Shown here: one piece after another, positions 1 through 32,410 of the stretch
Numbering within the stretch: the stretch's first letter is position 1
Layout: each line of letters starts with the position of its first letter
Assembly: GCA_028873845.1 (NCBI GenBank)
Contig: JAPPNO010000047.1
Location: 1 to 32,410 of the forward strand
DNA: 32,410 nucleotides
Reading direction: 5' to 3'
Source of the DNA: Gemmatimonadota bacterium
Lineage (GTDB): Bacteria; Gemmatimonadota; Gemmatimonadetes; Longimicrobiales; Gaopeijiaceae
The notes under the pieces: model-generated
Told to the model about the DNA's origin: nothing
Databases searched by the model: none
The model's input: only the letters and a program-made list of their open reading frames with translations
Translations under genes and position numbers: made by a program

Positions 1-1
1 G

Positions 2-154
2 GGTGCGGTGCTCGGGGGCTCGCCCCCGTTGCCGGAGGTCACCCGGAAACTGCCGAAGCCCCCGTCCCCACCCCCCGACCGCCTCTCCAACGGCGCCCCC
101 CGCTTCGTCGACTCCGCAGTCCCGCTGTCGCTGGAGCTCGAGGCGATGGCGTGA
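2..154 (+). CDS. C-terminal tail of an unidentified protein (5' end outside window)
   Basis: An open frame runs in from the left edge and stops at TGA 152-154, giving about 50 residues that end in SAVPLSLELEAMA. The tail is proline-rich (KLPKPPSPPPDRL) and then becomes an ordinary mixed segment, as expected for the end of a real protein. I do not recognise the family. The stop codon lies 3 nt before the 86-bp dispersed element at 158-243, which mirrors how the second copy of that element sits next to the end of vapC at 17975; this supports the frame being a true gene end. Other frames here are GC-driven open frames without recognisable protein character. Confidence 0.45.
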   Translation, partial: GAVLGGSPPLPEVTRKLPKPPSPPPDRLSNGAPRFVDSAVPLSLELEAMA

Positions 155-157
155 TCC

Positions 158-243
158 GGCGCCCGCCCGCCGCCGCGGCAAAAGCCGGGACACAAGCATG
201 TCGGAATGGGACAGGCCACCGGCGGGATTCGTGCCGCCCCCCC
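158..243 (+). repeat. 86-bp dispersed element, copy A
   Basis: This stretch matches the reverse complement of 17881-17966 at 81 of 86 positions by eye; the last 43 bases, starting TCGGAATGGGACAGG, are identical. It contains overlapping short inverted repeats: CGGC-AAAA-GCCG, GACA-N6-TGTC and TGTC-N7-GACA. Two of the five differences between copies fall in the six-base loop of GACA/TGTC and leave the stem intact. Both copies begin a few bases after a stop codon in the same orientation as the gene that ends there. It could be a 3'-end RNA structure, a REP-like element or a miniature mobile element; I cannot tell which. Confidence 0.8.
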
Positions 244-324
244 GAGTCAGGTGCGGCGCCTCGCACGAGACGGTGCGGCGGGGACGGTGGCGGAGCTGAG
301 ATTCTGTAACAAGGAGGAAGGAAC

Positions 325-430
325 GATGTCGACGTTGGCCGAGCGGCTGGAATGCGAGACGGCGGACGAGTTCCTCGCTTGTCTTGACCCCATCCTGGAA
401 CCTATAGTATCACAATATTATGAAAGGTGA
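325..430 (+). CDS. 34-residue ORF with strong ribosome site; leader peptide or gene remnant
   Basis: ATG 325 follows a near-perfect Shine-Dalgarno site (AAGGAGG, 311-317) at 7-nt spacing, and the frame reads MSTLAERLECETADEFLACL then 14 more residues to a TGA at 428-430. The end overlaps the start of the RHH-nucleotidyltransferase gene (ATG 420) by 11 nt. The sequence looks like a genuine protein N-terminus and faintly recalls the segment before the core of FRG-domain proteins (ETADEFLxxL), so it may be the stump of a deleted gene. Alternatively it is a short leader whose translation delivers ribosomes to the downstream start, which has no Shine-Dalgarno of its own. It is too short to decide. 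Confidence 0.45.
384..410 (+). promoter_or_regulatory. Candidate promoter for the MNT/HEPN pair
   Basis: TTGACC (384-389) and TAGTAT (405-410) are spaced by 15 nt inside an unusually AT-rich patch, a striking local drop in GC. A transcript from it would begin about at the ATG at 420, i.e. leaderless or nearly so, which would explain the missing ribosome site there. The spacing is shorter than the usual 17 nt, so this is tentative. Confidence 0.3.
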
Positions 431-1001
431 TACTACTCGCGATGAACGCCCCGCGTCCGGCCGCTTCATCGTCCGCGTGGACCCGGAGTTGCACGCCTCG
501 CTACGCGGCGCCGCCCAGGCCGCGGGCACGTCCCTCAACCGCCACTGTGCCCGCAAGCTCGCGGCACCCGGTCCGGTTCTCGATGAGGAAGCCGCCGCCA
601 TCGTCGAGCGGGCACGTGTCATCCTCGGCGATTCGCTCCTGGGCGTGGTCGCGTTCGGATCCTGGACGCGCGGCGACGAGTCACCCTCCTCGGACCTGGA
701 CATTCTGTTCGTGGCCGACGATCGGGCCGGGATCTCCCGCGACCTCTACCGGAAATGGGACGCCGAGCCCCACCTGAGCTGGCACGGCCACCCGGTCTCC
801 CCCCACTTCGTCCACATGCGGCCCGGCTCCGATCCGGTTTCCGGGTTCTGGGCGGAGGTCGCCCTCGACGGCTTCGTCGTCTTCGATCCGCAGTGGGTCG
901 TGTCGCGCTACCTGGTCACGCTGCGGCGGCGAATCTCGGCCGGGGAAATCGAGCGGCGCGTCGCTGGCGAACGAGCCTACTGGGTCCGCGAGGGTTCATG
1001 A
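420..1001 (+). CDS. Ribbon-helix-helix domain fused to minimal nucleotidyltransferase (MNT), antitoxin-like
   Basis: 193 aa. Residues ~14-50 (GRFIVRVDPELHASLRGAA, then AGTSLNRHCARKLA) match the HicB/CopG-type ribbon-helix-helix DNA-binding domain. Residues ~55-160 form a minimal nucleotidyltransferase: G80-S81 followed by the D92-x-D94 pair (GSWTRG...SSDLDILFVAD), which binds metal and NTP in this family. The third acidic residue is not obvious; the expected strand reads VSPHFVHM. In MNT-HEPN modules the nucleotidyltransferase partner neutralises the HEPN toxin, in characterised cases by AMPylating it. Here the stop overlaps the HEPN gene start (ATGA, 998-1001), so the two are translationally coupled. 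The added DNA-binding domain would allow autoregulation, which is inference. Start 420 has no Shine-Dalgarno, but it retains the whole RHH domain. Confidence 0.85.
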   Translation: MKGDTTRDERPASGRFIVRVDPELHASLRGAAQAAGTSLNRHCARKLAAPGPVLDEEAAAIVERARVILGDSLLGVVAFGSWTRGDESPSSDLDILFVADDRAGISRDLYRKWDAEPHLSWHGHPVSPHFVHMRPGSDPVSGFWAEVALDGFVVFDPQWVVSRYLVTLRRRISAGEIERRVAGERAYWVREGS

Positions 1002-1429
1002 CGGGCGGCGGGCTCGCCCTGGACTATCTGCGGCGCGCCAAGGTGCGCCTGGCCGCTCTCGACGTCCTTTTCGACGCGGAGAGCTGGGCGGACGTGGTGC
1101 GCGAGTCGCAGGAGATCGTCGAGCTGTCGCTGAAGGGACTGCTCCGGTCGTGCGGAATCGATCCGCCCCGCCTTCACGACGTGTCGGTGGTGCTGCTGGC
1201 CGAGAGGGACCGCCTGCCGGGAGCGCTGCACTGCGAGGCCGGGTGGCTGGCGAATGTGTCGCGCCAGATGCGCAGGGATCGCGAACTTGCGTTCTACGGG
1301 GCCGAAGATCTCCTGCCGGGCGACTTCTACTCGTGCGGGGATGCGGAGACGGCGCGGGACCAGGCCCGCCGGGTGGTCGCGCTGGTGTATCCGTGCGTGT
1401 GTGAACCGGGAAACCGATACCTCGCCTGA
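998..1429 (+). CDS. HEPN-domain protein, probable toxin partner of the MNT protein
   Basis: 143 aa, starting at the ATG that overlaps the upstream stop by 4 nt. The sequence has the typical HEPN layout: an N-terminal helix (LALDYLRRAKVRLAALDVLF), a helix with a WADVVRESQEIVELSLKGLL signature, then GIDPPRLHDVSVVL carrying the conserved R and H near the end of the third helix (R-x-H here). This is the PF05168/COG2250-like branch rather than the DUF86 HepT branch. HEPN proteins paired with MNT genes are RNases or RNA-binding toxins held in check by the MNT partner. Activity is inferred from family and context; the compressed R-L-H spacing differs from the classical R-x4-6-H RNase motif, so catalysis is not certain. 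Confidence 0.8.
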   Translation: MTGGGLALDYLRRAKVRLAALDVLFDAESWADVVRESQEIVELSLKGLLRSCGIDPPRLHDVSVVLLAERDRLPGALHCEAGWLANVSRQMRRDRELAFYGAEDLLPGDFYSCGDAETARDQARRVVALVYPCVCEPGNRYLA

Positions 1430-1450
1430 ACGACCTCCCGTCCCACCACG

Positions 1451-1466
1451 CATGCCGTCCGGCATG
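1451..1466 (+). terminator. Short hairpin after the HEPN gene
   Basis: CATGCC-GTCC-GGCATG forms a 6-bp stem with a 4-nt loop 21 nt past the HEPN stop. There is no T-tract, so a terminator role is only a guess. Confidence 0.25.
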
Positions 1467-1541
1467 GCCCCGAACCCGCGCAGTCCCTACACTGTTCCTC
1501 CCCATCCGCGTTTCGTCATTGCCCCAATCCGAGAGGACTCG

Positions 1542-4400
1542 ATGTTCGGGAACCGCAAGCTCTTCCGCACCCGTTTCGCCCCGGCCGCCCTGGCCTTCGC
1601 CCTCCTCGCCACCGTGGCCCTGGCCCCCGCCCCCACCCACGCCCAGGACGAAGACGACACCCCACTCGTCAACCAGTCCGCCGACCCCCTTGTGCGCGCA
1701 TTCAGCTGGCGCTCGGTGGGCCCGTTCGGACAGGGCGGCCGCGTCGACGACCTCGCCGTCCACCCGACCGACCTCCACACCTACCTGGTCGGCTTCGCGA
1801 CCGGCGGCCTCTGGAAGACCACCAACAACGGCACCACCTTCCGCTCCGTCTTCGACGGCTACGGCACGCACTCGATCGGCGCGCTGGCCTACTCGCCCGC
1901 GAACCCCGACATCGTGTGGGTCGGCACGGGCGAGGCCAACAACCGGCAGAGTTCCTCGTTCGGGGACGGCGTGTACAAGTCGACGGACGGCGGCGAGACC
2001 TTCACCCACGCCGGGCTGCGCGAGACGCAGACCATCGCGCGCGTCATCGCGCACCCCACCGATGCCGACGTGGCCTGGGTCGCGGCCAACGGGCACCTCT
2101 TCGGCCCCAACCCCGAGCGCGGCGTCTACAAGACCAGCGACGGCGGCCGCACCTGGGACCACGTGCTGCGGGTGGACGAGAACACCGGCGCGACGGATCT
2201 CGTCATGGATCCCTCCAACCCCAACACCCTCTTCGCGGCCACCTACCAGCGGCGCCGCACGGCCTGCTGCTTCGTGGGCGGCGGCCCCGGCAGCGGCATC
2301 TGGCGCTCCGACGACGGCGGCGACACCTGGACCCGAATGAACGGAGGCGGGCTGCCGCGCGGGACCATGGGCCGTGTCGCGCTCGCCATGACCCCCGCCG
2401 ACCCGAACGTGGTGTACGCGCAGATCGAGGTGGCGGCGGACCGCGAGGAGCCGCTCTCGGACGACGAACGCAACGAGCTGCAGCGCCTGTCCCGCCAACG
2501 CGAGCCCCTTCCCCCCGACCCCCAGTACAACGGCGTCTGGCGCTCCGGCGACAAGGGCGCGAGCTGGGAGTTTCGCAGCAACGAGAACGGGCGCCCGATG
2601 TACTTCAGCCAGATCCGCGTCGATCCCAACGATCCCGACGTCGTGTACGTGGTCGACCAGCGCCTGCACATGTCGACCGACGCCGGCGAGAACTTCGAGA
2701 CGCTGACCGGGTACGGGCACGTCGATCAGCACGCCATGTGGATCAACCCGGACGACAGCGACCACATCATACTCGGCAACGACGGCGCGATCGACGTCAC
2801 CTACGACCGGGGCGACACCTGGGAATCGTTTCGGCGCTGGGCGGTCGGGCAGCCCTACCACGCCTCGGTGGACATGCGGCGACCGTACTACGTCTGCACC
2901 GGGCTTCAGGACAACGGCACCTGGTGCGGCCCCAGCCAGGTGCGCAACGGCGACATCCTGAGCGAGGACTGGTACCGCGTGGGCGGAGGCGACGGCTTCT
3001 ACACCGCCGTGGACCCCACCGACTACACCGTCGTCTACCTCGAGTCGCAGAACGGAAACGTGCGGCGCACCAGCCTGACCACCGGCCGGAGCGGCAGCAT
3101 CCGGCCGCGCGCGCCGTCGCGGAACAACCCGAACACGAACATCGTGCCGACGCCCGAGGCGGGCACCGAGATCCGCTGGAACTGGAACACGCCGTTCATC
3201 CTGTCGCCGCACAATCCGGACGTGGTGTACGTGGGCGGCAACCGGCTGTTCCGCTCGATGGACCGGGGCGAGACGTGGACGATGAGCCCGGACCTGACGA
3301 AGAACATCGACCGGGACGAGGTCGAGCTGATGGGCCAGGCGAACTCGCTGCCGCGCTGCAACCGCATGGACCGCGGCGAGGAGTGCATCCTGTCGCGCAA
3401 CGATGGGGTCAGCCGCTACAGCACGATCGTGTCGGTGGCGGAGTCGCCGGTCGTGCCGGGGCTCCTGTGGGTGGGGACGGACGACGGGAACGTGCAGTTC
3501 AGCCGCAACGGGGGCTCGAGCTGGGTCGAGGTGGGCCGCAACATTCCGGGCGGCACGATGGAGTACTACGTGTCGCGTGTGGAGGCGTCGCACTTCGACG
3601 CGGCGACCGCGTACGTGTCGCTCGACGGGCACAGGAGCGACGACCTGCGCCCCTACGTGTTCGTGACGCGCGACTACGGGGTGAGCTGGGAGAACATCTC
3701 GTCGAACCTGCCGGAGTACGGGAACGTCAACACGGTGCGGCAGGATCCTGTGAATTCGCGGCTGCTGTACGCCGGGACGGAGTTCGGGTTCTTCGTTTCG
3801 CTGGATGAGGGCGGGACGTGGCGGCCGTTCATGAACGGGCTGCCGGTTGTGCGCGTGGACGACGTGGTGGTGCATCCGCGGGATGGGGACCTGGTGCTGG
3901 CGACGCATGGCCGCAGCGTGATGATCGCGGACGACATCACGTCGCTGCAGCAGTTTACGGATGAGGTGGCCGAGTCGCCGGCGTTTCTGTTCGAGCCGCG
4001 TGACGCGGTGAGGTGGAAGCAGGACCCGAGGCGGTCGCGCTCGGTGACGGGGAGCAAGGTGCTGCGGGGGGACAATGCGGAGCCGGGGGTCGTGGTTCAG
4101 TACTGGTTGGCGGAGGCGTCGGGGGATGTGAGCATCACGGTGAGCCGCGCGGAGACGGGCGAGCTGTTCAGGGACCTGGAGGCGGTGGGGAACAGTGGGA
4201 TTAACCGCGTGCAGTGGAATCTGCGTGGGAATCCGCGGGAGGCGGGGGGTGGGTTCGGGGGCGGGGGTGGGGGGTTCGGTGGTGGGCGCCAGGGGCCGAT
4301 GGCGGAGCCGGGGCTCTACCGGGTGTCGCTGTCGGTGGACGGACGGGAGTTCGCGACGACGGTTAGGGTGCTCGAGGATGTGTGGATGTGGGAGCGGTGA
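1542..4400 (+). CDS. Exported VPS10/sortilin-like beta-propeller protein (BNR/WD40-like repeats)
   Basis: 952 aa. A Sec signal peptide (FAPAALAFALLATVALAPA, cleavage probably after THAQ) sets the start at 1542. The body is a run of beta-propeller blades with BNR/Asp-box signatures: GGLWKTTNNGTTF, GVYKSTDGGETF, GVYKTSDGGRTW, GIWRSDDGGDTW, GVWRSGDKGASWEF, RLFRSMDRGETW, VQFSRNGGSSWVE and FFVSLDEGGTW. This is the layout of the VPS10-domain 'glycosyl hydrolase'/sialidase-like proteins common in Gemmatimonadota and Bacteroidota; no catalytic residues are identifiable and the substrate is unknown. The C-terminus (~830-952) carries a beta-sandwich (VVVQYWLAEASGDVSITVS, then GINRVQWNLRG) of the FlgD-Ig type interrupted by a glycine-rich linker around 4238-4290. 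It stands alone, convergent with the giant lipoprotein gene. Confidence 0.85.
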   Translation: MFGNRKLFRTRFAPAALAFALLATVALAPAPTHAQDEDDTPLVNQSADPLVRAFSWRSVGPFGQGGRVDDLAVHPTDLHTYLVGFATGGLWKTTNNGTTFRSVFDGYGTHSIGALAYSPANPDIVWVGTGEANNRQSSSFGDGVYKSTDGGETFTHAGLRETQTIARVIAHPTDADVAWVAANGHLFGPNPERGVYKTSDGGRTWDHVLRVDENTGATDLVMDPSNPNTLFAATYQRRRTACCFVGGGPGSGIWRSDDGGDTWTRMNGGGLPRGTMGRVALAMTPADPNVVYAQIEVAADREEPLSDDERNELQRLSRQREPLPPDPQYNGVWRSGDKGASWEFRSNENGRPMYFSQIRVDPNDPDVVYVVDQRLHMSTDAGENFETLTGYGHVDQHAMWINPDDSDHIILGNDGAIDVTYDRGDTWESFRRWAVGQPYHASVDMRRPYYVCTGLQDNGTWCGPSQVRNGDILSEDWYRVGGGDGFYTAVDPTDYTVVYLESQNGNVRRTSLTTGRSGSIRPRAPSRNNPNTNIVPTPEAGTEIRWNWNTPFILSPHNPDVVYVGGNRLFRSMDRGETWTMSPDLTKNIDRDEVELMGQANSLPRCNRMDRGEECILSRNDGVSRYSTIVSVAESPVVPGLLWVGTDDGNVQFSRNGGSSWVEVGRNIPGGTMEYYVSRVEASHFDAATAYVSLDGHRSDDLRPYVFVTRDYGVSWENISSNLPEYGNVNTVRQDPVNSRLLYAGTEFGFFVSLDEGGTWRPFMNGLPVVRVDDVVVHPRDGDLVLATHGRSVMIADDITSLQQFTDEVAESPAFLFEPRDAVRWKQDPRRSRSVTGSKVLRGDNAEPGVVVQYWLAEASGDVSITVSRAETGELFRDLEAVGNSGINRVQWNLRGNPREAGGGFGGGGGGFGGGRQGPMAEPGLYRVSLSVDGREFATTVRVLEDVWMWER

Positions 4401-4448
4401 GGGGGGGAGCGACCCCACCATATGTCAACCGGGGTTTCCGTTTTGTAA

Positions 4449-4559
4449 ACTGCGGACAACCTGTTCGGCGTAGTGGCCGAAGATCCGTCGCGTGTCGTGC
4501 TCGTCCTGGGAGACGTGACACTGCCCGAGAGCGGGACGCTTCGCTTCGCGTACATGTGA
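4449..4559 (+). pseudogene. Possible gene remnant (36-codon fragment)
   Basis: An open frame between an in-frame TAA (4446-4448) and TGA (4557-4559) reads TADNLFGVVAEDPSRVVLVL and then GDVTLPESGTLRFAYM. The alternation of hydrophobic and charged residues looks like the end of a real beta-rich protein, yet there is no convincing start or ribosome site. I do not recognise the family. It may be a deletion scar or chance. Confidence 0.25.
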
Positions 4560-4596
4560 GATCGCCCCCGCCCGGCGAACCGGGCGGGGGCGATCT
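4559..4596. terminator. Bidirectional hairpin between convergent genes
   Basis: A perfect 16-bp stem (AGATCGCCCCCGCCCG with its complement) closes a 6-nt loop (GCGAAC). It lies 36 nt downstream of the minus-strand lipoprotein stop and about 160 nt after the plus-strand VPS10-like gene. No T-tract follows on either strand, so it may be a GC-type terminator or an RNA-stabilising 3' stem; position between convergent genes favours termination in both directions. Confidence 0.75.
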
Positions 4597-4632
4597 GTTG
4601 GCCCCTCGCTGGGCTGCGAGAGGGTTGGGTGG

Positions 4633-7600
4633 TTATGCGCCGTCGATGACGCGGAGGCTGTAATCCTGTGTTGCGCCATCTTCGGACGTGATGGTGACAG
4701 TGTAGGGCGTCCCGTTACCCGTGGTCGCGCTCAGTCGGTAGCGGGTGGCCGGACAGACGTCGTCGTCGTCATCATCGCTGGCCGCGACCGCGTTGCCGCC
4801 TGTTGCCCTCACGCTCACCCTCTGCGCGCAGTAGGCGTTTTCGTTCGCCTCGTCGCCGAAGGTCTCCAATGTGAAGATAAGGTTGACGGAAGACGCGCCG
4901 GTCGTCGTAAAGGTGAAGCCGTTGGCACCGGCGTCCGCTGCCGTGTGAGTAGCCAGGTCCGTTGTATCGGCCCGGGCGATATTCGCGGCCGCGATATCGT
5001 TGCCCACCGGATTCTGACGTGAGACCAGCAGGCTGTACACGTGATCGTTGTACCCGTTGGCCGCGGTCATCGTCACGGTGATGGTGTTCTCCAGGTTGTC
5101 CGCTACCGCTGACCCGGTCTTGTTGAATCCCAGGTCGCAGCTGTAGGTCGAGCATTGGCCGGCCTGGACGGCGGCAGTGGAAGCCGAGGGTGACACATCG
5201 AGTTCCCAGCTGGACCCCAGGGGAATCGCGCCGTTGCGGGTGCCGAAGACAAACCCGACGCTCTCCGACTGCCAGCTGATGGTCCCGATGTTGCTCGTGT
5301 TATCCGTCGATGGTTCGGAAACCCGCGACCAGCCGGCGGTAGCATCGGTGCTCGTGGTGTCGTTGTAGGTGGCGACATCGGTGCCGTGCATACTCCACCT
5401 CACCCGGACACCGGCACCCAGCGTGTCGTTGGCCGAAGCGGTGGTGCTGTAGACGTGGAGGGTGCCCAGGCCCTGGTAGTCGTTGCGACCACTGACCATC
5501 CCACTCAGTTGGGTAGGAGCGGTTCCCTCGCCCGAGTCAACTGTGCCATCACCATTCGAGTCCCAATCCGCGGCATCGTCATCGGGCATGCCGGTGGCCG
5601 AATCGACCTTCGGAGCCGCCCAGCCCACGTCCTCGATCGTGGCGGTGTAGGTGCCCTCCAGCGCGTTGTCGAGCTCAAAGCCGCCGTTTGTGGCCGTGGT
5701 CCTTTCGACGGGAGCGCCGCCGAATGGCGTGGTGATGCGGACATCGATGTTGCCGTCCGCGCCGCTCGAGTTGCTCACCGTACCGGCCACCGTGCCGTTC
5801 TCCCACACGAGGGCGAAGTTCTGCCATACGCCCGTCACGTCGTCATCGGTGTCGGTCGTGCCCTGATCGTCCGTGTACATCGATGTCGCGTTGGTCGTCG
5901 TGGTACCGGTCCACTGGGGCTTGGCCAGGTCGGTATCGGTCGGCAGCTCCGGATAGACCATCGCGGCCGTCGCTCCCGAAATGTTCCCCGGGCTTCTGCG
6001 CGCCGGCATGGTACGCCATGCCCGGTAGCCGCTTCCACCGCTCGCTATGACACGGTAGGTCGCCCCCGCATCCGCCAGGTCGTCGAAGGCGTAGTACCCG
6101 TCGGCGTCGGTCGTGGTGCTTCCGACCCTGGTTGCCCCGCCGAGGGCTCCGGTGACGGTACTGATTCGACCACCCCGGTAGAGCGTCACGGTGACGCCCT
6201 CGATGGCTTCGTCGCCGCGCATCAGGTTGTCGCCGTCGTCATTGCCGACGTAGCCCCTGACGGACAGGCCCTGCCTGGTGGTCATCCAGCTGGCGCCGTC
6301 CGTTCCCCGGATGCCGACCCAGGTGGTGTCCATGCCTTCCTCATCTTCCTCATCGGCGTACTCGTCGTGGTACACCGCAACCATGGCCGGGTTGGGGCTG
6401 CCGGTGGTGACGGCAATCGAGTAGTCCTCGCTGCCTGAGATGGCCATGACCTCGTACTCGCCATCCTGGAGACCGGAGACGGAGTAGTTGCCCGGGCCAC
6501 CGTCCACGGAAGTGGTTCCCGTGCTGTCGCCGGTGGCGCCGTGGCCGCTGGTCGCATCGATTACGACCGCGTGGCCGCTCTCGTTGCCCACGTATCCGCT
6601 GACCATGCCGGTCATCCACTGGTACCCGTAGGTGGCACACCAGTCGTCGCTTGAATCGCTCGACGCCGTGCAGAGCCTCACTTCGGGGCCTGCACCGCTC
6701 ATGTCGCCGAAGGCGCCAACGGTCGCGCCGAGGTCCAGATCCTGGCCGAAGGTCTCGATATCCGAGTACTCGCTGACGAGGACGCGGTTCGCGCCCACCC
6801 GGAATCGGACTGTGATTTCCTCGCCCGCGGGCAGGTGCGTGAAGGTCTTCATGCCGCCGGCACCGAAGTCGCCCTTGGCCTCGATACGGTCCGTAGGATC
6901 GTCCACATCCGGATCCTGCTCGTCCAGGTCGTGGTCGTACTCCAGGGTCTGGAGACGGCCGCGGTCGTCACGAACCATCAGTTCGACGGTCATTCCATTG
7001 CCCACGCCGGCTGCGGGGCGGTGGTCACCGCGCGGAAGCGGGCTCCGGTAGTCGGAGTAGCCCTCCACGTCATCCGCCTCGCGGTACACGCCGAGCGTGA
7101 GCGACTGCGTCGTCCAGGTGACGTAGATGGCGCCGAGGTCGTTGGCCATATGCGTGTTCAGCACCGGATGCTCGAGACCCGTGTGGCTATGCGAGAGCAT
7201 GTCCGACTGAGTCCACATCTCACTGCCGTCGGGCTGGGGGGCCTCCTCGTGGAGTCCGACCTCGAAGGTCATCGGCAGGTCGTCCACCGCGACCGGTACC
7301 GTGACCTTGGCAAGGCCATCTTCGTCGGTCGCCACGCCGTTGGTCGCCGTCCAGCCTTCGAGGAACTCGTTGCCGTCGCGCGCGTCCGCGTTGCTCTTCA
7401 CCCACCACTGGAAGTTGGCCACTGTGTTGAGCACCCGCACCGCCGTCGGGGCCTGGCTGACCCGGGCGGTCGACGCGTAGGTGATCTCGATGTCCTCGTT
7501 GTCGGAGGCAACGATGCCGGGAATCGCCGCGCCCATGTACTTGAGGAAGACGAGGTGGTCGGTGCCCTGTCCGCCCGGGCCCGTGTCCATGGCGCGCGGG

Positions 7601-9804
7601 AAGTGGAACACCGCTATCCCGAGCGTGTCGGTCGTCGCCATGCCGAGCATGTTCGTGCCGTTGTCGGCGTCGTCCGCGTTCGGATACAGTTCCAGCGACA
7701 CGCCGACCATCGGGAGTCCGTGGCTCGCACTGTCCGCGTACCCGAGCACCGCCCCGGCCACGATCGTCTGCATGGTGATCCGGAAGGGGAAGTTGACCAT
7801 CGCGGCTTCGGCGGCGGCCACATTGACCACCTGACCGGTGAGCTCACCCGAGAAGCGGAAGCCGAAATGGCTGATAGCGGCCGCCAGTGTGTCGGTCATG
7901 TTGATGAGCACCCGGTAGGAACCGGCCATCAGGCCCTCGAAGGCGTAGGAGCCGTCCGGCATGACGAAGCCGTACTGGACGTCGTTCACGCCAGGGCCCT
8001 GCAGCAGAAGCGGAACGCCGGGGATGCCCGCCGCCGTCAACGCCGCCATCATCTCCGCCGACATCGCGAGGGGCGGCTCGCCTTCGGTGTGCATGCCGTC
8101 GGCGTTGACCTCGTCCAGGAAGAGCATGCCGCTGACCGAAGCGGTCCGCGTGTGCATGCCCTCGAAGTTCTGGACCACCGCGGCGTCCTGCGCCACTTCC
8201 AGATCCGCTTCGCTCATGTCGAAGCTGTACGCCAGGGTGTCCCAGCCCGCGATCGCAACCGTGTAGTCGCCCTCGGCCAGGCCGGTGAAGGCGTACTGTC
8301 CGCCGTCGGCCGTCTCGGCCGTCATGTCGGCGTCGCCCGAGAGCGTGACCATGATTCCGTCCAGGCCCATCCCTTCCACGCTCACCCGGCCGCTGATGCC
8401 TGCCGTGCGCAGAAGCTCGCCCTGGAACGCAACGGTCGCCGTCTCGCGCAGGCCCACCGACACGCTCTGCGTCGTGGCCTCGAACTCGTACTCGTTCGCG
8501 TCGAAGTCCGAAATCGCGACCGCGTAGTCGCCCGCGTGCAGATCGTCGACCATGTAGTAGCCGGCGTCGTTGGTCATCGTCTCGTGCTCTTCGTCCTTCG
8601 GGCCGCCGGTCACCGTGACCGTCACGCCCGGAATCGCATGACCCTCGACCGTGACCGTACCCGCGATCCCGGCCGTGCGGAGCATGATGCCCTCGAACGG
8701 CACCGAAGCCGTCTCCTGGAGCGCGACCGTGACCGTCGCCGTGGTGACGTCGAAGCCGTACTCGTCGTCGTCGAAGCCGGTGATCCCGACCGAGTACTCG
8801 CCCGCGTGCAGATCGGTGAAGGAGAACTGCCCGGCGGCGTTGGTCGAGGTCTCGTCCTCTTCACCCTCGCCCTGGAGCGTGACGGTGACCTCGCCGAGCC
8901 CCGTGCCCTCGACCGTGACCGTGCCCATGATCGACGCGGTCCGCAGGTAGATGCCCTCGAAGGGCACGCTGGCGGTCTCGCCGTGGGCGACCGTGACGGT
9001 CTGCGACGTGACGTCGAAGCCGTACAGGTCCGGGTCCGGGTTGGTGATGCCGACCGAGTAGTCGCCGGAACGCAGTTCGCTGAAGGTGAACTGGCCCGCG
9101 CCGTTGGTCGTCGCCTCGCGCTCTTCGCCCCTGCCCTGCAGGCTGACCGTCACGTCCGCGAGCGGGTTGTTCCCCACGGTGACCTGGCCGGTCACGCCGG
9201 AGGTCCGCAGATACGTCCCCTCGAAGGGAACGACCTTGGACTCGCCGACCGCGATCATCGCGGTCGAGGCGGTGGAGCCGAAGGCGACGTCGTCCTCGTC
9301 GAATCCGGAGATCTCGACGGTGTAGTTGCCGGCGCGCAGGCCGGTGAACGCGTACTGCCCGTTGGCGTCCGTCAGCGTCTCGGAATTGCTCATCCCGGAC
9401 AGCTTGACGGTGACCCCGCCGAGGCCCTCGTTCTCGACCGTCACCGCCCCCATGATGGCGGAGGTGCGGATCCAGGAACCCGGGAAGTTGACGGTGACGT
9501 TCTCGCCGTCGGTGGCGATCGTCGCCGCGGACGACGTCTGATCGAACGTCGCGTCGTCCGGGTAGTTGCTGATGGTGACCGTGTATGCACCGGCTTCGAC
9601 GCCGTCGAACCGGTACATGCCTCCGTTGGCCGTGATGGCCGTGGCGCCGTTGCTCAGGGTGACGGAAACCCCGTCGACCCCCTGCCCCTCGACCGAGACC
9701 AGCCCGTCGATCGAGCCGGTGGGCGGCGGAGGATCGACAGGATCTCCGCACGCGATCGGGAGTGCAAGCAACATGGCTGCCGCCAGGAGCTTGAGTCTGT
9801 TCAT
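4633..9804 (-). CDS. Giant surface lipoprotein with seven tandem Ig-like (carboxypeptidase-regulatory/CNA-B-like) modules
   Basis: 1723 aa. Start at ATG 9804, preceded on the minus strand by GGAG at a good distance and followed by a lipoprotein-like signal (LLAAAMLLALPIAC, Cys19; proline at -3 is atypical). Residues ~29-560 contain seven near-repeats of ~88 aa, each opening with R-T-(A/S)-x-I/V-x-G-x-V-x-V-E-G, then GVTVTLxG, xxGxYxFTGLxAGxYTVxI and a closing PFEG. This is the fold of carboxypeptidase-regulatory/SdrD-B/CNA-B domains. The middle (~560-1000) is more diverged; a further module (SVRGYVGNDDGDNLMRGDEA...TDADGYYAFDDL) carries Asp-rich turns that could bind calcium. The C-terminus (~1560-1723) is a cadherin-like beta-sandwich with NDHVYSLLVSR and ATQDYSLRV and a run of six Asp. 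No catalytic domain is seen; a stalk or adhesin role is inferred. Confidence 0.85.
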   Translation of the reverse strand: MNRLKLLAAAMLLALPIACGDPVDPPPPTGSIDGLVSVEGQGVDGVSVTLSNGATAITANGGMYRFDGVEAGAYTVTISNYPDDATFDQTSSAATIATDGENVTVNFPGSWIRTSAIMGAVTVENEGLGGVTVKLSGMSNSETLTDANGQYAFTGLRAGNYTVEISGFDEDDVAFGSTASTAMIAVGESKVVPFEGTYLRTSGVTGQVTVGNNPLADVTVSLQGRGEEREATTNGAGQFTFSELRSGDYSVGITNPDPDLYGFDVTSQTVTVAHGETASVPFEGIYLRTASIMGTVTVEGTGLGEVTVTLQGEGEEDETSTNAAGQFSFTDLHAGEYSVGITGFDDDEYGFDVTTATVTVALQETASVPFEGIMLRTAGIAGTVTVEGHAIPGVTVTVTGGPKDEEHETMTNDAGYYMVDDLHAGDYAVAISDFDANEYEFEATTQSVSVGLRETATVAFQGELLRTAGISGRVSVEGMGLDGIMVTLSGDADMTAETADGGQYAFTGLAEGDYTVAIAGWDTLAYSFDMSEADLEVAQDAAVVQNFEGMHTRTASVSGMLFLDEVNADGMHTEGEPPLAMSAEMMAALTAAGIPGVPLLLQGPGVNDVQYGFVMPDGSYAFEGLMAGSYRVLINMTDTLAAAISHFGFRFSGELTGQVVNVAAAEAAMVNFPFRITMQTIVAGAVLGYADSASHGLPMVGVSLELYPNADDADNGTNMLGMATTDTLGIAVFHFPRAMDTGPGGQGTDHLVFLKYMGAAIPGIVASDNEDIEITYASTARVSQAPTAVRVLNTVANFQWWVKSNADARDGNEFLEGWTATNGVATDEDGLAKVTVPVAVDDLPMTFEVGLHEEAPQPDGSEMWTQSDMLSHSHTGLEHPVLNTHMANDLGAIYVTWTTQSLTLGVYREADDVEGYSDYRSPLPRGDHRPAAGVGNGMTVELMVRDDRGRLQTLEYDHDLDEQDPDVDDPTDRIEAKGDFGAGGMKTFTHLPAGEEITVRFRVGANRVLVSEYSDIETFGQDLDLGATVGAFGDMSGAGPEVRLCTASSDSSDDWCATYGYQWMTGMVSGYVGNESGHAVVIDATSGHGATGDSTGTTSVDGGPGNYSVSGLQDGEYEVMAISGSEDYSIAVTTGSPNPAMVAVYHDEYADEEDEEGMDTTWVGIRGTDGASWMTTRQGLSVRGYVGNDDGDNLMRGDEAIEGVTVTLYRGGRISTVTGALGGATRVGSTTTDADGYYAFDDLADAGATYRVIASGGSGYRAWRTMPARRSPGNISGATAAMVYPELPTDTDLAKPQWTGTTTTNATSMYTDDQGTTDTDDDVTGVWQNFALVWENGTVAGTVSNSSGADGNIDVRITTPFGGAPVERTTATNGGFELDNALEGTYTATIEDVGWAAPKVDSATGMPDDDAADWDSNGDGTVDSGEGTAPTQLSGMVSGRNDYQGLGTLHVYSTTASANDTLGAGVRVRWSMHGTDVATYNDTTSTDATAGWSRVSEPSTDNTSNIGTISWQSESVGFVFGTRNGAIPLGSSWELDVSPSASTAAVQAGQCSTYSCDLGFNKTGSAVADNLENTITVTMTAANGYNDHVYSLLVSRQNPVGNDIAAANIARADTTDLATHTAADAGANGFTFTTTGASSVNLIFTLETFGDEANENAYCAQRVSVRATGGNAVAASDDDDDDVCPATRYRLSATTGNGTPYTVTITSEDGATQDYSLRVIDGA
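8140..9720 (-). repeat. Tandem coding repeats inside the giant lipoprotein gene
   Basis: Module boundaries marked by the R-T-(A/S) codons recur near 9466, 9203, 8942, 8676, 8407 and 8146, i.e. every 261-269 bp. Neighbouring copies, especially those between about 8640 and 9200, share long stretches of DNA as well as protein (for example the region encoding ASVPFEG). Such repeats can expand or contract by recombination, so module number may differ between strains. Confidence 0.8.
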
Positions 9805-9911
9805 GCGTTCTTCTCCATGTTGAGAAGGGTTGGGAAGCGGCCCCGCTCTCGGGGCCCGGATATGGATCACGTCAGGGGCAAAATCGGTGCCAGTTTACAG
9901 CTTTTTCGGTC

Positions 9912-9946
9912 TTGTCCCTGGTTGTCCCGATATGACGGATGGACAA
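9912..9946. promoter_or_regulatory. Repeated TTGTCC boxes, possible operator
   Basis: TTGTCC occurs at 9912-9917 and 9922-9927 and its complement GGACAA at 9941-9946. The second and third form an inverted repeat with a 13-nt spacer. They sit 108-142 nt upstream of the lipoprotein start, a sensible place for a regulator site; the regulator is unknown. Confidence 0.35.
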
Positions 9947-9989
9947 CTGTTGGCGGCCTGTTCATTGAGGCGCACAGCCGACTGCCGGT

Positions 9990-10008
9990 AACTGCGCACT
10001 TTGCAGTT
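9990..10008. promoter_or_regulatory. Inverted repeat AACTGC-N7-GCAGTT
   Basis: A 6-bp perfect inverted repeat with a 7-nt loop, flanked on both sides by GGTAAC (9987-9992 and 10009-10014). It may be an operator or a small hairpin; function unknown. Confidence 0.25.
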
Positions 10009-10189
10009 GGTAACAATGCCAATCCACTCAAAACGACTCACACTTGCACCCCAAGAAGAAGAACACCCACCGTAGCGGGGCAACCGGAATCGGCAACCAA
10101 GGCACCCGTCGGCATCGGCATGTGTTTCATCGGTCCAGTTTCCCTACAGCAGTCAGGAATCGGACCCCTCTTCGCATGATTCGGGCTCC

Positions 10190-10504
10190 TCAGGCACGCC
10201 TGCGACCGCTCCGCCCCGCGCCGTTTTCGCGCGCAAACCAGGCTGCGGCCCGCCTGAGAATGTCCCGCTCGACTCTGAGCCGTTCATTGTCCCGTTTCAG
10301 GCGGAGCAACTCCTTCCGTGCTTCCGCCGGCGGTCCGTCGCGGCGCCATCCTTCGTCACGGTCCGCCTGCCTGACCCAGTTACGAATCGTCTGCTCCGAC
10401 GGCGCGAACTCCCGTGCCAGGGATCCGGGGCTGCGCCCGGCCCGCACGAGCCCGACCATCCGCTCCCTGAATTCCGGCGGATACCGGCCTACCGCGGCGC
10501 CCAC
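10190..10504 (-). CDS. IS3-family transposase OrfA (helix-turn-helix subunit)
   Basis: 104 aa from GTG 10504. RYPPEFRERMVGLVRAGRSP, the helix-turn-helix ending SEQTIRNWVRQADRDEG, and the leucine-zipper-like region RLKRDNERLRVERDILRRAAAWFARE are diagnostic of IS3-family OrfA. The first few codons (GAAVG) differ from the usual Met-x-(R/K)-(K/R) start, consistent with the junction to the OrfB fragment lying right at the start. Normally OrfA is followed by OrfB through a -1 frameshift; here non-transposon sequence follows. Confidence 0.8.
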   Translation of the reverse strand: MGAAVGRYPPEFRERMVGLVRAGRSPGSLAREFAPSEQTIRNWVRQADRDEGWRRDGPPAEARKELLRLKRDNERLRVERDILRRAAAWFARENGAGRSGRRRA

Positions 10505-10860
10505 GGTCCCCCCCCTCGGACCCCCATGCTCTTCATCAGCCGGGCAACCCGCTTCTGGCTCACCCGAACGCCCTCCTCCCGCAGTGCGGCATGGATTCGC
10601 GGACGCCCGTAGGTGCCGCGGCTGTCGTTCCAGATGGACCGGATCCGGTCCCGGAGTTCATCGTCACGCCGTTCACGGTTCGACGGAGGACGCTTCAACC
10701 AGTCGTAGTACCCGCTGGACGAAAGGCCCAGCGCCCTGCACATGGCCAGGAGCGGGAATTCGGCCTGATGGGCCTTGATGAAGGCGTACCCCTGCCGAGG
10801 ATCGACCCTGTTCCCGGCACTGCCCGCGCCTCGGCTCCCGTCCCCACTCATCACCGACAT
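10489..10860 (-). pseudogene. Truncated IS3-family transposase OrfB (N-terminal part only)
   Basis: The frame contains QGYAFIKAHQAEFPLLAMCR, LGLSSSGYYDWLKRPPS, RDRIRSIWNDSRGTYGRPRI and EEGVRVSQKRVARLMKSMGV, the standard N-terminal HTH_21 region of OrfB. Just after MGVRGG it ends in PWAPR and stop, and the DDE (rve) catalytic core that should follow is absent. Its last 16 nt overlap the OrfA start. Homology begins near 10797; the exact upstream boundary next to the hexapeptide gene is uncertain. Confidence 0.75.
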
Positions 10861-10867
10861 GACGGCG

Positions 10868-11446
10868 CTACGCGATGGCGTGGCCGCGCGCCGGCACGAC
10901 CGAGTTGCCGGGAATCCGAACGCCCTGCTGCAGACGGGCACGTTTGCCGACCTGCGCATTGGGACCTACGACCACCCGGGCCCCGAGCGCGGTCCGCGAA
11001 CCGATTTCGGCCCCCGCGCCGATCCACGCATGGGACCCGACCGAAACCCGGCTGCCGACCCTGGCGCCACGGTCGACGAGCGTACCCTTGCGGAGGGTAG
11101 TCCGCTGCTCGACCAGCGCTCCGGCCGAGACCCGCGATCCGGACCCGATGTTGGTCCGGTCGCCCAGCACGGCACGAGTCCCCACTTCGACCTTCGGGCC
11201 GATCCTGGCGCCCTGTCCCGTCGTCGAACCGGGCCCCAGGTGCGCTTCCGGCCCAACCACGGCTTCATTCCTTATCGTCGCGTACTCCCCCACGTGCACA
11301 CCGGTCAGGATGATGGCGTTCGCACCGATGTGCGCGTTGCGGCCGACGGTCACGCCGCAGCCGATCATGGCGCCGGCCTCCACCGTGGCAGACGGGTCGA
11401 TACTGGCCGTTGAGTGAACCGTGGCGGTTGGGTCTATGTTGTTCAT
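10868..11446 (-). CDS. Left-handed beta-helix (hexapeptide-repeat) protein, acyltransferase-like
   Basis: 192 aa from ATG 11446, which has GGAGG about 9 nt upstream on the minus strand. Nearly the whole protein is hexad repeats of the [LIV]-G-x-x-x-x type: IDPTATVHSTASIDPSATVE, then IGCGVTVGRNAHIGANAIIL, and on to VGPNAQVGKRARLQQGVRI. This is the fold of the LbH acyltransferases such as LpxA, LpxD and sugar O-acetyltransferases. Unlike those there is no separate N- or C-terminal domain and I see no clear catalytic His in a recognisable context, so the substrate is unknown and it may be a structural or scaffold protein. It ends 8 nt before the IS remnant, which may have trimmed its C-terminus. 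Confidence 0.75.
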   Translation of the reverse strand: MNNIDPTATVHSTASIDPSATVEAGAMIGCGVTVGRNAHIGANAIILTGVHVGEYATIRNEAVVGPEAHLGPGSTTGQGARIGPKVEVGTRAVLGDRTNIGSGSRVSAGALVEQRTTLRKGTLVDRGARVGSRVSVGSHAWIGAGAEIGSRTALGARVVVGPNAQVGKRARLQQGVRIPGNSVVPARGHAIA

Positions 11447-11958
11447 CGTCCCGGTCCTCCTTCCGGCGGGGCCTGCGCAGCCTGGCCGAGGCCTTCCCAC
11501 AGTTCCCGACATGCCGCTCGAACAACCCCGCACGGCAGCCCCTGATCAGCTCCATGCCCTCGGGCGCCCGCGACAAACGCGTGCAGACGCCCACCTAAGC
11601 GTCGAAAGCCAACCAGTTGCTACGCAAGGGATTGCGAAGGTGTCACCGGCAGTGGAGGGCTTGCGGGGGCCGGCGGGCCGGGCATTGTCGTGACTATTGG
11701 TTCATGTACAACGGCGCTATGTGTACAACACAATCAACATCGCACCCTCGAAACAGGTTGACAGCGGGACCTGTGGCGCCACCGTCGCGGCCACCTGCCG
11801 CCGTTGTCTGCCAGGCCCCCAACTCCCCCGTCCCGCGCCAAGGCAGGGCACCTGGTCGCCGCACCCCGCCCGTCCGGCGCCTCGCCGCTCCCGGTGTTCG
11901 GGTGGCCTGATCCGGGGTGCCGGCGAAGTGAGGGTGAAGCTGCGGTGGACGAATCGAG
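11447..11958. other. Intergenic region between hexapeptide gene and hipA
   Basis: 512 bp without a gene I can support. Both flanking genes are on the minus strand, so this holds the hexapeptide gene promoter and the 3' side of hipA. A short minus-strand peptide (H-L-R-N-P-L-R-S-N-W-L-A-F-D-A then stop, near 11595-11643) is bounded by stops and looks like chance or a scar. The AT-richer part, 11690-11760, is the likely promoter area. Confidence 0.5.
11705..11729. promoter_or_regulatory. Direct repeat TGTACAAC, possible regulator site
   Basis: TGTACAAC occurs at 11705-11712 and 11722-11729, 17 nt apart, each containing the palindrome TGTACA. They lie in the AT-richest part of the hipA-hexapeptide intergenic region. 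A regulator binding two half-turn-spaced sites would fit; no specific protein is implied. Confidence 0.3.
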
Positions 11959-13191
11959 TCAGCAGCGCTCACCATCGCACGCAATCGACCGCGCCACCAC
12001 CTCGCGGTCCGCCGCGCTCACCCCGCTGCGGCGCATGACCACGTGCCATGACGACCGGACCGTGTCGTGGATCGTGTCGAAGATGGCCTCGGCCGCCTCG
12101 CGATCCAGCAGGAACCGTCCCGCGCCGCCCACCAGGTTCTCACGACTCGGCGAGCGGCCCGCCGGACCGCAGATCATGGCGAATTCGCGCGTGGCTCCCT
12201 CGACCGGCGGAGTCGGCACCGGACCGCTTGCCTTGACAAGCCGCCAGCCGCGCGCCTTCGCGACCATCATGGGACGGAGCAGGTCGTCGTTCAGGTTCGA
12301 GATTGCCGCGTTGAAACAGATACGGCGAAACAGTTCGCGCAGATCCTCGCGAGGGCGCGAACTCGTGCGGCGAACCTCGTCGGCAAGGGTCAGGTGGGAC
12401 CACCGCAGCCGCTCCTCCGGCGTGTCGTCCGTTCCGAGCAGGGTCAGGCCGCTGATCAGGCGGCTGCACGCATAGCCGTCGCCCACCCACTCGCGGTCCG
12501 GGCGCGGCACGAGCAGGATCTCCCCGCCGGCGACGCGCTCGACCCGGCTGGGAAGGACGTCCAGCCCGCAGTCGCGCGCAAGCCGCAGCGTCGCGTGGCG
12601 AACCCGGGCCTGATTCCACACCGAGTGCCCGTTCGTGATCTTTGCCACCCAGAGCGTGCGCTCGCGTTCGACGGTGACCTTCGGCGTGATCCTTATCGCA
12701 GGGCCCCGAGCCTGCGCAACCGGTGTTTCACCGTGTGCGTCCCGCTCCTCGTCCTGAACCGTCATGAGACTGACCAGTTCGTCGAAGGCCATCATGCGAG
12801 GCGTGGGCCGCGGAGCGCTGGCTCCTCGAGCGACAACGACGGCACCGGGCCGCTCTGTTTGAAGCTGATCCAGATGGTCGAACCCGCCGGCCACCTTCCG
12901 CTCACGGCTTCGCCGGGCGACCGGGCGACCCCACGAAGTCGGATCGGCGTCCCGGATCGCCCCGAACAGTCCATCGGAGCTGCTCGTCCTGCGCACGCGC
13001 TCGGTCAGCCTGAGCTGGACCGGGTCGAGTTCGACCGCTTCGCGCCGGTCCAGGTAGCTGCGCCCGTATACGAACTCCCCGAGCGGATCGCTTCCGGGCT
13101 CGCCGGAGACACGATAGCGGCCTGCTATCACATACTCGCACCGCCCCGGAAGAGCGACGAAGACGAAACGGTCGCAGTCAGAAGTTACCAT
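11959..13191 (-). CDS. hipA: HipA-family protein with eroded kinase motifs (likely pseudokinase)
   Basis: 410 aa from ATG 13191, overlapping hipB by 14 nt. The scaffold is clearly HipA: FVFVALPGRCEYVIAGRYRV, GEFVYGRSYLDRREAVELDP, LFGAIRDADPTSWGRPV, WNQARVRHATLRLARDCGLD, ELFRRICFNAAISNL and AGRFLLDREAAEAIFD. From memory of close homologues, the active-site signatures are changed. The GGARPKA phosphate loop reads ARGPAIRITPK, the RFDR strand reads RPDR, the catalytic DDHxRNH loop reads NDDLLRPMM, and the metal-binding Asp motif SPAYDL reads VKASGPV. The frame is intact and the flanks of each motif are well kept. HipA normally phosphorylates aminoacyl-tRNA synthetases to stop growth; this protein probably cannot. 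It may survive as a DNA-binding co-repressor with HipB. Confidence 0.85.
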   Translation of the reverse strand: MVTSDCDRFVFVALPGRCEYVIAGRYRVSGEPGSDPLGEFVYGRSYLDRREAVELDPVQLRLTERVRRTSSSDGLFGAIRDADPTSWGRPVARRSRERKVAGGFDHLDQLQTERPGAVVVARGASAPRPTPRMMAFDELVSLMTVQDEERDAHGETPVAQARGPAIRITPKVTVERERTLWVAKITNGHSVWNQARVRHATLRLARDCGLDVLPSRVERVAGGEILLVPRPDREWVGDGYACSRLISGLTLLGTDDTPEERLRWSHLTLADEVRRTSSRPREDLRELFRRICFNAAISNLNDDLLRPMMVAKARGWRLVKASGPVPTPPVEGATREFAMICGPAGRSPSRENLVGGAGRFLLDREAAEAIFDTIHDTVRSSWHVVMRRSGVSAADREVVARSIACDGERC

Positions 13192-13519
13192 CGAGCCGGC
13201 GGCGGCGCGGAGCCTGGGTTGGGAGGAGGGCCGACTCCAGAATCCTGCCCTCTTCGTCGCGATCCGGGTCGGCCACGAGGCTTGCGTCGTCGAGAAGGCC
13301 CAACGCCCACAGCACGCCGAAGTACGCGGCCGCCGAGGCGCCCGGTTTCCCCTTCTCAACGTTGGCGACCGTGAAGCGGGAGGTCCCCAGGCGATCCGCG
13401 ATGTCCTGAATGCGGAGCCGGCGGCGCAAACGGGCGGTGCGGAGGTTTCCGCCAAGGCGCCGCAGGGCCGCCTCGACGGCGGCGGGCGGACAAGTTGTGA
13501 TTGTAGTGCGATTTGGCAT
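13178..13519 (-). CDS. hipB: HipB-family antitoxin (XRE helix-turn-helix)
   Basis: 113 aa from ATG 13519. AALRRLGGNLRTARLRRRLR followed by IQDIADRLGTSRFTVANVEK is a textbook XRE/HipB helix-turn-helix at residues ~20-60. The tail (YFGVLWALGLLDDASLVADP, DEEGRILESA) is the conserved extension of this HipB branch. Known HipB proteins bind operators upstream of their own gene and neutralise HipA by holding it in an open state on DNA. The gene overlaps hipA by 14 nt, so they are co-translated. A 12-bp palindrome 36-47 nt upstream of the start is a plausible own operator. Unlike its partner, no motif here looks degraded. Confidence 0.85.
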   Translation of the reverse strand: MPNRTTITTCPPAAVEAALRRLGGNLRTARLRRRLRIQDIADRLGTSRFTVANVEKGKPGASAAAYFGVLWALGLLDDASLVADPDRDEEGRILESALLPTQAPRRRRLDGNF

Positions 13520-13974
13520 GCTGAACGTCCCCGATCATGCGGTGCGTACGAACCGTCTCATGAGACTCGGTCCGGACACCGTCACCCATCCCCTGTTCCC
13601 TTGCTGCATCCCTGCCCGGCAGCCGCGGACACTTGCCCTGCGGTCCGTGTTGCAATGTAGTCCGCGCCTGTTTCACGTAGAAGGGGACCTTCGTTTTGGC
13701 AACAGTGCCCCGGTCCGCCCCAATGCCTCGGTTTTCGCAATAGACAATACCTAACAACGACTTATGTAGACTATTATCACCAAACAGTGCACCAACCGGC
13801 AGTTGGCCCCGGCGTGCCCGGCATTGTGAGAACCCCCCCCATCCGATAGAATCGGGGCGGGAGACCGGGTTTGGAGCGGTGGGTACGGGTCGTCCGGTGC
13901 GACCGCGGGCCCGGTCGACCGGTTCGACCACAGGCGGTCATGGACGACCCGGGAGCGGAGGAGGAATTCCCGAA
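13520..13974. other. Divergent intergenic region between hipB and the lipase gene
   Basis: 455 bp without a supported gene. The centre (about 13735-13790) is strikingly AT-rich for this genome (AATAGACAATACC, then ACTTATGTAGACTATTATC) and is the likely promoter zone for one or both divergent units. Small hairpins follow: CCAAC-N5-GTTGG (13792-13806) and CCGAT-AGA-ATCGG (13843-13855), the latter preceded by eight C. A palindrome CCGGTCGACCGG lies at 13911-13922, shortly before the lipase ribosome site. No role can be assigned to these by sequence alone. Confidence 0.55.
13555..13566. promoter_or_regulatory. Palindrome GTCTCATGAGAC, candidate HipB operator
   Basis: A perfect 12-bp palindrome 36 bp upstream of the hipB start codon, with partial further symmetry (AACC before, GGTC after, offset by two bases). 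HipB-family repressors bind palindromes in this position; the sequence differs from the E. coli operator, as expected across phyla. Confidence 0.45.
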
Positions 13975-15300
13975 ATGCCGACCATCATACCACCCGTCAT
14001 CCTCGTCCCCGGGATCACCGCATCCGTCCTTCACGACGAATACGAACTCCCCCCGGAAGCCGTGTGGACGACCGTCCTCAAGCGCCGCTATGAGCGTGTC
14101 ACCCTTCACCCCCTGACGCTGCACGCCGAACATCCGCCCTACGAACTCCGCGAGCCCGCCCGCGTAGCCCCCCACGGCCCCTTCCCCCTCATCTACGAGG
14201 ACCTCGTCGAGGAGCTCCGGGACGGCCTCTCCGATCATGTCGGCGCACCCGTCCCCGTCTTCCCCTTCGGCTACGACTGGCGCATGCCGCTCGACCTCAC
14301 GGAGGAGCGCCTGGCCGCCTTCGTCGACGAGGTCATCGCCCGCACTCTCCTCATCCGCCGGTACCGCGACGACCCCGCCTTCCGCGACCACCCCGCCGTC
14401 ACCCTGATCGGCCACTCCATGGGCGGCCTGATCATCGCCGGCTACATCGAGCGCCACACGGGCCGCCGCGTCCACAAGGTCGTCACCCTGGCGACACCGT
14501 TCCGGGGCTCCTACGAGGCCGTCCTCAAGGTCGCCACCGGCACCGCCGATTTCGGCGACGACTCCGGCAAGGCCCGCGAACGGCGCATGGCCCGCCTCAC
14601 ACCCGCCCTCTACCACCTCCTCCCCGGCTTCGGCGCCCTGGACACGGCCGGGGACGACCTGCCGACCGACCTCTACGACCCCGGCGCCTGGCAGCCCAGC
14701 GTGGTCCGCTCCATCGAGCGGCAGGTGAGCGGCTGGGACATCTCCGGCCCCGATCTCTTCCAGGCGATGCTCGACCACGCGCGCGCGCACAGGGAACGCA
14801 TCTCCGCCCTGCAACTGGACGACCCGGACGACGCCGGCCCCTGCCACCTCTCCAGGGACCACTGGCTCGCCATCGCCGGCGCCGACCGCGAGACCCGCGT
14901 CGGCCTGCGCGTCGAGCGCGGCGACAACGGAGCCCCCCGTTTCGACCTCAGGTCCGACGAACGCCGCAACGACTGGGACTCCGACGACGCCGACCCCGCC
15001 ACCCGGCGCCGCACGGGCGACGGCACCGTCCCCCTCGAGGGCGCCATTCCGCCATTCCTCGAGGAGTCCCGGCTGGTCTGCGTCACCCCCGGCGACTTCG
15101 GCTACTGGGAGCTCAGAGACCGCGCCCTGAGCAGCCTTGCCGGCTTCCACGGCCTGATCCCCAAGATGAACATGCTGCACCGGCTCATCCTGCGCTTCCT
15201 GCTGGACGGGGACGACTCGTACGGGAACACCTGGGGGCGGGCGCTGCCGGGCGTCGAGCCGTGGAACCCGCCGTTGAAGCCGCTGAAGCGGAAAAGCTGA
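13975..15300 (+). CDS. LCAT/PDAT-like alpha/beta-hydrolase (lipase or acyltransferase)
   Basis: 441 aa, start at ATG 13975 behind a strong GGAGGAGG site. The N-terminus IIPPVILVPGITASVLHDEY carries the oxyanion-side strand and PG of lecithin:cholesterol acyltransferase-like enzymes. The nucleophile elbow is GHSMGG with Ser148. The later RTGDGTVPLEGA supplies the catalytic Asp, and LAGFHGLIPK near the C-terminus supplies the His, completing the triad in LCAT order. YDWRMPLDL is the usual family motif before the elbow. There is no signal peptide, so a cytoplasmic place is likely. Lipid substrate is unknown. It appears to be transcribed divergently from hipBA and is 88 nt upstream of the next lipoprotein gene. 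Confidence 0.8.
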   Translation: MPTIIPPVILVPGITASVLHDEYELPPEAVWTTVLKRRYERVTLHPLTLHAEHPPYELREPARVAPHGPFPLIYEDLVEELRDGLSDHVGAPVPVFPFGYDWRMPLDLTEERLAAFVDEVIARTLLIRRYRDDPAFRDHPAVTLIGHSMGGLIIAGYIERHTGRRVHKVVTLATPFRGSYEAVLKVATGTADFGDDSGKARERRMARLTPALYHLLPGFGALDTAGDDLPTDLYDPGAWQPSVVRSIERQVSGWDISGPDLFQAMLDHARAHRERISALQLDDPDDAGPCHLSRDHWLAIAGADRETRVGLRVERGDNGAPRFDLRSDERRNDWDSDDADPATRRRTGDGTVPLEGAIPPFLEESRLVCVTPGDFGYWELRDRALSSLAGFHGLIPKMNMLHRLILRFLLDGDDSYGNTWGRALPGVEPWNPPLKPLKRKS

Positions 15301-15388
15301 GCACCGGACCGGCATGGCGCACCGCAGCGGGGCCGGGTAGCGTAATGGCACCGGGAAGTCCACACGCCCCCCTGCCCCGAGGAACACC

Positions 15389-15916
15389 ATGAAGACCCCC
15401 GCAATTGCGACTCTGGCCGCCGCCGTGCTGGCCGCCTGTCAACCGGAGGCTCCGGCCCCCGAACCCGAGGCCACCCAACCCGACCCCGAGGAGGAAGCCG
15501 TCGTAGCCGCCGTCCTGCAGCTCTTCGAGGCCATGCGCACCGCCGACGGCGAGATGGCCCGCGCCGTCTTTCACCCCGACGCCCGCCTCGGCCGCGCCGA
15601 CGACGACGGCATCAGCTTCAGCCCCGCCGATGGCTTCATCGAGAGGATCGGCCAACCGCGCGAAGTGGTCTGGGACGAGCCCATCTGGGACTGGGAAGTC
15701 CAGATCGACGGCCGCCTCGCCCACATGTGGACCAAGTACGCCTTCTACCTCGGCGACACCTTCTCGCACTGCGGCGAGGAGTCCTTCCAGCTCTACAAGG
15801 CCGACACCGGCTGGCAGATCACACAGCTCATCGACACCAGCCGCCGCGAGAACTGCTTCTACCCGCCGGGGCGCGAACCCGCCGAGGAGTCCGGGGAGCC
15901 GGAGACGGGGAACTGA
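15389..15916 (+). CDS. Small lipoprotein with SnoaL/NTF2-like domain
   Basis: 175 aa. Signal with perfect lipobox LAAC (Cys17) after MKTPAIATLAAAVLAAC, then a Pro/Glu-rich linker (PEAPAPEPEATQPDPEEEAV). Residues ~37-150 look like the cone-shaped NTF2/SnoaL fold: an N-terminal helix (VVAAVLQLFEAMRTADGEMA), HPDARLGRADDDG, IWDWEVQIDGRLAHMWTKYA and ESFQLYKADTGWQITQLIDT. Proteins of this kind in Bacteroidota and Gemmatimonadota are annotated 'nuclear transport factor 2 family'; the ligand or enzymatic role is unknown. Start 15389 has GAGGA just upstream. It lies 7 nt before the M28-type gene, so both are probably one operon. Confidence 0.75.
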   Translation: MKTPAIATLAAAVLAACQPEAPAPEPEATQPDPEEEAVVAAVLQLFEAMRTADGEMARAVFHPDARLGRADDDGISFSPADGFIERIGQPREVVWDEPIWDWEVQIDGRLAHMWTKYAFYLGDTFSHCGEESFQLYKADTGWQITQLIDTSRRENCFYPPGREPAEESGEPETGN

Positions 15917-15923
15917 GGGTTTG

Positions 15924-17816
15924 ATGAAAAAAGCCTGTGCGGCCGCGGAAGCGGGCCTTTCGGCCACGTTCCTGGCGCTCGCCCTCCAGGCCTGCTCGGC
16001 CCCCGCCCCCACGCTCACACCCGAAGAGCTCGACCACCTCGCCCGGGAAGTCACCGACGCCGTCTCCACCGACGCGCTCATGACCTTCTCCGCCGCGATC
16101 ACCGACCACGTCCGCCCCTCGGGCAGTCCCGGCGAGAATGCCGCGATCGACACCATCGTGGCCACGCTGGAGGCGGCCGGGGTCCCCGTCACGGTTCACG
16201 AACTCGACGCCTACGCCAGCGACCCAGTCTCGGCGGCGGTCACCATACCCGGCACCGACTTCGCGCCCGAAGCGATCACGGCGTCCTATTCGGCCTCGTC
16301 GGCGGGCACGGTGGGCGAGGTGGTCGACATGGGAACGCTTCGCGACCTGCCGCGGCTCGAGGTCGGCACGGGGGAGAGGCTGGTGGTCGAGGGCGAGGAC
16401 TTCGGCGCCGATCTGCCCGACCTGGCGGGCAAGGTGGCCATCGTGGACGGGCAGCCGCGCAACGTGCCGACCCTCGTGCTGCAGCGGCTGGGCGCGGCGG
16501 CGGTCGTCTTCGTCAACCCCGAGGAGCGCCTCAACGAGCTGATCGTGACGTCGACGTGGGGCAGTCCGTCGCTGATGAACCACCACCGGCTGCCTGAGGT
16601 GCCCGTGGCGCAGATCACGCGCAGCGCGGGTGAGGAGCTGAGGACGCGGATGGCGGACGGGCCGGTTGAGTTGCGCGTCGAGACGGAGGTCGCGACGGGG
16701 TGGAAGACGCTGCGGCTGGCAGTGGCCACGATCGAGCCGGCGCGGCCGCGGGACGCCCCGTTTGTCGTGCTCGGCGGCCACATCGACGGGTGGCACCACG
16801 GCGCGACCGACGAGGCCGCGTCGAATGCGGCCATGCTGGTGCTTGCGCTGGCCTTTCACGAGGTGCGTGACCGGCTGCGGTACGGGCTGAGGGTGGCGTG
16901 GTGGCCCGGACACAGCAACGCGCGCTACGCCGGGTCCACGTGGTACGCGGACGAGTTCTTCACCGGCCTGCGCACGCGCGGGCTCGCGTACATGAATATC
17001 GACGGTGTGGGCCAGACGGGGGCGAAGCGCTTCGGGGCGTCGGCGTCGGAGGCGTTTCGGGATTTCGCGGCAAGGGTGGTGAGGGAGACCCAGGGCGCGG
17101 AGATCTCGCCGTCGCGGCCGGGGCGCAACTCGGACCAGGCCTTCAACGGCGTCGGTCTGCCGCTCATCCAGTTCAACCACACCCGCCTAGCCGAGGATGG
17201 CGGCTACTGGTGGTGGCACACGCCCGAGGACACCTACGACAAGATCGACCCCGGCGTGCTGAAGACCGACACGGACCTGTACGCCGAGGCGCTGGTAGAG
17301 ATGCTGGCGGGGCCGGTGTACCCGGTGAGTGTGGCGGCGCAGGTGGAGGCGCTGGCCGAGGCGGTAGCCGCGCGGGAGGAGGCGGCGGGGGGTGGGCTGC
17401 GATTGGGTGAACACCTCGGCGACCGCTTGGGGCGTCTCCGGGAAGCGGCGGCGCGGGTGGACCGGATGGCGGCGGCGGGTGAGGAGGGTCCGCTCGCGCA
17501 AATCGCGGTGCTGCGGCCGCTCCACCGAGTGATGTACGTGCCGCTGAACGACTATCACCCCGATCCGGGGATCACGCTGGGACCGTTGCCGGGGCTGGCC
17601 GCGGGGAGAATTCTGGCGGACGACGGTGCGGGGATCGACCGGCGGGGATTCGCGGCTCCCGCCATCGCGCGCGAACGCAACCGACTGATCGAGGCGGTGG
17701 ACGAGGCGCTGTTCATCGCCCAATGGGTCACGCTGATCGAGGACATGGACCAGATCAGGGCCGTCGTCGAGGATCTCGTCGAGAAGGAAAGGCCGCGTGA
17801 GAAAGAGGAAGGGTAG
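15924..17816 (+). CDS. M28-family peptidase-like lipoprotein with PA domain
   Basis: 630 aa. Lipobox LQAC (Cys24). Residues ~130-270 correspond to a protease-associated (PA) insert (LPDLAGKVAIVDGQPRNVPT), flanked by the two halves of an M28 metallopeptidase. Likely metal ligands are His in VVLGGHIDGWHHG, Asp in GATDEAASNAA, the Asp in MNIDGVGQTG or NSDQAF, and His in WWWHTPEDTYDKID. The usual catalytic Glu-Glu pair (geEeGLxGS) is replaced by WPGHSNARYAGS. This substitution occurs in a subset of M28 homologues as I recall them, so substrate and activity are uncertain. The C-terminal ~170 residues are helical and Ala/Arg/Glu-rich. GAGGG overlaps the upstream stop and serves as ribosome site. 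Anchored in the envelope. Confidence 0.8.
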   Translation: MKKACAAAEAGLSATFLALALQACSAPAPTLTPEELDHLAREVTDAVSTDALMTFSAAITDHVRPSGSPGENAAIDTIVATLEAAGVPVTVHELDAYASDPVSAAVTIPGTDFAPEAITASYSASSAGTVGEVVDMGTLRDLPRLEVGTGERLVVEGEDFGADLPDLAGKVAIVDGQPRNVPTLVLQRLGAAAVVFVNPEERLNELIVTSTWGSPSLMNHHRLPEVPVAQITRSAGEELRTRMADGPVELRVETEVATGWKTLRLAVATIEPARPRDAPFVVLGGHIDGWHHGATDEAASNAAMLVLALAFHEVRDRLRYGLRVAWWPGHSNARYAGSTWYADEFFTGLRTRGLAYMNIDGVGQTGAKRFGASASEAFRDFAARVVRETQGAEISPSRPGRNSDQAFNGVGLPLIQFNHTRLAEDGGYWWWHTPEDTYDKIDPGVLKTDTDLYAEALVEMLAGPVYPVSVAAQVEALAEAVAAREEAAGGGLRLGEHLGDRLGRLREAAARVDRMAAAGEEGPLAQIAVLRPLHRVMYVPLNDYHPDPGITLGPLPGLAAGRILADDGAGIDRRGFAAPAIARERNRLIEAVDEALFIAQWVTLIEDMDQIRAVVEDLVEKERPREKEEG

Positions 17817-17880
17817 GGTCCGGCGGGGCGTCGTCGAGCCCTCGGTCCGTCCAGGCGGGACAGGTACTCTTGGGGGGCCT

Positions 17881-17966
17881 GGGGGGGCGGCACGAATCCC
17901 GCCGGTGGCCTGTCCCATTCCGACATCCTCGTGTCCCGGGTTTTGCCGCGGCGACGGGAGGGCGCC
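17881..17966 (-). repeat. 86-bp dispersed element, copy B (inverted relative to copy A)
   Basis: Reverse complement of 158-243 with five differences. It lies between the convergent M28-like gene and vapC; read on the minus strand it begins 8 nt after the vapC stop. It contains the conserved TGTC-N7-GACA and GGCGG-N8-CCGCC inverted repeats. The two copies bracket 17.6 kb in inverted orientation. Confidence 0.8.
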
Positions 17967-17974
17967 CGATTACC

Positions 17975-18385
17975 CTACCGCCTCCCCGGAATCCGCCCGG
18001 CCAGCTCGGGGAACCAGGTCCGGTAGAAGCGCCGGTCCCGCGTGAGGAAGCTCTCCGCGGTCGCCACCGCGTGCGCCCCGATCAGGAAGTCGGTGAGGAT
18101 GCGTGTCCGCCGTCCCCCCGACCGCGCGTAGCGTCGCCACCGACGTCCGGCGTCCTGGCCGATCGCGGCGTCGACCGGCGACCGGGTGGCGTTGATCCGG
18201 CGCAGCGCGTCGTCCAGTGCGTTTCCGTCGGGGAAGGCGGGGGCGAGTTCCGCGTAGACGATGTCACAGATCACGATGGCTCCCGCGTCGTAGGCACCGC
18301 GGAGCCACTCGGCGGATCTGGGGCCGTAGCGCTCGTCCGGCAGGAACACGTCGAGCAGAACGCTGGTGTCCACGGCGGTGATCAT
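17975..18385 (-). CDS. vapC: PIN-domain toxin (VapC-like)
   Basis: 136 aa. The acidic PIN residues are present: Asp6 in ITAVDTSVLLDVF, Glu in IVYAELAPAF, Asp in TDFLIGAHA and Asp in FLTRDRRFYRTWFPEL. This is the VapC ribonuclease family, which cleaves tRNA or rRNA when freed from its antitoxin. Its start overlaps the antitoxin stop by 4 nt (ATGA type), typical of a coupled TA pair. The 3' end abuts the 86-bp element. Confidence 0.85.
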   Translation of the reverse strand: MITAVDTSVLLDVFLPDERYGPRSAEWLRGAYDAGAIVICDIVYAELAPAFPDGNALDDALRRINATRSPVDAAIGQDAGRRWRRYARSGGRRTRILTDFLIGAHAVATAESFLTRDRRFYRTWFPELAGRIPGRR

Positions 18386-18597
18386 CGGCCGCGGATCCGC
18401 TTCATGTACCGATCGCTCTCGCCGCCCCGGTCCAGGACCCCGTAGACGCCGTCCACCGGGTGCTCCGTCGCCGACCGCTTGCGGATCAGGAGGCCCGCTT
18501 GCGTTGGGACGATCTCGACCTCGACGTTATGGTTCATTCCGAAGCGGTCCCGCAGGCGCTTGGGGATCGTGATCTGGCCTCGTTCCGAAATGCGCAT
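18382..18597 (-). CDS. vapB: AbrB-type antitoxin (VapB-like)
   Basis: 71 aa. MRISERGQITIPKRLRDRFG is the swapped-hairpin AbrB DNA-binding domain; the C-terminal tail (GVYGVLDRGGESDRYMKRI) is the usual flexible toxin-binding part. An ATG at 18609 would add four residues, but the GGAG inside that extension sits 6 nt before ATG 18597, and the family normally begins here, so I prefer 18597. AbrB-type antitoxins bind their own promoter, which must lie in the AT-rich stretch 18610-18650. Confidence 0.85.
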   Translation of the reverse strand: MRISERGQITIPKRLRDRFGMNHNVEVEIVPTQAGLLIRKRSATEHPVDGVYGVLDRGGESDRYMKRIRGR

Positions 18598-18658
18598 GAC
18601 AGTCTCCATATGAATTTCTGATGCGGAAAATCATACTCACTGAATCGGATGGCGGCAA

Positions 18659-19861
18659 ATGAAGGTGGAAGCACGCTCAGGGTGTGCGCTTCCCGGAGTG
18701 CTCGCCGCCGCCCTTCTCACGGCCGCGTGCGATGGAGGCGGGACCGAGCCCCAGGTGGCCGAGGTCACGGTCGTGCCGGAGGAGGCGCTGATCGTGGGCG
18801 AGGGGGGCGGGCAGCGGTTCGTGGCCTTCGCGTACGACGCCGGCGGGAAGACGGTCACCGCCGCCGCGGAGTGGTCGGTGGACAGGCCGGGGGTGGCCGA
18901 GATCTCCAGCCGGGGGTTCACGACGGGCCGGGCCAACGGCGTCACGACGGTTACCGCGACGATCGGGGGGGTCGCCGCGACCGCCCGGCTGGAAGTGTAT
19001 GTGCCGCGGGTCATCACCGACTACGAGCCCGGCCAGCGCTACTACGGGAGGCGGGACTACGTCGAGTACATCCCGGGCGAACTGCCCCTCGTCCTGGCCT
19101 CTTCCCACGGCGGGAGGCTCGTGCCGGACGAGATCCCGGACCGGAGCTACGGCGTCTTTCGCAACGACCTGAATTCGCTCGAACTCACACTGGCCATGCG
19201 GCAGGCGCTGATCGACCTGACCGGCCAGGCGCCCCATGTCATCCTCTCCCATCTGCACCGCATCAAGCTCGACGCCAACCGCGAGATCGAGGAAGCCGCG
19301 CAGGACAGCCCCTACGCCGAGCAGGCATGGCGGGAATTCCACGATTGGCTGGTGACGGCGCGCGCGACGGTCTCGGCCGACTTCGAGAGGGGACTGTTCC
19401 TGGACATCCACGGCCACGGCCACGACATCGACCGCCTCGAGCTGGGATACCTGCTCACCTCCGCGGAACTCAACCGGCCGGACGCCAATCTCAACTCGCT
19501 CGACATCGTGGCGCGCACGAGCATCCGTGAACTCGGCCGCACGTCCCCGATCCCCTTCTCGCAGCTGCTGCGCGGGCCCGTCTCGCTGGGTGGGCTCTTT
19601 CAGGAGCATGACATCCCCTCGGTCCCCAGTCCGGCCGTGCCCGGCCCCGGTGACGATCCCTACTTCCGCGGCGGATACAACACGCGCCGCCACGGCTCAC
19701 TGAGCGACGCCGAGGTCATCGACGGCATCCAGATCGAACATCACTACCGGGGCATCCGGGACAACGACGCGAACCGCCAGGCGTACGCGGCCATCGCCGC
19801 CGCCGTGATCCGCGAATTCATGCTGGAGCACTACGGGTTCTTCGAGGCGGACTCGCGCTAG
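18659..19861 (+). CDS. Lipoprotein with Big domain and N-formylglutamate amidohydrolase-like domain
   Basis: 400 aa. A signal peptide ends in LLTAAC (Cys24). Residues ~32-118 are a bacterial Ig-like (Big_2) domain: VAEVTVVPEEALIVGEGGGQ, WSVDRPGVAEI, GRANGVTTVTATIGGVAATA. Residues ~130-400 match the N-formylglutamate amidohydrolase family: LVLASSHGGRLVPDEIPDRS near the start, HLHRIKLDANREIEEA, and FLDIHGHGHDIDRLELGYL with the metal-binding His/Asp cluster. Family enzymes hydrolyse N-formyl amino acids at the end of histidine breakdown in the cytoplasm; an exported, Ig-tethered version must act on something outside, perhaps peptides. Its stop is 3 nt before the alkD-like gene, so they share a transcript. 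Confidence 0.8.
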   Translation: MKVEARSGCALPGVLAAALLTAACDGGGTEPQVAEVTVVPEEALIVGEGGGQRFVAFAYDAGGKTVTAAAEWSVDRPGVAEISSRGFTTGRANGVTTVTATIGGVAATARLEVYVPRVITDYEPGQRYYGRRDYVEYIPGELPLVLASSHGGRLVPDEIPDRSYGVFRNDLNSLELTLAMRQALIDLTGQAPHVILSHLHRIKLDANREIEEAAQDSPYAEQAWREFHDWLVTARATVSADFERGLFLDIHGHGHDIDRLELGYLLTSAELNRPDANLNSLDIVARTSIRELGRTSPIPFSQLLRGPVSLGGLFQEHDIPSVPSPAVPGPGDDPYFRGGYNTRRHGSLSDAEVIDGIQIEHHYRGIRDNDANRQAYAAIAAAVIREFMLEHYGFFEADSR

Positions 19862-19864
19862 CCC

Positions 19865-20623
19865 GTGGGAGGGAATCCCCGGACCCCGGCGATCATCGCG
19901 GAGCTGCAGGGACGGCTGGACGCGGTTGCGGAACCCGCCACGAAGGAGTGGTTCGAGAACTACCTCAAGCACGCGATCCGCTACCGCGGGGTGAAGACGC
20001 CGGTGGTTACGCGGATCGTGGGGGAGTGGCGGCGCGAGCGCGGGCTGGGGCGGCTGCCGGTTGAAGAGCAGCTGGGGCTGGCACGGTCGCTGATCGAGGA
20101 GAGCCTGGCCGAGGACAAGTTCGCCGGGATTCTGTACATGCAGAGGTACCTGGTGCGGCGGGTGGAGCCGGAGAGGTTGCTCGAGGTGGCGGAGGGACTC
20201 TTCGCCGGGGGCGCGTTCTTCGACTGGTCGACGAGCGACTGGTTCAGCGTGCGGGTGCTGGGACCGCTGCTTCGGCGTGGTGGGACGGGGGTCGCCGAGA
20301 GGATCGCGGGGTGGCGGGTGGCCGGAAATCTGTGGCAGCGGCGCGCGGCGATCGTGCCGTTTCGGGCGGTGGTGCGGGATGAGGCATACCATGCGCTTAT
20401 CGGGGAGACGGTCGCGGCGCTGGCGGGGGAGCGGGAGCGGTTCATCCAGACGGGGATCGGGTGGGTGGTGAGCGACATGTCGAAGGCGCACCCGGCGGTT
20501 GCGGCCGCGCTGGTGGAGCGGCACTTCGACGATCTTTCGGCCGAGGTGGTGCGGCGGCATACGCGGTACCTGCCGGGGCATGAGGTGTACAAGGGGAGGA
20601 AGCGGGGGGGTGGCGGGCGGTAG
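19865..20623 (+). CDS. AlkD-like DNA glycosylase (HEAT-repeat DNA alkylation repair protein)
   Basis: 252 aa from GTG 19865. AELQGRLDAVAEPATKEWFE followed by HAIRYRGVKTPVVTRIVGEW is the start of the DNA alkylation repair family. Tandem HEAT-like helices follow, with FFDWSTSDWFSVRVLGPLL and GNLWQRRAAIVPFRA, which carry the conserved Trp/Asp and Trp-Arg-Arg positions that hold alkylated DNA in AlkD. The enzyme removes 3- or 7-alkylpurines. The GTG start lies 3 nt after the amidohydrolase-like gene with a poor ribosome site, so translation is probably coupled. The C-terminus ends in a basic GRKRGGGGR tail. Confidence 0.75.
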   Translation: MGGNPRTPAIIAELQGRLDAVAEPATKEWFENYLKHAIRYRGVKTPVVTRIVGEWRRERGLGRLPVEEQLGLARSLIEESLAEDKFAGILYMQRYLVRRVEPERLLEVAEGLFAGGAFFDWSTSDWFSVRVLGPLLRRGGTGVAERIAGWRVAGNLWQRRAAIVPFRAVVRDEAYHALIGETVAALAGERERFIQTGIGWVVSDMSKAHPAVAAALVERHFDDLSAEVVRRHTRYLPGHEVYKGRKRGGGGR

Positions 20624-20629
20624 TCCGGC

Positions 20630-20648
20630 GTGATTACTTTGTGATTAC
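20630..20648. promoter_or_regulatory. Direct repeat GTGATTAC, candidate mazEF operator
   Basis: GTGATTAC at 20630-20637 and again at 20641-20648, 11 nt apart (about one helical turn), in a short AT-rich patch about 90 nt before mazE. This arrangement suits cooperative binding of an AbrB/MazE dimer, but that is inference. Confidence 0.35.
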
Positions 20649-20735
20649 AGATGACGACCAGCGGGGACCTGCAGTCACCGCAGTTTCGCAACCCCTTCGA
20701 AAACCAAACTCCCACCCGGGGAGAGTCGATCGACC

Positions 20736-20987
20736 GTGGAAGCGCGACTTGTTCAAATCGGAAACTCGCGGGGCATCCGGATACCGAAGGCACTGATCGA
20801 AGCCGCCGGCCTGGAGGTTCCCCTGCGGTTGCGCGTTGTGGAGGGCGGCCTGCTGCTGGAACGCGTCGATCATCCGCGGGCGGGATGGGCCTCAGCGGCG
20901 CGGGAACTCCGCGATCGTGGCGAAGACGGGTTGCTCGACGACCCCGTGCCGACGGCGTTCGACGAGTCGGAGTGGGAATGGAAGTAG
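20736..20987 (+). CDS. mazE: MazE-like antitoxin (AbrB/SpoVT fold)
   Basis: 83 aa from GTG 20736, with GGGGAGAG about 10 nt upstream. MEARLVQIGNSRGIRIPKAL and EAAGLEVPLRLRVVEGGLLL are the swapped-hairpin DNA-binding domain of MazE; the acidic C-terminus (GLLDDPVPTAFDESEWEWK) is the toxin-blocking tail. It overlaps mazF by 10 nt. Confidence 0.85.
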   Translation: MEARLVQIGNSRGIRIPKALIEAAGLEVPLRLRVVEGGLLLERVDHPRAGWASAARELRDRGEDGLLDDPVPTAFDESEWEWK

Positions 20988-21310
20988 GCGCGCCCCGCCG
21001 GGGAGAGGTCTATCTGGTGTCGCTGGACCCGGCGCGGGGACCGGAAATCCGCAAGACGCGCCCGTGCGTCATCGTCTCGCCGGATGACTTGAACGACCAT
21101 CTGGGGACATTCCTGATTGCCCGCATGACCACCGGAGGGCATCCCTACCCCTTCCGGATCTCCTGCCGGTTCCAGGACAGAGAGGGGTTTGTGGTGGCCG
21201 ATCAGCTTCGCACGGTGGACCGGGGCCGGCTGGTTCGGCGCCTCGGTACGCTCTCGCCGGCTGCGATGGGCGAGACGCTGGATGTGCTGCAGCGGATGTT
21301 TGCGGCCTGA
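20978..21310 (+). CDS. mazF: MazF-like mRNA interferase toxin
   Basis: 110 aa. PRRGEVYLVSLDPARGPEIR followed by KTRPCVIVSPDDLNDHL is the MazF/PemK core with the catalytic Arg in the beta1-beta2 loop and the KTRP motif; GFVVADQLRTVDRGRLVRRL and TLSPAAMGETLDVLQRMF complete the family. MazF cuts mRNA at short sequence-specific sites. The start ATG lies inside the last codons of mazE, so the pair is translationally coupled. All key residues are present, so the toxin is probably active. Confidence 0.9.
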   Translation: MEVGAPRRGEVYLVSLDPARGPEIRKTRPCVIVSPDDLNDHLGTFLIARMTTGGHPYPFRISCRFQDREGFVVADQLRTVDRGRLVRRLGTLSPAAMGETLDVLQRMFAA

Positions 21311-21325
21311 GGAAGCTGACAACCC

Positions 21326-21350
21326 TGACTGGACCCGCGGTGTCCAATCA
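21326..21350. terminator. Inverted repeat between mazF and the first vWA gene
   Basis: TGACTGGAC-N7-GTCCAATCA, nine-base arms with one mismatch, begins 16 nt after the mazF stop. It has no T-tract, so it may be a terminator of the mazEF transcript or an operator for the vWA gene 62 nt further on. Confidence 0.4.
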
Positions 21351-21411
21351 GGTAAATGAAGGTTGGATGAGTAACCGGCGCCCCGCCGCGCCAAAGAAGG
21401 AGGACCGAACG

Positions 21412-23352
21412 ATGCGATACGCCATCAGAGAACGCGCCAACACGGCTCTGGCCCTTGCGCTCGCCGCGCTTGTTTGGGGGGGTGCCACCGCCGCCGAGGC
21501 GCAGACGGGGTCGATTCGGGGGCAGGTCACCGACGCCGTCAGCGGCGAGGCGATCCCGATCGCGCGGATCTCGGTGGAGGGGACACGGCTTCGCGCGCGG
21601 GCCGACGAGGACGGGCGGTATACGCTGTCGGGGGTGCCGGTGGGGGGTGTGGTCGTGGTGGCCGAATTCCTCGGATATGAGCCGGAGCGGCGGGAGGTGA
21701 CGGTGGTGCGGGGGCGGCCGACTGTTGTGGACTTCGAGCTTGTGGGAGTGGCGTGGAGGCGGATGACCGCGGATTCGATCGCCAGGGCGGCCGTCGTCGG
21801 GCAGCCGGTCGTGGAGGCGGAGAGGCGGCAGGCAGCTCTGCGCGGCCAGGTCCAGGTAGCGGCCGAGCAAGCCGCTCGGGTCCAGCCCCTCCACTTTGCA
21901 CCGCCCCACGACTTCAACACCGAATCCTACGCCCACATCGCCGAGAACGACTTCCGCCTGGTCAGCGCATCCCCTCTCTCGACCTTCTCGATCGACGTGG
22001 ACCGGGCCTCGTACTCCAACATCCGGCGCTTCATCCAGGACGGCGAGCGGCCGCCCGTCGACGCGGTGCGCATCGAGGAGATGATCAACTACTTCCCCTA
22101 CGATTGGGGCTCGGTGGGGCGCGAACACCCGTTTTCGGTGACCACCGAGGTGTGGGACGCCCCCTGGAAGCGGGAGCACCGGCTGGTCCGAATCGGGCTG
22201 CACGCGCGTTCGATCGACACCGCGGACCTGCCGCCCAGCAACCTGGTCTTCCTGCTCGACGTGTCGGGGTCGATGCGGCCGGAGAACAAGCTGCCGCTGC
22301 TGAAGAAGGCGTTCGCGCTGCTGGTGGACCAGCTGCGGGCGCAGGACCGGGTCGCGATCGTGGTGTACGCGGGCGCGGCGGGGCTGGTGCTGCCGTCGAC
22401 GCCGGGGAACAAGCGCGAGAAGATCCTGGCCGCGCTCGACAAGCTGCAGGCCGGGGGAAGCACGGCGGGGGGCGCCGGGCTCGAGCTCGCGTATGCGACG
22501 GCCTTCGAGCACTTCATGGACGGTGGGAACAACCGGGTCATCCTCGCCACAGACGGCGACTTCAACGTGGGCGCGTCGAGCGACGCCGAGATGGTGCGCC
22601 TGATCGAACAGGAGCGCGACGGCGGGACCTTCCTGACCGTGATGGGCTTCGGGACGGGGAACCTGAAGGACTCGAAGATGGAGCAGATCGCCGACCACGG
22701 GAACGGGAACTTCCACTACGTCGACGGGCTGCTCGAGGCGCGCAAGGTGCTGGTCGAGGAGATGGGCGGGACGCTGTTTACGCTGGCCAAGGACGTGAAG
22801 CTCCAGATCGAGTTCAATCCGGCGAGCGTGGCGGGGTATCGGCTGATCGGGTACGAGAACCGGCTGCTGGCGGACGAGGACTTCAACGACGACACGAAGG
22901 ACGCGGGGGAGCTGGGGGCGGGGCACACGGTGACGGCGCTGTATGAGGTGGTTCCGGTGGGGGTTGCGGTACCGCGCGAGGAGGTGGACGACCTGCGCTA
23001 CCAGCCACAGCCGGACGACCTGCCGGCGAGCGAGTTCGCGGACGAGATGATGTACGTGAAGGTGCGCTACAAGGATCCCGACGGGACGAAGAGCAGGCTG
23101 CTGGAGCAGGCGGTGGCGGAGCGTTCGGGGGCGCCGTCGGTGGACTTCCGGTTCGCGACGGCGGTAGCCGGGTTCGGGATGCTGCTGCGCGACTCGAAGC
23201 ACGCGGGGGACCTGACGCTGGGCGATGTGGTCGGGCTCGCGGAGAAGGGGAAGGGGGACGATCCGCGCGGGTATCGCGGGGAGTTCATCCGGCTGGTGGA
23301 GGCGACGCGCGATCTGGGGTTGTTGCGGGGGGAGGGGGCGGGGTCGAGGTAG
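21412..23352 (+). CDS. vWA/DUF3520 (YfbK-type) exported protein, paralogue A
   Basis: 646 aa from ATG 21412 with AAGGAGG 9 nt upstream. Signal peptide ending AEAQ; carboxypeptidase-regulatory-like domain ~30-110 (SIRGQVTDAVSGEAIPIARI); an Arg/Ala/Gln-rich linker unique to this copy; then the YfbK region starting FNTESYAHIAENDFRLVSAS and PLSTFSIDVDRASY; von Willebrand A domain with MIDAS DVSGS (Asp283), the Thr in GGSTAGG and Asp in ATDGDFN; and a C-terminal DUF3520 domain (GYRLIGYENRLLADEDFNDD). The MIDAS is complete, so metal-dependent ligand binding is expected. Function is unknown in this family; an envelope protein-protein adhesion or chaperone-like role is inferred. First of three tandem paralogues. 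Confidence 0.85.
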   Translation: MRYAIRERANTALALALAALVWGGATAAEAQTGSIRGQVTDAVSGEAIPIARISVEGTRLRARADEDGRYTLSGVPVGGVVVVAEFLGYEPERREVTVVRGRPTVVDFELVGVAWRRMTADSIARAAVVGQPVVEAERRQAALRGQVQVAAEQAARVQPLHFAPPHDFNTESYAHIAENDFRLVSASPLSTFSIDVDRASYSNIRRFIQDGERPPVDAVRIEEMINYFPYDWGSVGREHPFSVTTEVWDAPWKREHRLVRIGLHARSIDTADLPPSNLVFLLDVSGSMRPENKLPLLKKAFALLVDQLRAQDRVAIVVYAGAAGLVLPSTPGNKREKILAALDKLQAGGSTAGGAGLELAYATAFEHFMDGGNNRVILATDGDFNVGASSDAEMVRLIEQERDGGTFLTVMGFGTGNLKDSKMEQIADHGNGNFHYVDGLLEARKVLVEEMGGTLFTLAKDVKLQIEFNPASVAGYRLIGYENRLLADEDFNDDTKDAGELGAGHTVTALYEVVPVGVAVPREEVDDLRYQPQPDDLPASEFADEMMYVKVRYKDPDGTKSRLLEQAVAERSGAPSVDFRFATAVAGFGMLLRDSKHAGDLTLGDVVGLAEKGKGDDPRGYRGEFIRLVEATRDLGLLRGEGAGSR

Positions 23353-23463
23353 GGGGGGACGGGGGCGTTTTCGGGAGAGCGGGCCAGGTCGCGACCGTTG
23401 ATCGGTCCGAATCCGCAACCTTCGCCGTCCTGGCTGGTATCAAGCGGTATGGCTTGAAGCCTG

Positions 23464-23483
23464 GGCGGCCGCCATTCGGGCGC
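23464..23483 (+). promoter_or_regulatory. Conserved 20-nt leader block of paralogue B
   Basis: A 20-nt block, GGCGGCCGCC followed by ATTCGGGCGC, lies 53 nt before the start codon and is identical to 25659-25678, which is 54 nt before the start of paralogue C. The first ten bases are a perfect palindrome. Intergenic sequence around it is otherwise diverged, so it may be a conserved regulatory or RNA element, or just the remains of duplication. Confidence 0.5.
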
Positions 23484-23516
23484 TGCCACCGTCCACGCAA
23501 ACCCCGAGGAGGGACT

Positions 23517-25631
23517 ATGCGATCCACTTTCGTTCGAACTGCTGCAGCCGCAGCCCTGCTGGCGCTCGCGGGCGCCACCGCAGCCATGGCACCGGTCGGC
23601 GTCGACACGATCTCGACGCCCACGGGCCCCGAAGGAGTGGCCGCCCCGGCGGCCACCGGCACATCCGGTTTCCTCAACACCACCAACCCGATCTCCTCCC
23701 TGACGTGCCCGGGCGAGGTGATCTGGCGCGCGGCGCCGAGGGCCCGGTCTCCGCGGCCCAACCGCCGGCCAGCTCCGCCACCACCGGTCCCAGGAGGGCC
23801 GACCGGGCGCATCGAAGGGCGGGTCACGGACGCGAAGTCCGGCCAGCTGCTCCTCGATGCCGCGGTCACCGTGGTGGGCACCAACTTCAGCACCCTGACC
23901 AACCAGGCCGGCAACTATTCCCTGCCGACCGTTCCGGTTGGTGAGCAGACCGTGAAGGTCGTCATTCTCGGATACGCGACCCAGGAACGACAGGTGACGG
24001 TCACCGCGGGGCGGGCGGCGGTTGCCGACTTCGCGCTTGAGGTTGCGCCGATCAACCTCGACGAGATCGTCGCTACCGGAGTGGCGGGGGAGGTCCAACG
24101 AAGGAAGGCAGGGGTCCCGTTGCCACGTGTCAGCGTCGAGGGCATCGTGGCACGCCGCGGAGTCGGCGGAGGCCGGCAACTCCGCATCCGGCACGGCGGC
24201 AACACCGAGTCGTACGCCCGCATCGCGGAGAACGACTTCAGGCTCGTCGGCTCCGCCCCGCTCTCCACCTTCTCGATCGACGTCGACCGGGCGTCGTACG
24301 CCAACGTCCGGCGCTTCATCCAGGACGGGCAGCGTCCGCCCATCGACGCGGTGCGCATCGAGGAGATGATCAACTACTTCTCCTACGCGTGGGACGATGT
24401 GGCCGGCGAGCACCCCTTCGCCGTGTCCACCGAGGTGTCGCGGGCACCCTGGAAGCGCGAGCACCGCCTGGTCAGGATCGGGCTGCACGCGCCTTCGATC
24501 GACGCGCGTGACCTCCCGCCCAGCAACCTGGTCTTCCTGCTGGACGTTTCGGGTTCGATGGGCGAGCCGAACAAGCTGCCGCTCCTGCAGAGCGCATTCT
24601 CGATGCTGGCCGACCAGCTCAGGCCCGAGGACCGTGTCACGGTCATGACCTACTCCAACGAGGTCTGCCTCGCGCTGCCGTCCACCTCGGGCGAGCGGAA
24701 ACATGAGATCCTCACCCTGATCGAACGCCTTCGGGCGGGGGGTGGCACCGCGGGCGGCCCGGCGCTCCAGGCAGCCTACGACATCGCGCGCAAGCACCAC
24801 GTCGACGGCGGCAACAACCGGATCATCCTGGCCACCGACGGCGACTTCAACGTCGGCCCCGCCAGCGACGAGGCGATGGTCGAGCTGGTCGAGAGGGAGC
24901 GCAAGGCGGGCACCCACCTGACCGTGCTGGGCTTCGGCACCGGCAACCTGAAGGACTCGAAGATGGAGGGGATCGCCGACAACGGTAACGGCAACTTCCA
25001 CTACGTGGACGGCCTGCTGGAAGCGCGGAAGGTCCTGATCGAGGAGATGGGCGGAACCATCCTGACGCTGGCGAAGGACGTGAAGCTCCAGGTCGAGTTC
25101 AACCCGGCCCGGGTGGCGGGGTACCGCCTGATCGGGTACGAGAACCGGCTGCTCGCCGACGAGGACTTCAACGACGACACGAAGGACGCGGGCGAGCTCG
25201 GGGCCGGACACACGGTCACGGCGCTCTACGAAGTGGTTCCCGCGGGAACCGACGTGCCGCGCCTGATCGACGAGCTCCGCTATCAGACCGAGCCGGGAGA
25301 CCCGCCGGTCACCCGGTTCGAGGACGAACTCATGTACGTCAAGGTCCGCTACAAGGACCCCGACGGGGCGAAGAGCAGGCTGCTGGCGCAGGCGGTGGCC
25401 GACCGGAGCGGGACGGCGTCCGCCGACTTCCGCTTCGCCGCGGCCGTCGCCGGCTTCGGCATGCTGCTCCGCAACTCGCCGCACGCCGGCACCTTCTCGC
25501 TGAACGATGTGGTCGAGCTCGCCGAGAACGGCAAGGGTGATGATCGGCGCGGCTACCGCGGCGAGTTCGTCCGGCTGGTCGAGGTGACGCGGGATCTTGG
25601 GCTGCTGAGGAGGGAAACGGACGGGTCGTAG
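23517..25631 (+). CDS. vWA/DUF3520 (YfbK-type) exported protein, paralogue B
   Basis: 704 aa from ATG 23517 (GAGGAGGG upstream). Signal peptide, then a stretch found only in this copy (FLNTTNPISSLTCPGEVIW and a Pro/Arg-rich PRPNRRPAPPPPVPGGP), a carboxypeptidase-regulatory domain at ~100-180 (RIEGRVTDAKSGQLLLDAAV), then INLDEIVATGVAGEVQRR. That last segment resembles the TonB-box/plug entrance of SusC-type outer-membrane receptors. The vWA domain has MIDAS DVSGS (Asp343), Thr in GGGTAGG and Asp in ATDGDFN; DUF3520 follows. The vWA core differs from A and C at VTVMTYSNEVCLALPSTSG. Possibly co-transcribed with its neighbours (intergenic gaps 164 and 81 nt). Confidence 0.85.
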   Translation: MRSTFVRTAAAAALLALAGATAAMAPVGVDTISTPTGPEGVAAPAATGTSGFLNTTNPISSLTCPGEVIWRAAPRARSPRPNRRPAPPPPVPGGPTGRIEGRVTDAKSGQLLLDAAVTVVGTNFSTLTNQAGNYSLPTVPVGEQTVKVVILGYATQERQVTVTAGRAAVADFALEVAPINLDEIVATGVAGEVQRRKAGVPLPRVSVEGIVARRGVGGGRQLRIRHGGNTESYARIAENDFRLVGSAPLSTFSIDVDRASYANVRRFIQDGQRPPIDAVRIEEMINYFSYAWDDVAGEHPFAVSTEVSRAPWKREHRLVRIGLHAPSIDARDLPPSNLVFLLDVSGSMGEPNKLPLLQSAFSMLADQLRPEDRVTVMTYSNEVCLALPSTSGERKHEILTLIERLRAGGGTAGGPALQAAYDIARKHHVDGGNNRIILATDGDFNVGPASDEAMVELVERERKAGTHLTVLGFGTGNLKDSKMEGIADNGNGNFHYVDGLLEARKVLIEEMGGTILTLAKDVKLQVEFNPARVAGYRLIGYENRLLADEDFNDDTKDAGELGAGHTVTALYEVVPAGTDVPRLIDELRYQTEPGDPPVTRFEDELMYVKVRYKDPDGAKSRLLAQAVADRSGTASADFRFAAAVAGFGMLLRNSPHAGTFSLNDVVELAENGKGDDRRGYRGEFVRLVEVTRDLGLLRRETDGS

Positions 25632-25658
25632 TCGTAGGAAGGCATGACCTCATACTCC

Positions 25659-25678
25659 GGCGGCCGCCATTCGGGCGC
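25659..25678 (+). promoter_or_regulatory. Conserved 20-nt leader block of paralogue C
   Basis: Identical to the block at 23464-23483 and at nearly the same distance from the start codon (54 nt). Its conservation across otherwise diverged leader DNA argues for recent duplication of the whole unit or for function. Confidence 0.5.
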
Positions 25679-25712
25679 GTCCGCCATCCATCCCCAGACC
25701 CGGGAGGGTACT

Positions 25713-27602
25713 ATGGGAACCTTGTTTGTTCGAACTGCCGGGATGTTGGCACTGCTCGCCGTAGCGGGCCCCGGCGCAACAACCGTCCAGACGCCGACCG
25801 GTACGATCGAGGGAGCGATCACCGACGCGGCGTCCGGGCAACCGCTGCAGGGCGCCGCGGTGTCCGTGGTGGGCACCGGATTCCAGGCGCTCAGCACCAC
25901 GGAGGGTCGCTACAGCCTGCCGGGCATCCCGGCCGGGGAACACACCGTCAAGGTGGTCATCCTCGGCTACGCCACGCAGGAGAGGCAGGTGACGGTCACG
26001 GCGGGCTACGTGACGGTGGCCGATTTCGCGCTGCAGATCAGCGCGATCAACCTCGACGAGGTCGGTGTCAGCGGTGCGGCGGGTAAGGACCAGCGCCGAT
26101 ATGACTGGGGCTACCTTGGCACGACGTGCTGCGGTTTCAGCGGCGGCCGGGTCGGCTTCAACACCGAGTCGTACGCCCACATCGACGAGAACGACTTCAA
26201 GCTCGTCAGCGCCTCCCCGCTCTCCACCTTCTCGATCGATGTCGACCGGGCCTCGTACGCCAACGTCCGCCGCTTCATCCAGGACGGCGAGCGGCCGCCC
26301 GTCGACGCGGTCCGCATCGAGGAGATGGTCAACTACTTCCCCTACGACTGGGGCGACGTGGCCGGAGAGCATCCGTTCGCCGTGACCACCGAGGTGTGGG
26401 AGGCGCCCTGGAAACAGGAGCACCGGCTGGTGCGCATCGGTCTGCACGCGCAGTCGATCGACATCGAGGACCTCCCGCCCGGCAACCTGGTCTTCCTGCT
26501 CGACGTTTCGGGGTCGATGTCGCCTTCCAACAAGCTGCCGCTGCTCAAGACGGCCTTCGCGTTGCTGGTGGACCAGTTGAGGCCGCAGGACCGGGTCGCC
26601 ATCGTGGTCTACGCGGGGGCGGCGGGGATGGTGCTTCCGTCCACGCCGGGTGACCGGCAGGGGGAAATCCTCGCCGCGCTCGGCCGGCTGGAGGCGGGTG
26701 GCAGCACCGCCGGCGGAGAAGGCCTCAAGCTCGCCTACGAGACCGCCCGCGAGCACTTCATCGACGGCGGCAACAACCGCGTGATCCTGGCCACCGACGG
26801 CGACTTCAACGTCGGCCCTTCCAGCGACGGCGAGATGGTGCGGCTCATCGAGAAGGAGCGCGAGAGCGGCGTCTTCCTGACCGTGCTGGGCTTCGGCACC
26901 GGGAACCTGAAGGACTCGAAGATGGAGCAGATCGCCGACCACGGGAACGGCAACTTCCACTACGTCGACGGGCTGCTCGAGGCCCGGAAGGTGCTCGTGG
27001 AGGAGATGGGCGGAACGCTCCTCACCCTGGCCAGGGACGTGAAGCTGCAGATCGAGTTCAACCCGGCGCGCGTGGCGGGCTATCGCCTGATCGGGTACGA
27101 GAACCGGCTCCTCGCCGACGAGGACTTCAACGACGACACGAAGGACGCGGGTGAACTCGGGGCCGGACACACGGTGACCGCTCTGTATGAGGTGGTTCCG
27201 GCGGGAGTCGAGGTGCCGCGCGAGGGTGAGGTGGACGAGTTGCGTTACCAGCCGGGGGCGGACGATCCGCCGCTCAGCGAGTTCGAGGGCGAGATGATGT
27301 ACGTCAAGGTCCGTTACAAGGACCCCGACGGAACGAAGAGCAGGTTGCTGGAGCGGGCGGTGGCGGATCGTTTGGGGTCGCCTTCGACCGACTTCCGGTT
27401 CGCGACGGCGGTCGCGGGCTTCGGCATGCTGCTGCGCGACTCCGAGTACGCGGGCGACCTGACGCTGAATGATGTGGTGGAGCTCGCCGAAAGAGCCAGG
27501 GGCGACGATCCGCGCGGGTACCGCGGCGAGTTCATCCGGCTGGTCGAGGCGGTGCGTGACCTGGGGCTGCTCAGGACGGACACGGATGAGGGGATGAAGT
27601 AG
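25713..27602 (+). CDS. vWA/DUF3520 (YfbK-type) exported protein, paralogue C
   Basis: 629 aa from ATG 25713 (GGGAGGG upstream). Order: signal peptide, carboxypeptidase-regulatory domain ~30-110 (TIEGAITDAASGQPLQGAAV), degenerate TonB-box-like INLDEVGVSGAAGKDQRR, a short Cys-containing linker (TTCCGFSGG), then the YfbK/vWA region with MIDAS DVSGS (Asp264), Thr in GGSTAGG and Asp in ATDGDFN, then DUF3520. The N-terminal part and leader resemble paralogue B, but the vWA core (VAIVVYAGAAGMVLPSTPG, EQIADHGNGNFHYVDGLLEA) and C-terminus resemble paralogue A, so the gene looks mosaic. The three copies together suggest diversification by duplication and gene conversion. Confidence 0.85.
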   Translation: MGTLFVRTAGMLALLAVAGPGATTVQTPTGTIEGAITDAASGQPLQGAAVSVVGTGFQALSTTEGRYSLPGIPAGEHTVKVVILGYATQERQVTVTAGYVTVADFALQISAINLDEVGVSGAAGKDQRRYDWGYLGTTCCGFSGGRVGFNTESYAHIDENDFKLVSASPLSTFSIDVDRASYANVRRFIQDGERPPVDAVRIEEMVNYFPYDWGDVAGEHPFAVTTEVWEAPWKQEHRLVRIGLHAQSIDIEDLPPGNLVFLLDVSGSMSPSNKLPLLKTAFALLVDQLRPQDRVAIVVYAGAAGMVLPSTPGDRQGEILAALGRLEAGGSTAGGEGLKLAYETAREHFIDGGNNRVILATDGDFNVGPSSDGEMVRLIEKERESGVFLTVLGFGTGNLKDSKMEQIADHGNGNFHYVDGLLEARKVLVEEMGGTLLTLARDVKLQIEFNPARVAGYRLIGYENRLLADEDFNDDTKDAGELGAGHTVTALYEVVPAGVEVPREGEVDELRYQPGADDPPLSEFEGEMMYVKVRYKDPDGTKSRLLERAVADRLGSPSTDFRFATAVAGFGMLLRDSEYAGDLTLNDVVELAERARGDDPRGYRGEFIRLVEAVRDLGLLRTDTDEGMK

Positions 27603-27638
27603 GGCCGGGGGGACTCGAAGGAGGGGGTCGGCGATCGG

Positions 27639-27797
27639 ATGGCCGGGTTCCGGTCGCCGGGCCCCTTCCTTGTACGGCTGTGCCTGCAGGACGACCGGCG
27701 GCTGGCGGCGAGGAAGCGGCGGCTATTCTCCGAGCTGAGTGACGAAGAGGTGACCGCGATGGAGGCAGCCGTACGGGAGGCGATGGGCGGGGGTTAG
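27639..27797 (+). CDS. Small hypothetical protein (52 aa)
   Basis: ATG 27639 follows a GGAGGGGG site about 12 nt upstream. It encodes MAGFRSPGPFLVRLCLQDDR, RLAARKRRLFSELSDEEVTA and MEAAVREAMGGG, a basic then acidic amphipathic helix pattern that looks protein-like. I do not recognise it. The frame is the same as paralogue C and has no stop between the TAG of that gene (27600-27602) and this ORF, so it could also be a detached C-terminal extension or readthrough tail. The SELSDEEVTAMEAAV segment is a plausible coiled-coil or dimerisation helix. Confidence 0.5.
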   Translation: MAGFRSPGPFLVRLCLQDDRRLAARKRRLFSELSDEEVTAMEAAVREAMGGG

Positions 27798-27855
27798 CGT
27801 TAGCATCCGTGGACAAGGCCCCGCGAGCACCGGGAGCGGCGAGGCGCCGGGCTGG

Positions 27856-28260
27856 TTACCAGACCCGGTTTACACCGTACCGGTCGAGTGCTTCATCGCG
27901 GGAAACGAGCACCAGACCGCGAGAGACCGCCTGGGCAATCAGCATCCGGTCGAAGGGGTCGCGGTGGGGACCCGGCAGACGCCCGGCGTGCTCCGCGTCC
28001 CGGACGCTGATCGGCAACTCCAGGAAGCCCTGGTCCGAGATGGCTCCCGCGACATCGAAGGCGGCGGGCGCCGGGAGCGCCAGCTTCCCCAGGCGGTACT
28101 TCGTGGCGATCTCCCACGCCGAGGCCGCGCTGACGATGATGTCGTGGGATTCGTCGGCGATCAGATTGCGGGCCGTGGCGGAGAGCCTTCCGCTATCGGC
28201 GATCCACCAGATGAATGCGTGGGTATCGAGGAGCAGCCGCACGGCTACTCGCCTTCCCAT
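27856..28260 (-). CDS. vapC: PIN-domain toxin (VapC-like, type II)
   Basis: 134 aa from ATG 28260. LLLDTHAFIWWIADSGRLSA, SAASAWEIATKYRLGKL, HRDPFDRMLIAQAVSRGLVL and VSRDEALDRYGV carry the four acidic PIN residues (first Asp about residue 12). This is the LLLDTHxxxWW branch of VapC, usually paired with Phd/YefM antitoxins, as here. The ATG start overlaps the antitoxin by 16 nt; a GTG at 28242, directly before RLLLDTH and 2 nt after the antitoxin stop, is the common start in this family and may be the real one. Confidence 0.85.
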   Translation of the reverse strand: MGRRVAVRLLLDTHAFIWWIADSGRLSATARNLIADESHDIIVSAASAWEIATKYRLGKLALPAPAAFDVAGAISDQGFLELPISVRDAEHAGRLPGPHRDPFDRMLIAQAVSRGLVLVSRDEALDRYGVNRVW

Positions 28261-28478
28261 GACTTGAGTTCGTCTTCGGGCAACGGATCGAAGAAGCTGT
28301 CCGGGATGACGATCTTCCCCTTCAAGAGGTCGGGCCGACGCCTGCCCTGCGGCTTGTGACGAACCAGACGCGCGACCGGACGGCCCCTGCGGGCAATGAC
28401 GACCTCTTCGCCCGCTTCCACCCGGGCGAGCAGTCGCGAGAGCTGGGTCTTGGCTTCGTGGACGTTGACGACGGGCAT
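28245..28478 (-). CDS. Phd/YefM-type antitoxin
   Basis: 77 aa. MPVVNVHEAKTQLSRLLARV and EAGEEVVIARRGRPVARLVR are the Phd/YefM DNA-binding fold; the C-terminus (FDPLPEDELKSWEGE) is the acidic toxin-binding tail. Members bind their own promoter and cover the PIN toxin active site. The two TAGCTA palindromes 35-52 nt upstream are candidate operators. Confidence 0.85.
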   Translation of the reverse strand: MPVVNVHEAKTQLSRLLARVEAGEEVVIARRGRPVARLVRHKPQGRRRPDLLKGKIVIPDSFFDPLPEDELKSWEGE

Positions 28479-28512
28479 GATGCGGGGTGGCGGGTCGGGG
28501 TCGGAAGATACT

Positions 28513-28530
28513 TAGCTAAAAAACTAGCTA
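28513..28530. promoter_or_regulatory. Paired TAGCTA palindromes, candidate Phd-type operator
   Basis: TAGCTA at 28513-28518 and 28525-28530, 12 nt apart centre to centre and separated by an A-tract, in the only AT-rich stretch of this intergenic region. Phd-family antitoxins bind paired palindromes at their promoters, so the site is well placed; binding is not shown. Confidence 0.45.
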
Positions 28531-28559
28531 GATTGATGATCGGGTCAAGGGGGCTGACC

Positions 28560-29690
28560 CTACCCCCTCGCCGCCCACGCCGCCAGCACCTCGGCCTCCA
28601 ACTCGGCCGGCAGCCCCATACCCGGCTCCGCACGCCGCTCCTCCGGCAGCGTGTTCCACCACTCCACCGTGTCGCGCGCCGTGTCGCCGATGGGACGGAA
28701 GGTGAGTCCGGCCTCCACCGCCGCCGCCACGGACACCTGGCTCATCCCGATCGTCTCGCCCTCCGGGGGCACCCAGTTCGTCATGTGTCCCCAGGGCAGC
28801 ACGCCGTGCTCGGCCATGAATTCGGTCGACACCCAGGTGAAGGTGGCGTCCGAGCCGACCCCGTCGCGGATCTGCTCCAGCATGGTGCCGAACTGCTGAA
28901 CCTCGCTCGTCGCGTTGTAGGTGCCTCCGCCGCCGGGCGTCTCGACCAGCCGCACGATCCACTCGGACAGGTCGCGCGCGTCGATGTTCTGCACCGGGTC
29001 GGCGGGTGAATTGGGCGCCAGCACCTCGCCGCCGCGCGCGACGCGAACCGGCCAGTAGGTCCAGCGGTCCGTGTTGTCGCCCGGCCCGACGATCAGCCCC
29101 GGCCGCACATTGATCGCGTTCTCGCCGAACACCTCGGTGTTGATCGCCTCGCACCTCGCCTTCATAGGCCCGTACTCCTGCATGGTCTCGACGTCCGGGG
29201 CCGAAAGCTGCCCGACCGGGTACGTCTCGTCGATCCCGACGGACGCGAAGTCGGCGTAGGCGGAGATCGAGGACACGAAGAGGTAGCGGTCGACATGGTC
29301 GTGCAGCAGCTCGGTGGTCATCGAGACCCAGCGCGGAATCGAGGCCGAGTTGTCGATGACCGCGTCCCACTCGCGGCCTTCGAGGGCGCTCAGGTCGTTG
29401 TCGCGGTCGCCGATCAGGTGCTCGACGCGCGCGAAGTAGTCGTGGAAGAAGGGGGGCTCGGTCTGGCCCCGGGTGAAGATCGAGACTTCGTGGCCGCGGT
29501 CGAGGGCGTACTTGACCTGGTGTGGGCCGATGAAGCGCGTGCCCCCCAGGATGAGGAGGCGGATGGGGGTGGGCGGGGCGTCGTCGTCGGGGGCTGCGCA
29601 GGCGAGGGGGCCGAGGGTGCTCAGGACCCCGAGTGCGCCCCCGGTACGGGCGGTGGTCTTGACGAAATCGCGTCTGGTCTGGTTTTGCAT
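28560..29690 (-). CDS. Tat-exported NAD-dependent epimerase/dehydratase-like protein
   Basis: 376 aa. The N-terminus QTRRDFVKTTARTGGALGVL is a twin-arginine signal, and PLACAAP could be a lipobox or a normal cleavage site. The mature part is an extended short-chain dehydrogenase/epimerase: Rossmann motif ILGGTRFIG, DAVIDNSASIPRW, FVSSISAYADF, the Y-x3-K active site in EYGPMKARCE, NVRPGLIVGPGD, QNIDARDLSEWI and a C-terminal substrate-binding part. Tat export lets the protein fold with its NAD in the cytoplasm first. Substrate is unknown, presumably a nucleotide sugar or isoprenoid-like compound. It is divergent from the next gene, with only 116 nt shared for both promoters. Confidence 0.8.
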   Translation of the reverse strand: MQNQTRRDFVKTTARTGGALGVLSTLGPLACAAPDDDAPPTPIRLLILGGTRFIGPHQVKYALDRGHEVSIFTRGQTEPPFFHDYFARVEHLIGDRDNDLSALEGREWDAVIDNSASIPRWVSMTTELLHDHVDRYLFVSSISAYADFASVGIDETYPVGQLSAPDVETMQEYGPMKARCEAINTEVFGENAINVRPGLIVGPGDNTDRWTYWPVRVARGGEVLAPNSPADPVQNIDARDLSEWIVRLVETPGGGGTYNATSEVQQFGTMLEQIRDGVGSDATFTWVSTEFMAEHGVLPWGHMTNWVPPEGETIGMSQVSVAAAVEAGLTFRPIGDTARDTVEWWNTLPEERRAEPGMGLPAELEAEVLAAWAARG

Positions 29691-29806
29691 GATGATGGTC
29701 CGTTGGAGTTCCGTTGCGCCCGGCTCTGTTGTCGCTCAATCTTACCCTCGCCGTGTCCGTTCGGCCACGGTCCCGATGTCACAACTCTGGAGGGAGTTGC
29801 CCGAAA

Positions 29807-31846
29807 ATGAGAGTCACACGAACCACCCCGCCGACCGTACTTCCCGCAGCGGTGGTGGCCTGCGCGGCCACGCTGCCCGTGGCGTCGGCAGCCGTCGCAA
29901 CCGCGCCGATCTCCGCCCAGGAACCCGAGCAGGTCGAAGTCGCCCGTGTGGAGGTCACCCCCGCCACGCTAACCCTTGAGGTCGGCGAGAAGGCTCAGCT
30001 CACGGCCGTCGCCTACGACGCCGACGGCGAGGTGGTCGACGTGCCGCTGCTTTTCTTCTCCCGCAGCGGCCGCGGCCGGCTGGCCGTCGACCGGAGCACC
30101 GGTGAAATAGAGGCCTTCAAGGGCGGCGAATACGACGTGGATGTTCTCGTGATGGCGCCCACGCGGGCCCGCGGACTCGTCAAGGTCACCGTGCCCTGGC
30201 CCCCGCTCGACCGTGTGGATATCTCCGAAGAGGGCGGGCGCTATTACGTAGGTGTGACAACCCGCCACAAGGCCACCGTCCTTGACGAAGCCGACGATGT
30301 TCGCGACCTCGCCGTCACCTGGAGCACATCCGACGAATCCGTCGCGACCGTCGACCGCCACGGCGTCTTTCAGGCACACGCGCCCGGCGAAGTGACGCTT
30401 TCCGCGGCCGCCGAGGGCGTTGTCGGCCGGATTCTCTATGAAGTGGCGGACAACCCGGTCACCGCGATGACTCTGGAAGCCAGCCAGGCCCGCGGCCGCA
30501 CGGGCGACGTGATCCGCGTCACGGCCACGCCTGCGAACGCAAGCGGCGCGACGGTCGACGACATCCCCGTCACCTTCGGGCTCATCGCCGATCCCGACGC
30601 GATCGCCACCGCCGACTTCCCGCCCGCCGAGGTCGACGGGCAGGGACGTTTCGTCGCCTACAAGCCGGGCGTCTACACCGTCACCGCGAACGTTCCAGGA
30701 CACACCGCGCACACCACGCTCGAGATCCTGGAGCGCCACGCCGTGGAGGAGGTGACCCTCGTGGGCCACGCCCCGGTGCGCAACGTCTCCACCTCGGATC
30801 TCTGGGTGTGGGAGGGCGTCGACGGCCGCGACTACGCCATCACCGGCACGCACGCCGCCCACGGCAGCACCTACTGGTGGGACGTGACCGACCCGGCGAA
30901 CCCGGTCCTTACCGACTCGCTCGTGGTGGACGCGCGCACGACCAACGACGTCAAGGTCTCCGAGGACGGCGAGATCTGCGTGATCTCGCGCGAGGGCGCG
31001 TCGAGCCGGCGCAACGGGATCGTGATCGTGGACTGCACCGATCCCCGCAACATCGAGATCATCTCGACCTTCGACGACGAGCTCACCGGCGGCGTCCACA
31101 ACCTGTTCATCTACGACGACCACGTTTACGCGGTGAACAACGGGATCCGCTTCGACGTGGTCAACATCGAGGACCCGGCGAATCCGCACCGCGTGGGCCG
31201 CTTCGAGCTCGACACGCCCGGCCACGCCATCCACGACATCTGGATCGTGGACGGGATCGCGTACACGTCGAACTGGGGGGACGGAGTGGCGGTGATCGAC
31301 GTGGGCGGGGGCGACAGGGGCGGCAGCCCGGCCAACCCGGTCCTGATCAGCCGCTTCCGGGACATCGGGGGCGCCACGCACGCGGCGTTCCCGTACAAGA
31401 GCCCGACCGGGAAGTTCTACATCTTCATGGGCGACGAGAGGGGGGCGCCGGGCTTCGACGGGCAGGACCGCACCCGCACGCCGGACTTCATGTCGGGATA
31501 CATCCACATCGTGGACTTCACCGATCCCGGGAACCCGGAGGAGGTGGCCCGCTACGAGGTCCCCGAGGCCGGTTCGCACAACATGTGGATCGAGGATGAC
31601 CGGCTGTACGCGGCGTTCTACCAGGGTGGGCTCAGGGTCGTGGACATCTCGGGGGAACTGAAGGGCAACCTGTACCACCAGGGGCGCGAGATCGCCGTCT
31701 ACAAGGCGTTCGATCCGGACGGGGTGGTGGCGAACGCGCCGTTCACCTGGGGGCCGCAGATGCACAAGGGGAACCTCTTCTTCGCGGAGTACTTCTCGGG
31801 CATGTGGGCGGTGAAGCTGCAGCCGCGGCGCGTGCTGATTCCGTGA
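29807..31846 (+). CDS. Exported protein with Big domains and LVIVD beta-propeller
   Basis: 679 aa from ATG 29807, with GGAGGGAG 10 nt upstream. Signal peptide ending PISAQ. Two or three Big_2-like domains follow (VARVEVTPATLTLEVGEKAQ; VTWSTSDESVATVDRHG; MTLEASQARGRTGDVIRVTA). Residues ~315-670 are LVIVD repeats folding as a propeller: WWDVTDPANPVLTDSLVVDA, GIVIVDCTDPRNIEIISTFD, VVNIEDPANPHRVGRFELDT, VAVIDVGGGD, HIVDFTDPGNPEEVARYEVP and LRVVDISGELKG. No enzyme motif is visible; such proteins are surface or periplasmic and of unknown role. Its stop overlaps the next gene start (GTGA), so the two are translated together. Confidence 0.8.
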   Translation: MRVTRTTPPTVLPAAVVACAATLPVASAAVATAPISAQEPEQVEVARVEVTPATLTLEVGEKAQLTAVAYDADGEVVDVPLLFFSRSGRGRLAVDRSTGEIEAFKGGEYDVDVLVMAPTRARGLVKVTVPWPPLDRVDISEEGGRYYVGVTTRHKATVLDEADDVRDLAVTWSTSDESVATVDRHGVFQAHAPGEVTLSAAAEGVVGRILYEVADNPVTAMTLEASQARGRTGDVIRVTATPANASGATVDDIPVTFGLIADPDAIATADFPPAEVDGQGRFVAYKPGVYTVTANVPGHTAHTTLEILERHAVEEVTLVGHAPVRNVSTSDLWVWEGVDGRDYAITGTHAAHGSTYWWDVTDPANPVLTDSLVVDARTTNDVKVSEDGEICVISREGASSRRNGIVIVDCTDPRNIEIISTFDDELTGGVHNLFIYDDHVYAVNNGIRFDVVNIEDPANPHRVGRFELDTPGHAIHDIWIVDGIAYTSNWGDGVAVIDVGGGDRGGSPANPVLISRFRDIGGATHAAFPYKSPTGKFYIFMGDERGAPGFDGQDRTRTPDFMSGYIHIVDFTDPGNPEEVARYEVPEAGSHNMWIEDDRLYAAFYQGGLRVVDISGELKGNLYHQGREIAVYKAFDPDGVVANAPFTWGPQMHKGNLFFAEYFSGMWAVKLQPRRVLIP

Positions 31847-32410
31847 GGGGACGCATTTGGCTGGCCATCGCGGGCGGTCTGGCCCTCGCCACGGTCCCCG
31901 CCCACGCCGCCGCCCAGTCCTACTGGGTCTACGTGGCCGCCGAGTCCGAGGACGAAGTCGCCCTGCTCCGCTACGACGCGGGCGGCGACCTGACCGTCGA
32001 AAAGACCATCACCACCGGGTGGCTCCTGGCCGAGATCGAGGCCCCCCACGGCCTCGCCGTCGACCCGGGCGGCGACTACTGGTACCTTACGCTCGGACAC
32101 GGCTTCCCCAACGGCCGCCTCGTCAAGTACGCCACCGGTGCCGACACGGTGGCCGGCGTCGCCGACCTCGGACTCTTCCCGGCCACCATCGCCGTCCCGC
32201 CGCACGGCACGGTGGCCCTCACCGTCAACGCCAACTTCCACGGCGACCACGTACCCTCGACGGTCACGATCGTCGATCTGGAGACCATGTTCCCGATCGC
32301 CGACGTGGTCACGTGCACCATGCCGCACGGCTCCCGCTACAACGCCGACGGCACCAGGCACTACTCGGCGTGCATGATGGACAACCAGCTCGTCGAGATC
32401 GACGGCGCCA
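31843..32410 (+). CDS. Exported YncE-like beta-propeller protein (3' end outside window)
   Basis: Starts at GTG 31843, overlapping the upstream stop by 4 nt. Residues 1-26 are a signal peptide (RIWLAIAGGLALATVPAHAA), then SYWVYVAAESEDEVALLRYD, EAPHGLAVDPGGDYWYLTLG, ATIAVPPHGTVALTVNANFH and HGSRYNADGTRHYSACMMDN, the repeating propeller strands of YVTN/YncE proteins. At least 189 residues are in the window and the frame is open to the last base. The recurrent P-H-G motifs recall copper- or quinohaemoprotein-associated propellers, but no ligand is certain. Confidence 0.7.
   Translation, partial: MRGRIWLAIAGGLALATVPAHAAAQSYWVYVAAESEDEVALLRYDAGGDLTVEKTITTGWLLAEIEAPHGLAVDPGGDYWYLTLGHGFPNGRLVKYATGADTVAGVADLGLFPATIAVPPHGTVALTVNANFHGDHVPSTVTIVDLETMFPIADVVTCTMPHGSRYNADGTRHYSACMMDNQLVEIDGA

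Follow-up and report, generated by a model that had tools for sequence, protein, structure and literature searches.

Does a toxin whose active site has been altered represent a decaying gene copy, or a protein that is still maintained after its enzymatic activity was lost? The question was raised by a hipA gene in a 32,410-nucleotide stretch of a Gemmatimonadota genome (contig JAPPNO010000047.1; the window), for which a preliminary description had proposed that every active-site motif was eroded on an intact scaffold, not through random decay but through selection for a non-catalytic HipA.

Reading frame, predicted fold and active site

The hipA reading frame (positions 11959 to 13191, minus strand) runs without interruption from an ATG to a stop codon and encodes 410 aa, so the gene is full length, as had been described. 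The Pfam HipA_C domain matched residues 170-382 (7.7e-17; 62.1 bits vs. a curated cut-off of 30.5). The protein used as a single query gave only a chance match among PDB sequences, and a profile search of the PDB matched HipA and HipT. An AF2 model obtained from a 33-sequence alignment that included canonical relatives predicted that the HipA fold is retained (mean pLDDT 80.6, pTM 0.85); its best structural matches in the PDB were all HipA proteins (E ~1e-12, TM ~0.66), with those of E. coli and Shewanella ranking at the top and E. coli HipA 3dnv as the best one. Model confidence was very low for residues 154-169, around the former Gly-rich loop, and for residues 86-112. A model based on five kinase-dead sequences alone was uninformative (pLDDT 34), so the predicted fold leans on the canonical rows of the alignment.

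The alignment with HipA of E. coli K-12 and with the canonical relatives placed the changes in four motifs, all read on the minus strand and all at the positions where they had been described. The Gly-rich ATP loop, GTSMGGARPK in the relatives, is reduced to ARGPAIRITPK (12679-12714), with about six residues deleted; the catalytic loop NLDDHPRNH reads NLNDDLLRP (12271-12297; D309 to N, H311 to D and N314 to R, E. coli numbering); the Mg-binding motif SPAYDL reads VKASGP (12220-12237; D332 to G), and RFDR reads RPDR (12493-12504). D309, N314 and D332 have been described as catalytic or Mg-binding residues essential for the kinase activity of HipA, and the D309Q substitution removes both toxicity and tolerance (PMC11717353). 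Fold and profile place the window protein in the HipA family, but its sequence lacks the features of an active HipA kinase that were tested.

The same positions were compared in the six HipA proteins, described below, that are predicted to be kinase-dead. The Gly-rich loop is about six residues shorter in all of them, and its Ser/Thr-x-GG signature is gone in the six. The Mg ligands N314 and D332 are absent from all six (R and G in the window), while the catalytic D309 survives only in the G031 member (N in the window). In contrast, the ATP lysine K184 (12640-12642, minus strand; K181 of E. coli HipA), R230, D232 and D302 are kept throughout, which makes the statement that every motif was eroded a slight overstatement: it holds for the Gly-rich loop, D309, N314 and D332. 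It also needs adjusting in detail, given that the phosphate loop was shortened and not only substituted, and that the change in RFDR is a light one, in which the Phe alone was altered and R and D were kept. Eight positions are fixed in the six members with non-canonical residues, for instance R242 to C and E198 to R, the latter (12598-12600, minus strand) replacing a Glu that is invariant in the canonical relatives. The residues found at the dead positions differ from lineage to lineage within the group.

A predicted kinase-dead clade within one genus

A survey of 121 genomes of the family recovered close relatives sharing these losses in four genomes besides that of the window, all from its genus, with identities to the window HipA of 71% (genome G014), 62% (G013), 61% (G015) and 58% (G031). 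A sixth member, nearly identical to the G015 copy, was found in a MAG labelled as Chloroflexota (L058, JAPPDQ010000025.1). In a maximum-likelihood tree built with the motif columns left out, the six sequences formed one clade with 100/100 support, comprising five species of a single Gemmatimonadota genus and the near-copy. The next relatives (43-50% identity), present in many genomes, were all canonical and kept GTSMGGARPK, RFDR, NLDDHPRNH (NLDDYPRNH in L020-L022) and SPAYDL. A search of the order (154 genomes) and of genomes spread over the phylum (395) detected no further members; it was sensitive to the clade because its members scored >750 bits and the canonical proteins about 510 or less. 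Single-sequence scans of genome contigs and viral contigs recovered no relative; an alignment-based scan found relatives in genome contigs and none in viral contigs. Phage records contained one distant relative, and the plasmid relatives, known by identity alone, reached at most 42% identity.

Sequencing or assembly error was rejected, as five separate assemblies agree, and so was a recent private decay of the window copy, as the same losses occur in its relatives within the one clade. Canonical close relatives accompanied by random mutations in this copy alone were looked for and were not found. The L058 contig is almost identical to the G015 locus, suggesting either misbinning or a recent transfer.

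The location of the losses was evaluated with the 136 alignment columns that are ≥85% conserved in the canonical relatives, 25 of them in the active site and 111 elsewhere. The six kinase-dead sequences all kept 5/25 active-site columns and 70/111 of the others (Fisher p = 1.1e-4), so that 20/25 and 41/111, respectively, were lost. When the same test was applied to four canonical subclades, the active-site columns were the best kept of all (24-25/25). The active-site columns were picked from the known motifs, hence the columns under test were defined by the family and not selected as the best-looking ones. The scaffold, which had been called intact, is well kept, although it is not untouched.

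None of the six sequences contained a stop codon or a frameshift, whereas about 3-6 stop codons per lineage would be expected under neutral drift at the observed divergence. Pairwise dN/dS values (NG86) for hipA were 0.25-0.42 in the kinase-dead clade vs. 0.08-0.24 among the canonical relatives, and both pairs tested, including the youngest one (G013/G015), lay below 200/200 neutral simulations. Thus, the window hipA showed neither the neutral evolution nor the stops or frameshifts of a pseudogene. Ordinary decay is seen in other hipA copies of the same genus, which are truncated or carry stops or split frames, and these show how random decay looks there. The argument against random decay therefore held, on the losses shared by the relatives, the open frames and the dN/dS values below neutrality. 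As judged from the substitution rates, the HipA of this clade is still under selection, with a constraint about 2-3-fold looser than that of its canonical kin. The proposed selection for a non-catalytic HipA stood only in part: a full-length protein, apparently non-catalytic, has been kept, but selection against catalysis found no support, and fits less well with the relaxed constraint and with the differing residues at the dead positions. A better fit is that catalysis was no longer needed while the protein still was.

A census of the HipA family in 23 genomes of the genus yielded 59 full-length proteins, 50 of which kept D309, N314 and D332. The nine proteins without at least one of these residues corresponded to five from the clade described above, three from a second lineage, and one from genome G021. 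The second lineage is represented in three species (G016, G022 and G026; L180, L182 and L179, respectively) by proteins that are 81-87% identical and belong to a different HipA group; they carry D309R, N314S and D332G, lost separately from the main clade, with dN/dS values of 0.23-0.27 and, immediately upstream, an HTH gene resembling hipB. The ninth protein (L178) has N314S with both Asp kept; it may be the sister of the second lineage (support 94/90, on long branches) and a possible intermediate.

The HipB partner and the genomic surroundings

HipB is encoded on the minus strand at 13178-13519 (113 aa; HTH_31, 1.1e-6), upstream of hipA and overlapping its start by 14 bp, which is the arrangement of a hipBA operon. 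The gene is strongly constrained: dN/dS was 0.13-0.28 across the kinase-dead loci vs. 0.08-0.30 at the canonical ones, with no relaxation, although the young G013/G015 pair had too few hipB changes to judge constraint. The window, G014 and G031 share an identical HTH stretch, TSRFTVANVEKGKPG. The C-terminal tail in the window is LDGNF (13181-13195, minus strand), in which the residues preceding the terminal Phe are altered, while LDNDF was present in every close canonical relative read. The tails at the kinase-dead loci read LDGNF, LHGDF or LRDDF; the conserved tail is lost in G031, the only one of these loci without the terminal Phe. In E. coli, a pocket of HipA receives a C-terminal Trp of HipB (PMC10627512), and by analogy the kept aromatic end would fit a kept contact between the HipB tail and HipA.

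The search for a shared operator revealed none common to the kinase-dead loci. The palindrome ATGTTG...CAACAT, located at the promoter upstream of hipB in the canonical pairs L015, L016, L018, L042 and L061, is a probable HipB operator, and was missing at the kinase-dead loci. In G013 (L037, C77), G015 (L038, C175) and L058 the kinase-dead pair is divergent beside a canonical hipBA pair, and the two share one intergenic region with GTGCAAT/ATTGCAC repeats; the heptamer was seen at the divergent promoters of G013 and, in part, of G015, and nowhere else.

The window pair lies in a variable segment of ~9.5 kb (4408-13953) with a gene order common to G014, which is replaced by ~0.3-0.5 kb in G031 and G033. 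The Sortilin-like and LCAT-like genes that flank it are accordingly 0.3-0.5 kb apart in those two genomes, and are near neighbours in G018 too. Besides HipB and HipA, the segment encodes a large repeat protein and a hexapeptide-repeat protein, and it carries IS3-type transposase pieces. The repeat protein (4633-9870, minus strand) has 1745 aa with at least seven CarboxypepD_reg/SdrD_B-like domains and 60% identity to its G014 counterpart. The transposase pieces (10190-10959, minus strand) form two overlapping frames near hipA, and are also present in G014. The hexapeptide-repeat protein (10868-11533, minus strand), downstream of hipA, consists almost wholly of left-handed beta-helix repeats and is kept alongside hipA in G014 (84%). 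Elsewhere in the window, three consecutive related genes on the plus strand (21340-23352, 23454-25631 and 25644-27602) cross-match in the same relatives and are apparently tandem duplicates. In G031 the kinase-dead pair is downstream of a MocR-like regulator (named by inspection only). This site and the one beside canonical pairs are two other kinds of location, indicating that, after its origin, the module moved or was re-sorted.

A proposed retired toxin as partner of HipB

We give roughly even chances to the window HipA being a retired toxin that has been kept as the non-catalytic partner and co-repressor of HipB. An ancestral HipA of a canonical group would have lost the Gly-rich loop and the Mg-binding residues once, before the divergence of at least five species of the genus; the catalytic Asp would have been lost afterwards, in most lines, and the HipA fold would have been kept as the partner of a still fully constrained HipB. 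A HipB2-HipA2 complex would then act as a DNA-binding repressor, with HipA stabilising HipB on its operator and bridging it, without phosphorylating anything. E. coli HipA is a co-repressor that docks on HipB and on operator DNA within the complex (PMC3920265), and a role of this kind needs no catalysis. Of the two roles proposed beforehand, that of HipB co-repressor is favoured because HipB keeps a canonical level of constraint, whereas a decoy would be possible only with a canonical sibling next door, as in G013 and G015, and so would not be general. A tail that still docks on HipA would be expected to keep its terminal Phe, as all but one of the HipB proteins do; the second lineage, in which the same three residues disappeared independently and a HipB-like gene is kept, was also counted in favour of the co-repressor role. 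Counted against it were the missing canonical palindrome with no conserved operator in its place, the tail lost in G031, and the relaxed dN/dS and varied residues at dead positions, which would also be expected of a slowly drifting remnant.

Such a remnant would have lost its toxicity, and its operon would owe its persistence to linkage, mobility or recent selective history while HipA drifts to loss. This reading would account for a dN/dS 2-3 times that of the canonical relatives, the variation at the dead positions, the lost HipB tail of G031 and the position of the locus within a variable segment that carries IS3 pieces. We regard it as unlikely, given that dN/dS fell below every neutral simulation even for the youngest pair, that no stop was found in six sequences although several per lineage were expected, that decayed hipA copies of the genus do show stops and split frames, and that HipB is fully constrained. 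An anti-toxin or anti-addiction function is an explanation of similarly low probability. In this case the dead HipA, or more simply its HipB, would act against canonical toxins of its own HipA group, whether as a spare antitoxin or as a decoy that enters HipB-HipA complexes. It would agree with the divergent arrangement beside canonical hipBA, with HipA ~50% identical, in G013, G015 and the IRC4 contig, with the relatives of the group found on plasmids, and with HipB being more constrained than HipA; but the genome of the window (G000), G014 and G031 have no canonical sibling of the group, which would leave a decoy without a resident target in 3/5 genomes, and the HipBs of dead and canonical pairs differ in the recognition region and in the tail. 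Very improbable is an atypical active enzyme whose pocket still binds nucleotide and uses other residues, as in the SelO-type pseudokinases, which carry out AMPylation. The ATP lysine and D302 kept in the six proteins, and E331-G332 and C242 fixed in the clade, could be read in that way; however, the six have lost the Gly-rich loop and both Mg ligands as well as the conserved Glu, no conserved acidic residue has newly arisen at the Mg position, and the positions around the loop vary between lineages.

The co-repressor role can be set against the known systems. The window pair resembles HipBA of E. coli K-12 (HipA b1507, HipB b1508) in the order hipB-hipA, in an N-terminal subdomain plus HipA_C fold and in an HTH HipB, and HipA is a co-repressor there; in contrast to E. 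coli HipA, it lacks the Gly-rich loop and the equivalents of D309, N314 and D332, and the two proteins match structurally with ~15% identity. The canonical HipA group found in the genus and family of the window (L011-L031) shares with this pair 35-50% full-length HipA identity, the type of HipB (113 aa) and the gene overlap, but has intact kinase residues and the tighter dN/dS and LDNDF tail given above. In HipBST of E. coli O127 and Legionella, a HipA-derived piece without kinase function (HipS) also serves regulation; HipS, however, is only the N-subdomain and acts on the active kinase HipT, whereas in the window a whole HipA appears catalytically lost, with no separate kinase in the operon. 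In the 2021 phylogeny of Hip families (PMC8262856; Gerdes et al.), HipA homologues are likewise paired with HTH partners; the passages on motifs in that article report the kinase motifs as conserved, and no description of a kinase-dead lineage was found there. Neither was any description of HipA pseudokinases found in the literature searched.

Toxin-antitoxin operons are usually read as a poison and its antidote, and the pair in the window has probably been converted into a harmless regulator. For annotation, a HipA_C match above the cut-off is no proof of a kinase toxin. It is possible, though we hold it only tentatively, that HipA became a pseudokinase subunit of a HipB repressor more than once: at least two independent lineages of one genus would have dropped catalysis but kept the fold and HipB, and retired toxin kinases would form a lasting class of regulators comparable to the eukaryotic pseudokinases. 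A HipA that would have been dead before several species diverged, and that was kept with its repressor partner, offers a natural test of the shares that toxicity and regulation have in the retention of a toxin.
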